From Calothrix sp. PCC 7103 (GTDB taxonomy: Bacteria > Cyanobacteriota > Cyanobacteriia > Cyanobacteriales > Nostocaceae), in the NCBI RefSeq assembly GCF_000331305.1, contig NZ_KB217478.1, forward strand, positions 5,939,646-6,003,645: a DNA stretch of 64,000 nucleotides, in the 5' to 3' direction. Below the pieces are notes generated by a model that worked only from the letters and a program-made list of their open reading frames with translations, was not told where the DNA came from and made no database searches. Of the stretch, positions 1-64,000 are shown in pieces; the stretch's first letter is position 1, and every line of letters starts with the position of its first letter. The translations under genes and the position numbers were made by a program.

Positions 1-1
1 A

Positions 2-730
2 GTTGCGGCAGAATTGGAACAACGTTGGGAAAATGCCTTACGTGATTTGAAGCTTGCAGAAGCGGCTTATACCAAACAAAAGCCATCTAAAAATGCGACT
101 TCAATACCTACCGAATTAAAAACTGCTTTGAGTGCTATCGGGCAGAAACTTCCTGAGCTTTGGTCAGGTGAAACTCTGACTCGTGTACAGAAAAAAGCCT
201 TGTTGCGTTGCTTGATTGATAAAGTAGTTATTCATCGTATTGTTCGCGACCAAGTTCGTACTCGTATTATTTGGAAAGGTGGTGACACTACAACTGTTGA
301 CCTTCCAATCCCTGTTGGTTCACTCGCAGAACTTACAAAAGCAGATGAATTAGAAGCCCAGGTTGTTACTCTCAGCACTGAAGGTTTCGATGACGAACTT
401 ATTGCCCAACAACTGACCGCACAAGGACATCGCTCACCGCTATGCAAAACTTTATTACCTAGTACAGTTAAAACTATCCGACTTAAACATCACATTTTTC
501 ACAATCACAGTCAGTCTCATCCCCGTCATATTTCTGGCTGTCTCACAATTCCCCAAGTTGCCACAGCTGTTGAGGTTCCACCACATTGGATATATGATCG
601 TATTCATAAGGGAACGATTCAAATCAAAAGAGATCAGACAACAGGGCTTTATCTATTCCCAGATTCGCCGGATACATTAGTACAAATTAATCAGCTAAAA
701 ACTGGACAAATTGACAACTTATGTTTTTGA
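2..730 (+). CDS. Large serine recombinase, C-terminal part (cut by window edge)
   Basis: The frame is open from base 2, so the first in-frame TTG at 14 is internal and the catalytic resolvase domain lies to the left of the window. The visible 242 residues begin in the coiled-coil part that follows the zinc-ribbon of large serine recombinases (VAAELEQRWENAL), continue with the basic segment LIDKVVIHRIVRDQVRTRI, and end in a helix-turn-helix-like module (LTIPQVATAVEVPPHWIYDR). Such proteins integrate, excise or invert DNA through a serine-linked intermediate. After its stop comes a Shine-Dalgarno-like GAGGAG and an ATG at 744 that opens only a few codons before homology switches to a group II intron. 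The next gene of this operon was therefore probably destroyed. Family assignment rests on the C-terminal part only. Confidence 0.75.
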   Translation, partial: VAAELEQRWENALRDLKLAEAAYTKQKPSKNATSIPTELKTALSAIGQKLPELWSGETLTRVQKKALLRCLIDKVVIHRIVRDQVRTRIIWKGGDTTTVDLPIPVGSLAELTKADELEAQVVTLSTEGFDDELIAQQLTAQGHRSPLCKTLLPSTVKTIRLKHHIFHNHSQSHPRHISGCLTIPQVATAVEVPPHWIYDRIHKGTIQIKRDQTTGLYLFPDSPDTLVQINQLKTGQIDNLCF

Positions 731-738
731 GAGGAGTA

Positions 739-1329
739 TCAAGATGCCCAATCAAAACAGCCTTCTATATCGGCATCGAGTACCCATTTTTTCTTCGTAT
801 GAGGACGTGCAATATTGAATATTCTTTCGATTGCATCGTGAGTACTTCTGCCTGGACGAAAACCATAGCTTGTGCCTTCAAATTTGGATTCCCATGCTGG
901 TTCCAATGCGTTTTTTACAATCGCCTGTAGACATCTGTCTATTATGCTAGGTATCGACAGCGGACGTTTTTTACCATTTGGCTTCGGAATGTACACCCGT
1001 TTTAATGGTAGTGGTTTCCAGGGGATAAATTCTGTTAGTGCATCCACTAATGACCCCCTAGTTGCTGGTGTTTTTACTACCAGTTTGTCCACCCCTGGCG
1101 TATTTTTACCTCGATTTTTTTGCGTTACCTTCCTAACAGATAATAAGATGTTAGAATAGCTACGCATCATTAGTCTTTGGAGACTTCTGACTAATCGATA
1201 GTTTCCATCTTGGGTAGCCTTGAATATTCTTCGTCTTAGGTTCCGAACTACTCGATTAGCTTTGCGCCAGTTGACATTATTCCAATCGGTAGTTTTCTTG
1301 GTTACGTTTACATTCCTTGCGGTTTGCAT
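739..1329 (-). pseudogene. ltrA: Group II intron reverse transcriptase/maturase, truncated
   Basis: This is the N-terminal 196 residues of an LtrA-type protein. The RT0 region (TDWNNVNWRKANRVVRNLRR), the motif RVYIPKPNGKKRPLSIP and the FRPGRSTHDAI segment are all recognisable. The frame then ends just after DADIEGCFD, where the first catalytic Asp motif of the palm domain begins, followed by three foreign residues and a stop. The YADD motif, the X/maturase domain and the endonuclease are absent. It is a dead fragment in a truncated intron. The abrupt end beside the recombinase operon suggests recombination or deletion rather than gradual decay. Confidence 0.85.
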
Positions 1330-1925
1330 CTAACTTTTCCCAAAAATTATGGTTAATAATCGAATCGAATTCAAGAGACTCACCAACCCCACGTCAGCAC
1401 CCTTTCAGGTTAGCCATATGACCTATCCACCCGGTTATGTATTCCCGTTGCCTTTCGGCTGATGGCATTCGCTTCTTAGGGTTTCCTGTTCCCGCTGAGG
1501 GATTCCGAACACCTTGCGGTGGTTCCTACTAATAGCCTCGACCAAGCCATTAGACCGCAACGGGGTTTCCCCGTTCCACACGTTTGAGATGCGACCGATT
1601 TAGAATCCTGCTTTACTCCGGGGAAAGGTATCCTCTAAGGTATTTTTTATGAAATACCTTACTTGTATTCCCAAAATTATCGTTTCAGTCACTTTCGATA
1701 ATCTGCAATTACGAAGCCTCAACACAGGTTCACTTACGTTATCCATGTCGGTCTTACCCTAGCCTCCCTTTTGTGAATGACTTTACTACTCAGGTTTGGC
1801 ATTTAACCCATTAGCTTTGAGACTTTGTGATTACTCACGAAGCCCCTTTGGGCGGGTACAGGCTTTGGATACTAGCCTGGGAACTTTCTGAGGGTTCCAC
1901 TCTCATGTGCGTCTTCGGGTCGCAC
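752..1925 (-). mobile_element. Group II intron, 5' part only
   Basis: Read on the minus strand, the sequence starts at 1925 with GTGCGACCCGAAG, a typical group II intron 5' end. It continues with about 600 bases of structured non-coding sequence (domains I to IV before the ORF) and then the start of the intron-encoded reverse transcriptase. Homology stops near 752, inside the RT ORF, beside the recombinase operon. The rest of the RT, domain V, domain VI and the 3' splice site are missing, so the intron cannot splice or retrohome from this copy. The 5' boundary is inferred from the GTGCG consensus; the exact junction at 752 is estimated from where the RT motif breaks off. Confidence 0.72.
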
Positions 1926-2357
1926 ATAAAAGTTTACAACGTGTCCCATTTTGCCGTTATCTCGGCGGATACCCTATGCCAAGATAGCGAAAAATTTTGG
2001 GGGAGCAGTAAATATGAACTGCTAATCTTTGAAATCAGCTCGCAAACATCAACAGCACTTAAGAGCAACATTGAATAAGCAATATTTTAGATTTTAGAGT
2101 ATTTTATTATACCCTATTATTACTGAACTCTCACTCTCCTGGCACAGAGTATAATGTATACTATTAAAACGTTTGAATTTCAGGCATCTATTACAAGTGA
2201 AAATATCTTCGCATTAATGTTTAATAAATTATACGAAATTACATAAATTATTATATTTTAAGTAGTCAGGTAGCAAGATTACTACAACATACTCTTGCTA
2301 TCTGACTGCATTCTTGCTCAAGCGGTTTTCAGGTAATTATTTAAAATTTGGAATCTG
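1926..2357. other. Intergenic, no gene seen; hairpin at 2264-2307
   Basis: No convincing coding sequence. An imperfect stem-loop at 2264-2307 pairs AGTCAGGTAGCAAGA with TCTTGCTATCTGACT. It lies just downstream of the minus-strand gene that ends at 2358 and could serve as its terminator, although no clear T-run follows. Confidence 0.45.
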
Positions 2358-3020
2358 CTAAAAATTTCCAATAACGCTGAAACCAATTAGAGAAGAGTCA
2401 GGTCTACCTGGTGCTATTTCAACAGGAGCAACCTGAAATGAAGTTGGGAAATCATTACAGCCAGGAGTTTTAGAAGTAAAATAATCCCTTTCTCCTCGGC
2501 TAGGAATCAAAGCTTGACAGGCAAATATAGGAGTCACACGAACTCCAAGTGATGCTGGCGGAGGGTTTTTAAAGATTTGAATTGGGTCTAATACTTGGCG
2601 TGTTTGGGGATTAGTTGCCCGTTGACCACCATCAGGTTTGTCTTGACAGGTAGGTGAGGTTGAAAAATGGAAGTCTGCTGTCCGAAGCCCGTTGCGTCTA
2701 GGACGAACGCAATAATAAATAAATTGAGCATCTGGGATAGACCGACTCAAATTAAATCCGGCGCCGAGGTCATTGTTAGTAGAACCAATTGCGGTGGTAA
2801 TAAAATCTGTGATTTCTGTTTCCTCCGCGCGTCTACCTTGACTAGTTAGGCGCCCTAACCCAAGTGTTGCTGGTGGAAGAGTGGATTGTGCGATTAAAGT
2901 TGGAGACTGGTTTACAGTTCCTTCAGGTTTAGTCGCATCTGCTGTTTTAGGATTGCTATTGAATCCTATTAAGGCAAACATTACAGTCATACCCAGTGTT
3001 GATAATCGTTTGACGTTCAT
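2358..3020 (-). CDS. Hypothetical exported protein
   Basis: This 220-residue protein of unknown function has a signal-peptide-like N-terminus (MNVKRLSTLGMTVMFALIGF followed by an Asn/Lys/Thr-rich stretch). The rest is polar with four to five Cys residues (YYCVRPRR, TCQDKP, IFACQAL, GCNDFP), which could form disulphides outside the cytoplasm. I recognise no domain. The gene stands alone, with long non-coding stretches on both sides and a possible terminator hairpin at 2264-2307. The ATG at 3020 is the first start after an AT-rich, promoter-like region. Similar lone exported proteins are common in Nostocales, but I cannot name the family. Confidence 0.6.
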   Translation of the reverse strand: MNVKRLSTLGMTVMFALIGFNSNPKTADATKPEGTVNQSPTLIAQSTLPPATLGLGRLTSQGRRAEETEITDFITTAIGSTNNDLGAGFNLSRSIPDAQFIYYCVRPRRNGLRTADFHFSTSPTCQDKPDGGQRATNPQTRQVLDPIQIFKNPPPASLGVRVTPIFACQALIPSRGERDYFTSKTPGCNDFPTSFQVAPVEIAPGRPDSSLIGFSVIGNF

Positions 3021-3604
3021 AAAAATATAAGTTGTTAGTTAAGTTGTGAAGTTGCCTGTCATCCAACTGCAATGCTTTCATCAGAACAAATTGCTTTGAA
3101 TGACTGGTTGGAAACACTCTATTCCACTTCGCTACTCAACTTACAGGTCAAACTCTGTTCATTATTTGCTCGTTCTAAATGGGCGCCTTATAACTACATA
3201 TACATTTATGTATTTAAGTTTTTACGTATTTAGATACTTAAACATTTGCTTATTTGCACATATGTTCTAGTACTTTATGGAGTCGCGCCTAAATTCTATA
3301 CTTAGATAATCCTCTACACTTGTGGAGTAAAATAATACTGACTACTGATAATTTTATACGCCGGACTCACAAACAAAGTGATAACTTTGGCACCTGTCTA
3401 TTAACTCCTTACTATAGCCTTGTTTACGAATGTGCGGGCACACATATTATATGGCACCATATTTCGTGCGCGATTCTCCTGAAACGGCGCCTTCTGATAA
3501 GTTACTCTTAATAACACCATCAGCCCTTTTCAGTCAAGCTATATTGACACTTTGTAACAATTTTGTTACTATTCTTTACATAACGAAACAAATGGAAAAA
3601 GATT
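3021..3604. other. Promoter-bearing intergenic region upstream of psb34
   Basis: No supported gene. The region is AT-rich, with short inverted and repeated words around 3210-3270 (TATTTAAG/TTTAGATACTTAAA types). Two overlapping short frames at 3320-3621 are not supported. It separates the exported-protein gene on the minus strand from psb34 on the plus strand and probably contains both promoters. Confidence 0.4.
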
Positions 3605-3775
3605 ATGTATACAACAGTTAACGAAAACGGTGTTTTGAATAACTATGCAACTGAGCCTAAGATGTACTATGCCGAGTACCCTGCAATCTGGGAGCAACGT
3701 CGATATCTCATTCAAGGTGTGTTTGCAACATTACTCGTCACTACTTTGGTTTTAGTTGGATTTTCAGTTAGCTAA
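3605..3775 (+). CDS. psb34: Psb34 (ssl1498-type) photosystem II assembly peptide
   Basis: A 56-residue single-span membrane protein starting MYTTVNENGVLNNYA and ending in a hydrophobic helix (VFATLLVTTLVLVGFSVS). This matches the conserved cyanobacterial ssl1498 family, now called Psb34. In that family a soluble N-terminus binds a photosystem II assembly intermediate (the CP47 side), and the helix resembles the high-light-inducible protein scaffold. The invariant block YYAEYP is present at residues 21-26. The gene is monocistronic and is followed within about 45 bases by a rho-independent terminator. Confidence 0.88.
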   Translation: MYTTVNENGVLNNYATEPKMYYAEYPAIWEQRRYLIQGVFATLLVTTLVLVGFSVS

Positions 3776-3816
3776 TTAAGATAAAGCTGCACGGTATCAA
3801 TACTTCCATCACAAGC

Positions 3817-3846
3817 AAAACCCAACCTTTATGGCTGGGTTTTTTA
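3817..3846 (+). terminator. Rho-independent terminator of psb34
   Basis: AACCCAACC pairs (one mismatch) with GGCTGGGTT around a TTTAT loop and is followed by a run of six T. It lies about 45 bases after the psb34 stop codon. Confidence 0.75.
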
Positions 3847-4090
3847 TGTAAGGACGTGGGCAACGTCGTAATATCTATACATGTTGTAGGCGCCTCTTGC
3901 TACCTTAGTGCAACTTACAAATATATAACTAATATTTACAGCCCTGAAGCTTCGGCACCACTCACTTCGTTCAAATTCAAAATGCAAAATGCAAAATTCA
4001 AAATGATAAGAGAGTATTTGAAGACATTATAAATACGTATAGATTTGAGGATGTTTGAGCAACCTCTTAAATTTTGAACTTTGAATTTTG
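3847..4090. other. Short direct repeats of AAATGCAAAATTCAAA type
   Basis: Non-coding. It contains runs of the words TTCAAAATGCAAAATGCAAAA and, in reverse sense, TTTTGAACTTTGAATTTTG directly before the group II intron start. Such simple A-rich repeats are frequent between genes in filamentous cyanobacteria. Confidence 0.4.
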
Positions 4091-4651
4091 GTGCGATTCG
4101 TTGGTAGTTGAATCACGGTACCCAGTCCGTAAATAAATTACCCAAGGTGAACACCTAAAGTAACCTTGAACTAGGAGACCGATGTAGGTGTAAACCTTAC
4201 CAGCAAGGTTCATGCTTGACTCCTTATCTGCCCACATCGACCAAGCTCGTTACTTGGAGAATGGAGCTGGGAACAGGGCGTAATCAGACTACCGTTATGG
4301 GTGGACACTGGCGCTAATAGGGAGTCCCTACGGTAAAACAGATGCGAGCGAAAAGTAACCTACAAAAGAGCGGGGCATATCCTTAGAACCCGACTTCATC
4401 AGAGCCAATCCCCGCCGTATTTCAAAATAATAACGGTAAGAACCTGGGGGTCTGATGGTTAAATTGGCACTACCTAAAGGGACAAAACAATCATCTCTTG
4501 GAACGAAGAAAAACGAGTTAAAAGTCTTGGGGAGGTCGAACCCTAAGTAGGTAAGACGAGATACGGAAACCTTTTAATTCGGGTAGGATGCGACGTTATT
4601 GTTGCAAGGTATTCAGAAAACACTTACTGGAGTTAGAGTATGATTAGACAC
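4091..4651 (+). mobile_element. Second group II intron fragment (5' RNA domains)
   Basis: A non-coding 560-bp stretch starts with GTGCGATTCG, a group II 5' end. It has the look of intron domains I-III (GGTACCCAGTCCG, CGAGCGAAAAGTAACC, GGAACGAAGAAAAACGAG), with no open frame. It ends exactly at the inverted repeat of an IS4-family element at 4652, close to where the intron ORF would begin. No continuation is found beyond the IS, so only the 5' part remains. It is unrelated in sequence to the intron at 752-1925. Assignment is by general features, not alignment. Confidence 0.55.
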
Positions 4652-5351
4652 CTGACTGCCTGACAGATTTATATGGAAGGCAGTAAAATCAAGGTTTGCA
4701 CTCTAGGGAGTAGATGCGAGAAAAACATATTCCGTAACTAATATTTTGCCGAGCTTTGTTGGAGGCAAAACAAGGTTCTTGATCTTTGGGCAATAGAGGA
4801 ATTGGGTCTAACAGTTGTCTTCCCTTATGAATAACGCCTTTAAGCCAACGTAGACCGATTTTAAGATAGCTTAAACCACGGTTCCAATGAGGATCAACAT
4901 TTTGACGCAAACCAGCAACTTGTACAGCCATTCCCGAAGTGATAACAGCCCAATGCTCAGATACTCCCTCTGGATAAGCAACAACCAGGTTGCAACGAAT
5001 CAAACCATCTTGCCATAATCCAACATTACGATAAAAAGCAGCTTCCCCTTTTTTGGGATAAATCAAGGACGCTTCTATTGGATGGCGCCTAATTCCATGC
5101 AACTGTGTGTCGCATGTTATACGTATGCAGTAATGCCAATTACTTTCTTGCAACCAACTCAACAAATCATGATTAGCAAAACCTCGATCCGCAAGTATCA
5201 TTACATCAGGATGATGACGCAGTAACCATCTAGCTTTACGTAACATTGGTTCGTATTCTCTAAATGCTACTGTCGCGCTGCTATGTTCCAACACACGCCA
5301 TAATAGCGGAATTGCCCGACCACAACAAACTACTGAGATATGAATCAGCGC

Positions 5352-5388
5352 AAAGTTGGCGGTGTCGGTTTCCGTCCCGCCAAACTTT
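5352..5388. repeat. Palindromic GTTTGGCGGGACGG repeat, copy 1
   Basis: The core AGTTGGCGGTGTCGG ... CCGTCCCGCCAAACT forms a hairpin. It interrupts the transposase gene of IS copy A; copy B has continuous coding sequence at the same point. About 49 bases differ between the two copies here, which shows insertion of a small repeat. Confidence 0.75.
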
Positions 5389-5545
5389 GTAAGAGATACA
5401 AAAACGATTCCACAGCACGGTAGTATCAATTGCTAAATATAATCGATAGTTCTGCCAGTCTTTTAGCGCTGCCATTGCCAATGGTAAATACAATTTCTCA
5501 ACACACACCCTTCTGTTCTCTAAAAATCTACGCCCTTCGGGTTCG

Positions 5546-5582
5546 CCAGTTTGGCGGGACGGAAGCCGACACCGCCAACTGG
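5546..5582. repeat. Palindromic GTTTGGCGGGACGG repeat, copy 2
   Basis: The same hairpin core as at 5352-5388, located after the codon for the Trp of SFERRW. The identical insertion at the same site in copy B (8681-8717) shows that it predates the divergence of the two IS copies. Confidence 0.75.
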
Positions 5583-5714
5583 ACTCACCACCTGCGTTCA
5601 AAGCTTTGGGCTTGCTCGGCATTACTTTTGACGTAAGGTTCCCATGCACTCAAACTTAACTGTCCACTATATATCAATCCATTAATCATCCAAGCCAAGG
5701 TTTTTAGATGACGA

Positions 5715-6410
5715 TTGCGTGTCGTTGTTTTGCACTGTTTACAAATGCTTTTACCTGGCAGTTTGGTCATGTTATTAGTCTCAATCAATTCCTTTAATAG
5801 CCAGACTTCTGAGGCGCCTGTTGCAACAAGTCCAACTCCAACGCCTTTATCTTTAGTTGAGGTGCCTGTTGCAACTTCCCCAACTCCAGCCTTGACATCT
5901 TTACCTTTAGTGAAGGCACCCGCAATAAACCCAACACTAGCACCCTCAGTTAAGGCGCCTGTCGCGATAAATCCAAACTTCATACCTTCTCAAACTGCAC
6001 CTTTGCCAAACTTACAAATACCGAAAATTCCTAATTATCCAAATTATCAATCGGTAACATTTCCAAAAAATACTATACCTACCAGCATAACTCTACCTAA
6101 ATTTACGAACCAAAATTCACCAGCACCAATCAACGAAGATACTGTACAGCAAGAAGAACAAAGGGTTAATGATGAATACTATAAGCTATTGCTTCCACTT
6201 ATATTACCAACACCAAAAGAATCAATAGTTTTAAATCCTTCTGTTCCATCAGTACAATCGGCGCCAGAATCTTCTAACTATTCTCAAACTTTAATATCAT
6301 TAGAACGAGACATCGAAAGACTTCGTAATAAATATCGTGAGATGCAAACGATAAATTACAGTTCACAACGCTTACTGAGTAAGGATTCGGAGTCAGGCAG
6401 GCGCCGATAA
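5715..6410 (+). CDS. Pro/Thr-rich protein whose 5' end is IS-derived
   Basis: The 231-codon frame is rich in Pro, Thr, Ser, Ala and Val. Repeated VATSPTP and VKAP words lie at residues 35-80, and a short coiled-coil-like segment (SLERDIERLRNKYREMQ) near the C-terminus. Codons before about 5812 lie inside the end of IS copy A, so the native N-terminus has been lost. The IS sequence now supplies a fortuitously hydrophobic start (LQMLLPGSLVMLLVSI). It may be a 5'-truncated pseudogene or a rescued chimera; no Shine-Dalgarno supports the TTG at 5715. Function unknown. Confidence 0.4.
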   Translation: MRVVVLHCLQMLLPGSLVMLLVSINSFNSQTSEAPVATSPTPTPLSLVEVPVATSPTPALTSLPLVKAPAINPTLAPSVKAPVAINPNFIPSQTAPLPNLQIPKIPNYPNYQSVTFPKNTIPTSITLPKFTNQNSPAPINEDTVQQEEQRVNDEYYKLLLPLILPTPKESIVLNPSVPSVQSAPESSNYSQTLISLERDIERLRNKYREMQTINYSSQRLLSKDSESGRRR

Positions 6411-6627
6411 CAAATCAATAACAGCATAAATATTGTTTTGCTCCCGCCACCGCCCTTAAACTACGCGCGTCACAAAAAACGGCGCCTAAACAATAATGCT
6501 ATTGCCAAGCTAAAAGTGAGTAGTTTTTGGTCTGTCAAATAGTCCCTTATCTTCATATGCATAAATATAATCAGGGCCTATTATCATAGCTTTTTCGCAA
6601 TCATCATCAGAAGCCATCCTTACTACT

Positions 6628-7167
6628 TTAAAATCTTTCTGTTTCTTGAGGAGTGCCTACAGTTCCTGGCTGAGTCAAGAAGAAGTTTTGAGCCGCTTCG
6701 TTTTGGTAGATACAGCGAATATCTGGTTTTTCGCTATCCAAATTACCTGTGAACCCAAAAGTATTTAATCGGTTTTTACAATTTCTTACTTGATCAGAAG
6801 TTACAAGCTTTCTTTCCTCTAATATAGCCCAATTATTTTGTCGAATAACACATCCTGGGCGCATACTCGGTTGGGCTACATAAACGTTAAAGGGGTTAAG
6901 AGTCACAAATAATCGAGCATCCATTACCATCGCACTTGCACCATACTGAACGCAAATTTCTGGGTTTGGAGCGATACGATCAATAAAATCGCGGGTTGCG
7001 ACATTTGATGGAGTAAATGTCGCTGTTGAGCTAAAACCGATACCAATACCAATACCTAAAACAAACACCCCTCCCAAAATAGCGATGGAGGTGAAATTAA
7101 ATGAAGGAGATTGGAATGTAGAAGGTTTGGAAGCCGTTGCTTGTCCACCCGATAGTCTACGTTTCAT
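6628..7167 (-). CDS. DUF3172-family membrane protein (probable C-terminal frameshift)
   Basis: An N-terminal basic segment and one transmembrane helix (IAILGGVFVLGIGIGIGF) precede a conserved domain with ATRDFIDRIAPNPEICVQYG and TLNPFNVYVAQPSMRPGCV. This matches my recollection of the cyanobacterial DUF3172 family, which has no established function. The stop at 6628-6630 follows PQETERF. In another frame the coding-like sequence continues as KVVRMASDDDCEKA...YIYAYEDKGLFDRP to a stop at 6510-6512. Removing one T from a TTTT run would fuse both parts. The short form may therefore be a frameshift mutant or a sequencing error. Confidence 0.78.
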   Translation of the reverse strand: MKRRLSGGQATASKPSTFQSPSFNFTSIAILGGVFVLGIGIGIGFSSTATFTPSNVATRDFIDRIAPNPEICVQYGASAMVMDARLFVTLNPFNVYVAQPSMRPGCVIRQNNWAILEERKLVTSDQVRNCKNRLNTFGFTGNLDSEKPDIRCIYQNEAAQNFFLTQPGTVGTPQETERF

Positions 7168-7682
7168 TGTTAGTCCTTATAAGTACTTTGGCGGTAGTTT
7201 GAGCGCTTGCTCTATATTAATGTGACAGTATATCTAATCCGATTAAATGTAATAGAAGCAATTAGAATCCTCGCTTCATATATACTTACAAAAAACAAAA
7301 AGCTATTTATGCAGAAAGTTATAGTAATATTCAAACTCTATCTTTTGGTATAAATACAAATGCATTAATCAGGTTGTAGTTAAAAATTTATTAAGTTTTG
7401 AAGTTTACCGTGCGATTAGTACCCAAATCCACGATATATTCATTCTGCTGCCATACCATAGGTGAAAAAATGAGACTGAAAAGCACTGAAAACCTAATTC
7501 CATACTTGATTGTTTTTGTCAATGCGTAAGTTCTATATTTATATTATTAATATTTTTTAATTTTTCAATGTCTATGTATACTGTAAAATTTTAGTAATTC
7601 GTAAGATGTGCGATTTAGAGATATTTGTTCGAGAAATATAAACAGTATAAGACTCTAACCTTTTATATTCTGGAGATTTGTT
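7168..7682. other. AT-rich intergenic region, no gene seen
   Basis: A divergent promoter region between the DUF3172 gene and the small exported protein. Nothing else is supported on either strand. Confidence 0.4.
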
Positions 7683-8132
7683 ATGAAAAAAAATAAATTA
7701 TTATTAATTACTTTAATAATAGTAGCATCAGCATTTATTAATAATAGTGTAGCAAAAGCAAATAATTCACGGAAATTAACAATCATAAATAAAAATAAAC
7801 AAATAATAGTTTCTGCACATATTAAATCAGAAAATTCTGATAAATGGGAACATGCTTTTGGTGATTTAGCGAAAATGCTTATGCCTGGTGAATCCATATC
7901 TATAAAATTAAATCCTAATCAGTGTATTTATAATCTAAATTTTCTGTATGGTAATGGAAGTAATGGTAGATTTCGTGTTAATGCATGTCAAAGTTCTACT
8001 CTAAATGTTGTTGGAAATGGTGGTACTTACCGGAGTCATGGTCAAGGTAGAAAACGTGATTATATTCTTATTCCACCAGCAATTCCAGTAGAAATACGAT
8101 ACCCGGATACTGGAATCCAGCGTATTAGATAA
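7683..8132 (+). CDS. Small exported protein of the 'D-W ... C-x-Y/C' family
   Basis: A 149-residue protein with a clear signal peptide (MKKNKLLLITLIIVASAFINNSVAKA). The mature part shares a pattern with the gene at 20881-21246: a short Asn/Ser strand start, then DKWEHAFGDL (DDWGENLVDN in the other), a GESISIKL-like strand, QCIYNLNF (KCLYDMKI) and VNAC (VNLC). Two Cys are conserved between them. This is a widespread uncharacterised family of small secreted beta-rich proteins in cyanobacteria. The gene follows a Shine-Dalgarno-like GGAG (7671-7674) and stands alone. The C-terminal Arg/Pro tail is not shared. Confidence 0.7.
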   Translation: MKKNKLLLITLIIVASAFINNSVAKANNSRKLTIINKNKQIIVSAHIKSENSDKWEHAFGDLAKMLMPGESISIKLNPNQCIYNLNFLYGNGSNGRFRVNACQSSTLNVVGNGGTYRSHGQGRKRDYILIPPAIPVEIRYPDTGIQRIR

Positions 8133-8152
8133 ATAAAGTTATTTACGTTTGG

Positions 8153-8359
8153 GTGATATTTTCAACGAGCGATTTAGGCGCCGATACTATCAACAACTTT
8201 CAACTAGATTCAACAACATTTGATATATCATTTGACCCTGCATCATTAAGTTTTACAGATACAGCAAACGGTACTGAAATTCGTCTTGGTTCCGATATTT
8301 TAGCTGTTGTAAGCGCAAGCATAATGCAAGTGTTTTTAGCAATAACGTACCTTCTATAG
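8153..8359 (+). pseudogene. Fragment resembling an RTX/Ca-binding protein C-terminus
   Basis: An open frame reads DLGADTINNFQLDSTTFDISF ... GSDILAVV, reminiscent of the C-terminal segments of cyanobacterial hemolysin-type Ca-binding proteins (GADTI.NF, GSD.LAV). It has no credible start, no nonapeptide repeats, and is cut just upstream of the IS4 insertion at 8361-8369. No continuation beyond the IS is recognisable. It is a short remnant; the family call is tentative. Confidence 0.35.
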
Positions 8360-8680
8360 TGGTAGTCGGCTGACTGCCTGACAGAAGTCTGAAAAACCTT
8401 ATGAAATAAGGAAATTGAATAAAAGGGCCAAGAAACATGAGATGGTAAAGTTACCAGACTTATACCAATCGTGCATCATGTCAAACTCAACCCAACTCTA
8501 TAGTCAGGTATTAGGATATCTACGTCAATATAGTAATTACTGTGACTTACGTCACCTAAAAACTTTAGCCTGGATGATTAACGGACTAATATACAGTGGA
8601 CAGTTAAGTTTGAGTGCATGGGAACCCTACGTACAAAGTAATGCTGAACAAGCTCAAAGTTTTGAACGCAGGTGGTGAGT

Positions 8681-8717
8681 CCAGTTGGCGGTGTCGGCTT
8701 CCGTCCCGCCAAACTGG
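8681..8717. repeat. Palindromic GTTTGGCGGGACGG repeat, copy 3
   Basis: The same hairpin as at 5546-5582 and at the homologous site in the transposase gene. Confidence 0.75.
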
Positions 8718-8743
8718 CGAACCCGAAGGGCGTAGATTTTTAG

Positions 8744-9010
8744 ACTGAACTTCCCCCGGTGCTTATGTACTAAACAGGCATTAAAGCTTTGATATATAAT
8801 ACTTCTAGCGTTTGCAACAATATCTGCTGTACCCATGTAAGCTTTGATTTTTGGGCACATCTGTGGTAACGTAAAAAACTGGGGGTAAACACCTCAAAAC
8901 CGCAACGCATACGCCCCTTTGGCAATTTGTACCCAGTAAGAGCGATTTTAAAAAGCTGGGAAGTCGCTCTAGGAAAGAGTTCCGTCTTTTTGCTTGGGGG
9001 GAAGTTCAGT
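8744..9010. mobile_element. 267-bp MITE nested in IS copy B
   Basis: The ends are ACTGAACTTCCCCC and its complement GGGGGGAAGTTCAGT (14 matching bases), flanked by the 4-bp direct repeat TTAG (8740-8743, 9011-9014). The empty site is visible in IS copy A, where the sequence runs straight through. No transposase is encoded; a minus-strand frame overlapping its left half is probably fortuitous. It is a non-autonomous element that needs a transposase from elsewhere. Confidence 0.88.
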
Positions 9011-10011
9011 TTAGAGAATAGGAGAGTTTGCGTCGAGAAACTGTATATACCATTGGCAATGGCGGCTTTGAAAGATTGGCAAAACCATCGATTATATTTA
9101 GCTATTGATACTACTGTGTTATGGAATCGTTTCTGTATGATTCATATTTCAGTAGTATGCTGTGGTCGAGCAATTCCACTATTATGGCGTGTATTGGAAC
9201 ATGGTAGCGCGACGGTAGCATTTAGAGAGTACGAGTCTATGCTACGTAAAGCTAGATGGTTACTACGCCATCACCCTGATGTTATGATGCTTGCAGACCG
9301 AGGTTTTAGCAATCATGATTTCTTGAGTTGGTTACAGGCAAGTAATTGGCATTACTGCATACGTATAACATGTGATACAAAATTGCATGGAGTTAGGCGC
9401 CACCCAATAGAAGCATCGTTAATTTATCCAAATAAAGGAGAAGCTGCTTTTTATCGTAATGTTGGACTGTGGCAAGACGGCTTGATTCGTTGTAACCTAG
9501 TAGTTGCCTATCCAGAGGGAGTATCTGAGCATTGGGCGGTTATTACGGACGAACCGCCAACTTTAAAAACTTTGCATGAGTACGCTTTGAGGTTTCGCGT
9601 TGAGGAATTATTTCTGGATAGTAAATCGGGTGCATTTGAAGAGCGAAGATTCTCGCCTTAGAAATGCTAAGTCATTAGAGCGTTTGTATCTAATTGCAGC
9701 TTTAACTTTACTTTACAGTACTGCACAAGGCATGGCTGTACAGGTTGCAGGTCTACGTCAACAGGTTGATCCTCACTGGAATCGTGGTTTGAGCTATCTT
9801 AAGATTGGTTTACGCTGGCTTAAAGGTGTAATTCACAAAGGACGACAGTTGTTAGTCCCAATTCCTTTGTTGCCCAAAGATCAAGAGCCTTGTTTTGCTT
9901 CCAACAAAGCTCGCCAAGATATAAGTTATGGAATATGGTTTTCTCGCATCTATTCAAAAGAGTGCAGACCTTGATATTACTGGCTTCTACATAAATCTGT
10001 CAGGCAGTCAG

Positions 10012-10589
10012 GGTAGTCGGTGTACTCGGAATGCTTCTGGTGTAATTTTGGTGTACTTGCAAAGACTTCGTTAATAATTTGCTTGTCTTCTTCACGTACA
10101 CTGTTGTCCGTAGCCTTGCCGCGTTGTATGAGGGTTAGTATGGAAAAGCGTCTAGGAAAGCGTTTCTCGAAGATTTGGGAGAATTTTAAAGAGAATGTGG
10201 GTGAGTCTCGCCATTGGTACTAATTGAAACGTACAAATTAACCGACCTGGATGTTTTTGACGTGCTGACTGTTGAGCTATACTAATAACGGGTCAAAAAT
10301 ATACTTTGAAAGCAAGCGAAGATATTTAATATGCTACCCTGCGGGAAAACTGCGTTAACGTCCCTCAGCATGACAAAAGTCTAAATTTTACCCGTTCGCA
10401 GTATAACTGGCGCCGCTTTAGACTGCTACATGTTCTATGTTTGGGGTGTATAAAGCGAAACTATGATGATTAATTAGTAAATCTGCTCGCTGCATAAGTT
10501 AATTTACCTCATACCTAATTAAACGTATAGAAGAGGTAAAAAACATCTTCTTGTAAAAGAAACCTTACGTTTATTATTAGGGAAAAATC
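10012..10589. other. Intergenic region with dispersed repeats
   Basis: Bases 10331-10410 repeat, with few differences, at 37144-37223 (ATGCTACCCTGCGGGAAAAC start). Bases 10407-10432 (TAACTGGCGCCGCTTT, then ACTGCTACAT) repeat at 14838-14866. A minus-strand open stretch near 10015-10222 looks weakly coding but has no start. Otherwise this is the promoter region of the peptide gene at 10590. Confidence 0.5.
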
Positions 10590-10823
10590 ATGAACTCCGA
10601 GAAATTACAACAGTTACAAGACGAAATCACACAAAAAATGATTGAGGGTCTACAAAATCAGGATTTTGACAAGCTTCTTGAGAAATATGATGTATTAAAT
10701 CAAGCCAAGCTGGTGTTTCAGTTTACTCTTAACCTTGATGCAGATGAATCAATTCAATCATGCGGGGTGCATATGCCATGTCCGATAGATCCTAATCTGC
10801 CTATGTGCTATTGTTGTTGTTAA
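10590..10823 (+). CDS. Cys-rich peptide resembling a RiPP precursor
   Basis: A 77-residue product. Residues 1-55 are acidic, Leu/Gln-rich and predicted helical (EKLQQLQDEITQKMIEGLQN), like a leader peptide. The C-terminal about 20 residues are Cys/Pro-rich, beginning at SCGVHMPCPIDPN and ending in CYCCC, with six Cys in all. This leader-core layout is typical of ribosomally made, modified peptides. No LanM, radical-SAM, YcaO or ABC exporter gene is near, so it would be an orphan precursor, or alternatively a small metal-binding protein. The gene is monocistronic, with Shine-Dalgarno-like GGGAAAAATC before the ATG and a terminator at 10881-10914. Confidence 0.6.
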   Translation: MNSEKLQQLQDEITQKMIEGLQNQDFDKLLEKYDVLNQAKLVFQFTLNLDADESIQSCGVHMPCPIDPNLPMCYCCC

Positions 10824-10880
10824 TTTAATTTTATACGATAGTTAATTGCGTCCTTCAAAGTTGACCGCAGGTAATTGAAG

Positions 10881-10914
10881 ATGTAGCCTATTTTTTATAG
10901 TGCTACATTTTTTG
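10881..10914 (+). terminator. Rho-independent terminator after the Cys-rich peptide gene
   Basis: ATGTAGC pairs with GCTACAT across an AT-rich loop and is followed by six T. It separates the peptide gene from the haemagglutinin-type gene. Confidence 0.7.
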
Positions 10915-11228
10915 TTTGGCTAATAGTACGCACGTAAGAATCGAAGAGTGTAATAGTACAGAGGTAAGTATGTTTTTGAGTAAATTTAAAGGATTCGATA
11001 TTGGTATTGGTATTACACTTACATATTGTTTTACTAACAATGCTATTGCCCAAATCAAACCTGATACGACTTTACCAATTAACTCTAACATTACAGAACT
11101 TTCAAATACTACAGTAATTTCTGGTGGAACCCAAGCTGGAAGCAATCTTTTTCATAGCTTTGAAGAATTTTCTATAATCAAAGGGCAAACTGCTGATTTT
11201 GCTTCTTCTACTAATATTCAAAATATTA

Positions 11229-12664
11229 GGTTCTTCAGTAGTTGTTATGCTAAATTGTTAAATAAAGATGTCAACTATTATTAATTTATTGTAAAAAATA
11301 TTACAAAAATGCTTGATAGGATTGACTTGTAAGTCTTATTTATTATTGACTGTATGTACGTTCATTGTATTTTAGGGTACATTTACAGTCATGACTAATA
11401 AAAAAGATATAAAAATCTTATCACAAATTCTGGATATAGACGAAGTAAAAGTTATATCGCACAGCATTTATAACGAAATTGGAATAATTTTACGAACAGA
11501 GCCAATAAAGCTGTATAGTGTATGTCCATCTTGTGGTACGGAGAGTCATAAACTACATCAAAACCATCGTCATATTATTAAAGATTTACCTTTTGGAGAG
11601 AAACCAATTTTTTTAGAAATAAATCGGCGCCAATTTAAATGTAGAATTTGTAAAAAACCGTTTAGTGAAGAATTTGAGTTTGCAAGAAAGAAAAGAACCT
11701 ATACAAATCGCCTTGCAAACAAAATAATACAAGAAGTTTTAGAAAACGACATACATAGCGTGGCATCAAAAGGTATAGTCACAACAGAAGAGATAGAAAG
11801 AATGTTAAAAGATGCATCTGAAAAACTAAATTTAACAAAACCTAAGAATTTAAAAAGGCTGGGAATTGATGAAATAGCTTTAAGAAAAGGAAAGGGTAAC
11901 TACTGTGCAGTGTTAATAGATTTAGATACATCTAAACCAATCGCTATTTTGAACGCACGTACACAAGGAGTAATCGAGGAAGTTCTTATCAGTTGGGGAG
12001 TTGAGGTGTTAGAGCAAATTAAGGAAGTGAGTATAGATTTATGGCAAGGGTACAAAAATTTAGTGATAGAATTAATGCCTAACGTTCAAGTCGTCGCCGA
12101 TAGATTTCACGTAATGGTGCAAGTAAATAAAGAATTAGACACACAGAGGAAGAGAGAAAAGTACAAAATAGAGGAACTAATTAAATTAGCAGAAACATCT
12201 GAAAAGAAAGATGAATATGAAAAAATATTAGAAGGATTGAAAAATAGTAAATATGCTTTACTTAAAAATGAAAAGGACTTAAATGAAGAACAAATAAAGA
12301 AATTAATTCAAGTAAAAGCTGTATCTCCTACTTTAAAAATGATGCATGAATTAAAGGAAAAACTTAGAAAAATTTTTAATAAAACTAATCATTGGTATCC
12401 AGCAGTATTTAAATTAGGTATGTGGCTTTCAAAAGCTAAAACATATTTTCCAAATAGCAATAACACTTTTATTCGTTGGTTTGATGAAATTATTGCTTAT
12501 TTTGATAATGGCACGACTAGCGGCGCCGTTGAAGGTATTAATAATAAAATAAAATTAATTAAGCGCTCGGCTTATGGGTTTAGAAATTTTGAAAATTTCC
12601 GAGTTCGATGCTTATTAGCTTGGCACTTTAATTGTTAGTTTAGCATAACAAGTACTGAAGAGCC
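11229..12664 (+). mobile_element. ISL3-family insertion sequence, 1436 bp
   Basis: Imperfect terminal inverted repeats start GGTTCTTCAGTA (left) and GGCTCTTCAGTA (right, complement) and continue with TTGTTATGCTAAA. GGCTCTTC-type ends are characteristic of ISL3. The flanking direct repeat AAATATTA (11221-11228, 12665-12672) is perfect and 8 bp long, as expected for the family. One intact transposase gene is inside, so the element may be active. Confidence 0.93.
11391..12638 (+). CDS. ISL3-family transposase, intact
   Basis: A 415-residue protein with an N-terminal zinc-binding module (CPSCGTES, later CRICKKPF) for inverted-repeat recognition, a helical linker, and a DDE domain. The first Asp is in LGIDEIALRKG, the second in VVADRFHVMVQ, and the Glu in SGAVEGINNKIKLIKR. 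The ending FRNFENFRVRCLLAWHF is the usual ISL3 C-terminus. The length fits the family (about 400-440). Codons are AT-richer than in neighbouring host genes. It is the only apparently intact transposase in the window. Confidence 0.93.
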   Translation: MTNKKDIKILSQILDIDEVKVISHSIYNEIGIILRTEPIKLYSVCPSCGTESHKLHQNHRHIIKDLPFGEKPIFLEINRRQFKCRICKKPFSEEFEFARKKRTYTNRLANKIIQEVLENDIHSVASKGIVTTEEIERMLKDASEKLNLTKPKNLKRLGIDEIALRKGKGNYCAVLIDLDTSKPIAILNARTQGVIEEVLISWGVEVLEQIKEVSIDLWQGYKNLVIELMPNVQVVADRFHVMVQVNKELDTQRKREKYKIEELIKLAETSEKKDEYEKILEGLKNSKYALLKNEKDLNEEQIKKLIQVKAVSPTLKMMHELKEKLRKIFNKTNHWYPAVFKLGMWLSKAKTYFPNSNNTFIRWFDEIIAYFDNGTTSGAVEGINNKIKLIKRSAYGFRNFENFRVRCLLAWHFNC

Positions 12665-14771
12665 AAATATTATTAGTCGAGTCACGGGTAAACAAGCATC
12701 TAATATTGATGGAACAATTCGCGCTAGTGGTACTGCGAATCTGTTTTTGATAAATCCGAATGGTATTATTTTTGGTAATAATGCGAGTCTTAATATTGGT
12801 GGTTCGTTTCTAGCTAGTACAGCCAGTGCATTCAAGTTTGCTGATGGTACAATGTATAGTACAATAATTCTTCAAACCACACCCTTACTTACTGTTAGCG
12901 CTCCAATCGGGTTGCAATTTGGAACTACTGCAACACAAATTCACGTCACGTCTCAAGCTAGCACAGACGGTGTAACTAATAGTTTTCGTCTTCCCAAAGG
13001 TTTAGGAGTGCAGTCAGGCAATACTTTATCACTTATTGGCGGTAATTTAGTACTTGAAGGTGGAAATTTAACAGTACCTGGAGGAAAAATTTAGTTAATA
13101 AGTGTTGCGGTCAATAATTCTGTTAATTTAAATCCTATATCCCAAGTTTGGACTCCAGATAATCCTGATGCCCAAAATTTACAAGATATTAAATTACAAG
13201 GGAGAAATATTAACGGACAAAACATTCGTTCGATGGTAGATGTTGGTAGTGACAGGGGTAGTGGCAGTATTTATGTACAGGGTCGAATTGTAGAATTAAG
13301 CGGTAACTTAGTAAGCCTAGTAGCTATAAATAAGGGTTCTACAGATGGTCAAGGAATAACAATCTCAGCACAAAAATTAATTGTACGTGATGGTGCCCAA
13401 ATAAATACTTATACTTTAGGAATAGGTGCGGCAGGAGATATAAAAGCGAACATCTCTGAGTCCTTAGAATTAAGTGATAATTCAACATTGTTGCAGAATA
13501 ATAACACTGTATCTACTGGCATATTTAGTGTAACCTCAGTTAGTGGAAAAGCAGGCGATATAACAATTAATACTAAAAATTTATATATTCAAGGCGCACG
13601 GATATCTACACAATCTGAAGGAATATTTTTTCGGCTATTAAATCAATATATACCAGCTACAGGTGCAGGTGGAAATTTGACTATAAATGCTTTGAATTCG
13701 GTAGAAATAATTGGAAAAACAGATAATAATTTTAATATAGGTTTGTTTGCTGGAACTTTAAGTGAGGGTTCTTCTGGAAACTTGAAATTGACGACTGGGG
13801 AATTGATTATTCGTTCGGGTGGGGCAGTAACTGTCAGTAGTAAAATCCCTACAGAACCTACAGGGGTAACATATCTTGGAGATATAAGTAAATTAGGTAC
13901 TGCGGGGAATCTTGATGTAACTGCGCGCAACATTGTCTTAGATAGAAGCGCACGAATTACGTCAGAAACAGACTTAGGTCGTGGTGGAAATATAAATTTA
14001 CTGGTACGTGATTTATTACTAATGCGTAGAGGTAGCCAAATATCAGCATCGGCAGGTAAGTTGGATACTCCTGGGGATGGTGGAAATATTAATATTGATA
14101 TCCCTACTGGTTTTATTGTGGCGCCACCCCAAGAGAACAATGATATTACAGCAAATGCGTTTAGCGGTAGTGGTGGCAAAGTTCAAGTTAATGCAATTAG
14201 TCTTTTTGGTACGGCGCCACTTAGTCGAGAAGACTTAGTGAGAAAATTAGGAGTTAACAGCACAAACCCAAGTTTATTAGACCCAGCAAAGCTAAACTCA
14301 AGCGATATTACAGCTATTTCTCAGGAAAACCCAACATTGAACGGCGCCGTAAATATAAATACTCTGGATGACAATATTAATCGCACACCTGTTAATTTAC
14401 CAACCAAACTGGTTGAGCGGAAAGTTACCCAAAGCTGTAGAAATGATATAGTAAGAGGTCAAAGTCAATTTATTATCACTGGGCGTGGTGGAATACCTAC
14501 TGCTCCTGTTGACTTAATTAGAAGTAATACTACTTTGGAACCCGATTGGGTTTCAATTAAGAGGGGTAATAGTAAAAACGAGCAAGATTTATCAAGAGCG
14601 CACTCGCTCTTGATAAACGTAAATTCAAAGCACAGTTATCCAATGAAAATTGTGAAAGCGCAAAGCTGGGTAGGTTCTTCTGATGGTGATTTGTACTTAG
14701 TTGAGTCGGCACCATTCTCGACAAATTATAACCCTTGGTTTCGCGACTCTGAATGTGTTGTTCCAAATTAG

Positions 14772-15011
14772 CATTTATTGTTGTAGTTAATGATTATCGG
14801 GCGCCCATGCTATCAGTTATGTATAGTGATGGAGATAACTGGCGCCGCTTTTACACTGCTACATTTTGGACATCTGTTTAAATCATGCGGGCAACACGGG
14901 ATGTACTGTTTCTCCGTGTACTCTGTGTCTCTGTGGTAAAAATGTATATGTCACTGCACAGGCGAGACGCCTGTGCTACAACACCAAAACTTTTGTAATT
15001 TTCCAGCTTCC
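14772..15011. other. Short intergenic with repeat at 14838-14866
   Basis: Contains the TAACTGGCGCCGCTTT ... CACTGCTACAT repeat also present at 10407-10432. No gene seen. Confidence 0.45.
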
Positions 15012-16145
15012 CTAAAAATTTGTAAAACGATTTGGCGATAACTGGTTAATAACTTCATCTTCTTGCCCTGACGCCCAATTAGCAAACCGCGCAGCAAGTG
15101 GAGGTATATATACAAGTGGGTTACTAAAACCTGAGAATATATATATATTGTCGTGTTCTGGAACGGCGCCAACTAAAGGCAAACTATCTTTACTAAAAGC
15201 GACTAAACAATGGCGCCAAGTTGCGGGCACTTTATACAAACACGGTAAAATACGACCGACACTATCACGTAACCACTTTTCACTAATGAAAGCATCAACT
15301 TTTGCATTTGGGTCAGTTAGCGTTCGACTAATTTGACCAATACGCAAACTGCCATCTAAAAACTGCACTACACCTGTATCTAATATTGCTTCCTCCGGTT
15401 CATTACCAGGATGGCGCCAAATTTCATCATCTTTACCAGCTTTAGTTTCAAAACCAAAGCGTTGTAACACTGCGGGCATTACTAATGTGCTAAGTTTAAC
15501 ATCGACTGGCGCCGTTTCCAGAATTTCTGCATGAGTAAAATATTGCTGTACAAAAAGACCAGACTTATTAAGCAACTGCCTAGTAATACCTCCAGCACAA
15601 ATAGCAAGGTTTTTATACTCTACCCCCAAAGATTGAATATCAAGAACTTTGGTAATTTGAATTTTTCCACCCAAGTTTAGAAAAGCTTGAATGTATGCTT
15701 GTGCTGTGTTCTCTGGTTGGATATGACCGTGTTTGACTGTTAAGGCGCCGGAGATAGCATTTTTATTTAATAATGGTTCTAATTCACATGCAGCTTCCAC
15801 AGAAAGCAACTGTGGTGGAGTTTGAAAGTGAGAATAAGATTCAGCAATTACGTTGGGGTCTGAGTCAGCGTCAATAGTTAAGAGTATATCTATTTCGCGA
15901 TACTCCATATCATTGCCAAGCTCATGCAGCAACTCAGAGTAACACTGTTTGCCTTCGTCGCATAATTGACGTGTTAATAAATTAGTACCAGACCAAAACG
16001 CTAAACCACCATAACTGTAACGGGTAGCATTGTCAGGTACTGCGTTTTGTTCCAATAAAAGAACCGAAAAGCCTTTTTTAACAAGTTCATATGCAAGTGC
16101 TGCACCCGTAAACCCGGCGCCAATTACTACCCAGTCGTAAGTCAT
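15012..16145 (-). CDS. FAD-dependent oxidoreductase (DAO family)
   Basis: A 377-residue protein with an N-terminal Rossmann dinucleotide fold (VIGAGFTGAALAYELVKKG, residues 7-25, then LLLEQNAV for the ribose-binding acidic end) and the DAO-type C-terminus (RHCLVAFSKDSLPLVGAVPEHDNIYIFSGFSNPLVYIPPLAA). Members oxidise amine or amino-acid C-N bonds using FAD and O2 or quinone; the substrate here cannot be read from sequence. It has no signal peptide and is probably cytoplasmic. It is a lone gene, divergent from the gene at 16218 with a 72-base spacer, so the promoters overlap. Confidence 0.85.
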   Translation of the reverse strand: MTYDWVVIGAGFTGAALAYELVKKGFSVLLLEQNAVPDNATRYSYGGLAFWSGTNLLTRQLCDEGKQCYSELLHELGNDMEYREIDILLTIDADSDPNVIAESYSHFQTPPQLLSVEAACELEPLLNKNAISGALTVKHGHIQPENTAQAYIQAFLNLGGKIQITKVLDIQSLGVEYKNLAICAGGITRQLLNKSGLFVQQYFTHAEILETAPVDVKLSTLVMPAVLQRFGFETKAGKDDEIWRHPGNEPEEAILDTGVVQFLDGSLRIGQISRTLTDPNAKVDAFISEKWLRDSVGRILPCLYKVPATWRHCLVAFSKDSLPLVGAVPEHDNIYIFSGFSNPLVYIPPLAARFANWASGQEDEVINQLSPNRFTNF

Positions 16146-16217
16146 GCTTGTAGAGGCGAGTAAAGCGAAAATGTTATAGACTAATTATAATAACATGTCT
16201 CTATAATAAAAATTATA

Positions 16218-16889
16218 ATGTCATCAAATCAACCTAAAAAATATGATCTTGTTTTAGGTAATCAAAGTAGAGCTTCCGCATCTGCTGTAGTTTTAGGAGG
16301 AATAGAAGGAGTTCAACGACGATTATCAACAGAGGTTATTGAGCATAAAATTGCAGCTTTACCATCTGCTTTAAACTATGGCGAACAAGGTTTAACGCTT
16401 GTAATCAAAGCATTAAATGACCCAGCAGACCAAGTAAAAGAATTCGCTCATAACTTATTAAAGAATAGAAATGAATTAAGAGTTAAAGTTGCATTACGTG
16501 AGTATATTAAACGTTGGTATTCAATTCGTTACGACGGATTATATAAAACGAATCATATTTATGATGAGAGAAGAAAATTAGAGTACTGTAAATATTTAAG
16601 GTTTTATCCAGATGGAACACTCTTGACTAAATCTACAAATAGTAGTGTTGAACAAGTCGAAAAATTGTTGTGTAAAGACAACTTTATTCAAATTGACACT
16701 TACAAAGTTTTCAACAAAGACATAAAAATATCCACTGAGAAGTTTTATTGTGCTACAGACTGTTGGGGAAAAATTCATATGCACGGCAATACAATTTCTC
16801 TTAATCCCTACGACCATTATATTACTAATCGCCGTAATAAGGATAATTTTAATGACGCATACGAGGAATATCATTTTATTAAATTATGA
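16218..16889 (+). CDS. Cyanobacterial protein with repeat-associated N-terminal domain, paralogue 1
   Basis: A 223-residue protein of unknown function with two parts. The N-terminal about 95 residues carry YDLVLG, AVVLGGIEGVQRRL, ALNYGEQGLTLVIKALNDP and FAHNLLKNRNEL. This block also heads many cyanobacterial HEAT/WD40 proteins. The C-terminal part contains YDGLY, LRFYPDGTLL and the pattern G..ISLNPYDHY, probably a beta-rich ligand or adaptor domain. The protein at 27611-28261 has the same two parts in the same order. No catalytic residues are evident. Confidence 0.65.
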   Translation: MSSNQPKKYDLVLGNQSRASASAVVLGGIEGVQRRLSTEVIEHKIAALPSALNYGEQGLTLVIKALNDPADQVKEFAHNLLKNRNELRVKVALREYIKRWYSIRYDGLYKTNHIYDERRKLEYCKYLRFYPDGTLLTKSTNSSVEQVEKLLCKDNFIQIDTYKVFNKDIKISTEKFYCATDCWGKIHMHGNTISLNPYDHYITNRRNKDNFNDAYEEYHFIKL

Positions 16890-16909
16890 GGTGTAGAGAA
16901 TAAACATGT

Positions 16910-17746
16910 TTAGTCTCTCTTTTTTGGAAGAATACCAACAGTAATAGTCGCAACAATAAAAATTAAAGGAACTAACATTGAATGTTCTGGAACTTTGACT
17001 TGTGATTTTGTCTGTCGAAGTGCAATTAAGGTTACATTGGTTTTATTCGTAAACGAACGTTGCAGTTTTCCCTGAATTATTGCGCTCGCTGTCTCTTGAC
17101 TGGCGCCAAACATTGTTTGTTTATTTTCGTTTGTAAATGAGACACCTTGACTACGCTGATAATTAAGAAAATCGTATCCAAATGTATTTAAACTGGCGTT
17201 GAGTGTAAAATAATCAAGAGGTTGATATTTGAAATAATCTTGAACATTAACTTGTGAAATATTTACAGTATCAAATAAATAGAATGATATATTGCTTTTA
17301 GCATTAGCTTTTTCACTCAAAGGGTCGTCTATTTCTGTTTCAAGATTAAGAGTTGCAATAAAGTCAAACGAGAATAGCTGACCTGCATCAACGTCAAAAT
17401 TTCCAAGAACCCGTGCTTGTGCTTCTGCTGTTCCTTCATAATCTCGGTTTTCACCAAAAGCAAGGCTAAATGCTGAAGAGTTAATTTGTAATGGTGATAC
17501 TGTAGAGTTATTTAATGCTTTATTTTCGGCGCCAAATATACCTCCATTTGTCTCACCTGATATATTGGCTTGGTTCACAAGTTCGATTGTTCCGAAATTA
17601 CTAAAATTATTTAGTTCAATTTCAGCTTCCGAAAATGCGAAGGTTGCTGCATATGTTGGTATAGCGGTTAATACCGAGGTTACTATAAATGATGGTACGC
17701 CCAACAACAAAGAGCGTTTTTGTAAAGTTAATTTAAAATTTAGCAT
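16910..17746 (-). CDS. PEP-CTERM-like sorted exoprotein
   Basis: A 278-residue protein with an N-terminal signal peptide (LLLGVPSFIVTSVLTAIPTYA). Its mature beta-rich region has no Cys. The C-terminal sorting signal runs VPEHSMLVPLIFIVATITVGILPKKRD: the VPE(P)-type motif, a hydrophobic span, then a basic tail. PEP-CTERM signals are processed by exosortase, after which the protein is released or attached to exopolysaccharide. The His replacing the second Pro of PEP is tolerated in some cyanobacterial members. Function beyond surface location is unknown. Confidence 0.72.
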   Translation of the reverse strand: MLNFKLTLQKRSLLLGVPSFIVTSVLTAIPTYAATFAFSEAEIELNNFSNFGTIELVNQANISGETNGGIFGAENKALNNSTVSPLQINSSAFSLAFGENRDYEGTAEAQARVLGNFDVDAGQLFSFDFIATLNLETEIDDPLSEKANAKSNISFYLFDTVNISQVNVQDYFKYQPLDYFTLNASLNTFGYDFLNYQRSQGVSFTNENKQTMFGASQETASAIIQGKLQRSFTNKTNVTLIALRQTKSQVKVPEHSMLVPLIFIVATITVGILPKKRD

Positions 17747-17813
17747 TGCTTATATAACCAGCTATCTATTAAGTAATACTACTGATTAAAATAGCCTAAT
17801 TTCGGAAATGCTT

Positions 17814-18680
17814 TTAATACGTAGCTTGTAAACGTTCTAAAAGATACTCTTTGGCTGTAATTGGTGGATATATTGGTGTTTCATTCATACAACTTGGTAA
17901 GCAGGTTATTTGAGTGTCATCATTAGGATGACAGAAAAACGCGATTGAGTAACGTGACTGGTTTGTATTTTCTGGAATTACTACACGGTGTTTGGTTGAG
18001 GAAAATTTGTTATTTGTCCAGCATTGCATTAAGTCACCTGTGTTGACTACTACTGTACCAGGTATGGCAGGCGCCTTCACCCAGTCACCTGATGCAGTTT
18101 GAATTTCTAAACCACTTATTTCATCATGTTGAAACAATAGTGTAATGCTACCGTAGTCCGAGTGTTCCCCAGCGCGCGTTTGTTCTGGTAAGAATGGAGT
18201 TTGTATTGGTGGGTAGTGTAGTAATCTTAATGTGTGATGGTTTTGGTTGTGGTTGTTTGCAAAAAAGTCTACTGGTAATTCCAACGCGCGGGCAAATGCT
18301 TGTAAAATTTGGTTGGCTAAGTTAGTACATGCTTGGAAAAATTCTATAATACAAGGTTCTTGAGTTTGAGTGTTAATTAATCTGCTAATGTTAAACGCTT
18401 CTTTTAAGTCACCTGGTTTATTTGGGTTGAGTCGTTCGCGTTCTAGACCGACATAACCTTGATTACTAAGTTCGTCACTCCACGCTGATTTTTGCTTAAT
18501 TTCTAAGGGTTGGTTAAAGAAGTGTTTACTGGTGTTGAATACTTGTTCAATTAAGTCTTGGGATATGTCAAAATTTTTTAGATACATAAACCCGACTTCG
18601 GTGCAAGCTTGGTAAATTTGTTTTGTTATTTCGTTATCGCTTGAGAAGTTGGAAAGGTCTATAATTGGTATTTGTGACAT
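17814..18680 (-). CDS. 2-oxoglutarate/Fe(II)-dependent dioxygenase (IPNS-like)
   Basis: A 288-residue protein of the isopenicillin-N-synthase-like superfamily. The N-terminal DIOX_N region (IPIIDLSNFSSDN) is followed by the jelly-roll core. The Fe ligands are H173 and D175 (EHSDYGSITLLF) and H231 (STKHRVV), and the 2-oxoglutarate-binding RxS is R243 (QSRYSIAFF). All catalytic residues are present. Substrates in this family range from plant-hormone-like molecules to amino acids, and no neighbouring gene narrows the choice. It is divergent from the GNAT remnant at 18739. Confidence 0.87.
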   Translation of the reverse strand: MSQIPIIDLSNFSSDNEITKQIYQACTEVGFMYLKNFDISQDLIEQVFNTSKHFFNQPLEIKQKSAWSDELSNQGYVGLERERLNPNKPGDLKEAFNISRLINTQTQEPCIIEFFQACTNLANQILQAFARALELPVDFFANNHNQNHHTLRLLHYPPIQTPFLPEQTRAGEHSDYGSITLLFQHDEISGLEIQTASGDWVKAPAIPGTVVVNTGDLMQCWTNNKFSSTKHRVVIPENTNQSRYSIAFFCHPNDDTQITCLPSCMNETPIYPPITAKEYLLERLQATY

Positions 18681-18738
18681 GTTTGTTTTTGATGAATGAA
18701 CCGCAAAGGACGCAAAGGACGCAAAGGACGAGTTAGAG

Positions 18739-19242
18739 ATGTTAAAGATTATTTTAGCGGATATGGAGGAAGATATAGATGATATTCGTGAGTTGTTTTA
18801 TGGTAATTTATGTGAAGTTCAGCCGATTTTTGAACGTGAGTTAAATGTTAGTTTTGATGTGGACGAATTTTTAGAAAATGATATTGCAAAGCTTTCTCAG
18901 TTTACGGCGCCTTCATGTGGTTTATTTATTGCTAAGGTTGATGGTCAGAATGCAGGTTGTGCAGGGTTTAGACGAAATAATCCAAGTACTGCCTAAGTTA
19001 AAAGAATGTACGTGAAGCCAGAATATCGTAAACAAGGTATTGGACGCGCGTTACTACAAGCAGTAATTAGAGAAGCAACAAAACTAGGTTATGCAAAAAT
19101 TCGTTTAGACACAGTTTTCTTCGCTAAAGAAGCACAAAAACTATATCGGTCGTTTGGGTTTCAAGAAATTGCACCATATCCAGAAAGCGATATTCCCTCA
19201 AATTTACACCCAAAATGGATTTTCATGGAATTGTCATGCTGA
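18739..19242 (+). pseudogene. GNAT N-acetyltransferase interrupted by one stop codon
   Basis: Two consecutive frames (18739-18996, 19006-19242) are in the same register, separated only by TAA at 18994-18996. Together they give a complete GNAT: N-terminal DIDDIRELFYGNL, the central strand GCAGFRR, then VKRMYVKPEYRKQGIGRALLQ, the acetyl-CoA pyrophosphate loop (RKQGIG), and YRSFGFQEI. In homologues the residue before VKRMYV is usually Glu, so a GAA-to-TAA change would explain the stop. The last codons (MELSC) are provided by the first unit of the 56-bp tandem repeat. Acyl acceptor unknown. Confidence 0.82.
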
Positions 19243-19448
19243 ACGTAGTGAAACATCTGATAGTCTTGGGTACTGTTTTTATGGAATTGTCATGCTGAAC
19301 GTAGTGAAGCATCTGATAGTCTTGGGTACTGTTTTTATGGAATTGTCATGCTGAACGTAGTGAAACATCTGATAGTCTTGGGTACTGTTTTTATGGAATT
19401 GTCATGCTGAACGTAGTGAAGCATCTGATAGTCTTGGGTACTATTGAG
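19225..19448. repeat. Four tandem copies of a 56-bp repeat
   Basis: Units start at 19225, 19281, 19337 and 19393 and are nearly identical, alternating GTGAAACATC and GTGAAGCATC. Each contains a half-site of the common TGTCATTCTGAGCG/CGAAGAATC-type palindromic repeat. The complete complementary half (GAGATTCTTCGCTTCGCTC) follows the last unit at 19455-19475. The array also supplies the end of the GNAT frame. Confidence 0.92.
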
Positions 19449-19525
19449 ACTTTTGAGATTCTTCGCTTCGCTCAGAATGACATTTTTTACAATGACATTT
19501 TTTACTTAAAATGACATTATCTAAG

Positions 19526-20617
19526 TTAAGCGCTGGTTAGAAATTCCATAACGTCTCCTTCTTGAACGATATATTCTTTTCCTTCTTTACGTAATAAACC
19601 TTTTTCTCTGGCGCCACTTATCGAGCCAGTACTTACTAAATCATTGTAAGCAACGGTTTCCGCGCGGATAAAACAGCGCTCAAAATCTGAGTGAATAACA
19701 CCCGCTGCTTGCGGTGCCTTCATTCCTGCTTTAATAGTCCAAGCGCGCGATTCTTTTTCACCCGTGGTAAAATATGTTCGCAAACCTAACAGCGCGTAGG
19801 TAGCACGAATCAAAGATTTTAATCCACCTTCTTCAACACCTAGAGAAGCTAAAAAATCGGCTCTTTCTTCGGCTGGTAACTCAATTAACTCTGACTCTAC
19901 CTGAGCAGAAACAACAACAACTTGCGCTTTTTCTTGTCCTGCTATCGCGCGGACTTGCTCGACATACTTGTTACCACTTGCCAAGTCATCTTCCGATACA
20001 TTTGCTGCAAAAATTATCGGTTTGGAAGTTAGTAACCCTAAAAACTTGATTGTTTCCTGTTCTTCGTCGGTTAAATCAATCTGACGAACTGATTTACCCT
20101 CGTTTAACTGTGCTGCTACTTTTTCTAATACTACTAACTCCGCTTGAGCTTCTTTGGAAGCACGTGCTTGTTTCTTTGTACGTTCGATACGCTTGTCAAC
20201 TTGCCCTAAATCAGCTAAGGCAAGTTCTAAATTAATAGTTTCTATATCCCGTACTGGGTCAACCGAACCAGAAACGTGAATAATATCATCATCATCGAAG
20301 CAACGCACCATGTGAACGATAGCATCTACCTCACGGATGTTCGACAAGAAAGCATTACCCATTCCCTCACCTTTACTCGCACCCTTAATCAAACCAGCAA
20401 TATCGACAAACTCAACCTGTGCTGGAACAATTTGCTTCGATGAGGAAAGTTTTGACAGAACGTTTAACCGTTCGTCAGGAACCGAAACAATACCGACGTT
20501 TGGGTCTTTGGTACAAAAAGGGAAGTTAGCAGCTTCTGCCTTGGCATTTTCGACCAAAGCGTTGAATAAAGTTGATTTTCCTACGTTGGGCAGTCCAACA
20601 ATCCCAGCTCTGAGCAT
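19526..20617 (-). CDS. ychF: YchF/EngD-type P-loop NTPase
   Basis: A 363-residue, full-length member of the Obg-related YchF family. G1 is GLPNVGKSTLFNAL (residues 7-20), G3 region DIAGLIKGASKGEGMGN, followed by a coiled-coil insertion and the C-terminal TGS domain (YFTTGEKESRAWTIKAG, ending EGDVMEF). YchF binds ribosomes and, in characterised members, prefers ATP; it modulates translation and oxidative-stress responses. Its start is preceded by tandem ATCCGTTAC-type repeats at 20692-20725. Nothing unusual in the sequence. Confidence 0.97.
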   Translation of the reverse strand: MLRAGIVGLPNVGKSTLFNALVENAKAEAANFPFCTKDPNVGIVSVPDERLNVLSKLSSSKQIVPAQVEFVDIAGLIKGASKGEGMGNAFLSNIREVDAIVHMVRCFDDDDIIHVSGSVDPVRDIETINLELALADLGQVDKRIERTKKQARASKEAQAELVVLEKVAAQLNEGKSVRQIDLTDEEQETIKFLGLLTSKPIIFAANVSEDDLASGNKYVEQVRAIAGQEKAQVVVVSAQVESELIELPAEERADFLASLGVEEGGLKSLIRATYALLGLRTYFTTGEKESRAWTIKAGMKAPQAAGVIHSDFERCFIRAETVAYNDLVSTGSISGAREKGLLRKEGKEYIVQEGDVMEFLTSA

Positions 20618-20691
20618 AATAAATGTAAAACTTCGCGTCTCTTACTTTTGCAAGGATATCAAATGTAACGCGCGGTTGGGTGGAGTAGTAG

Positions 20692-20725
20692 CAACGGATT
20701 ATGTAACGGATGTAACGGATGTATT
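20692..20725. repeat. Tandem 9-bp repeat (GTAACGGAT)
   Basis: Three to four copies of the nonamer read ATCCGTTAC on the minus strand. The same nonamer is tandemly repeated at 23410-23440 and 37225-37260. It is a short tandemly repeated sequence of the sort common in Nostocales. Confidence 0.75.
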
Positions 20726-20880
20726 ATTATAATTAATTTTAGTTTTTGATTTTTCTGTATCTAATATATCAATAATTAAATTAATTATTTTCAGTAAAAA
20801 TTAATTTAATCTTTCTACAAATATTAGGTAAAGTATATTTATCCCAAGACGTAATGGTCTTACTAACACTTCAGGTAATT

Positions 20881-21246
20881 ATGGGAAAATCAATCCTTTA
20901 TAAATCTGTTCGCATTTTGTTCTCAATAGTGACACTGCCAGTTATAGCACTCTCTTCACAAACTGTACTAGCAGAGGTATGTAATATCCAGCTTCACAAC
21001 AGTAGCAGCTTTAAAATTCGTGAAGTCAAGATGTCACATGTTGATAAAGATGATTGGGGAGAAAATCTTGTTGATAATCTTGAAGATAAAATTGTCTGGC
21101 AAAATCAATCAGTTAACATGCAGTTTGACCGCGATGGCGATAAGTGTTTATATGATATGAAAATTATCAACGAACACAACCAAGAAGAAAAACTTCACGG
21201 TGTCAACTTATGTGAAAACTCTGATTTTGAAATCTCAGATGAGTAA
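20881..21246 (+). CDS. Small exported protein, paralogue of the gene at 7683
   Basis: The ATG at 20881 gives 121 residues with signal peptide (ILFSIVTLPVIALSSQTVLA). An upstream ATG at 20854 is possible but extends only a non-conserved stretch. The mature domain reads CNIQLHNSSSFKIREV, KDDWGENL, SVNMQFDRDGDKCLYDMKI and GVNLC. These positions match the protein at 7683-8132 and a broad family of unannotated secreted cyanobacterial proteins. Cys residues could pair extracytoplasmically. Function unknown. Confidence 0.68.
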   Translation: MGKSILYKSVRILFSIVTLPVIALSSQTVLAEVCNIQLHNSSSFKIREVKMSHVDKDDWGENLVDNLEDKIVWQNQSVNMQFDRDGDKCLYDMKIINEHNQEEKLHGVNLCENSDFEISDE

Positions 21247-21270
21247 TTAAACTAAAACTCTTTTAAAACT

Positions 21271-21300
21271 CTCTTGTGGAACGGGCATCCCTGCCCGTCC
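21271..21300. repeat. REP-like hairpin (CTTGTGGAACGGGCATCCC)
   Basis: GGGCATCCCTGCCC forms an imperfect hairpin. Related copies lie at 52056-52084, 53469-53492, 53810-53839 and 62382-62413, always just outside gene ends. Confidence 0.75.
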
Positions 21301-21310
21301 ATCTTAATAT

Positions 21311-21487
21311 TTAAGGCACCGTCTGTGGAATAGGCGCCGGCACAGGTTGAGGAATAGGCGCCGGAACTGGTTCAGGCACCGGTTGCGGTGCAGGGTCAGG
21401 CACAGTTCCAGGACCTGGGCTAGGTAACGGGTTTGGGCTGGGTGTAGGAATTTGTGGTTCGGGTATAGATATTAAGCTAGGAATCAT
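21311..21487 (-). CDS. Possible Pro-rich peptide
   Basis: A frame of 58 residues from ATG 21487 consists almost wholly of Pro-x repeats (PVPEPVPAPIPQPVPAPIP). It has no Shine-Dalgarno and no signal peptide; an upstream start at 21526 gives a slightly longer version. Low-complexity sequence of this kind can be a tail of a decayed gene. It lies between two well-supported genes on the other strand. Weakly supported. Confidence 0.25.
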   Translation of the reverse strand: MIPSLISIPEPQIPTPSPNPLPSPGPGTVPDPAPQPVPEPVPAPIPQPVPAPIPQTVP

Positions 21488-21554
21488 ATTAAATAGGTAA
21501 ACGTGCTGTAACTTCAATACTTTCATCTTCCATTACTTGTTGCCATCTATCGAA

Positions 21555-23045
21555 ATGACGAATCATGTCTCGCAAGCTCAAACACCTTTACTGACAGCAA
21601 TAAAGGAATGTGCCAACTCATCACATGCACCCTTCTATACCCCTGGACATAAACGGGGTGTAGGAATTTCGCCTTCTCTTATAGATATATTTGGTAAATC
21701 TATATTTACTGCTGACCTACCAGAATTAACTGAGCTGGATAATTTATTTGCACCATCCGGTGTAATTAACCAAGCGCAAGATTTAGCAGCACAAGCATTC
21801 GGCGCCACACGTACTTGGTTTTTAGTAAATGGCTCTACATGCGGCATCGAAGCGGCAATTATGGCAACATGTGGCGCCGGAGATAAAATTATTCTGCCAC
21901 GCAATGTTCATTCATCGGTAATTGCTGGCTTAATTCTATCTGGCACCATACCTATTTTTATCAATCCTGAATACGATGCAGTTTTAGATATTTCCCATAG
22001 TATTACACCCGAAAGTATTACACAAGCACTGCATCAACATCCCGATGCCAAAGCAGTATTAATGGTGTATCCAACTTACTACGGTGTTTGTGGTGATGTA
22101 GTTTCTATCGCAAATATTGTACATCAATATAACATCCCATTAATTTTAGACGAAGCACACGGTGCCCATTTTGCCTTTCATCCAGACCTACCCATATCAG
22201 GGTTAGCAGCAGGTGCCGATATTTGTGTCCAGTCTATACATAAAACATTAGGCGCCATGACACAAGCATCAATGCTGCACGTTCAAGGAAACATAGTAAA
22301 CTATGAGCGCATCAGTAAAGCATTACAACTAGTCCAATCAACAAGCCCAAGTTACATACTAATGGCTTCTTTGGATGCAGCACGCGCACAAATGGCATTA
22401 CAAGGACACTCATTAATCACCCAAACCCTACATCTAGCAAACACCGCGCACGAAAACCTCAACAAAATCCCAAGTATATCATCACTCCATCAAAGCCCTG
22501 CTTATCAACGGGGGTTGGGGGGATTCAACTTAGACCCAACCCGTCTAACAATAAAGGTCTCCAACCTAGGAATCACAGGATTTGAAGCAGACGAAATTCT
22601 AGAAACTCAACTCGAAGTCAGAAGCGAACTAGCATCACTACACAATCTTACATTTATTATTAGTATCGGCAACACCCAACAAGACATCAATAAATTAATA
22701 CAAGCCTTCAACACCCTTGCTAGAATGGCGCCTATAAATAAAAACAATACAAAACTAAATAGTACAAAATATTTATGGAATAATCTTACAGCATTAAACA
22801 GTTTATTACACATTTCTCCGCGCGAAGCTTACTTTGCAGCATCCGAAACCTTACCACTTGACCAAACTTATTCGCGTATCAGCGCCGAAACAATATGTCC
22901 TTACCCTCCAGGTATACCTGTATTAATGCCTGGAGAAATCATAACCAAAGAAGCTTTAGAATACCTTCAAAAAGTCAAAACATTAGGAGGATTTATAACT
23001 GGTTGTACCGATACCACTTTAAAAACCCTAAAAGTCATCGTTTAA
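21555..23045 (+). CDS. Orn/Lys/Arg decarboxylase family (PLP fold type I)
   Basis: About 496 residues. The opening block is FYTPGHKRG, followed by the core with NGSTCGIEAAIMA, VYPTYYGVCGD, LILDEAHGAHF and the PLP lysine in QSIHKTLGAMTQAS. The C-terminal domain has ICPYPPGIPVLMPGE, typical of the short cyanobacterial/Gram-positive Orn/Lys/Arg decarboxylases. These remove CO2 from basic amino acids to give cadaverine, agmatine or putrescine; substrate specificity cannot be read here. ATG 21555 fits the family start better than the in-frame TTG at 21537. Confidence 0.88.
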   Translation: MTNHVSQAQTPLLTAIKECANSSHAPFYTPGHKRGVGISPSLIDIFGKSIFTADLPELTELDNLFAPSGVINQAQDLAAQAFGATRTWFLVNGSTCGIEAAIMATCGAGDKIILPRNVHSSVIAGLILSGTIPIFINPEYDAVLDISHSITPESITQALHQHPDAKAVLMVYPTYYGVCGDVVSIANIVHQYNIPLILDEAHGAHFAFHPDLPISGLAAGADICVQSIHKTLGAMTQASMLHVQGNIVNYERISKALQLVQSTSPSYILMASLDAARAQMALQGHSLITQTLHLANTAHENLNKIPSISSLHQSPAYQRGLGGFNLDPTRLTIKVSNLGITGFEADEILETQLEVRSELASLHNLTFIISIGNTQQDINKLIQAFNTLARMAPINKNNTKLNSTKYLWNNLTALNSLLHISPREAYFAASETLPLDQTYSRISAETICPYPPGIPVLMPGEIITKEALEYLQKVKTLGGFITGCTDTTLKTLKVIV

Positions 23046-23447
23046 GAGGGTATATTCATATCCAAGTTATCCTCTAGGAATTTTAGCGCCGTTTGAGATT
23101 TTCCTAGAGGATATAAATATCGAGCTTATCTAATACCTTTTACCTCTAAGTATAAATTCTTAATATTCAATAACAATGTTTTTAATATTACATGCAAAAA
23201 TGTATGTGCAAGATGTAACTTATCCTGTGAAGAGTTTCGGTGCCAATTCCGATAGCAAAAAATTACAAGTGTATCAAAAAGACACTATTAAAGTATATTT
23301 GCTTGATAAAAAGACGGTTTTTTTGCGAATAATACTTAGTTATAACTAAATTTAGTAGTAATATTTACATTAATTGTATGGTGGGCAGTGCCCACTATAC
23401 AATTGTCGTTATCCGTTACATCCGTTCATCATCCGTTGCCAGGTTTA
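23046..23447. other. Intergenic with two repeat types
   Basis: A 13-bp inverted repeat (TATCCTCTAGGAA at 23068-23080, its complement at 23101-23113) also appears three times at 33955-34029. ATCCGTTAC-type repeats at 23410-23440 abut the end of the carbonic anhydrase gene. No gene seen. Confidence 0.55.
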
Positions 23448-24188
23448 TCAAGTTACTAATGTTACTTTTCCACTAGATAGGTCATAAATACCACCAACTA
23501 TTTTAAGTTTACCTTCTTTAAGCAAGCCACCTAATATTGTTGAAGTCTCTGGTAATTTTTTGACTTGATATTGAATGTTGGCAATAATTGAATTCTTTTC
23601 TAAGTCACCTGTTTTTTGCCTTACAGACTCTACAGCAGGTTTTATCTCTTCAACAAATACACCAATTCTTCCAGGTAATGGGTCTCCTTTGACTGCTGCG
23701 ACTACGGCGCCGCATTTAGCGTGTCCAAGTACTACAATCAGTTGTGACCCTAATACCGCACTCGAAAACTCTAGACTACCAATAGCTGTTTGACTAGCAA
23801 CGTTACCCGCAACTCGAACTACAAATAAGTCTCCCAAACCTTGGTCAAAAACAATTTCTGCTGGAACGCGCGAATCCGCACATCCTAAAATTGATGCATA
23901 CGGATACTGTGCTACAGAAGTTTCGAGCAAGCGTAATTGAGATTGATTTGGGTTTGCACGCTTACCTGCTACAAAACGCTCATTTCCTTGCAGTAATTTT
24001 TTTAAAGCTTCATCAGGTGATACTGGTTTGGGTCTACTTTGAGTTTTTGTAGGAGTTGTCTGTGCTTCTGCTTCTTCACCATTGAGTAGCAATCCGCTAG
24101 CAACTGCACTTGCTGCTATACCCGCACCACCTATTCCTGCTAGCTTCAACAGGTTACGGCGTCCTACAAAACCATTAATTCGAGTCAT
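23448..24188 (-). CDS. Beta-class carbonic anhydrase with Tat signal
   Basis: A 246-residue protein. The N-terminus GRRNLLKLAGIGGAG is a twin-arginine signal followed by a hydrophobic stretch and EAEAQ, so the enzyme should be exported folded to the periplasm or thylakoid lumen. The catalytic core has C103, D105 and R107 (GCADSRVPAE) and H156 and C159 (GHAKCGAV), the usual Zn ligands and Asp-Arg pair. It interconverts CO2 and bicarbonate and would act in extracytoplasmic inorganic-carbon handling. All catalytic residues are present. Confidence 0.93.
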   Translation of the reverse strand: MTRINGFVGRRNLLKLAGIGGAGIAASAVASGLLLNGEEAEAQTTPTKTQSRPKPVSPDEALKKLLQGNERFVAGKRANPNQSQLRLLETSVAQYPYASILGCADSRVPAEIVFDQGLGDLFVVRVAGNVASQTAIGSLEFSSAVLGSQLIVVLGHAKCGAVVAAVKGDPLPGRIGVFVEEIKPAVESVRQKTGDLEKNSIIANIQYQVKKLPETSTILGGLLKEGKLKIVGGIYDLSSGKVTLVT

Positions 24189-24595
24189 GAAGTTATCCTA
24201 AAGTATGATTAACAGAATTAAACAGATTTATCTACATATGTATGCAAAATCATACGCAGAAATTGCACTTTTAACCAATAAAAATGGCCAGCGCTGACTT
24301 ATCGAAATGTAAAACATTCGATATCAATACGTAACTTCAGATAGAAGAATTATCTTGTTGTATGTAGAAATATACCAGAATATTGCAACACCATGACAGT
24401 ATATCTCAATTCTTTATATTTGTTAAAATTCATTGCCTGGTTATTTAACGCGCAATTCACAACTCACTATTTATCAGCCATAGAAGCAATATTTATATTA
24501 ATTACGATAACCATTATCAAATTTCTTCAAGTTATTATTAAAATTTTATTAGTATTATAAATTATTTTTTATGGTAATCATAGGTAAATATAATT
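24189..24595. other. AT-rich intergenic region, nothing recognised
   Basis: About 400 bases between the carbonic anhydrase start and the tenA stop. No frame, hairpin or repeat is convincing. It must hold the carbonic anhydrase promoter. Confidence 0.4.
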
Positions 24596-25216
24596 CTAAA
24601 TTGTCCAAGCTGCTTGAAAAAAGTCTAATTCGCATTGCATAGCATAGCGATAAGTTGAATTAACCATAACAGTATCAGTAGCGTAAGTATCAACTAATTC
24701 ATCTAGTTCTTGAGCTATTTGATGAAAATCGGCACCGCTATACACGCGAATCCATTCACTATAATCATGCTCCGGAATTCCATTCTCTGCTAATTCTTGA
24801 CCTAAAAACTCGTATAAACGCATACATGGTGACATGGCAGTGGCAGTTAAGCCGATATTCTCACCCCAAGCGGTTGCAACTAAAAAATCAGTATAACGAC
24901 GAGTGGTGGCGCCTGGGGAAACAGACTGTATATCGATTCCCCATGTTTTGGCGTAACTTTGGTGTAGTTGTAATTCTTCTAACACACCCCCAGCTAAAGC
25001 ATGAAATACTCTAAATCCTTTAAAATCAGGTGTCTTTGCTGCTGCAAGACTATAAGCACGCGCGAAAGCTTCTAAAAAAAACGCATCTTGACCGACATAA
25101 TAAGCAAATTTGTGTCGCGCTAAACTACCATCACCAATACCGCGAACAAAAGGATTATCTAAACAAGCTTGTGCTAAATCTTGATTGCGGTGCCAAAGCG
25201 TAGATGATATGGACAT
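24596..25216 (-). CDS. tenA: TenA-family thiaminase II / aminopyrimidine aminohydrolase
   Basis: A 206-residue all-helical TenA protein. Conserved elements are LWHRNQDLAQACLDNPFVRGIGDGSL near the N-terminus, D44 in YVGQDAFFLEAFARAY, the catalytic C131 in MSPCMRLYEFLGQ, and E196 near the C-terminus (MQCELDFFQAAW). The Cys-type TenA hydrolyses degraded thiamine pyrimidines for salvage. No TPP riboswitch or other thiamine gene is visible nearby. Confidence 0.92.
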   Translation of the reverse strand: MSISSTLWHRNQDLAQACLDNPFVRGIGDGSLARHKFAYYVGQDAFFLEAFARAYSLAAAKTPDFKGFRVFHALAGGVLEELQLHQSYAKTWGIDIQSVSPGATTRRYTDFLVATAWGENIGLTATAMSPCMRLYEFLGQELAENGIPEHDYSEWIRVYSGADFHQIAQELDELVDTYATDTVMVNSTYRYAMQCELDFFQAAWTI

Positions 25217-25281
25217 CAGGATTTTAGATTAAGGATCAGAGAAGTACTATATCTAATTTACTTCTCTTTAACCTTTTTCTT

Positions 25282-26052
25282 TTAAAACGGTAAAAACTGA
25301 AGTAACACAGATGCTACTCCGCTTACAAAGTCCATAAAGTTGGGTTTGCCTGCACTGACTTTAGTATCCTGGGGTGTTTTTAGCTCCATGATAAAAGCTT
25401 GTGCGGTTTGAGTACCGTTAAGATTATTTTGAGCTTTGAACATTTTCTCTGCGATTTGCGCGTCTTGGAAGGCACCAGTACGGTCGAATAGCTGGTAACG
25501 AGCAATACCACGTGCTAAAAATGCTCCCGCATAATCGGGTTTAATGGCAATTGCCTGATTAAAATAATCAATAGCTTGCTGCTGGTTGCCTTTTTCACCA
25601 GCTGCTACTCCTAAAGCATAAAACTCATCGGGTGTGGCTATTTGTGAAGGAATACCCGCTGCACCCTGTAAGTTGGCACCGTTAAATGTTACGTTCGTCA
25701 ATTCTATGTTGTACAAATAGGCATTTCTTAAATCTGTACCCGCTATTGTGGCGCCACTTAATTTTGCCCCATTCAGATTGGCGCCGAATAAACTCGCACT
25801 CGTCAAATTTGCACCTCGCAAATCTGCTCCTGTCAAATTAGCACGGCTAAGGTTGGCAAGGGCAAGATTGGCGCCCGATAAATCAGCACCCGATAAATCC
25901 GCCATGACTAATCCTGCGCCGCTGAGGTCGCAGTTTTGACATTGTTTGGTAGCAAGTAATTGTCTAAGGTGTTCAGGGTTTGCCGCCTGAACTGCGGTTG
26001 TAAGGGTAACGGTTGTTACAAATGCAACTGTTGCTATAATCTGGTTTTTCAT
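25282..26052 (-). CDS. Exported pentapeptide-repeat plus TPR protein
   Basis: A 256-residue protein with a signal peptide (IIATVAFVTTVTLTTAVQA), a CQNCDLSGAGL start, then about 18 A(D/N)Lxx pentapeptides building a right-handed beta-helix (residues 42-130). One or two TPR units follow (QQAIDYFNQAIAIKPDYAGAFLARG). The pentapeptide/TPR combination is common in cyanobacteria and suggests a periplasmic or lumenal scaffold. No catalytic function is implied. The C-terminus ends with a hydrophobic FVSGVASVLLQFLPF. Confidence 0.82.
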   Translation of the reverse strand: MKNQIIATVAFVTTVTLTTAVQAANPEHLRQLLATKQCQNCDLSGAGLVMADLSGADLSGANLALANLSRANLTGADLRGANLTSASLFGANLNGAKLSGATIAGTDLRNAYLYNIELTNVTFNGANLQGAAGIPSQIATPDEFYALGVAAGEKGNQQQAIDYFNQAIAIKPDYAGAFLARGIARYQLFDRTGAFQDAQIAEKMFKAQNNLNGTQTAQAFIMELKTPQDTKVSAGKPNFMDFVSGVASVLLQFLPF

Positions 26053-26129
26053 AGAGCCTACGGCAATATGTGTTGGTTGATACTCAACCTTAACCTATGA
26101 AAATTGAGAATGGTAAGAACGTTGTGCGA

Positions 26130-26288
26130 TTAATCTAAGAACCCTTCTCCAACTTCATGAGACAGTATCAAATGACGGTTCACCGATTCTAATTGCTGGT
26201 TTGTATGCTTTTGAGACGGTGTGTTGATTTTTGTGAATACACTCAAGCTAAAGGTTAAACCGATAGCGAGCAAAAGTTTCTCTAACAT
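26130..26288 (-). CDS. Possible small exported peptide, 52 aa
   Basis: ATG 26288 opens a frame of 52 residues beginning MLEKLLLAIGLTFSLSVFTK, a signal-peptide or membrane-anchor look, followed by a polar tail. It lies alone between two pentapeptide-repeat genes on the same strand. There is no recognised family and no clear Shine-Dalgarno. The hydrophobic start is the main argument for it. Confidence 0.35.
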   Translation of the reverse strand: MLEKLLLAIGLTFSLSVFTKINTPSQKHTNQQLESVNRHLILSHEVGEGFLD

Positions 26289-26476
26289 AGCTACACTCCA
26301 CTATCACACGACGGTTAATTACACTTTTATTTACTGACATAACATTGTATGTTTGCTTTCTTTTAACCTACGTGATAGCTCTATGTCAAGATAGTGATTG
26401 ATATCACTTTTTGTTGTGATTTCAATCACTAGTATATTTCTCTTGTCTTGTGGAGCGCCCGCCTAACATAAAATAC

Positions 26477-27055
26477 CTAACGCAAAGCACCATTCAAATT
26501 CGCTCCATCAGTTTTGGCGCCATCTAAATTTGCCCCTCTAAGGTTTGCACCACTGAGATTGGCTCCTCTCAAATCGGTATTACTCAAATTCGCGTTTGTT
26601 AAATTCGCTCTTGCTAGGTTTGCCCCACCCATATTGGCGCCACTTAAATCAACACCAGTTAAATTTGAATTTGCTAAGTTTGCTCCACCCATTTGCGCTA
26701 GGCGAAAACTTTTCCCCCGTAAATCTTCACCCTGGAAGTTTGCACCTCCATAATTTTTACGTGTATTGCTCGTAACTATAGTGCTTCTTGCCTGCAAGGG
26801 TTGTGTTGTTGTTGTAGGTTTTTCTGCTGGAGATGGTGCCACGGGTATAGAGGTATCTACAGGCGCCTCTGATACGTTACTGTCTGGAACAGAATTAGAT
26901 GATACGCGCGTTTCTAAATTAGAAGGTTCGGTTGATACTGGCTTTTCTACAGATTTTAGTAGTAAATATATACCTGCTCCTGTAACTAACACAGCACCTG
27001 TTAGTACAGCAGTCAAGATAATAAGCAAACCTTGGCGCTGATTTTGCTTATGCAT
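26477..27055 (-). CDS. Membrane-anchored pentapeptide-repeat protein
   Basis: A 192-residue protein. One N-terminal transmembrane helix (GLLIILTAVLTGAVLVTGAGIYLLL) is followed by a Pro/Thr/Ser-rich linker and 15-16 pentapeptide repeats (LANSNLTGVDLSGANMGGAN onward) forming a short beta-helix facing the extracytoplasmic side. It is the second of three pentapeptide genes in this 7-kb stretch. Structural role likely; no enzyme motifs. Confidence 0.82.
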   Translation of the reverse strand: MHKQNQRQGLLIILTAVLTGAVLVTGAGIYLLLKSVEKPVSTEPSNLETRVSSNSVPDSNVSEAPVDTSIPVAPSPAEKPTTTTQPLQARSTIVTSNTRKNYGGANFQGEDLRGKSFRLAQMGGANLANSNLTGVDLSGANMGGANLARANLTNANLSNTDLRGANLSGANLRGANLDGAKTDGANLNGALR

Positions 27056-27111
27056 AGTAATTTTATATATATGAATATGGATAGCTCTAATTTATTTATA
27101 CACGAGCCGTT

Positions 27112-27564
27112 TCATTCACGCGGGATACTTTTTGAGGCGCCTTCCTTACCAGATGCGGGTTGTGTACGAATTGAGTTAGCAGCATCTCGCAGTAGAAGTA
27201 GAGGAATAGTAAAGCTGCCAAGAATCGCAATAACTATAGCCAATATCCAAACCATAATACGATTTGGCTTATAATCTTCGCGCTGGATTTGCTGAAATAT
27301 CTGGTCGTATCGCCATACGGCAAATATTATAGTCGCAATACCAAGTACTACTAAACTAATACCCAAATTTTCAGAATTGAAAACAGGATGTGGTATTGGA
27401 GTTTGCTGAGTTGTTGCTGCATTTAGCTGACGCACGAATAATCCAAAGCGCGCAATCGCAAATCCAAACCCAATCAAGGCAATCGAAGTTCGCATCCAAG
27501 CCAAGAATGTACGTTCGTTTGCTTGATGTTCACGAATGCGGTCAATTTTACGTAATCTAGTCAC
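27112..27564 (-). CDS. DUF202 (YidH-type) inner-membrane protein
   Basis: A 150-residue protein with the DUF202 signature REHQANERTFLAWMRTSIALIGFGFAIARFG followed by two more hydrophobic helices (LGISLVVLGIATIIFAVWRY and MVWILAIVIAILGSFTIPLLL). It is a small three-helix membrane protein of unknown function, widespread in bacteria. It lies 57 bases upstream of the pentapeptide gene on the same strand, so they may be co-transcribed. Confidence 0.87.
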   Translation of the reverse strand: MTRLRKIDRIREHQANERTFLAWMRTSIALIGFGFAIARFGLFVRQLNAATTQQTPIPHPVFNSENLGISLVVLGIATIIFAVWRYDQIFQQIQREDYKPNRIMVWILAIVIAILGSFTIPLLLLRDAANSIRTQPASGKEGASKSIPRE

Positions 27565-27610
27565 ACCTACTCAAAACCAAATAAAAGGCGACAAGAAGCA
27601 TAATAAGCTG

Positions 27611-28261
27611 TTATCGGATATTCGGCATATGGATAAAGTAATATTTTAGGGCACCTTTAAAATGAGCATAATTCCAAATAAGTGAAACTGTATTGCCATA
27701 CTTTCCAACTTCTCCAGAGCAATAAGGTTTATCAGAATGTTTAAAAAACTTTATAATATTACTTTCAACTTTATAAATTCCTTTCCCTATAAATCTATGC
27801 TCTTTATTAAACCATTTGGCAACTGCTTCAATATCTTGTTTAAAATAAACAGTTATACTCAAAATGGTTCCGTCTTGATAAAACCTCAAAAACTCGTAAT
27901 CACCAGGCCAAGTGTAATTACAGTACAAACCATCAAAACGAATATAACAATGCTGGATATAATGACATAATGCAGCTTGAACGTTTATTTCTTTTCTATC
28001 TTTTAACAAATCATAAGCGAATTGATAAACTTCCTCTTCTGGGTCATTTAATGCTTGTATCACGAGCAATAAACCTTCTGTATCATAATTTAAGGCTCTT
28101 GATAAAGCATGTACCCGATTTTCAACAACCTGACTTAACAACCTTTCTTTAAGTTGTCTAATTCCTTGTATTTCTCCCAAAACAGCAGCATTTATAGGAT
28201 AAGGATTATTACCCCCTAAGACAGCATCATAACTTCTAGGATTATGTAAATCGTTTGACAT
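27611..28261 (-). CDS. Cyanobacterial protein with repeat-associated N-terminal domain, paralogue 2
   Basis: A 216-residue protein with the same two-part layout as the gene at 16218. The N-terminal block has YDAVLGGNN, AAVLGEIQGI, ALSRALNYDTEGLLLVIQALNDPEE and FAYDLLKDRKE. The C-terminal part has FDGLYCNYTWPGDYEFLRFYQDGTIL, KGIYKVESNIIKF and GNTVSLIWNYAHF. Overall identity looks low enough for an old duplication. Function unknown. Confidence 0.65.
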   Translation of the reverse strand: MSNDLHNPRSYDAVLGGNNPYPINAAVLGEIQGIRQLKERLLSQVVENRVHALSRALNYDTEGLLLVIQALNDPEEEVYQFAYDLLKDRKEINVQAALCHYIQHCYIRFDGLYCNYTWPGDYEFLRFYQDGTILSITVYFKQDIEAVAKWFNKEHRFIGKGIYKVESNIIKFFKHSDKPYCSGEVGKYGNTVSLIWNYAHFKGALKYYFIHMPNIR

Positions 28262-28414
28262 AAGATTACAACAACTTAGGCTTCACATATATTTATATCT
28301 AAGGCGCCTGGATTTATGCATTTTTTATTTAATTAAAGGACAACGGCGCCTTTTTGTTGTAATCAGACGATACGCATCGTGTAATATTAAACAAAAAGCG
28401 CTCAAATTTTTTAA

Positions 28415-28582
28415 TCAAGCGTAGGTAACAAACTTCTTGCACCAAGTACACTTGCAGAAATTTACTATGAACGGACTGGCGCCAAGTTAAGTAAACTTGG
28501 TACGTCTAAAGCGGAAGCGCGTGCTATGAATAAGTTACTTAAGGAAATTGGAATCAAAATGCATGAAACCCTTATCTGGTAA
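28415..28582 (+). pseudogene. Remnant frame without start codon
   Basis: An open stretch reads VGNKLLAPSTLAEIYYERTG, then SKAEARAMNKLLKEIGI, and ends at TAA 28580-28582. The composition is protein-like, but there is no start and a stop lies immediately upstream. It looks like the tail of a degraded gene, possibly of phage or plasmid origin. The remainder of 28262-28909 is non-coding with several GGCGCC sites. Confidence 0.3.
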
Positions 28583-28909
28583 AGGTTATAGTTCTATTCA
28601 GCAACCCCTAATTACACTAACTTTTTAAGCTTGCTCAAACTCAACCACCGTTTGAGGTATTTATAAATCTTGATAGTTTAAAAGTTTATTTTTACACTTG
28701 TTTGCCTCTGTATTATCCCGTAAATTCAACCAATAATCAAATCGCATTTCTTTTTTTATATTCATACCTGTGCGCTAACACTCCTTATAATTAAATAGTT
28801 ATTACTTGATTATTAATTGTTTTTCTCATAGGCGCCCCTTGAACGGTTACGTCCATATGATTGTTATTTAGTACACAACCATCCTATCAAGTTTGTTAGT
28901 CTTTGTAAA

Positions 28910-30211
28910 CTATGTTAATAAATTTGATATTAGTTGGAAGCTCTCCAGAGCAACTTGAATTTGTTCAGCATCAATAACCAATGGGGGGCAAAAACGAATA
29001 GCAGCTTTACCACAACCTAGTAATAGTAACCCCTGATGAAAAGCAGCATTGATAATAGCATCGCGCGAAGATGTACTCAAATTGCCCTCTGAATCTAAAA
29101 TATCTACTGCTACCATCAACCCTTTCCCACGTGGTCTAGAAATTTGACTGTAACGTTGATGCAATTTAAATAAACCCGCTTGTAACAATTCTCCCATTTT
29201 AGTGGCATTATCCATCAACCCATTCTCAAGTAACCGTAATGTTGCGATACCCGCAGCACATGCAACTGGGTTTCCACCAAATGTAGTAGCGTGAGAACCA
29301 GGTTTCCATGTCATAATTTCACTACGGGCAATAATGGCGCCCAAAGGTAAACCGCTAGCAATACCTTTTGCTGTTGTAATAATATCCGGTGCCACGTTCC
29401 AATGTTCAATAGCAAACAATTTTCCAGTCCGTCCCATCCCAGACTGCACCTCATCGACTATCATCAAAATACCGTGTTTATCACATATCTCGCGTATACG
29501 CTGTAAAAACCCATCTTCAGGAACTATATAACCACCTTCACCTTGTATAGCTTCCACTATAATTGCCGCAACTTCATTAGGTGGCAGTATCGTTGTAAAT
29601 AACTGTTCTAAATAATCTAAACTTGTTCCTGTACCATAAGGTATGTGAGTAACTCCTGGTAATAAAGAACCAAAATTAGCTCGTTGTACACTTTTAGAAC
29701 CAGTCAAAGCCATTGCTCCATAAGTGCGTCCATGAAAGGCGCCTAAAAATGCCACAATTAAATTACGACCAGTATAATAACGTGCAAGTTTAATGGCACC
29801 TTCATTAGACTCGGCGCCAGAGTTACTAAAAAATACCTTAGATTTTCCGTGGAGAGGCGCCCTATTCACTAGCATTTCAGCTAATTCAATCATTGGCTTA
29901 TAGTAAAAATCAGTACCAGACATATGCAGTAAATTTACTGACTGTTCTTGAATTGCCCGCACAACATCAGGATGACAATGACCAGTTGAAGTAACAGCAA
30001 TACCCGCTGTCATATCTAAAAACACATTACCATCAACATCTTCCACCATACACCCCTCACCTCGCGCAACTACAAGTGGATAGTCACGGGTATAAGAAGG
30101 TGATGTTACAGCATGGTCACGTTCGACTAACATCTTCGCACGTGGTCCAGGTAACGAAGTCAACAACTGAGGCGAACATGGCAATGGTCTTTTAACAGGT
30201 ATACTTAACAT
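28910..30211 (-). CDS. Class III aminotransferase (4-aminobutyrate/acetylornithine type)
   Basis: A 433-residue PLP enzyme. Features are FLDMTAGIAVTSTGHCHPDVV, the PLP phosphate-binding NSGAESNEGAIKLARYYTGR, FHGRTYGAMALTGSK, IVEAIQGEGGYIVP, IVDEVQSGMGRTGK (the PLP-ring Asp) and the Schiff-base Lys in TTAKGIASGLPLGA. It transfers an omega-amino group to 2-oxoglutarate; whether the donor is GABA, ornithine or another amine is undetermined. An extra 25 N-terminal residues (PLPCSPQLLTSLPGPRA) are of the type found in the GABA aminotransferase branch. Confidence 0.88.
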   Translation of the reverse strand: MLSIPVKRPLPCSPQLLTSLPGPRAKMLVERDHAVTSPSYTRDYPLVVARGEGCMVEDVDGNVFLDMTAGIAVTSTGHCHPDVVRAIQEQSVNLLHMSGTDFYYKPMIELAEMLVNRAPLHGKSKVFFSNSGAESNEGAIKLARYYTGRNLIVAFLGAFHGRTYGAMALTGSKSVQRANFGSLLPGVTHIPYGTGTSLDYLEQLFTTILPPNEVAAIIVEAIQGEGGYIVPEDGFLQRIREICDKHGILMIVDEVQSGMGRTGKLFAIEHWNVAPDIITTAKGIASGLPLGAIIARSEIMTWKPGSHATTFGGNPVACAAGIATLRLLENGLMDNATKMGELLQAGLFKLHQRYSQISRPRGKGLMVAVDILDSEGNLSTSSRDAIINAAFHQGLLLLGCGKAAIRFCPPLVIDAEQIQVALESFQLISNLLT

Positions 30212-30584
30212 TGCTTGTATATTTAACTAAATATATATTTAGTTATTTTTACGACAAGTTTCATTCTCATTCTGTCACAAAAATAACAGATTTATAACTT
30301 CAACACTTAAACAAATAGTGTAATAAAGCACAAGGTAAGAAAGTTATATCTTTGCTTTATCTTGAAGTCAATATTGCTACTTTTTTTTGTTAATTACGTA
30401 TTATTATCCTCCGGAGACACTCCGTGAACGCAAAAAAAGCGCTATTTTATAGAGTTACTGTAATTTCTGCTGAAACAAGTTGTACTGTGACTATAACAGT
30501 AGAGGTAAAAAAGATGATAATTATTATTATATAAAATCAGATACAAAATAAAATTTTGGTGGGTCAAAGCCCACCATTGAAAAA
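30212..30584. other. AT-rich intergenic region
   Basis: Contains a short hairpin-like TCCTCCGGAGACACTCCGTG (30408-30427). No gene seen. Confidence 0.4.
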
Positions 30585-31043
30585 CTAATTAATTTCTTCT
30601 TTTATCGAGTCAATTGTTGCAGATAGCTCTTTGCGCTTTAATTCGTTCTTGAGATAGCGGTTCACAAACCAAGCAGTATAACCAATACCAATCAGTTGGA
30701 AAGATTCTTTAAGCAATGGAAAAGTATTGATGGCGCCAACAACTGCTAGCATTATCCGTAGTGCAAAAACTGTTGCGACTAATGCACCAAAGCTAATAAA
30801 CAAAAACTTGTATTCGCTATAGAACCAAGCTGCATTACTAGGTAACTCTGCAAAAAAGTCAGAAATTTGGGCGCCTATTTTTTCTAAGTCGGTTTCAGTC
30901 TCGGTCGCAGGAGGCAGCATTGGACGGGTCGCAAGCTGTGAACTTCCTAACGCAGCAGTATTTTGAGAAATCTCTGAAATTTCAGAGATTTTGTCAACGT
31001 ACTCTGGCTCTTTATATTCTTGTGTTGGTAGTTGAGCTGTCAT
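30585..31043 (-). CDS. CAAD-domain thylakoid membrane protein
   Basis: A 152-residue protein. A polar N-terminal half of variable sequence leads into the CAAD domain. The domain has an amphipathic helix (AQISDFFAELPSNAAWFYSEYK), two transmembrane helices (FLFISFGALVATVFALRIMLAVVGAI and FQLIGIGYTAWFVNRYL) and a charged C-terminal helix. In cyanobacteria this domain anchors some aminoacyl-tRNA synthetases to thylakoids, and in plants it is the CURT1-like family that bends grana margins. Here it is freestanding, the CURT1-like form, so a thylakoid curvature or organisation role is likely. Confidence 0.88.
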   Translation of the reverse strand: MTAQLPTQEYKEPEYVDKISEISEISQNTAALGSSQLATRPMLPPATETETDLEKIGAQISDFFAELPSNAAWFYSEYKFLFISFGALVATVFALRIMLAVVGAINTFPLLKESFQLIGIGYTAWFVNRYLKNELKRKELSATIDSIKEEIN

Positions 31044-31306
31044 ATGTGCCTCCTAGTATACTAAACAATGGGTTTTATTGCTTTAAATCAAGCTTTGAAC
31101 CAAACTTGTAAAAATTTATTGAGCATTATTACTATTATTTCCACATTTCCAGAAAAAAATTAACTCAATCACTCGGAGTAAGCTGCATATTTCTTCCGAT
31201 GGATTATTACAACATAAAGAACTAGACATTAGCTGTATCTACCTTTAGAAGCATTTTACACCTTTATCAGCATTATAAAATAAAATTGTCATCATAGAAC
31301 TGCTAC

Positions 31307-31939
31307 ATGCATATACAAAATTTTATTCAAAGCTTGTTAGGTCAAGCTCCAAAGCCTGTCTTACTATTCGATTCAGTCGAAAAAGCCAACGATATCGCTT
31401 TTATGCTCAAAGGCAAATGGGATGGTTGCAATGGTGTGGCTATATACCCATGCGATGAAGTTGCGGTGAACACTGCTGCAAGTTTGCTCGAAACGTCATG
31501 GTGTTATCAAGGTGATGCAAAAGCTGTTATTGAGAGTTTAAAACCCTTAGAACTCAAAACTAGTTATGCAAGAGGAGAGCGAATTTTTATCAACGCTAAC
31601 TTGAGATGTGCTGAACTTGTAGGCGCCGATTTAAGCGAAGCTAATTTCAGTTGTGCTAAACTAGATTGTGCGAATTTTAGTGAAGCTAATTTAAGTAAAG
31701 TCACTTTAACTGGGGCATCCGCGACCGAAATCAACTTAAAGCAGGCAAACTTGAGCGATTCAGAGCTAATAAGAACCAATTTCAAACTCGCTAATTTGGA
31801 AGGTGCTGATTTTAGAGGTGCAAATTTGACTCACGTTTGCTTTCTTGGAGCTAATTTAACTGGCGCCGACTTTAGAGGAGCGAAGCTTCAGTATACTAAT
31901 CTAAATAACTGTAATTTGACTGATGCTGTTTTCGATTAA
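31307..31939 (+). CDS. Pentapeptide-repeat protein with N-terminal alpha/beta domain
   Basis: A 210-residue cytoplasmic protein. Residues 1-85 form a small unannotated domain (PVLLFDSVEKANDIAFMLKG, CDEVAVNTAASLLE). Residues 86-210 hold about 22 pentapeptides (ANLRCAELVGADLSEANF onward). It is the third pentapeptide protein in the region, on the opposite strand from the others. It lacks a signal peptide, unlike the genes at 25282 and 26477. Function unknown. Confidence 0.8.
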   Translation: MHIQNFIQSLLGQAPKPVLLFDSVEKANDIAFMLKGKWDGCNGVAIYPCDEVAVNTAASLLETSWCYQGDAKAVIESLKPLELKTSYARGERIFINANLRCAELVGADLSEANFSCAKLDCANFSEANLSKVTLTGASATEINLKQANLSDSELIRTNFKLANLEGADFRGANLTHVCFLGANLTGADFRGAKLQYTNLNNCNLTDAVFD

Positions 31940-31976
31940 ATTTGATATACTGCTAATGGGTAGAATATAAACTTTG

Positions 31977-32045
31977 TCATGCTGAACGAAACGTAGTGCA
32001 GTGAAGCATCTTAGAGATTCTTCGCTACGCTCAGAATGACATTTC
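31977..32045. repeat. Palindromic TGTCATTCTGAGCG-type repeat
   Basis: GTCATGCTGAACGAAACGTAG followed by GAGATTCTTCGCTACGCTCAGAATGAC, a near-complete inverted pair. The same family is at 19225-19490 and 33733-33821. Confidence 0.75.
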
Positions 32046-32165
32046 TTACCCGTGTTAAGTATAATTAAAGATAGTGCATTTGTTCGGTTTTCCTGACAAT
32101 CAACTCACCCTAATTTTAAAAAAAACTTCGTCAAAATATAAATAGAGTGTATATGGTATGTAATT

Positions 32166-32357
32166 ATGTTCCCATTTTATTTTTGGAATAATTTTTGTTA
32201 TAACCCAGATGCTGTTTCTCGTAAAGCGCGCTTGGAGCGGAAGTTAAGTTTTCTGAAAACGATGCGTGATGATATTGAAACCAGATTAGCTGGTTTAAAT
32301 GCTGCTATTACCAACGTCGAACAGCAGTTAAATCAAGAAGACGCAACTAGAGTCTAG
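32166..32357 (+). CDS. Small coiled-coil protein, 63 aa
   Basis: It starts MFPFYFWNNFCYNPDAVSRK and continues with a heptad-like helix (LERKLSFLKTMRDDIETRLAGLNAAITNVEQQL) predicted to form a coiled coil. It is a monocistronic gene upstream of the histidine kinase, with 100 bases between. No family recognised with certainty; small proteins of this form occur in many bacteria. Confidence 0.5.
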   Translation: MFPFYFWNNFCYNPDAVSRKARLERKLSFLKTMRDDIETRLAGLNAAITNVEQQLNQEDATRV

Positions 32358-32462
32358 TTTTAGAAACCGGGTTTCTTTGTATAATAAATGTTGAATTTAC
32401 CCTGGCACCGAATGGCAAAAACGATGCATCATAAAAGATAATAGTTTATATTTGTGTTATCT

Positions 32463-33719
32463 ATGCATCATTTGGCAGAGTCAACAAACGTGTCATTCAT
32501 TTTAACGGGCGAGAATATAATTATAGCTTGTTGTTATTTTGCTATATCATCGGGAATTACATATGGTGTCTGGCGTAACAGACATGCTGGGGTAGACCCA
32601 CTTGTGATGGCAGTAGCAGGAATATTTTTTAGCTGTGCAATTGGTCATGGTATGCATGGTGCTGGGATGCTGGGACTACCTAATCCAATTGCTTGGCAAG
32701 CTGCAACAGATTTAGCGACGGTAATAATTGCCATATATTTTCTGAGTTTTTATCGAAGCTTTGATTTGCTAGCACGCTTCAGTCAAATATTTTCTTCTAA
32801 AGTCGAGCTTGAAAATAAAAATGAAATTTTAGAAGAAGCAATGCGGAAATTACAGCGTACTCAAAGTCAATTAATACAACAAGAGAAAATGTCTGGTTTA
32901 GGGCAGTTAGTGGCAGGTGTTGCACACGAAATCAATAATCCTGTAAATTTTATACACGCTAATCTAGATTATATGCAGGAATATACTCTTGATATGCTGG
33001 GATTTGTGGAGCTTTATCAAAAATATTATCCCACACCAGTCGCAGAAATTAGCGCGCGAGCAAAAAAAATTGATTTAGAGTTTATCAAACAAGATTTGTT
33101 CAAAATTCTCAACTCGATGACAATAGGTACTAAGCGTATCCAAGAGATAGTATTATCGCTGCGGAACTTCTCACGTATGGATGAAGCAGACTTGAAAAAA
33201 GTAGATATTCATGAAGGAATTGATAGTACATTGTTAATTTTGCAGCATCGTTTTATAGCTAGTTATGAAAAATTGGAAATCGAGATTATCAAAAACTATG
33301 GTGCCATTCCAGAAGTAGAGTGTTATCCAGGACAATTGAACCAAGTGTTTATGAATATTTTATCAAATGCTGTTGATGCTTTGGAAGAAATAAATCACGA
33401 ACGAAAAAAGCAAAATATAAAAGGCAATTCAAATAAAATTACAATTAGCACCTCAATAGTGGATTCGCAGTGGGTAGAAGTAAAAATTGCCAATAATGGG
33501 CCAGATATTCCCGAACATCTACACCAACGTATTTTCGACCCATTTTTCACGACAAAACCTGTTGGTAAAGGTACAGGTATGGGAATGTCTATCAGCTATC
33601 AAATTATTACTGAAAGACATCAAGGTAAGTTAATGTTTACATCAATGAGTGGCGCCGATACAGAGTTTATAATCCAAATTCCCATTTGTCAAAAGTCTCT
33701 TGCGACGCTACGAAGTTGA
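32463..33719 (+). CDS. Histidine kinase with ethylene-receptor-like membrane domain
   Basis: 418 residues from ATG 32463 (an in-frame GTG at 32454 is less likely). Three N-terminal helices (residues 14-98) resemble the plant ETR1 sensor: Y25, C58 and H62 have exactly the spacing of ETR1 Tyr32, Cys65 and His69 (IACCYFAIS ... SCAIGHGMH). The Asp25 and Pro36 positions are Asn18 and Ser29, so copper/ethylene binding is uncertain. A coiled-coil linker precedes HisKA with phospho-acceptor H155 (GVAHEINNPVNF) and the ATPase domain with N, G1 and G2 boxes (MNILSNAVDAL, IANNGPDIPE, GKGTGMGMSIS). No response regulator is adjacent. Confidence 0.87.
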   Translation: MHHLAESTNVSFILTGENIIIACCYFAISSGITYGVWRNRHAGVDPLVMAVAGIFFSCAIGHGMHGAGMLGLPNPIAWQAATDLATVIIAIYFLSFYRSFDLLARFSQIFSSKVELENKNEILEEAMRKLQRTQSQLIQQEKMSGLGQLVAGVAHEINNPVNFIHANLDYMQEYTLDMLGFVELYQKYYPTPVAEISARAKKIDLEFIKQDLFKILNSMTIGTKRIQEIVLSLRNFSRMDEADLKKVDIHEGIDSTLLILQHRFIASYEKLEIEIIKNYGAIPEVECYPGQLNQVFMNILSNAVDALEEINHERKKQNIKGNSNKITISTSIVDSQWVEVKIANNGPDIPEHLHQRIFDPFFTTKPVGKGTGMGMSISYQIITERHQGKLMFTSMSGADTEFIIQIPICQKSLATLRS

Positions 33720-33732
33720 TTAAAATTAAATT

Positions 33733-34034
33733 GTCATTCTCAGCGTAGCGAAAAATCTAAATTGTCATTCCGAACGTAGTCAAGAATCTAAATTGTCATT
33801 CTGAACGTAGTGAAGAATCTAAAAAATCAGCTTTTTAGAAAAGATTATAACTCGAATGATAGATGATATAAATAGTTACTTACAGCTTTTATAAGTATGC
33901 CTTGATATAGCAAATTTTATGATATTTCTATGCTCTAAGCAATAGGCGCCAATATTCCTAGAGGATAAATCAGGTGTAAACATATCCTCTAGGAAAATCT
34001 TCACATGGCGCCAATATTCCTAGAGGATAAATCA
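33733..34034. repeat. Cluster of palindromic and direct repeats
   Basis: Three degenerate copies of the TTGTCATTC(T/C)GAACGTAG-type repeat occupy 33733-33821. A 29-bp direct repeat starting GGCGCCAATATTCCTAGAGG occurs at 33944-33972 and 34006-34034. Between the two lies the inverted TATCCTCTAGGAA (33983-33995), also found at 23068-23113. The cluster marks the left edge of the Argonaute cassette; no gene in 33720-34164. Confidence 0.8.
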
Positions 34035-34164
34035 GATTTACATGTATGTTCTAGTACTTGATGTGATTTATGAAAGTGGCCGACACCTAACTCTAACTTT
34101 GACTCTCTAGTAGATGCATTATCAGACTGATGGTGTAACCAAATGTATGCAGTTATTGATGTAC

Positions 34165-35805
34165 TTAGGGTGCATCAAGATAGATAAGCTTCTTAGCTTT
34201 ATGAGACCAACCACAAAACTGTAGATCAGTATATGAGAGACGAGCAAGTCCGTTTGCCCATTGAAGTGGAGCAGGGAGACGACTGGGTTGGTAAGAGAGA
34301 GTAGCAGAATGGCAAAGAGCAGTAAGCAACGAAGCTATTTCTAATGGGCTATGTCCATTAGGGTTAATTGATGTACGGAATTTTACTGGTGTTGTTAGTA
34401 TTCCATATTGCGGTGAAATACAGGGGTATAGGGCGGTGAAATCTGACCCCTCAAGCAAAATTGTTGTACCTGGTTCGGGTTCTAGTGGCGCACAATGGAT
34501 TAAAGGAGAGCCAGATTTTGAGTACTCAATCAGCGTAAAATTACGGTTGAGCATAGCTTCATAATAAGAGTTTGTTGATTCGTTATGTGGCCTAAGTCCA
34601 TCACGTATAAGATAAATATGCCGATTAGGCGCCAATAATTCTGCTTGGGAAGTAATCCAAGATAAACCCTCACAAAGCACTTTTTTTGAAAGTGTTTCAT
34701 CTTCGTTTTTTCTAGCTCGCCAATGAGCCTGTAATATACCCTCTGGGCTAGTGAGTGTAATTGCTAAAACTTTTCCCTTGTAGTAACCACCTCTACCCAT
34801 ATCAAGTCCAACAAACCAACTATCACGGAAATGAGGAAAGTTATCGGGTTCCGTAACAAAGATGCTCCCGTTAGCTTTTGCGAGGATAGCAATAGCAAGA
34901 CCGTGCCTTGAATAGAGAGGGTTTGATGTAGTTGAGCAAAGTTGGAAAGCTGCTTTTTCAGAATCAAGATACTTTAGCCAATCCATAACTGTGTCAGGTG
35001 GACGAACTCCCTTTTTACCTTCAAGTGGAACCAAGACAATAGGTTGCCCTTGTGTGTGGTCGGACAGAAAAGTTTCTATTTCGGCGCCGTTTCCAAGGTC
35101 TTTAAGAGAAGCATGACATTGCCATTCATGAAGGACGCGCACTATTTCTCTTCCAATATTAAGTGCTGCACCAGTCGCACTGACAGTACCAGAAAGAACC
35201 CCAAGCCTCACAGAAGCTGGTATAGCAGCTTTGCTAGTTTTGACTGCATTCAACAAGTTTTTTGATAACCCTGGATTTTGAACAATTTGAGCTAGGGAGT
35301 GAGAGCAGTTATCAAAGTAGTAGTGTATGTTTATGGCAGGATGCGCTTCTGTATAATCGCTGTGATGCTTAAGCTGTGTCTTACCAAGAGAATTATTGAA
35401 AAACTTTATTAATTGCTCAATACCAGCAATCATTGGTTGATGCCGCAAAACTTCTGGATACTTACCCTTAGAAAAAAGCTCGTCGGTGGAAAAGAAGGTT
35501 GGAAACTTTGACCCAGGCTCAAAAACTAGACGGGTAAGAGAAATACCAACTAAAGTACCTTCTTCGGCTCGTCCAAAAGCTACTCTTGAAAGCTTATAGC
35601 CATTACGACATGTGTACTTAGAGCCTGGTACCTTTATCTCTGACTCTTTTGGGTTCCAAATCCGTAGTGATGTATCCAGAATATCATAGCGGTAGGGGCA
35701 GTCTACTGTCTCAAGGCATTTTTCAAGCAATTCTCTCCAACCATCTGGGCGTGAAATTCCAGGCAGTTGGTAACATTCCCAAATAGAGGCGCCTTTATTA
35801 TTCAT
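34165..35805 (-). CDS. Prokaryotic Argonaute (compact, MID-PIWI)
   Basis: A 546-residue protein. Residues about 1-240 have no PAZ that I recognise. A MID domain follows (PIVLVPLEGKKG at 255-266, TVMDWLKYLDSEKAAFQLCS at 272-291, LAIAILAKANG). The PIWI domain (330-546) includes GLDMGRGGYYKGK (D335), an acidic glycine-finger segment NEDETLS (E368/E370), LIRDGLRPHNE (D402) and the C-terminal PAPLQWANGLARLSY. There N518 aligns with the last catalytic residue of eukaryotic Ago (PAYYAH). The resulting D-E-D-N tetrad could be active. pAgos use short guide nucleic acids against invading DNA or RNA. The gene overlaps the upstream partner by 8 bases, so the two are translationally coupled. Confidence 0.85.
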   Translation of the reverse strand: MNNKGASIWECYQLPGISRPDGWRELLEKCLETVDCPYRYDILDTSLRIWNPKESEIKVPGSKYTCRNGYKLSRVAFGRAEEGTLVGISLTRLVFEPGSKFPTFFSTDELFSKGKYPEVLRHQPMIAGIEQLIKFFNNSLGKTQLKHHSDYTEAHPAINIHYYFDNCSHSLAQIVQNPGLSKNLLNAVKTSKAAIPASVRLGVLSGTVSATGAALNIGREIVRVLHEWQCHASLKDLGNGAEIETFLSDHTQGQPIVLVPLEGKKGVRPPDTVMDWLKYLDSEKAAFQLCSTTSNPLYSRHGLAIAILAKANGSIFVTEPDNFPHFRDSWFVGLDMGRGGYYKGKVLAITLTSPEGILQAHWRARKNEDETLSKKVLCEGLSWITSQAELLAPNRHIYLIRDGLRPHNESTNSYYEAMLNRNFTLIEYSKSGSPLIHCAPLEPEPGTTILLEGSDFTALYPCISPQYGILTTPVKFRTSINPNGHSPLEIASLLTALCHSATLSYQPSRLPAPLQWANGLARLSYTDLQFCGWSHKAKKLIYLDAP

Positions 35806-36784
35806 TACAGTCCTCTACTTCCATCACGACTTTTGACCAAACTAAAGCAAGGTTCATCAGATACAAAATTGATCTGCTCCACTGCTCCCATTGGTCAGAA
35901 TTATAAGAATGTCCAAAGCGATTACGATGAGTATTCAGGTTAAAAAGGATTGGTATAGGTCTATCTGCTGGGTTACTTTTGTCAAAGAAAATTAGTTCTT
36001 CATGTTTAGCTTTATCAATAAGGGTGCCAAACCTTGTATTAGGATTCTCGTCTCCAACAAGCTTGCTCAGTTGCTTTTTAAGGTATTCGTGAGTATTTAT
36101 AACAAAAACTGTCGGTTCTCTAAGAGGCTTGTATTTATTTATCCAGTCGCAAAAAGACTTCTGCTGACCCGAAGTAAAGCAGGCAATTGTGATAAGTGCT
36201 TTTTCTATCAACTCAATCTCTTTTTGCTTAGTCGGGTCAAGGTTTTCAGGAAGTACCTCAACCAAGAGAGTTTCTACTGATGGTTGTTTCGGCGCCTCAA
36301 ATTTGTTAAGTATCTTGGCAGCTTCATCTTGAGTTTCGCGCAGTTCTTCAATAGTACGACTTTGGTTAGCTGCTACATCCCTCAGTGATTCGAGCATGAC
36401 TCGGATGTGTTCAAGCTCGCTCGAAATCTTGCCTTGTGAATCACTACTATCTTCAAGAGAAGGAATTTGTTCATCTTCAAGAAACTGGTCATCAAACTCA
36501 TAATAGTTTGATTTTTTAGCAGGCGCTTCAATATCAGCAGGACGTTGTGTTTTTGGGCGCCGGATATTAAAACTGTCGGCATCGTTCTGAAACTCTTCTA
36601 AAAGGGCTTCATATGTAGTTGGGTCTTTAGGATAAACCCATGCTTCACGATTTCCATCCCATTGCCGTCCTGGAATTTTTTTTGCACGCTCACGATTTCC
36701 AGGATGAATTTTAACTAAAAAATGGGTATTGTCCTCTAAAACCTTGATTGGACCTAATTTTCCAGGGTTAAAACTTATAAGCAT
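35798..36784 (-). CDS. Argonaute partner: HARP-like N-terminus, coiled coil, HEPN-like C-terminus
   Basis: A 328-residue protein, first gene of the cassette. Residues 20-65 (FLVKIHPGNRERAKKIPGR, WDGNREAWVYP) resemble the HARP-type nucleic-acid-annealing fold of SMARCAL1-like proteins. Residues 85-165 are acidic and coiled-coil (SSELEHIRVMLESLRDV). The C-terminal about 150 residues are helical and contain R287-N-R-F-G-H292 (THRNRFGH), an Rx4H motif as in HEPN ribonucleases, followed by the helix WSRSILYLMNLALVW. I infer a toxic RNase effector or sensor controlled by the Argonaute. No APAZ domain is evident, unlike most short-pAgo partners. Domain calls are by eye. Confidence 0.7.
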   Translation of the reverse strand: MLISFNPGKLGPIKVLEDNTHFLVKIHPGNRERAKKIPGRQWDGNREAWVYPKDPTTYEALLEEFQNDADSFNIRRPKTQRPADIEAPAKKSNYYEFDDQFLEDEQIPSLEDSSDSQGKISSELEHIRVMLESLRDVAANQSRTIEELRETQDEAAKILNKFEAPKQPSVETLLVEVLPENLDPTKQKEIELIEKALITIACFTSGQQKSFCDWINKYKPLREPTVFVINTHEYLKKQLSKLVGDENPNTRFGTLIDKAKHEELIFFDKSNPADRPIPILFNLNTHRNRFGHSYNSDQWEQWSRSILYLMNLALVWSKVVMEVEDCNE

Positions 36785-37004
36785 ATTTATATCAAGACGA
36801 ATAATAGTTGAATAAGCAAAAAAATCTAGCGCGATAATTAGAACGCGGTAAAAGCGAAAAATAATATTCTGTCATGATATACAAAATATTTTTATTTGAG
36901 AATTGTGGATATTACACAAAGATTGAAAGTAGAATTACTTAAATATGTTTTTTATAGCATTGTCTAAACATTTCATGTTGGGTTTCTTTAGCCTCCACCC
37001 AACC

Positions 37005-37096
37005 CAATACTGCTCGGTTAACGTATGTAGAGACGTTACATGTAACGTCTCTACAAGGGTTTCACATTTCGCAATTATCTTAACCGAGCAGTATTG
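37005..37096. mobile_element. 92-bp MITE with 10-bp target duplication
   Basis: Perfect 17-bp terminal inverted repeats (CAATACTGCTCGGTTAA) enclose a perfect 30-bp inner palindrome at 37026-37055 (arms TGTAGAGACGTTACA). The flanking direct repeats CCACCCAACC at 36995-37004 and 37097-37106 are identical. The inner palindrome belongs to the same family as 55037-55066. Confidence 0.9.
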
Positions 37097-37143
37097 CCAC
37101 CCAACCTATAACTTTACTTTTAAATAAAATTAAAATCTTTTAA

Positions 37144-37223
37144 GATGCTACCCTGCGGGAAAACTGCGTTAACGTTCGCGACTCATGACAAAAGTATAGA
37201 TTTTACCAGTTTGCAGTAGACAA
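37144..37223. repeat. 80-bp dispersed repeat (second copy of 10331-10410)
   Basis: Both copies share ATGCTACCCTGCGGGAAAAC, TGCGTTAACG, CATGACAAAAGT and ATTTTACC.GTT.GCAGTA in the same order and spacing. Confidence 0.8.
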
Positions 37224-37264
37224 TATCCGTTACATCCGTTACATCCGTTACATCCGTTGCCAGT

Positions 37265-37705
37265 TTATTCTTCGATTCCAAATTCATTAATAACTGCATT
37301 TAAATCGCGTATGCGACGTGAGAGAACGCGAATAATATTTAAAGCAATTTCGGGTGTTTCTTCGATAGCGTCGTGTAATTGTTCTTGAGTTAATTCTAAA
37401 CAATCTGATTGTTCGAGGGTTGTTGCAGTAGCAGAACGAGGTTGAGCGTCAAAAACTGCCATTTCTCCAAAAGATTCACCTTGAGGAAATACAGCAAGCT
37501 GTCGGTCTTCGATATGAACTTTGACGCGACCAGAAACTACTATAAACAGTGAGCGTCCTTCTTCTCCTTGTCGAAAAATTGTATGATTGGCACCAAACGA
37601 CCATTCATCCATAACTGAGGCAAGACGAACAATAAAATCATCGCGTAATTCTTGAAAAATTGGAACTCGACGAACGAATAATAAACGGTCAACGCTGGTT
37701 AACAT
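37265..37705 (-). CDS. Cyclic-nucleotide-binding domain protein
   Basis: A 146-residue, single cNMP-binding (CRP-fold) domain. FRQGEEGRSLFIVVSGRVKV and FGEMAVFDAQPRSATATT form the phosphate-binding cassette, with the GE and R-S-A-T residues that contact cAMP or cGMP. There is no HTH, so it is not a transcription factor by itself. It starts 35 bases after the MFS-HEAT gene and is likely co-transcribed, which suggests second-messenger control of that membrane protein. Confidence 0.85.
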   Translation of the reverse strand: MLTSVDRLLFVRRVPIFQELRDDFIVRLASVMDEWSFGANHTIFRQGEEGRSLFIVVSGRVKVHIEDRQLAVFPQGESFGEMAVFDAQPRSATATTLEQSDCLELTQEQLHDAIEETPEIALNIIRVLSRRIRDLNAVINEFGIEE

Positions 37706-37739
37706 ATTAATATATTGGCTTATGTTTACAGTAGTTATT

Positions 37740-40700
37740 TTAAAGATATTTTTGGATTAATTCTTTGACTTGGGCATAAATTAAAGGATGGGGGTCTTTT
37801 TGTAACTGTGGTAATAGTTCAATGAGTATACGACGTGAAGCTATATTTAGATAACAAATAGCTGCTTCACGCACAAAACTGGTGGGGTGACGTAAGTTTT
37901 CAATTATTTGCTCTGTGGTCAAACGAATATGTGCAGCAGAAGCAAAATGAAAACAACATGCTAAACACCAGTCAGATAGTGAGTTTTCGAGAGTCAGTAA
38001 ATGACGAATTCGGTCACTGACTACCATTTGCTCGTATTTACATATTTTTGCTTCCATTAAAGCTTGAAGTTTTTGTTCTGGGTGACGTTTATCTAAAATT
38101 ATTAGCAGTAGCGATTTATTGGGTAATGTAACTGTATGCTCTAGTATTTCTAAACCCCGCGCTAGGTTTTTTGGTGATTCTGATAAAACATTGAATGCTG
38201 CCGCTTGGATTGTATCTTGAGAATAAAGTAGCTTTAAAAACAAAAATAATCGCTCTTTGATATCTAATTCTAAATCGAGTAACGCACGCTGTAATAATTG
38301 GCATATATCCATTACTTTACGACTAGATAGATAATCGGTAATAAATTGGCGTGTTTTATATTCTAAATAATTTGCGTATACTTCACCTTGTGTTTCTAAA
38401 TCTCTGTAAGCAGCATATATCTCACTTAAAAAGGCTATTTCCTCATCGATTAATCGTTCTACGTGAGTTTCATACGATTTCTCGACTAAACCAGAAATTC
38501 CTTCTTTTTCATGTCGTTTAAGTAAGCTACGAAGAATACGGTTGCGGTCTTTACCCTTCGATGTTTCTAAGCTTTTCCATAACGTATCCATTGCTTCCCA
38601 AGTCGGAATTTCTCCTATTGTTCGCCATGCATACATCCGCACTATTTCTGGTTTATGTGGATTTGTCGCTAAATCCAGTATTAATGGTAATCCTTCGTTT
38701 TCGAGTTTGACGATAGCACGCATCGCACAAGTGCGCGTTGATTTATAGTAAAGTCCATCTAGAAGTGCGGGGTAGTAATCTTCTAATCGTTTTGCTGCTA
38801 TCATTTCTAGCACCGCACGACGCACCCGCAATGATTTGTCTTCTAATAAGTTTGGGATTAAAAGCCGTAACGTTTGTAAATAAACTGCTGCGTTTAATGC
38901 TCTGACTGCATCTACTCGTTCACGTTCACTCGAACTAGTTAGCATTGCTTTGAGTGTGCGAGTACCTGCGACTTTTTGCTGCGTTGTCCCTTGACGCAAT
39001 AGTAATGCTGCGGCAGTTGCGCGAATGATGGGATGTTCTTCGTTGAGAAATTGTTCAAGTTTGCTTAAGTTGGGATTATCTTCTGCTAGCCAAACATAAC
39101 GCAAGACTAACGCGAATATTTCGGGGTTTATCTCGGTTTCTGATTGTTTGAGTAGTAAATTGACTTGTGGTACGTATGTTTTTGTCGCACCTGCATCAAG
39201 CATTGCTTCTAAAGAAGATATTTGTAGCGTGCTTGGTAGTTTGGTTAGTAATGGCGCCAGTACTTCTGCTGCTCCTTGTGGGTCAATAGTAGCTAACAAT
39301 TCAATACATGAACGTTTATCACTTTCGGTACCTGATTCTTTTAGTGCTTTGACCACCGCTTGTTTAAATGTACGCACGTCAACATCGGCGCCTGTTAATT
39401 TACCCCTTCCTGCACTTAACACCAGCAAATCAACATAAAGGGAACGTAGTATCCAAAGTAACCCTAAACAGATAAGCGCGACAATTGTTGTTTCAGCTAC
39501 TAATGCCCAGTTTTTTGCTAAAGGAATTCGGTTTGCCCCGATAAAAAGAGTAATTAAAATTACAATACCTGCGATACCTGTACCCCAAGCTTCAGCAATA
39601 CCCCCCGATAAGGTTTGTACACTCGAACGAAATTTATCAGGAATTGGTTGAAATAGCAGAGGACTACCACTAACTACTAACGTGTAACGCAGTAGTTCGT
39701 CAAAAAACTTCAAAATTACTAAACCCCAAAAAAAGTGTTGCCCTTGTGTGATTGGCAGTAAACTTAATGATGTAATCGATAAGGGTAGTAGAACCGCAAT
39801 ACAAATTGGTAAAGTTGCTGTGGTAAAAAAGACTCCAAACCGTTCGAGGACTCGACTGGATGCAAATAACTGCATCAATAGTTCGCAGACCCCAGTCACC
39901 CCGCTAAATATTCCTAAAAAGCTTGCTATCTCTTGACCACTATAATTTGTTTCGATTTGAGTTAAATATTGAAAGTCGATTAATATATTAATTATTTGTA
40001 ATAATCCAAAAAAAGCAAATAAGAACAGCGAGTAGTGCCTGAGCTTCCCAGAAAGTTGTGGTCGTGCGCGTCCTTCTTTTGAAGCTACCTTTTCAGGTTC
40101 GGGAAATGAACTTTTTTGTTCACTGCTTAAATAACGGAGGATTAAGGCGCCTGCGATAATAAAAATTGCCGAAACGGGAATGATAATATTTTTAAGTCCT
40201 ACGAATATCAACAGCAGTGGCAAACTAAAACCGCTAAAAATATCCGCAACTAATAGTCCGCTACTTATTATGGGGTATGCTCGCTTAATTTCACGAATGT
40301 TAAAGATGTGATTGGCAGCAATAGAAGTGTTGAGGTCGTTAAGCACATAAAACGCATCAACCCATAACCTTAATAGAAATACGGTAGCTACAGCAAGGTA
40401 AGGAATTTCTAAACCCACACGCAGTACTATTAGCGGTATGAACATGCATGGTGCAATTCCCGCTATTACGTAACGCAAGGAAAACATTTTTTGCAAACGG
40501 GAGTAAAAAAAAATGAGTAGCGTACCCATTACGGCACTGGCAAGATAAATTAAAGGCAACCAACTGGCGCCATACTTACCCAAAAACAGCGCGACAGTAC
40601 TATCTTCTGTCCAACGTAACCCTACGGATGTTGTGGTATAAAAAGCCAGCATTAGCCACGTGCGTCTACTCTCCTCTGGACGCAAATTTACAATCGCCAA

Positions 40701-40763
40701 GATTTGCTCATTTAAGTTTAAGTTTTTACCTAACCCTTTAGCCGACCAATGATTGAGTTCCAT
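37740..40763 (-). CDS. MFS/NTT-like membrane protein fused to HEAT repeats
   Basis: A 1007-residue protein. Residues about 30-450 contain 10-12 transmembrane helices of the major-facilitator or nucleotide-translocase (Npt1/AAA) type (TTTSVGLRWTEDSTVALFL, FLLRLWVDAFYVLNDLNTS). The remaining about 550 residues are HEAT-type helical repeats (SCIELLATIDPQGAAEVLAP, IIRATAAALLLRQG, RVRRAVLEMIAAKRLEDY). Similar fusions occur across cyanobacteria without known substrate. The soluble part probably senses or docks a partner, and the downstream cNMP-binding protein is the obvious candidate. Confidence 0.8.
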   Translation of the reverse strand: MELNHWSAKGLGKNLNLNEQILAIVNLRPEESRRTWLMLAFYTTTSVGLRWTEDSTVALFLGKYGASWLPLIYLASAVMGTLLIFFYSRLQKMFSLRYVIAGIAPCMFIPLIVLRVGLEIPYLAVATVFLLRLWVDAFYVLNDLNTSIAANHIFNIREIKRAYPIISSGLLVADIFSGFSLPLLLIFVGLKNIIIPVSAIFIIAGALILRYLSSEQKSSFPEPEKVASKEGRARPQLSGKLRHYSLFLFAFFGLLQIINILIDFQYLTQIETNYSGQEIASFLGIFSGVTGVCELLMQLFASSRVLERFGVFFTTATLPICIAVLLPLSITSLSLLPITQGQHFFWGLVILKFFDELLRYTLVVSGSPLLFQPIPDKFRSSVQTLSGGIAEAWGTGIAGIVILITLFIGANRIPLAKNWALVAETTIVALICLGLLWILRSLYVDLLVLSAGRGKLTGADVDVRTFKQAVVKALKESGTESDKRSCIELLATIDPQGAAEVLAPLLTKLPSTLQISSLEAMLDAGATKTYVPQVNLLLKQSETEINPEIFALVLRYVWLAEDNPNLSKLEQFLNEEHPIIRATAAALLLRQGTTQQKVAGTRTLKAMLTSSSERERVDAVRALNAAVYLQTLRLLIPNLLEDKSLRVRRAVLEMIAAKRLEDYYPALLDGLYYKSTRTCAMRAIVKLENEGLPLILDLATNPHKPEIVRMYAWRTIGEIPTWEAMDTLWKSLETSKGKDRNRILRSLLKRHEKEGISGLVEKSYETHVERLIDEEIAFLSEIYAAYRDLETQGEVYANYLEYKTRQFITDYLSSRKVMDICQLLQRALLDLELDIKERLFLFLKLLYSQDTIQAAAFNVLSESPKNLARGLEILEHTVTLPNKSLLLIILDKRHPEQKLQALMEAKICKYEQMVVSDRIRHLLTLENSLSDWCLACCFHFASAAHIRLTTEQIIENLRHPTSFVREAAICYLNIASRRILIELLPQLQKDPHPLIYAQVKELIQKYL

Positions 40764-40844
40764 GCATTTGTACGAAAGTGGTGAGCGTCACCCAAGTGAA
40801 CGATAAACGAACAGAACATTTGTTCGTATAAATAGCGCTTACGA

Positions 40845-40897
40845 CAAAAGTCCTGAGCTACTGAGTATTATTTTTCCCACTCAGCGCTCAGGACTAT
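40845..40897 (-). terminator. Stem-loop downstream of infC
   Basis: AGTCCTGAGC and ACTGAGT pair with ACTCAG and GCTCAGGACT across a T-rich loop. It lies about 50 bases after the infC stop on the minus strand; the following T-run is short, so it could also stabilise the 3' end. Confidence 0.6.
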
Positions 40898-40943
40898 CAT
40901 GTTTTATGTAAATTTTTGGTAATCGTGCAATTGAATAACGCTA

Positions 40944-41477
40944 TTATTTTTTTGGCGATATTAGCATCATCATGTTCCTACCCTCTTTTTTGGGCATTTG
41001 CTGCACTTCACCAACTGAGTCTAGGTCAGTTGCCATGCGCTTTAGCAGTTCCTCTGCCAAGTCGCTGTGTTGAATTTCTCGACCCCGGAACATGACGGTA
41101 GCTTTTACCTTGTCCCCATCTTTCAAAAAGCGCTCCGCTTGCTTGACGCGCACGTTATAGTCATGCTCTTCTATCTTGTAGCGCATCTTGACTTCTTTAA
41201 CATCAGCAGTATGCTGTTTCTTCCTCGCTTCCCGCGCTTTCTTCTCTTGCTCAAACTTGTATTTGCCATAGTCCATAATACGGCATACAGGCGGTTCAGC
41301 TTTATCTGAGAGAAGCACTAGGTCTAGCTCTTTTTCTTCTGCTAGTTGTAATGCTTCATTGGGTGTTAAAATTCCCAATTGGGCGCCGTCGGTATCAATG
41401 ACCCGAATTTTTGGGAAGCGGATCCGTTCGTTAATTTGGGGCAGGTCGCGACTTCTTCTTTTTTCAATCACAGCCAT
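40944..41477 (-). CDS. infC: Translation initiation factor IF-3
   Basis: A 177-residue, complete IF-3. The N-terminal domain starts with [23 protein letters not shown]. The basic linker [16 protein letters not shown] leads to the C-terminal domain ([58 protein letters not shown]). IF-3 binds the 30S subunit, prevents premature subunit joining and proofreads the start codon. The gene uses ATG rather than the AUU start of E. coli. Neighbouring ribosomal genes rpmI and rplT are absent, so this copy stands alone. Confidence 0.97.
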
Positions 41478-41966
41478 TTATGATTTGTAGGAGCTATTTG
41501 CTAAGATTTTGGTTACTATCCGAATGTGTACACAACAGTCAAAGCTAAATACCTTCGATAATCAAAGGTTTCTCAACAATAGAAACCTCTGTTCCGAGTT
41601 TAGCTAATTCACAAACAAGTGCGTTTGCGATAACTTTATTTAGCTATACTTGTTATTCTACTCACTCCAACCCAATTTCTGTCAAATTGTTAACGCTTAT
41701 TACAAAACGTCAGTCGTCATATACTATTCTAACAGCTACGACCCTTTAATTGATCAAGCTTTTTATCCGTAAATATACGTAATATTCACGCTTTGGTTTT
41801 TACTTATAGATACTATAAATATTATTAATAGTGCCTCAACAAAGTATGTTTTATCGGTATTTGCAAACATACACCGATTAATTTACTTAGAATAGATTTA
41901 GTCACTGGTAATTATGTCTCTTCAAAGTTAAAACTGTTTACAAAATTTAACGTGCGGGAGGTGTGG
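41478..41966. other. Divergent intergenic region between infC and the hydrolase gene
   Basis: About 490 bases, AT-rich, presumably with both promoters and the infC leader. No gene, riboswitch or repeat recognised. Confidence 0.4.
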
Positions 41967-42905
41967 ATGGTACAATTGATGTGGCAGCAAAGAGTTGGGG
42001 CACAGCGCGATTGGGTTTGGCGGGGATGGCAAACTCGCTATACGTATATTCGGGGTTTACAAACTGGTTGTGATTCTGTACCCATCATTCTTTTACATGG
42101 TTTTGGTGCTTCCATTGGTCACTGGCGCCAAAATTTAGAGGTATTGAGCGAGCATCATACAGTATACGCCCTTGATATGTTGGGATGGGGTGCCTCTGTG
42201 AAAGCACCTGTAAATTACAGTGTTAGTCTTTGGGCTGAACAAGTATACGACTTTTGGCAGAGTTTTATTGGTAAGCCAGTGGTGATAGTAGGAAATTCGC
42301 TAGGTTCGTTAGTTTCCATAGCTGCTGCTGCTGCCCATCCAGAAATGGTAAAGGGTTTAGTGATGATGAGTTTACCCGACCCATCATTAGAGCTTGAAGC
42401 CATTCCCCCATTATTACGTCCAACTGTCGCCACAATTAAAAATTTCGTTGCTTCACCTTTATTTCTTAAGCCTTTATTTTATTTTCTGCGTCAACCTGGG
42501 GTGTTGCGTCGTTGGGCGGCAATTGCGTATGCTAACCCAGAAGCGATTACTGATGAATTGATTGATATTATTGCGGGTCCAACGCAAGACAGAGGCAGTG
42601 TTCGTGCATTTACTGCTTTGTTCAAGGCCTCGATTGGCGCCAATTTTAGTCCTAGTGTTAAAGCTATTTTGCCGACTTTAAATATACCAATGTTGTTGGT
42701 CTGGGGGAAGAAAGATAGATTTGTGCCACCTGCATTGGCGCCGATATTCGCGCAGTACAATAGTAATTTACAGATACTCAACTTAGATAATGTTGGGCAT
42801 TGTCCCCATGATGAGAGTCCGGAGGAAGTAAATCAAGTGATTTTAGACTGGATTGATAGAACATTAGTTCGAGTTACGTCAAGTCCTGTAATAGAAGAAT
42901 GCTAG
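41967..42905 (+). CDS. Alpha/beta-fold hydrolase
   Basis: ATG 41967 has GGGAGGT eight bases upstream and gives 312 residues. The oxyanion HGFGAS (44-49), nucleophile elbow GNSLGS (S111), acid in LLVWGKKDRFVP and His in NVGHCPHDE form the triad. The cap region (PSLELEAIPPLLRP, PLFLKPLFYFLRQPG) is hydrophobic, as in cyanobacterial hydrolases acting on lipid-like or pigment esters. Substrate unknown. It is followed 47 bases downstream by the nuclease-like gene on the same strand. Confidence 0.88.
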   Translation: MVQLMWQQRVGAQRDWVWRGWQTRYTYIRGLQTGCDSVPIILLHGFGASIGHWRQNLEVLSEHHTVYALDMLGWGASVKAPVNYSVSLWAEQVYDFWQSFIGKPVVIVGNSLGSLVSIAAAAAHPEMVKGLVMMSLPDPSLELEAIPPLLRPTVATIKNFVASPLFLKPLFYFLRQPGVLRRWAAIAYANPEAITDELIDIIAGPTQDRGSVRAFTALFKASIGANFSPSVKAILPTLNIPMLLVWGKKDRFVPPALAPIFAQYNSNLQILNLDNVGHCPHDESPEEVNQVILDWIDRTLVRVTSSPVIEEC

Positions 42906-42952
42906 CCTGGATTGCTTGAGAGTTTGTATCGTCGCAGAAAATAGAATCTACA

Positions 42953-44518
42953 ATGCAGCCAAAATCCTTGAAATCTACCCTAGCGACTTTTTCTGTAACT
43001 CTTGGTTTCGGAACCGTTGCAGCTTTTTTGTCACCTTCGTTTAAAACTGGTGCAGCAGTATTTAGTAGTGCAATTGCTAGTGCAGGTATGGCTGTACTGA
43101 ATATTCGAGAACAGAAAAAGAACGAACGATTGCTTCGAGAGGTTAAACGTTTAGCAACAGCCTATGCGAATTTAGAATTAAAGGTAGAAAATTTAGAGAG
43201 ATTTTATCAGCTTCAAAGTAGTAATCAGCTTGTAGTTAACCCAGTTAATTCGATATCAACTTCATATACACCTCAAATTATTGCAGCAACAGGTGTTGAT
43301 AAGTTAATAGCTGAATTAAATAGATTGAAAGTTAATTTAAGGTTGCCTTACAAGCAGTTAGAGAAAGATGATTTATTTGATACAGCTATTTTTATGGGAG
43401 ATAACTATCTTGCATTAGCTTTAGTGTATCGAAAGATGAAAGCGAGTATAAGCGGTGACATGCAGGCTGGTTTTTCGTATAAATTATCTGGGAGTGAGGA
43501 TAATGATGAGATATGTTTACGTTTTCGAGCCATTTTAGAGAGTAAGGGGTTATGGACTTCTAAATATATTAAGTCTGAGAAAAGAATTCGGTTTCAACCA
43601 CATAGTGGAGATACAAAGGTTAGAAGTTTTTTTGAGGGAGGATGGTTAGAAAAGTTTGTTGTTTACAAAATATGTAGTTTGCTTTCACTACATGGTAGAA
43701 ATTTTGAATATTTAATTAATCCTCATGTGAGTTATTCTTTTGAAGAGTCGAAGTATTATGAGCTTGATGCTTTATTTTTAGTTGATAATCAATTAATTTT
43801 ATTTGAAGTCAAAACTGGTGATAAAAGTAATGTATATCTTAATCAAATCAATGAGCATTCTAAACGTAGGCGCCTAAATCTTTCTAAAAATCGAGCTTTT
43901 TTAGTTACATTATCATTAACTGATAGTGAGACTGAGGACTGGAATCGAAATAATAATAATATTACTGTAGTTAATCTGAATAATTTAACAAATTGTTTTG
44001 CTAATAGTTTGGGGATAGTTACTACTGAAGAATCGAAAATACAACCTTCTATATTTAGCACTGAAGAGCTATATACATTTTTGAATCACAAAAAACTGCG
44101 TCCTTCACCAGAACACCGTTTGAATGTGATTACAGAGTTAGTCAGCACGATAAAATCTCTTGAGGAACCATTAACTTTTAATGAAATTAGAAACAAAATT
44201 GCTGAAAAGTTACAGATATCGAAAGCGTTAACAGAAGAAATTTTACGTGCTATTCGACGTTCTAGTTGTTTTGTTAATGCTGAGGGGGGATTAATATCAC
44301 AGTTCACACAGTTGAGTGAGCCAATAAAAGGTTTATTATTTGAAGATATTTCAGTTTTAGATAGTAAATGTATTGAGACTTATGCTTCTACAGTTGTAGC
44401 TGAATATCCAAATTATTTTAACAGCTTACACAATATTAAAATATTTGAAGAAACTGTTGGCGCCGAAGCTCCTGATCTAGAAATAATCAATCAACTCAAG
44501 CTCAGAAATATCAATTAA
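42953..44518 (+). CDS. Membrane-anchored PD-(D/E)xK nuclease-like protein
   Basis: A 521-residue protein. The N-terminus has one or two hydrophobic helices (STLATFSVTLGFGTVAAFL and AAVFSSAIASAGMAVLNI), then a coiled coil (51-90). Residues 228-320 resemble the nuclease part of DUF1887/Card1-type proteins: GGWLEKFVVYK (229-239), the catalytic-like YYELDALFL (E270, D272) and ILFEVKTGD (E285, K287). The C-terminal part is helical, perhaps a winged helix (LTFNEIRNKIAEKLQISKALTEE). No CARF domain or CRISPR array is present. A membrane-linked DNA- or RNA-cleaving defence role is inferred only. Confidence 0.68.
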   Translation: MQPKSLKSTLATFSVTLGFGTVAAFLSPSFKTGAAVFSSAIASAGMAVLNIREQKKNERLLREVKRLATAYANLELKVENLERFYQLQSSNQLVVNPVNSISTSYTPQIIAATGVDKLIAELNRLKVNLRLPYKQLEKDDLFDTAIFMGDNYLALALVYRKMKASISGDMQAGFSYKLSGSEDNDEICLRFRAILESKGLWTSKYIKSEKRIRFQPHSGDTKVRSFFEGGWLEKFVVYKICSLLSLHGRNFEYLINPHVSYSFEESKYYELDALFLVDNQLILFEVKTGDKSNVYLNQINEHSKRRRLNLSKNRAFLVTLSLTDSETEDWNRNNNNITVVNLNNLTNCFANSLGIVTTEESKIQPSIFSTEELYTFLNHKKLRPSPEHRLNVITELVSTIKSLEEPLTFNEIRNKIAEKLQISKALTEEILRAIRRSSCFVNAEGGLISQFTQLSEPIKGLLFEDISVLDSKCIETYASTVVAEYPNYFNSLHNIKIFEETVGAEAPDLEIINQLKLRNIN

Positions 44519-44570
44519 TCATCTTGTACAACGGGAATCCTCTTAATTATTAATATTAAAATCTCTCCAA

Positions 44571-44612
44571 AAACAAAAGCCTTCTCTGATATGCAAGAGA
44601 AGGCTTTTGTTT
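44571..44612 (-). terminator. Strong bidirectional terminator after the rRNA operon
   Basis: A 14-bp perfect stem (ACAAAAGCCTTCTC / GAGAAGGCTTTTGT) has flanking A and T tracts on the two sides. It lies between the 3' end of 5S rRNA (minus strand) and the convergent gene ending at 44518. Confidence 0.88.
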
Positions 44613-44621
44613 GTATTATAG

Positions 44622-44739
44622 CCCTGGCACCGAGCAATTGTTGCAGGAGACAACTCTCCAACTATCGTAGCCGCTGCGGCGTTTCACAACTGAGTTCGGG
44701 ATGGTATCAGAGTGGTTCCACCGCGCAAGAAGCACCAGG
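44622..44739 (-). rRNA. rrf: 5S ribosomal RNA
   Basis: The minus strand reads TCCTGGTGCTTCTTGCGCGG, then GGAACCACTCTGATACCATC and the closing GGTGCCAGGG. The terminal helix and the loop CCGAACTCAGTTGTGAAACG are standard for cyanobacterial 5S rRNA. It is the last gene of the operon. Confidence 0.95.
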
Positions 44740-44875
44740 AAAAACTGGAGGAGGGGGGGAAGGGGGGAGGGGGAGATACGGGGAAATATACTTTCTTCTC
44801 CCCCACTCACCCACTCACCTTGTCCCCCACTCCTAAAACCCTGAAGACTGCACAGTGACGCTTTTGAATTGTTTT
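44740..44875. other. 23S-5S spacer with G/C-run tract
   Basis: The plus strand has GGAGGAGGGGGG, GGGGGGAGGGGG and a later GGGG within about 35 bases, a G-quadruplex-capable tract, so the transcript carries the C-rich strand. Downstream are CCCACTCA words. No gene. Confidence 0.6.
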
Positions 44876-47698
<2,823 letters not shown>

Positions 47699-47927
47699 AT
47701 TCTATCAATTCAAAGGATTATCTGTAATTCAATACCCGTGCCTTCTCGTTCTAATTACGAAAGTAATTCAACTCAACACGTTTACTGCCTACAATTTGCG
47801 TCACTATGCAGTTTTCAAGGTTCTTACTGGACATACATCCAGCAGGCTTTGTTATATTACTAACCAAAGTTGCTGAATTTTTCCATAACTATACATACAC
47901 TTACTTCTAATAAATGTTATGTAAATG

Positions 47928-48000
47928 TGGAGGTTAGCGGACTCGAACCGCTGACATCCTGCTTGCAAAGCAGGCGCTCTACCAACTGAGCTAAACCCCC
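47928..48000 (-). tRNA. tRNA-Ala (TGC)
   Basis: 73 nt; GGGGGTTTAGCTCAGTTGG start, anticodon TGC in CTTTGCAAG, T-arm GGTTCGAGTCC, no encoded CCA. It is in the 16S-23S spacer on the side next to 23S, as usual. Confidence 0.97.
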
Positions 48001-48006
48001 AAAATG

Positions 48007-48080
<74 letters not shown>

Positions 48081-48206
48081 ATAACGAACCAAATAATACA
48101 GTTTGATAGCCACATTGCATTAACAACCGACCTAGGTGATGACCTTCTTGTTGTTTTTTAACGTACTAAAGTACGTATTACGACAAGGAACGGTAGGTCT
48201 CCCTAA

Positions 48207-49693
<1,487 letters not shown>

Positions 49694-49899
49694 GGATTTA
49701 ATGTCTGGGGAACTGATAAATCAGTTATTACCAGCCATTTGTTTGTTTAGCTCTAAATAGCTGATTTAAACCTCAGCCAAGGTTAATTTCTTTACATTGC
49801 TAACGCAAATGTTATACTGGCTATCAAACTATATAATTTTCAAGGTTCGACCACTTCACGAACTGCGCTCTCTCGCGCTCGCTCATCAGCGACTTATTT

Positions 49900-49928
49900 A
49901 ATATAGCGAGAGCATAAGGAAGTGTCAA
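49900..49928 (-). promoter_or_regulatory. rRNA operon promoter
   Basis: The minus strand carries TTGACA (49923-49928), 17 bases, then TATATT (49900-49905), a near-perfect sigma-70-type promoter about 210 bases upstream of 16S. A GC-rich GCGAGCGCGAGAGAGCGC segment follows the start region. Confidence 0.85.
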
Positions 49929-50478
49929 CACTTTTTTCAAAGAAATTTGAAAAAATTTTTTCGATCCGTTCAAAAGCTTATCTAATCTTAGTTTTAGTTA
50001 TTTGTAGGTTGGGTTGAGGAACAAAACCCAACATATATCCAACATATATATGTACATATCTATAAGCTTTTCGTTGGGTGTAAGTACCTATAAGAACAAA
50101 GTAACTAATAGAAGAAATTGCCATTGTAACTTAGCTCACATCTTGCACCAAGAAACTTTTATAAATTTTAAATACTCAGTATAAAACCTCAAATTATTGA
50201 TTTAGCGTTAAAAAATGATAAAAATAATGTAGCTTTATTGCTCAGATTTCTACTTAGGCAGAGTATATACGGAGAGGTGCAAGATATAAGTTAGGAAGTC
50301 CAAATAGCTGTAATTGCTACGCTTCTCTGTTTCCTCCCCTTTAGCAGCGGCAACTTGCCAAAAAATATCATAATAAAGCGAATAAAACTGCAATTATAGC
50401 CAATATGTAAAGCATATTCCTTTTGTATACACCCAATAAATAGATAGAATCGTGGTGCGACACAGGAGTTTTCAAAAC
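49929..50478. other. Intergenic region upstream of metallophosphoesterase
   Basis: Contains the inverted GGTTGGGTT/AACCCAAC pair at 50008-50032, a motif often seen between genes in Nostocales. Otherwise AT-rich, with no gene recognised. Confidence 0.45.
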
Positions 50479-52050
50479 ATGAAATTCATATCTGAAGCAT
50501 CCACCTCGGTCAAAATTCAGAAAATGAAAGAACGAGTACGTTGGCGCCACTCTAGCATAACTGCTCGAGGCATTGACCAAACCAGCATGGTGCTAGATAA
50601 CGGCAAAGACAACCCAGATTTTTCATTCATGGTAATCGGAGATAGTGGAACCAAACCATATCCAGGATTCCATCCTCAAAGAAAAGTTGCCGAACTGATG
50701 CTTCCCCATCGCGAAGAATGTAGTTTTGTACTCCATACAGGTGATGTAATATACATTGTAGGGTCGCAAGAGTACTACCCACGTAATTTTATTGAGCCAT
50801 ATCGTGAATTTATACAGGGAGGGGAAAATTATAAACGTATTGCTTATAACCGGATTACTTTCAATCAAACGCCAATTTTACCCGTATTAGGCAACCACGA
50901 TTATTATGATGTTCCCTTGATGTCACGTTTAGTAGCAGGTAGCACAAAATTACTGCGGCAATTCTTCCGTTATAAAGATATTGAAATTGGTTGGTATGGT
51001 TCAGAACAAGGAAACGTATTTGCACAAGCATTTATAGATTGCTTAGGTAATATCGACTCACCCCTACTGGCAGAACACTTGGATAAACATTACACCGCAA
51101 AAACTGATACAGGACTGTGCTTGCGGTATGAACCGGGAATTTTTACCCGCATTCCAAATCGTTATTATACTTTCCGCTATGGTGGTATCGACTTTTTTGC
51201 TCTCGACTCCGACACCTTCAACATGCCATCACCCATACCCTCAACGAGACAGGGAGACGAAAAAAGGCGCCAACTTTCCAAACAGCGTCATGATATAGAA
51301 GCAGAAGAAATTCAAATTCTCGATGATATTACAAAGCTAAACCCTGAAAACAGCGACCATGCACAACAGCTAGATGAACTCAACGCCAAATTAAATCAAA
51401 TTGATGAAGTCAAAATAGATATAGAAAAGCAACTTACATCGAGTTCAAAAAGCAACTTAATTGACTGGGAACAACTAGACTGGCTCAAAAAACGTCTCAT
51501 AGAATCTTGGCATAGCGACGAAGTACGAGGACGAATTATATTTTTCCACCATCCCCCCTACGTCACCGAAGCAACAAAATGGCACCAAGCGCAAACCCTA
51601 GCAGTGCGTCATCGTTTACGAGAAGTATTCGATGCAGTTGCACAAACACTAGGTGTACGAAACAGCGAACGTCCAATTGTTGACTTAATTCTAAATGGTC
51701 ATGCTCACTGCCTTGAACATTTGCGAACTACTAACACCGGACATGCAGACTCCAATATAAATTGTATCGTTTCTGGTGGCAGCGGTCATCGCCCAAGGCG
51801 CCAACGCAAAGAAGGCAATTCATTAATGGAAAAATTCATGATTTCCACAGGAATCGATAACCGTAAAGTTGCTGATTCTTATTTATTTGTTGGTCGCAAT
51901 GGACACGATGAAATGCGGCGCCTACCCTACTCATTTGTGCGAATCGATGTAAAAGCCGGAAACCCACCTAAATTTACCGCGCGTCCTTTTGTAGCTGAAT
52001 GGTATCAAGATAAATGGAGCAATATTACTCTAGAACCATTTGAATTTTAA
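50479..52050 (+). CDS. Metallophosphoesterase with coiled-coil insertion
   Basis: From ATG 50479, 523 residues (an in-frame GTG at 50452 is less likely). The calcineurin-like motifs are in order: FMVIGDSGT (54-58), HTGDVIY (87-92), LGNHDYYD (137-144), FFHHPPYV and NGHAHCLE. These residues bind two metal ions and hydrolyse phosphomono- or diesters. A helical, charged insertion between the third and fourth motifs (KRRQLSKQRHDIEAEEIQIL) is unusual and may be a partner-binding coiled coil. It has no signal peptide. Substrate unknown; it adjoins a defence-like region. Confidence 0.88.
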   Translation: MKFISEASTSVKIQKMKERVRWRHSSITARGIDQTSMVLDNGKDNPDFSFMVIGDSGTKPYPGFHPQRKVAELMLPHREECSFVLHTGDVIYIVGSQEYYPRNFIEPYREFIQGGENYKRIAYNRITFNQTPILPVLGNHDYYDVPLMSRLVAGSTKLLRQFFRYKDIEIGWYGSEQGNVFAQAFIDCLGNIDSPLLAEHLDKHYTAKTDTGLCLRYEPGIFTRIPNRYYTFRYGGIDFFALDSDTFNMPSPIPSTRQGDEKRRQLSKQRHDIEAEEIQILDDITKLNPENSDHAQQLDELNAKLNQIDEVKIDIEKQLTSSSKSNLIDWEQLDWLKKRLIESWHSDEVRGRIIFFHHPPYVTEATKWHQAQTLAVRHRLREVFDAVAQTLGVRNSERPIVDLILNGHAHCLEHLRTTNTGHADSNINCIVSGGSGHRPRRQRKEGNSLMEKFMISTGIDNRKVADSYLFVGRNGHDEMRRLPYSFVRIDVKAGNPPKFTARPFVAEWYQDKWSNITLEPFEF

Positions 52051-52055
52051 TAATA

Positions 52056-52084
52056 TCTTGTGGAACAGGCATCCCTGCCTGTTC
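52056..52084. repeat. REP-like hairpin (CTTGTGGAACAGGCATCCC)
   Basis: GAACAGGCATCCCTGCCTGTTC hairpin directly after the metallophosphoesterase stop; member of the family listed at 21271-21300. Confidence 0.75.
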
Positions 52085-52173
52085 TTACATAAAGACAATT
52101 TTAATACAGTTAGCCTACTGGACATGATATGAGTCATTAAATTATAATCCGCCTTTGTTATAAACTTGTTTAC

Positions 52174-53463
52174 ATGACTCAACAACTAGAATTACCTTTT
52201 GAAGGATATGAAGCGCAAATTTCAACCCCTTTAAACACTTCCTCAACATTTGCGGACAATATGAAATTACCTGTTCACCGCTGGTTTCGGTATAGTGCAG
52301 GATTTTCGGCAATGTGGGTTGAAAGTTTAATTTCTCAAGCCCTAAAGCAAGGAAATGTTACAGTTTTAGATCCATTTGCTGGTTCTGGAACAACGTTACT
52401 GGTATCTGAAAAATTAGGCGCCCAATGCTATGGTATTGAAGCTCATCCTTTTGTCGCGCGTATAGCAAAAGCAAAGTTATTATACAAAACGGATGTTGAT
52501 AGATATAGAGAGCATATACTTGATATTATAAAAATAGCTGATAATATAAAAGGCAGTGTGCAAGATTATCCTAAATTAATTCGTGAATGTTTTAAAGATT
52601 CCTCATTAGAATGTTTAGATAAATTACAAAAAGCTTATTTACAGCTAGCTGATAATTCACCTGAATCAGAGTTAGCTTGGTTAACAATTGTAGCTATTCT
52701 TCGCCATGTTTCTCATGTTGGTACTGCACCTTGGCAATACGTTTTACCTAATAAAAGTAAACAATCTTACTTAGAACCAATTGTCGCGTTTACTTTAATG
52801 GCAGAAACTATTGCCTCTGATATGATTACCACAAATGCAAAGTCTGTAAAAGCACAGATTATCCAGTCAGACGCACGCTACTGTCAAGAAGTACCAGATA
52901 ATAAAATTAATTTAGTAATTACCTCACCTCCTTACGCTAATAATTATGATTATGCAGACGCTACACGGTTGGAAATGTGCTTTTTACAAGAAATCTCCGG
53001 TTGGGGTGATTTACAAACTGCCGTGCGACAGTATCTAATTCGTTCATGCTCACAACATGTAACATCAAAAAATGTTAATTTGGATGAGGTTTTAGCATCA
53101 AGGGAATTAGAAGCTATTCAACCAGCGATTACAGAGGTATGTTATAAATTATCTCAAGAGAGATTATTACATGGTGGAAAGAAAAATTATCATTTAATGA
53201 TTGCTTGTTATTTTTTAGATATGGCTAAAGTGTGGATATCATTGCGTAGAGTTTGTCAAGCGAATGCGAAGATTTGTTTTGTAATTGGAGATTCTGCCCC
53301 CTATGGTATCTATATTCCTGTTATTGAGTGGCTAGGATTATTAGCTTGTAGTGCAGGATTTAAATCTTTTGAATTTAACAAAATTCGCGACCGTAATGTT
53401 AAATGGAAAAATCGTAAGCATCAAGTTCCTCTTTGTGAGGGTTATTTGTGGGTTGATGGGTAA
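52174..53463 (+). CDS. Site-specific DNA methyltransferase (amino-type)
   Basis: A 429-residue protein. The AdoMet-binding motif I is VLDPFAGSGTT (64-74), with the following acidic residue in CYGIEAHPF. The catalytic motif IV TSPPYANNYDY (250-260) marks exocyclic-amine methylation (N4-cytosine or N6-adenine). A long helical segment between the motifs probably carries the target-recognition function. No restriction endonuclease gene is adjacent, so it looks solitary. Recognition sequence unknown. Whether it relates to the abundant GGCGCC palindrome is an open question. Confidence 0.83.
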   Translation: MTQQLELPFEGYEAQISTPLNTSSTFADNMKLPVHRWFRYSAGFSAMWVESLISQALKQGNVTVLDPFAGSGTTLLVSEKLGAQCYGIEAHPFVARIAKAKLLYKTDVDRYREHILDIIKIADNIKGSVQDYPKLIRECFKDSSLECLDKLQKAYLQLADNSPESELAWLTIVAILRHVSHVGTAPWQYVLPNKSKQSYLEPIVAFTLMAETIASDMITTNAKSVKAQIIQSDARYCQEVPDNKINLVITSPPYANNYDYADATRLEMCFLQEISGWGDLQTAVRQYLIRSCSQHVTSKNVNLDEVLASRELEAIQPAITEVCYKLSQERLLHGGKKNYHLMIACYFLDMAKVWISLRRVCQANAKICFVIGDSAPYGIYIPVIEWLGLLACSAGFKSFEFNKIRDRNVKWKNRKHQVPLCEGYLWVDG

Positions 53464-53468
53464 TTGAA

Positions 53469-53492
53469 GTGGAACGGCCATCCCTGCCCGTC
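53469..53492. repeat. REP-like hairpin
   Basis: GGAACGGCCATCCCTGCCCG, six bases after the methyltransferase stop; same family as 21271-21300. Confidence 0.65.
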
Positions 53493-53657
53493 TTTAAAAT
53501 ATTAATAAGTCAGGCAACTGTTCAGTAAAACCTACCAAGCTGCCCAACTAAGCTTTATATTCGCAATATTGTCACCAACACACTGGAGCAGGTTCTGGAC
53601 TCTTCTTTTTATCTCTCCTAACAAATTCCCATTTGCTAGCTCACGAGTAGAAGAGCG

Positions 53658-53775
53658 CTCGCTCCACCAACCACTACCCGAAAACCAACATTGTTGTTGA
53701 TGTTGTTGTTGTGGTTGCGATACGCCGAACGACAGTTTTCAGGATTGTTGTTCCACGAACCGCCGCGCAGCATCT
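53658..53775 (-). repeat. DGR template repeat (TR)
   Basis: 118 bp, read on the minus strand as an Asn-codon-rich (AAC) copy of the C-terminal coding segment of the vWA-FGE gene. Its translation would be [19 protein letters not shown] followed by [10 protein letters not shown]. It aligns to 55961-56078 without gaps and with eight mismatches, each at a TR adenine. It lies about 100 bases downstream of the reverse transcriptase gene. The TR RNA is the template whose adenines are randomised during mutagenic reverse transcription. Confidence 0.95.
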
Positions 53776-53809
53776 AAGAGTGCCCACCCCAAGTTCACTT
53801 TCTTAACAA

Positions 53810-53839
53810 AACAGGCAGGGATGCCTGTTCCACAAGAGA
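53810..53839. repeat. REP-like hairpin between TR and RT
   Basis: ACAGGCAGGGATGCCTGTTC with CCACAAGAG; reverse orientation of the family at 21271-21300. It might act as a processing or termination signal between RT and TR. Confidence 0.65.
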
Positions 53840-53874
53840 TATGAATTACTATTATGTATATCATTATTGGGAAT

Positions 53875-54924
53875 CTATAAGACAAAATCTTCAAAAATCT
53901 TTGTACGCAGGCGCCAGGTATCCCCATGTTTTATATGAGCTATCCAACTTCTTATCGAGTGCGTGATTTGTTCAAGCTCAATTTTACCCTCCTCATACTC
54001 AGCCTTAAGCCTTTTCAATCTTCGCTTTGCGCGTCGCAGGTTTTCGGTACGCACCCTAATTATATCTGGAAGTATGCAAAATCCTAAGAAGTTGGCGCCA
54101 TGACGGGTTTCAAATAGTTGACTTTTGGCAGGGTGCATTATTAGTCTGAGACTTGCTAAGTATTCTTCCATTGCTAGTCTTGCTTCTGCTAAAAACTCCT
54201 TATCATCAGAAAATAAGGCAAAATCATCGACATAACGAACATACTTACTAGCTTTGAGCTTTTCTTTGATAAAATGGTCGAAACCGTTTAGGTAAACATT
54301 GCCAAAAAATTGACTGGTAAGATTACCAACAGGTAAACCACGTCTTCTGTCTAAAGGTGAAAGAAAATCATCACCTGGAAAATGCTCATTTATGGGGATT
54401 TGGGGATTGCTGTTATCAATAATTGTGTCTAATAACCATAAAGTGTCTTTGCACTTGATTTTACGACGTAAAAGAGTTTTAAGGATTTCATGGTCAATAC
54501 TAGGAAAATACTTCTGGATATCGCACTGTAAAACATAGCGACTTGAACGAGCAAAACTAGTAAAACGACGTAACGCGCGGTGGGTTCCATAATTTACACG
54601 GTTCGCGTAAGAATCATGTATATAAGTATTTTCAAAAATTGGAAGTATGATATTGCATAATGCATGATGTACAACTCTATCTCGATACGGCGCCGCAGAA
54701 ATCATTCGTCGTTTAGGTTCTAATATCTCGAAAGTTCGATAGGCGCCTGGTTTATAGGTTTTTGATTTTAACTCATTTTCCAGCTTTTCTAATTCGACAC
54801 TTAAGTAATAGTTGAATTCTAAAATATTGTATCGGTTTAGTTTCCCTTTCTGTGCCTTGCGAGCGGCTGCATATAAATTCCAAAAGTTTGTAATTTGTGG
54901 GTAAAGATTACCGTGTCTTTTCAT
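53875..54924 (-). CDS. DGR reverse transcriptase
   Basis: ATG 54924 ([11 protein letters not shown]) matches the usual DGR-RT start and gives 349 residues. Motifs are [18 protein letters not shown] (81-98), palm Asp in [12 protein letters not shown] (D135), the DGR-specific VGNLTSQ (199-205, where group II RTs have QGxxxSP), catalytic YVDD (231-234), and the thumb region GANFLGFCI. No maturase domain follows. The enzyme reverse-transcribes the TR RNA with adenine-directed errors. Together with the Avd gene 183 bases upstream and the TR downstream it forms a standard cassette. Confidence 0.96.
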
Positions 54925-55036
54925 GCTAAATACCAATGCAATTTGAATCAACTGTATTTATTGCGTTAGTAAATATCAGATTCATATAGCAAATTTTGGC
55001 TGGGTATAGGAGGTACATGCATAATGTCCGAAACCT

Positions 55037-55066
55037 TGTAGAGACGCGATTAATCGCGTCTCTACA
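55037..55066. repeat. Perfect 30-bp palindrome (TGTAGAGACGCGATT arms)
   Basis: A perfect inverted repeat of the TAGAGACG.../...CGTCTCTA family, related to the inner palindrome of the MITE at 37005-37096. It lies between the RT and Avd genes. Confidence 0.9.
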
Positions 55067-55107
55067 TGTATTGCTAATTGATTCGTGATAAATTAAGGTG
55101 ATAATTT

Positions 55108-55485
55108 TTACTGAGATTCTTTATTCTTCTTGAGATTCTCCTGCTGCTTAATCCACCCACCTAAATCACCACCAATTTCATTAATTTTCCTTCCAGCACA
55201 TTCAACACGCCTTTCATCAAAAAGACTAAAATCAAATAGCAACCATGTAAAAATTCGTAAAATATCTACCTTCGCGTTTAACCGCTTTAACTTTTCTAAC
55301 TTGTCATTGTCATATCGTGCTTCTGATAATGCTTCTAACAAATCATAAAGCCTGTTTACGATTCTATCTGCAATACCAAACTTATGGTTTTTGGGTAACT
55401 TATTGAGAATCGGTATGTACCATTTAACAAGCTCATAGGTTTTGTTGATGATGGGTAAGTCTTTCTTCATTGGTGAGTATGCCAT
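55108..55485 (-). CDS. avd: DGR accessory protein Avd
   Basis: A 125-residue four-helix protein with the Avd family pattern LPIINKTYELVKWYIPIL, LPKNHKFGIADRIVNRLYDLLEAL, EARYDNDKLEKLKRLN and a C-terminal IGGDLGGWIKQQ. In studied DGRs Avd forms a basic pentameric barrel that binds the RT and RNA and is needed for mutagenic homing. Position between the variable gene and the RT is typical. Confidence 0.93.
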   Translation of the reverse strand: MAYSPMKKDLPIINKTYELVKWYIPILNKLPKNHKFGIADRIVNRLYDLLEALSEARYDNDKLEKLKRLNAKVDILRIFTWLLFDFSLFDERRVECAGRKINEIGGDLGGWIKQQENLKKNKESQ

Positions 55486-55950
55486 GTTTTACCTCAATAA
55501 TTTAATGACTTCAGTTTGAATCTACTACGCTAGGACTAGCTTGCGCTCACTCTGAAACAATTCGGCGCCGAGCTTGATTTTGCTTAATAATTGTCTTAAA
55601 TAATTAGAACAATTGAACCTAACCTCCTTACCTTGTAGGGAATGACAGTACATTTGCTCACCTCGTAGGAGAGGTTTTTAAAAATTTAAAAATGCACAAT
55701 AAATTAATGCCTAAAATCTAATTAATCTTAAAGTTATATTTAACAATTGATTTACTAAATCAATTGTTATTAATATTGACTTAAATTCTTGGTGTAAAAT
55801 ATGGTGTGACTAAAAAGAAATTACACCGCTTGACAAAATTTTTATTTTCACAGACAATATATTAAGTCGTGCTATAGAAAAAAGAATTCGACCGCCTTTG
55901 GCGGTAAGGGCTAAGAGAGTGTAAAGAGCAGAGGGCAAAAGCGCAAAGAA
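55486..55950. other. Spacer between Avd and the variable gene; hairpin at 55891-55905
   Basis: No gene. On the minus strand a short hairpin, ACCGCC-AAA-GGCGGT, follows the end of the variable repeat by about 55 bases and is followed by TCGAATTCTTTTTT. It may be a rho-independent terminator or the stem-loop that some DGRs need downstream of VR for homing. Confidence 0.55.
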
Positions 55951-58695
55951 TTAAAGAGTCCTCGCTCCACCAACCACTACCCGAAAACCAACATTGTAGC
56001 TGATGTAGTTGCTGTGGTTGCGATACGCCGAACGACAGCTTCCAGGAATGTTGCTCCACGAACCGCCGCGCAGCATCTTTTGATTATCATTATCACTAAT
56101 ATTTTGCTTCAACCAGGCACTACCATCCACTGGTGCGCCTTTATAGTTATCGTGCCAATCATCATAGCACCATTCCCAGACATTACCATGCATGTCAAAT
56201 AGACCAAAAGAATTTGCTACTTGAAAGCTACCAACAGGTGTTGTCTTTTCGCGATACTCTCCTTTAGTACCAGAGTCATACACATAATTGCCGTCGTAAT
56301 TAGCCAACTCTGGCGTAATTGTTTCGCCAAAGTGGAAGGGTGTAGTCGTGCCCCCACGGCAAGCATATTCCCACTCTGCTTCGCTAGGAAGTCTATAATT
56401 TTTTTGAGTGTATTTTGATAGTCTATCACAAAATTCCACAGCATCATACCAAGAAATATTTTCTACAGGTAAATTATCTCCTTTAAAATGGGATGGGTCG
56501 GTGTCAAGTTCGCGATTAATTTGGGAAAGTGTTGCAACTGCTCGCCACTGGGCTTGAGTGACAGTGTATTTTCCCATTAAGAAAGGTGGAACAGTGACTT
56601 GATGCTGAGGACGTTCATCGTCAGTGCTTTCTTTTTCGGTTTTCGGCGCCCCCATCATAAAGGTGCCTCCAGGTATAGCGACCATATCAACGGTGACGTT
56701 ATTGGGGAGGTTTTCTGTGAAGTACTGAGCTTGATGGCGTTCCCGTTTGGTTATTTTTCCTTTGGAGTTGACGGTGACAACATCAAAGGAAAACTGGGAT
56801 AGTTGGCTGCGAGTAGGAATTTTTAATTTAACTCCTGCTATATCTAGTTCCGACGAGTTTGTAGGAAGTTTATCAAATATTTCTTTAGCTTTTTGCTCAT
56901 ATCCTCTGGCATAACGCCCCCAGCCACTTGCAAAAGTTAAAAGAGGTTCATATCCAGCTTCGGCTAAAGGTTCTGCAAAGGTTGTGGTTAGTGATGCGGT
57001 TCGGACTTTTTCGGCTTTATCTCCAGAAAAAGCTTGTTGTAGCATTAAAGCTAGTTCACGGGCTAGCTGACTAGGCTTGGTATATGCTAGCTCTATCCAT
57101 TGTGGCTTTTCGCCAAAATCTTGAATATCTAAGTTTGTATTTTGTAATCTTTGCTGCAAGTACAAAAGTAAACACTCAGACAGTTGTTCTAGCCTTTTAT
57201 TGCCAAATCGTTCATCTTGTTGCAGTAATTTTAGTAACAAATGGCGTACATAGCTGTCCATCTCATACAATGGCAGTCCTGCGCTTTGGCATAAAGTAGA
57301 TAGTAATAAGTCTGGAACCGCAAGCCAGGGAATGTTTAAACTTTGACTTTGTTGGTCGTAAAGAAAATTTTCACGCAAGTAATACAATAAATCAGGAGTG
57401 AGGGCGAGGGGAAAGGCTGCGTGGTAAGCAAAATCTAAGTATCCTTGACCAAGCTTGGCAAAATAAACAATATAATTAATGGCACTTTCATAATTTTCAG
57501 AGTCGGCGCCTGGTTTTAACTGTTCTAGTTGTGATTGTATTTTGGTTACTAGTTGTTGGTTTGTCTCCAAACTAGATTCATCAGTTAAATAGTCATACTC
57601 GCCTAAAAATGCTTTTTTCCCTTGTAGCGCGTTAATCATTCTCTTCCACGCAACCGGGCTGAAGGGATACATAGGCAATAGCTTTGCAACTCGACTGGCT
57701 GTATTACCACGCCATCTGTTAGTTGGTAAAGGATTCAAGCATACGACTTGTCGTACTACAGGTTTAATACAATTTATAAATTGCTTGGTTAATTCAACTC
57801 GTGTGCTGTTAATACCACCGCGCGCGGCTCCACTATCACTAAAAATTAGTACTAATGTATGATTTTTATGTAGATGAGGGATAATATTTGTTAAAGCTTG
57901 TTCTTCAAGTAAGTCAATGTCGGTATAAAGAAAATTTTCAGGAACGTTACAGAAGTAATAAATTTTTGTCTCTCCTAAACGTCCTTCCTGCATCGCTGTT
58001 TCTATTAATCGCTCAGATATAGGCGAAAAAGGCACCATAGAATTACTCTGGTCAATCAATAACAAAAGTTGAGTTCGATTAACACGACTAGGAATTAGCT
58101 CAGGTTCAAGAAGAAACCCTTGTTGGCTAATGCGCTTGATAGTGCTTGGAATATCTAACTCAACGGCAGTTCCTTCTCGCACTGGTTGACGTAGTTTTCG
58201 CCAACCCTGCTTCATCTGGCGCCGTGTCAAGGGAAAATATTCGTCAGAAAGAGTAAACAAACTAGGTAAATTTGATTTATCGCTAGTTGTATTTAAAGAA
58301 GCAGCTGTAACTACTTGCAGTTCCTCTGTTCCTTGTGGTGTTAAGTTATCTGGTTGATTTAACGAAGTTGGAGGTAATGGTGTCTGTGCTGGATTTTGTT
58401 TGGTTGACTGTTTTTCTATTTCGGCTTGAGCCACTGTACTATCAGGCGGTGCCGATTTTATCTGAGACAACCATTGCTTCTGGTATTGGTCAAAATAGGT
58501 ATCAAAACATTGTTTTTCAGCAAGGGATTTTACCCACAAGCGCTGACATAATTGCCGTAATTGTTGAAGATTTTGTGGTTGAAAACCTTTTTCCCAAGCT
58601 TGGCAAAGTAGTTGATAATCTTCCATTCTCAGGGGTAAACCAGCTTGCCTTAGTCCCCAGTACAATTCTATTAGGTGAGGGTCATTTGGTATCAT
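55951..58695 (-). CDS. vWA-FGE protein, DGR-diversified target
   Basis: A 914-residue protein. The N-terminal helical region (1-80) and linker lead to a vWA-like domain with the metal-site sequence DQSNS (215-219) and FSDSGAARGG. A long helical middle (350-650) follows, then an FGE-sulfatase/C-type-lectin fold from about 675 (MVAIPGGTFMMGAPKTE, RLPSEAEWEYACRGG, GLFDMHGNVWEWCYDDW). Residues about 873-911 are encoded by the variable repeat, with changed codons in GGSWSNIPGSC and HSNYISYN. It overlaps the MoxR gene by 14 bases; MoxR and vWA proteins act as pairs. I infer a ligand-recognition protein of a conflict system. Confidence 0.92.
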   Translation of the reverse strand: MIPNDPHLIELYWGLRQAGLPLRMEDYQLLCQAWEKGFQPQNLQQLRQLCQRLWVKSLAEKQCFDTYFDQYQKQWLSQIKSAPPDSTVAQAEIEKQSTKQNPAQTPLPPTSLNQPDNLTPQGTEELQVVTAASLNTTSDKSNLPSLFTLSDEYFPLTRRQMKQGWRKLRQPVREGTAVELDIPSTIKRISQQGFLLEPELIPSRVNRTQLLLLIDQSNSMVPFSPISERLIETAMQEGRLGETKIYYFCNVPENFLYTDIDLLEEQALTNIIPHLHKNHTLVLIFSDSGAARGGINSTRVELTKQFINCIKPVVRQVVCLNPLPTNRWRGNTASRVAKLLPMYPFSPVAWKRMINALQGKKAFLGEYDYLTDESSLETNQQLVTKIQSQLEQLKPGADSENYESAINYIVYFAKLGQGYLDFAYHAAFPLALTPDLLYYLRENFLYDQQSQSLNIPWLAVPDLLLSTLCQSAGLPLYEMDSYVRHLLLKLLQQDERFGNKRLEQLSECLLLYLQQRLQNTNLDIQDFGEKPQWIELAYTKPSQLARELALMLQQAFSGDKAEKVRTASLTTTFAEPLAEAGYEPLLTFASGWGRYARGYEQKAKEIFDKLPTNSSELDIAGVKLKIPTRSQLSQFSFDVVTVNSKGKITKRERHQAQYFTENLPNNVTVDMVAIPGGTFMMGAPKTEKESTDDERPQHQVTVPPFLMGKYTVTQAQWRAVATLSQINRELDTDPSHFKGDNLPVENISWYDAVEFCDRLSKYTQKNYRLPSEAEWEYACRGGTTTPFHFGETITPELANYDGNYVYDSGTKGEYREKTTPVGSFQVANSFGLFDMHGNVWEWCYDDWHDNYKGAPVDGSAWLKQNISDNDNQKMLRGGSWSNIPGSCRSAYRNHSNYISYNVGFRVVVGGARTL
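55961..56078 (-). repeat. DGR variable repeat (VR)
   Basis: 118 bp at the 3' end of the vWA-FGE gene, ungapped match to TR 53658-53775. The eight differences correspond to template A becoming G five times and T three times, in six AAC/AAT codons and one GAA codon. One AAC codon and the non-adenine positions are unchanged. Identity stops just before the stop codon, so homing replaces the last 39 residues. Confidence 0.95.
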
Positions 58696-59677
58696 GGTGC
58701 TGTCGGTAGCGGATTTGTTCTTCCTGAGTTTTTAGAAGTACTCCTAAAAAGGGAAATTCTCCTTTCTTTATTTTTTCACTAATCTGCTCAGGAGGGCAAG
58801 AAATTATTAAAGCTTGAACCCAATCAATCAATTCACTTGTGCTAACCTGTTTACCGCTGTTTTTATCTGTACTAGCACGCAGCCTTAAAAAGCTATTAAC
58901 CAACTCTTCGCTAAGAAAATATGGTAATTTATTTTCTGGAAAGTGAGCCTTAAGTATTTTAACTAATTGTTCTTTATCTGGAAACTCTAAGTAGTAGAAG
59001 ATGCAGCGACGCAAAAAAGCATCAGGTAGATCTTTCTCATTATTACTGGTAATAATTACAATAGGAGATTGCGCCGTTTGATTTTCGCCAGGAACCCATG
59101 TTTGAGTTTCTTCAATGAAAAACCGCTTTTCATCAAGTTCTAACAGCAGGTCATTGGGAAAGTCAATGTCAGCTTTATCTATTTCATCAATTAAGACTAT
59201 GGTTCGTAAAGAATTTTGAAAAGCTTTACCCAAGGCGCCATATTTAATATAACCTTCTTGATTTTTGTCTCTCAAGCGTTGCAGTCCTTCGTTATCTAAC
59301 TCTTTAACCCCTGCTAGTTGAGCATCACGCAGGCGCCCGACAGCATCATATATATACAGCCCATCTCTAGCTCGACTAGTAGATTTTACATACCAAGTTT
59401 CATAGGGATAGCTTGTTAAGCCCTTTGATTTCAATAATTCTTGATTTTTCTGGGTGAATTCATAAGCGATAGCACTCGCTAACTTGGTTTTCCCGCAACC
59501 TGGGGCACCCATCAATAATAAGGGACGTTCGAGAGCAATGGCTAATCTTACACATTCTTTTAACTCGTCACTAGGAAGGTAAGGTGAGATTTGTTGTCCA
59601 GGATACTTTATATCTTTGGGTTCAGGATTACATTCACCTGTATATTCGAGATTAAATTCAAGATAATTACTATTCAT
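58682..59677 (-). CDS. MoxR-type AAA+ ATPase
   Basis: A 331-residue protein. Walker A is GAPGCGKT (57-64), Walker B TIVLIDEIDKADIDFPNDLLLELDE, sensor-1 IVIITSNNEKDLPDAFLRRC with the arginine finger, and a lid domain. MoxR proteins remodel partner complexes, usually with a vWA protein encoded next door, as here. The start overlaps the upstream NTPase gene by 4 bases and the stop overlaps the vWA gene by 14, so the three are translationally coupled. Confidence 0.94.
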   Translation of the reverse strand: MNSNYLEFNLEYTGECNPEPKDIKYPGQQISPYLPSDELKECVRLAIALERPLLLMGAPGCGKTKLASAIAYEFTQKNQELLKSKGLTSYPYETWYVKSTSRARDGLYIYDAVGRLRDAQLAGVKELDNEGLQRLRDKNQEGYIKYGALGKAFQNSLRTIVLIDEIDKADIDFPNDLLLELDEKRFFIEETQTWVPGENQTAQSPIVIITSNNEKDLPDAFLRRCIFYYLEFPDKEQLVKILKAHFPENKLPYFLSEELVNSFLRLRASTDKNSGKQVSTSELIDWVQALIISCPPEQISEKIKKGEFPFLGVLLKTQEEQIRYRQHHDTK

Positions 59678-60588
59678 ACAGCTAGTTGCTTACTTACTTC
59701 TGACCAACTATAATCGCAATACTGGCAAATTTCATCCATTACTATTTCTGGAAGCCCATACCCATTTTCTAAAAATTCTTTGCTTAACTTTTGTACATCT
59801 TCAGTTCCATCAGTAAGATTCAGTAATGCTTGGTTATTTAGAATCCAAGAACTAAGTATATCTTCAGAAAAGTTATCTAGTTGCATAATAACAGATTGAG
59901 GAAACTGCCATTTTTGTAATAAATCTATATAATCAATACTATCATTACTAAATTTATTATCGACTAAAAACATTAAAAGATTCGAGTTACAAGGTTGAGT
60001 ACAATTTTGTATCATTTCTACTAAAGGACACCAAAGTTGTTCCATTATTTTATAACGTTCATTTGAATCCAGACGATTTAAGTTATGAATAACAAGAATC
60101 ACTGTTCTTTTTTGCCAATGCTTATAAATGGATTTAACGACTTCTTCAGGTTTTGAAGAACAGTTAAAAACAGATTTTAATCTACTGCATAAATCTTCAA
60201 TATAAATGTCATCTAATGCAAAAGAGATTGGTACTTTTTTTACTTCTGTAGTATTTGGCAAAGCCTTTAAATGTAACAATTTATTAACTAACCAGCGTTG
60301 ACCTTGTTTTGGCTTACCTAAAACCAAAAAAGAACCTACTTGTGGTTTAGGTTCTCCCTCCCAAAACTTTTTATATATGTCAACTTGTTTTTCATAGTTC
60401 AATGACAATAAAGATTGATAAACTTGATTGTACTTATTATCAAAATTTGCTATTTTTTGGCTGGTTTCTTTAATTTGTTCATCTAGTTCAAACTGTCGCG
60501 CTGGATCTGCTGTAATAATTCTATCTCTTTCTAACTTCTTTAGCTTGTTTTGTAGTAATTCTTTGGTACTTTCTTTTGTATCATCCAT
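59674..60588 (-). CDS. iSTAND-like P-loop protein of the conflict operon
   Basis: A 304-residue protein. Residues 15-50 (KLERDRIITADPARQFELDEQI) duplicate the C-terminal segment of the upstream CHAT protein. The core has FLVLGKPKQGQRWLVNKLL (87-105), a degenerate P-loop of the inactive-STAND kind lacking the GK(S/T), and RTVILVIHNLNRLD in the Walker B position with no acidic pair. This fits the iSTAND modules of cyanobacterial conflict systems. It would act as a non-hydrolysing adaptor that couples the effector to MoxR-vWA. Confidence 0.75.
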   Translation of the reverse strand: MDDTKESTKELLQNKLKKLERDRIITADPARQFELDEQIKETSQKIANFDNKYNQVYQSLLSLNYEKQVDIYKKFWEGEPKPQVGSFLVLGKPKQGQRWLVNKLLHLKALPNTTEVKKVPISFALDDIYIEDLCSRLKSVFNCSSKPEEVVKSIYKHWQKRTVILVIHNLNRLDSNERYKIMEQLWCPLVEMIQNCTQPCNSNLLMFLVDNKFSNDSIDYIDLLQKWQFPQSVIMQLDNFSEDILSSWILNNQALLNLTDGTEDVQKLSKEFLENGYGLPEIVMDEICQYCDYSWSEVSKQLAV

Positions 60589-60629
60589 TTTTAATACAAA
60601 TAGTTTATAGTTAAAAATATCTTATTGAG

Positions 60630-62267
60630 TTAATTATAAAACTTTGCAATTTGTTGCTTAATTTCTTCAATTTGTTTATCTAATTCAAACTGTCGTGCTG
60701 AATCTGCCGTAATAATTTTATCTCTTTGGAACTTATTTAATTTTTCCAACAAAAGTTGATAAATTTCATCGTTTTTAGGTTGCGGTGTTTTTTCAAGATT
60801 GGATGAAGACATTGAACTCTCCTCTAATTTAAACAAGTAACCATCTTGTACAAAACGAAAATTACGTAATTTCTGATTTCCAGGATTTGTTTTTTTGGCA
60901 GCTTCTAAAAGTTTTATCAGCTTGCCTTGAGCTTCAGCATAGCTAATTAAATTGAATACAATTTCAGAATAATTACCTCCATCAGCTATTTGATTTAACT
61001 TCCAATCTAATTCATAACTTAACATCATTTCTAAATCTGTCTTTCTAGGAAAAGCATCCATTAAAGCTTCACAGAACAGTTTTCGTTGCTCCCCATTTAC
61101 ATTAACCAAGTTAGGTGTTACTGATTCTTGTTCATTGTTCATTGTAGATTTGGTATTAAACAAATAACCATCTTGTACGCGCATAAAAATAACAGGCGCC
61201 GCAAAATCTCGTTTACGATATTGAGTACTACTCAAAGCTATGGCATATCGACCTTCTTGTACTGCTATATCTACAGGGGCGCCTTGTGCTAGTCTTTTAT
61301 AAAATTTACAAGCAAAACGAGAAGCTGTAGCGTTACTAACTTCGTATTGCATAGCTACGACAACGGGGATATTTTGCTGTACTACCCTAGAAGCAACCCC
61401 AACAAAAGCCTGTGATTCAGACAGCATAGCACCTTCACACGCTTGCAACATCATCACTCCTGGGCGATGTCGGTTGAATAATTGACTAAAGTAACCTGCA
61501 TCAACCCACATCGCTTCACCAAAGTCGTCTACAAATGCTATTTCCCCCACCTGCTGTTTGTTTTCATTTTCAAAACGACCATGCCCAATAAAATGAAAAA
61601 TATGGGGTTTAGTTGCTAAAATCTCATCAACCGCTTCGGGGTTTGCTTCGTTTACAATTGGTAACAACTCAACTTGTATAGCTTGTTCCGAAGCTAGTTT
61701 CTCTAAAGCTTCTTTTACTCGCTTATATTCCACATGACCTAACTTACTAGGCGCCGATACAACCAAAGCAATCCTCAGCTTTTCGTTTGTACTTAAGGCA
61801 ATCGGTTGTGCTGGAGTCCATTGTACACGGCGCCGGGAAAAAACAATATCAGGGGTTGTGCCTAACCAAATTGTACCTAAATTAGCACTTTGGGGTAAGC
61901 ACATAAATTCCCAAGGTAATGCTGCGACTTCTGGCATGTTTTGCTCATCAATATCTAATTCAATCCGCAGTAGCTGCTTTTTCTGTTGAACTATATCGTA
62001 GTAAAAGTTAACAAAGTCTTGGCGAAGTACTTCATCGAATAAGCAATTAAATAAAGCTTCTCCAAGTAAGCGCGCTTTCTCACTATCATTTAGCTCATTT
62101 GTACTAGTTAAATTGAGGAGTTGTTGAATTTCTGGAGTCAAACAATCCTGGTAACGAAATTTCCCAGAGGGTTGACCAAGAGATTGATGCTGAAAATCCC
62201 ACTTTTCAACCTGCACATGTTTATCATTGGCTACACGGATACGGTAAGTGTAATAGACTTTGGACAT
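60630..62267 (-). CDS. CHAT-domain peptidase with effector-associated domain (EAD1)
   Basis: ATG 62267 (MSKVYYTYRIRV) gives 545 residues; the longer in-frame start at 62306 adds no conserved sequence. The caspase-like CHAT domain covers 1-365, with catalytic H229 (FHFIGHGRF) and C277 (LQACEGAML). Residues 388-470 fit EAD1, a death-like homotypic domain (GEQRKLFCEALMDAFPRKTD, LEMMLSYELDWKLNQIA). The tail ends with the FQRDKIITADSARQFELDKQ segment shared with the next gene. VQDGYLF occurs twice, before and after the EAD. It is likely the killing effector of the operon: a protease activated by the downstream sensors. Confidence 0.9.
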   Translation of the reverse strand: MSKVYYTYRIRVANDKHVQVEKWDFQHQSLGQPSGKFRYQDCLTPEIQQLLNLTSTNELNDSEKARLLGEALFNCLFDEVLRQDFVNFYYDIVQQKKQLLRIELDIDEQNMPEVAALPWEFMCLPQSANLGTIWLGTTPDIVFSRRRVQWTPAQPIALSTNEKLRIALVVSAPSKLGHVEYKRVKEALEKLASEQAIQVELLPIVNEANPEAVDEILATKPHIFHFIGHGRFENENKQQVGEIAFVDDFGEAMWVDAGYFSQLFNRHRPGVMMLQACEGAMLSESQAFVGVASRVVQQNIPVVVAMQYEVSNATASRFACKFYKRLAQGAPVDIAVQEGRYAIALSSTQYRKRDFAAPVIFMRVQDGYLFNTKSTMNNEQESVTPNLVNVNGEQRKLFCEALMDAFPRKTDLEMMLSYELDWKLNQIADGGNYSEIVFNLISYAEAQGKLIKLLEAAKKTNPGNQKLRNFRFVQDGYLFKLEESSMSSSNLEKTPQPKNDEIYQLLLEKLNKFQRDKIITADSARQFELDKQIEEIKQQIAKFYN

Positions 62268-62381
62268 GATGAAGCTTTTCTTGGTTAACCTTATTTTTCT
62301 ACACAACGGCGCCTTGTGATTCAGTAAAAAATGTTTCTCTTATTTTGGTAGATTTAGAGTCCATTGTTTTAACTCGCGTAT

Positions 62382-62413
62382 GAAACGGGCAAGGATGCCC
62401 ATTCCACAAGAGC
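62382..62413. repeat. REP-like hairpin
   Basis: ACGGGCAAGGATGCCCATTC followed by CCACAAGAG; reverse orientation of the 21271-21300 family. It lies between the divergent CHAT operon and xisH. Confidence 0.65.
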
Positions 62414-62423
62414 TTTAAGTAAC

Positions 62424-62528
62424 ATGGTGGCATTAAATCCAAGTGGAAGCTATATTAGAACCAGACCGAGACAAAGTTTAACTGTGAGTAGTGCATTTTT
62501 ATTAGATAATCTTATTGATCTAGATTAA
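62424..62528 (+). CDS. Possible 34-residue peptide
   Basis: ATG 62424 opens MVALNPSGSYIRTRPRQSLT and ends at TAA 62528, just before xisH. It has no recognised family and only a weak Shine-Dalgarno. It could be the end of a lost gene or an upstream leader peptide. Confidence 0.25.
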   Translation: MVALNPSGSYIRTRPRQSLTVSSAFLLDNLIDLD

Positions 62529-62544
62529 CTAGTATTGGAAATAA

Positions 62545-62967
62545 ATGCCTGCTAAAGATATTTTTCACGAATCGGTTAAAGTAGCATTGCAAAAGGATGG
62601 CTGGATAATTCTTCGGGAGGATTGGTATATCGAACTTGATGCGGGGCTAGCTATCTATATAGACTTAGCCGCTCAAAAGTTCATTGAAGCTGAGAAGGAT
62701 GGGAAAAGAATAGCCGTAGAAATTAAAAGTTTTATTAGTCAGTCTAATATGACTTCTTTTCAAAAAGCTTTAGGTCAGTTCCTCGTGTATGTAAAAGCCG
62801 TAAAAAAGCAACTACTTGACTGGACAGTTTATTTAGCAATTCCAGTAGATATTTACAATGGTTTTTTCTTGGAATTCAACTTTATTAGAGAAATGGTTGA
62901 AGAGTACGATTTAAAGCTAATTGTTTTTCATCCTGACACTAAGGAGATTGTTTTATGGAGAAACTAA
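62545..62967 (+). CDS. xisH: XisH (fdxN-element excision controlling factor family)
   Basis: A 140-residue protein starting MPAKDIFHESVKVALQKDGW, the family hallmark. It contains a PD-(D/E)xK-like set: D40 in IYIDLAA, E59 and K61 in AVEIKSF. In Anabaena xisH and xisI help excise the fdxN element with the recombinase XisF. Most cyanobacterial xisHI pairs, however, are not near such an element and their role is unclear. It overlaps xisI by 13 bases, so the genes are coupled. Confidence 0.95.
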   Translation: MPAKDIFHESVKVALQKDGWIILREDWYIELDAGLAIYIDLAAQKFIEAEKDGKRIAVEIKSFISQSNMTSFQKALGQFLVYVKAVKKQLLDWTVYLAIPVDIYNGFFLEFNFIREMVEEYDLKLIVFHPDTKEIVLWRN

Positions 62968-63332
62968 ATTATTATGATGTAGTTGAAAAAATCATACAGC
63001 CGTATGCAACTACTACAGTGGGAGAAGGAACGGAAGTTGAATTAATCGCAGATCGAGCTAACGGTCATTATTTGATTATGTTTGTTGGTTGGCGCGATGA
63101 AGCTCAGGTGTATGGGAGTTTGATTCATATCGATATTAAAAATAATCAAATCTGGATTCAGAAAGATGGTACTCAGGAGGGGATTGCTCAACAATTAGTA
63201 GAGGCGGGTGTTCCTCAAAGTGATATTGTATTGGGTTACCGTTCGCCTTTTGTTCGGCAATTTACTGGGTTTGGTGTGGGAGTTGAGAATAAATCTGAAG
63301 TTAAGCCGTTAGAAGGGGTCTACGGTTTATAG
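62955..63332 (+). CDS. xisI: XisI (fdxN-element excision controlling factor family)
   Basis: A 125-residue protein with family landmarks VEKIIQPYA near the start, HYLIMFVGWRDEAQVYGSLIHIDIKN, GIAQQLVEAGVPQSDIVLGY and a final PFVRQFTGFGVG. It is always encoded next to xisH. Its compact alpha/beta fold has no known enzymatic residues; it probably forms a complex with XisH. Confidence 0.95.
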   Translation: MEKLNYYDVVEKIIQPYATTTVGEGTEVELIADRANGHYLIMFVGWRDEAQVYGSLIHIDIKNNQIWIQKDGTQEGIAQQLVEAGVPQSDIVLGYRSPFVRQFTGFGVGVENKSEVKPLEGVYGL

Positions 63333-63394
63333 GTAATATATTAAGATTATTAGCACTTTTGTGCTGACTACGAGCAAATCTAGTGAGAGAATAT

Positions 63395-64000
63395 ATGTCA
63401 CTACCTAATCGGTTTAACAAACCCTTTTTTCTTCAGAAGTTGCAGTGGCTTATTGACCCAATAGGGTATATGGAAAGCGCTGTCAAGCAATACCCTGATA
63501 TTTTTACTGGTCAGATAATTGGTTTTGGGGGGACTATTGTATTTGTTAACCATCCCCAAGCGATTCAAGAAATTTTGACCAACGATAGAAATAAATTTAG
63601 AGCTACAGGTGAAGATAACAAGATTTTAGAGCCGTTACTTGGCAATTCTTCAATCATAATGCTAAATGGAGAATCTCACAAGCGACGGCGCCAACTTTTA
63701 ATCCCTCCGTTTCATGGAGAACGGATGCAAGCTTATGGGCAGTCAATTTGTAAGATAACTGAACAAGTTTTAAGCCAAATAACTCCTAACACACCTTTTG
63801 TTGCCCATCAAGTCACACAGCAAATTTCTTTGGAAGTTATTTTGCAAACTGTTTTTGGGCTATATGAGGGAGAACGTTTCCAAAAAATAAAGCAGCTACT
63901 CAGAACGATGCTGAATGTTTTTAGCTCACCTTTAAGTTCTGCCTTTCTGCTTTACCCAATTCTACGCCAAGATTTAGGCGCCTGGAGTCCTTGGGGTAAT
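63395..64000 (+). CDS. Cytochrome P450, CYP110-like, N-terminal part (cut by window edge)
   Basis: ATG 63395 opens 202 codons to the window end, preceded by GTGAGAG. The start (LPNRFNKPFFLQKLQWLIDP), the A-helix/beta-1 region, and the C-helix motif NGESHKRRRQLLIPPFHGERM are characteristic of cyanobacterial CYP110 enzymes. These hydroxylate fatty acids or terpenoids. The I-helix, ExxR and heme Cys lie beyond the window. Confidence 0.88.
   Translation, partial: MSLPNRFNKPFFLQKLQWLIDPIGYMESAVKQYPDIFTGQIIGFGGTIVFVNHPQAIQEILTNDRNKFRATGEDNKILEPLLGNSSIIMLNGESHKRRRQLLIPPFHGERMQAYGQSICKITEQVLSQITPNTPFVAHQVTQQISLEVILQTVFGLYEGERFQKIKQLLRTMLNVFSSPLSSAFLLYPILRQDLGAWSPWGN

Follow-up and report, generated by a model that had tools for sequence, protein, structure and literature searches.

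A PAZ-less Argonaute and an overlapping gene for a HARP-like and HEPN-like partner in Calothrix sp. PCC 7103: a candidate two-gene defence module

Systems based on prokaryotic Argonautes (pAgos) are usually sorted into two groups, slicers acting alone and catalytically inactive pAgos that trigger an effector. One exception was found, APAP: in the available text of PMC11442185, a catalytically active haloarchaeal long-A pAgo and AgaP, a partner of the PLD family, both contribute to immunity, and the PLD partner is toxic alone, this toxicity being suppressed by the pAgo. The inactive long-B pAgos, as described in the available text of PMC10954474, are followed immediately downstream by a gene in which a helical domain is fused to TM, TIR, HEPN or PD-(D/E)XK. 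In SPARTA, SPARSA and SPARDA the pAgo consists of MID and PIWI only and is inactive, while APAZ goes with the effector (PMC12948488, available text). Furthermore, 31 long pAgos without PAZ were reported by Ryazansky in 2018 (PMC6299218); HEPN and HARP are unmentioned in the main text of that paper, as is HEPN in the main text of PMC10620215.

The window, i.e. the whole 64,000-nt stretch of DNA that was analysed (G000:C7:5939646-6003645), is from the 11.58-Mb genome of the cyanobacterium Calothrix sp. PCC 7103 (G000), and holds an Argonaute gene (Ago) and a partner gene, which can be compared with these systems. As in the AfAgo homologues of PMC10954474 (available text), the Argonaute adjoins a gene with HEPN after a helical region, and PAZ, reduced or absent in some long-B pAgos, was absent from Ago, as it is from the truncated long pAgos of PMC6299218. 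On the other hand, the long-B pAgos are inactive, whereas the tetrad was kept here, and their partner lies downstream, whereas the present one lies upstream and starts with a HARP-like domain. In APAP a slicer-competent pAgo is linked to a nuclease-family partner, and here a tetrad-bearing Ago to a HEPN-like one; the two differ in that APAP has a PLD partner, an archaeal host and a long-A pAgo (PMC11442185, available text), against the HARP-HEPN partner here. The arrangement of a pAgo and an effector in two genes is shared with SPARTA, SPARSA and SPARDA, whose effector is activated by the target (PMC12948488, available text), as is proposed here; however, N-L1-L2 lies within Ago, and the partner has no β-rich APAZ-like part. 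Finally, the Rx4-6H motif of the partner is also that of HEPN RNases from toxin-antitoxin and CRISPR systems (HEPN-MNT, RnlA and Csm6), whose helical fold its model resembles, but its HEPN-like domain, a putative RNase, is combined with a HARP-like domain and an Argonaute. A HARP-HEPN partner together with a slicer-type pAgo was not found in the open papers covered by searches on prokaryotic argonautes, HEPN and HARP (preprints lying outside this scope), including the available text of PMC10954474, PMC12988326, PMC3710099, PMC5303251, PMC12948488, PMC10620215 and PMC11442185, nor was a HARP domain found in the pAgo or HEPN papers of that literature. The initial annotation, to which no pAgo type with such a partner was known, therefore held, within the papers covered, for the combination but not for its elements: HEPN partners of inactive long-B pAgos (PMC10954474) and an active pAgo with a nuclease partner (PMC11442185) are already known, at least from the available text of these papers, and what appears new is their combination with a HARP-like domain.

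Both genes lie on the minus strand. The partner gene (35798..36784; 328 aa, consisting of a HARP-like domain, a coiled coil and a HEPN-like domain) was delineated using the ORF list, homologues, a model and a fold search, and the Ago gene (34165..35805; 546 aa, N-L1-L2-MID-PIWI without PAZ) using the ORF list together with homologue and fold searches. The partner comes first and its 3' end overlaps the start of Ago by 8 nt in both reading frames (35798..35805, minus strand), with a GAGG stretch upstream of the Ago start. The lengths, coordinates and overlap were exactly those initially annotated, and the motifs listed there (GLDMG, LIRDG, PAPLQWAN and RNRFGH) were present, and the 56 and 89 homologue clusters described below put them beyond chance. 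In five of the six junctions printed (the window, L002, L003, L005 and L018), Ago started inside the end of the partner, while a 3-nt gap separated the two in L006. Translational coupling of the partner and Ago is likely.

Structure comparison matched the Ago model to the Argonaute fold from N through PIWI: starting from its residues 1-4, the model aligned with the N-terminal regions of both TtAgo and Ago2, and the ~200 residues ahead of MID aligned with N, L1 and L2, PAZ being missing. From the aligned structure ranges, the N, L1 and L2 region corresponded approximately to residues 1-197 (35215..35805, minus strand); it is followed by MID at approximately residues 199-320 (34846..35211, minus strand) and by PIWI, located by the model, profile comparison and alignments, at residues 329-546 (34168..34821, minus strand). 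MID and PIWI stood in the Argonaute arrangement, and the PIWI/RNase-H fold was recovered. The earlier MID-PIWI reading was thus correct as far as it went but incomplete, with N and linker domains present too, and the likening of Ago to short pAgos was unsupported, N, L1 and L2 being present and PAZ alone missing. Identity as a short pAgo was ruled out by the fold, with the N domain present and the tetrad kept. In the MID domain, Q288 and the fully conserved K310 matched Q and K of long pAgos, while Y of the usual YK pair was not evident in the one sequence alignment, which has gaps just there.

Homologue searches yielded 56 Ago protein clusters including that of the window (both searches scored the best 7997 candidates by shared words, and farther relatives were possibly missed). 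In their alignment, D335 (34801..34803) and D402 (34600..34602), both also placed by hhalign, were each found in 56/56 clusters; E370 (34696..34698), assigned from alignments because the hhalign row is off by about one residue here, was found in 50/56 (D in four and Q in two), and N518 (34252..34254), likewise assigned, in 53 of the 54 rows with a residue (D in one; gaps in two further rows), all four codons being on the minus strand. The fourth position was D in P0056, L004, L006 and L018, all of them distant members. In an alignment of 11 family members and 24 further PIWI proteins of the phylum (L001 from the same genome plus 23 fetched loci, including two short pAgos), D335, E370, D402 and N518 coincided with D, E, D and D/X in most long PIWI proteins; the tetrad was missing in the long L070 and in the short pAgos L072 and L073, and L066 had no residue in the last column. 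The putatively active PIWI tetrad of the initial annotation is therefore plausible as the set D335, E370, D402 and N518. This DEDX tetrad is apparently intact, and, judging from the aligned residues, Ago may be a slicer.

Thirty MID-PIWI rows went into a first tree, which covered 19 of the 24 PIWI proteins outside the family and no named long-B reference; here the family formed one clade (100/100) with a stem of 2.88, separate from the long and short proteins sampled. L059, L065, L066 and L067, whose frames are truncated or broken, and L070 (full length but divergent, with no tetrad) were left out of this tree, in which the family joined L062 and L071, a join flagged as a possible long-branch artefact. 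One clade was again obtained (SH-aLRT 100) when L066 and L070 were restored (32 rows, 21/24; stem 2.86) and when L062 and L071 were then removed (30 rows; stem 3.95); where the join of the family resolved in the three trees, it was with long-branch rows. The hhalign comparison of Ago with the genome's own long-A pAgo gave 95.7%. PAZ, usual but not universal in long-A pAgos, was absent, and the inactive tetrad of long-B pAgos was not seen in Ago. The PADLOC model PDLC02428 (PprPIWI) also matched the ordinary long-A pAgo of this genome (1e-50) and is therefore not diagnostic of pAgo class; the PADLOC name was thus unusable for assignment to pPIWI-RE, a family marked by its own conserved R and E. 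This second, ordinary long-A pAgo (746 aa; G000:C7:7425072-7425857, L001:103-2343) was very close to the Chroococcidiopsis thermalis Argonaute 9iad (1059.5 bits), and was named pAgo_II by PADLOC. Among the other proteins, L070 (G143:C3:4158635-4159171) was a 764-aa long pAgo-like protein with no catalytic tetrad and a very long branch, and L072:2-2403, from a phylum member that is only distantly related, had a 471-aa short pAgo with the tetrad lost, which lay directly behind a 328-aa ORF, a possible short-pAgo pair.

Single-sequence searches against PDB sequences were uninformative, giving no match for Ago and chance matches only for the partner, and profile and fold searches were therefore needed. 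A further profile search (A3) added three fragments only (P0146-P0148). In the partner, the HARP/XPB-like domain corresponds to residues 11-75 (36560..36754, minus strand; IPGRxWD...W..P signature), and a structure search of the model gave an XPB-like fold for the N-terminus, which supports a HARP-like assignment; the SMARCAL1 HARP structure was absent among the matches listed, which is uninformative either way. HARP domains bind DNA junctions and comprise two helices and a sheet of five strands. The long helix or coiled coil at residues 116-161 (36302..36439, minus strand) was supported by the model and by a profile search, in which designed coiled coils ranked top. The HEPN-like helical domain (residues 187-319; 35828..36226, minus strand) matched HEPN-type structures, namely HEPN-MNT, RnlA and Csm6, in the fold search. 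Its Rx4H motif, R287-N288-R-F-G-H292 (35909..35926, minus strand), was located in the homologue alignments: among 89 partner protein clusters including that of the window, R287 was found in 88/88 rows with a residue (the one gap being in P0111, which is truncated), and four residues separated R287 from H in 87/88, the spacing being five residues in P0102. N284, R287 and H292 were among the best-conserved residues of the C-terminal domain. The three parts proposed initially were thus supported as a HARP-like domain, a coiled coil and a HEPN-like domain, with R287 and H292 near-invariant, and the partner may be a HEPN RNase. The APAZ domain is β-rich and N-like; in the partner model, no strand of at least three residues was found after residue 52, the rest being the coiled coil and HEPN-like helices, and no APAZ domain was seen. 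A PLD match was not found among the best 25 of 42 Pfam families, and the HARP-like, coiled-coil and HEPN-like parts of the model set the partner apart from the PLD-family partner of APAP; an NCBIfam search gave nothing useful.

In all seven loci examined in which both genes occur (the window, L002, L003, L005, L006, L018 and L033), these were adjacent and in the same order. Hence no result was obtained by which the initial annotation would have been refuted: a PIWI/RNase-H fold was recovered, R287 and H292 were near-invariant in a HEPN-like domain, and homologues were adjacent. From the protein tables, 21 of the 56 Ago clusters were apparently on the same longest contig (judged by equal size) as a partner cluster, and 15 of the 31 on contigs of at least 4 kb were paired; these counts are likely lower bounds, because one contig per cluster was given. 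The distant partner clusters after P0116 had no contig match with Ago clusters in the protein tables. P0117-P0145 comprised two partner subgroups at 30-40% identity. The sequence identities of Ago and the partner were correlated with r = 0.88 when 23 loci were compared, 21 of which had been paired through equal contig size, and over those remaining when the two most distant were removed with r = 0.80; in both cases, 0/2000 permutations were as high.

The distribution was patchy. Full Ago was found in 1/386 cyanobacterial genomes, that of the window, with a fragment in one further genome, and some Piwi match in 24/244; within the genus, four of seven genomes had a match, broken or fragmentary in three. 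The partner was found in 4/217 genomes of the family and 3/340 of the order, in 1/293 of the order of the Alcanivorax genome (that genome itself), and in 2/247 of the L003 phylum (the genome of L003 and one orphan). Ago was found in 1/64 genomes of the L004 phylum, the known genome of L004, in which the partner was not found. L018 is an IMG/VR locus. By tblastn, no Ago relatives were found in plasmid or phage record collections, and no relatives of the partner protein P0143 in plasmid records. A full relative was also missing from viral contigs scanned with two partner subgroups: one scan gave nothing, and the other four loci that matched over ~31 residues only.

Flanking histidine-kinase and cyclic-nucleotide genes were in place in the related genomes G386, G387, G390 and G391. 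Among these, G386 had an intact partner and an Ago without codons 215-266 in MID (52 codons), G391 retained the final 402 nt of Ago, G387 ~140 nt of Ago in two pieces, and G390 51 nt; in G388 and G389, the downstream flank was present, with nothing of either gene. Based on the shared flanks and remnants in the former four genomes, the module was probably in the ancestor of at least five genomes of the genus (G000 included) and is now being lost. Between G000 and G386, pairwise w was 0.21 for the partner and 0.37 for Ago, and 0 to 0.18 for four flanking genes; the value for the partner in G386 fits purifying selection. In addition, a genome search found a full-length partner with an intact Rx4H motif and only an Ago fragment in G174, and G544 kept residues 118-328 of the partner and only a 19-residue remnant of the Ago start (E 0.006, 9 kb searched). 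G902, of the L003 phylum, contained an orphan 285-aa protein (L032:6461-7318) with HARP-like, coiled-coil and HEPN-like parts (tblastn identity to the partner of 25% across residues 17-180; RNxxxH recognised by eye), and no Ago was found in the 14 kb read around it. This orphan hints at the type of module that may have supplied the partner.

The initial annotation had the genes bounded by repeats and a MITE. The MITE-like element upstream of the partner (36995..37113, no strand assigned; 17-nt terminal inverted repeats) was real and dispersed: three further near-full copies were found in the genome at 89-93%, and its central 30-nt palindrome recurred widely (76 matches, many counted on both strands). 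However, the orthologous site in G386 was without 36986-37142 of the window, yet held the partner and flank, so that the element is a later insertion outside the module and not its boundary. The repeats 3' of Ago (33727-34054) were also found in relatives that lost the module, and were not supported as boundaries either. The idea of a mobile cassette with the MITE and repeats at its ends was thereby rejected.

PADLOC matched 6/10 neighbouring ORFs tested in L004, L006 and L018, with at least one in each locus. The match in L004 was AbiEi; those in L006 were a type I specificity subunit, a PDC-M55A-like ATPase and, in part, BrxL; and those in L018 were PDC-S11 and, through a coiled coil, LmuB/JetC. 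Beside an rve-domain transposase, L018 also encoded a further HEPN-like protein (L018:13233-14183; HEPN_Swt1, E 8.7e-5, below the cut-off). The neighbours named by Pfam in the window were housekeeping or general (IF-3, class-III aminotransferase, TENA, CAAD and pentapeptide proteins), with an rRNA operon farther along. Three pentapeptide-repeat proteins were encoded within 7 kb (window 25282-26052, 26477-27055 and 31307-31939), and a 521-aa ORF near the IF-3 gene (window 42953-44518), with a weak Card1-like endonuclease match (E 1.5e-4, below the cut-off), could be a nuclease.

The Argonaute fold, the aligned tetrad, the HEPN-like fold with Rx4H and the XPB-like N-terminus, together with the conserved gene order, co-divergence, patchy distribution and PADLOC-matched neighbours, point, with somewhat better than even confidence, to a two-gene, guide-directed defence module, in which a PAZ-less long-type Ago with an apparent slicer site works with a HARP-coiled coil-HEPN RNase. 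Precedents, in the available text, are the inactive long-B pAgo with a helical-HEPN partner (PMC10954474) and the active pAgo with PLD (PMC11442185). In such a module, both proteins would be made together via translational coupling and then form a complex, and Ago, carrying a small guide, would scan invader nucleic acid. Pairing with a target may expose a single-strand/duplex junction that is bound by the HARP part of the partner; alternatively, it may change Ago so that partners cluster via the coiled coil. Two HEPN domains would then meet and build a composite RNase site, to which R287 and H292 contribute and which would cut RNA and halt growth or infection, while slicing by Ago would cut the target and may also end the signal. 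A more specific version, in which the PAZ-less Ago not only slices but also gates the HEPN RNase, while a HARP-like junction reader detects where the guide-target duplex ends, falls slightly short of an even chance in our estimate.

We consider it unlikely that the module is toxin-antitoxin-like, with a constitutively toxic HARP-HEPN RNase that is mainly restrained by Ago and freed when Ago is lost or diverted by an invader. Overlapping genes suit such a module, and restraint of a toxic partner by its pAgo has the precedent of APAP (PMC11442185, available text), but an antitoxin needs no slicer tetrad, yet Ago keeps one. Moreover, the partner was full-length with an intact Rx4H motif in G174, where only an Ago fragment was found, was intact with a w of 0.21 in G386 although Ago there lacks 52 MID codons, and had an orphan relative with no Ago in 14 kb in G902; a lone partner thus seems tolerable, these being few cases in all, which favours activation by Ago over restraint.

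Co-divergence and the retained slicer site also agree with a guide-making function, in which the HEPN RNase, as a biogenesis factor, cuts transcripts to small RNAs that are loaded by Ago to slice invader DNA or RNA. HEPN RNases leave 5'-hydroxyl ends, and the MID residues (Q288 and K310 kept, with Y of the YK pair not evident) would allow an unusual guide 5' end, MpAgo being one Argonaute that, in the available text, prefers 5'-hydroxylated guide RNAs; this MID reading, however, comes from one sequence alignment with gaps at that place. A junction-binding HARP domain would be of no obvious need to a guide maker, and partners of pAgos are read as effectors in the available text of PMC10620215, PMC10954474 and PMC11442185, so that we regard this function as distinctly unlikely. 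A plain slicer with a helper, in which Ago cuts the invader, HARP aids single-strand access, and the HEPN-like domain only binds a nucleotide or holds a dimer, appears improbable to us. It would account for the intact tetrad and the XPB-like fold, and long-A pAgos are mostly active nucleases (PMC10620215 and PMC11442185, available text), but few positions of the C-terminal domain are as well conserved as R287, N284 and H292. As a rule, the Rx4-6H motif is lost from HEPN domains that are not catalytic.

If the version in which Ago both slices and gates the HEPN RNase is true, the module would combine guided slicing with the firing of a collateral RNase and so be an Argonaute-based functional parallel to type III and VI CRISPR; the active Argonautes would also gain an effector that cuts RNA. 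A conserved pair that seemingly keeps both functions would test how slicing and effector firing combine or alternate.
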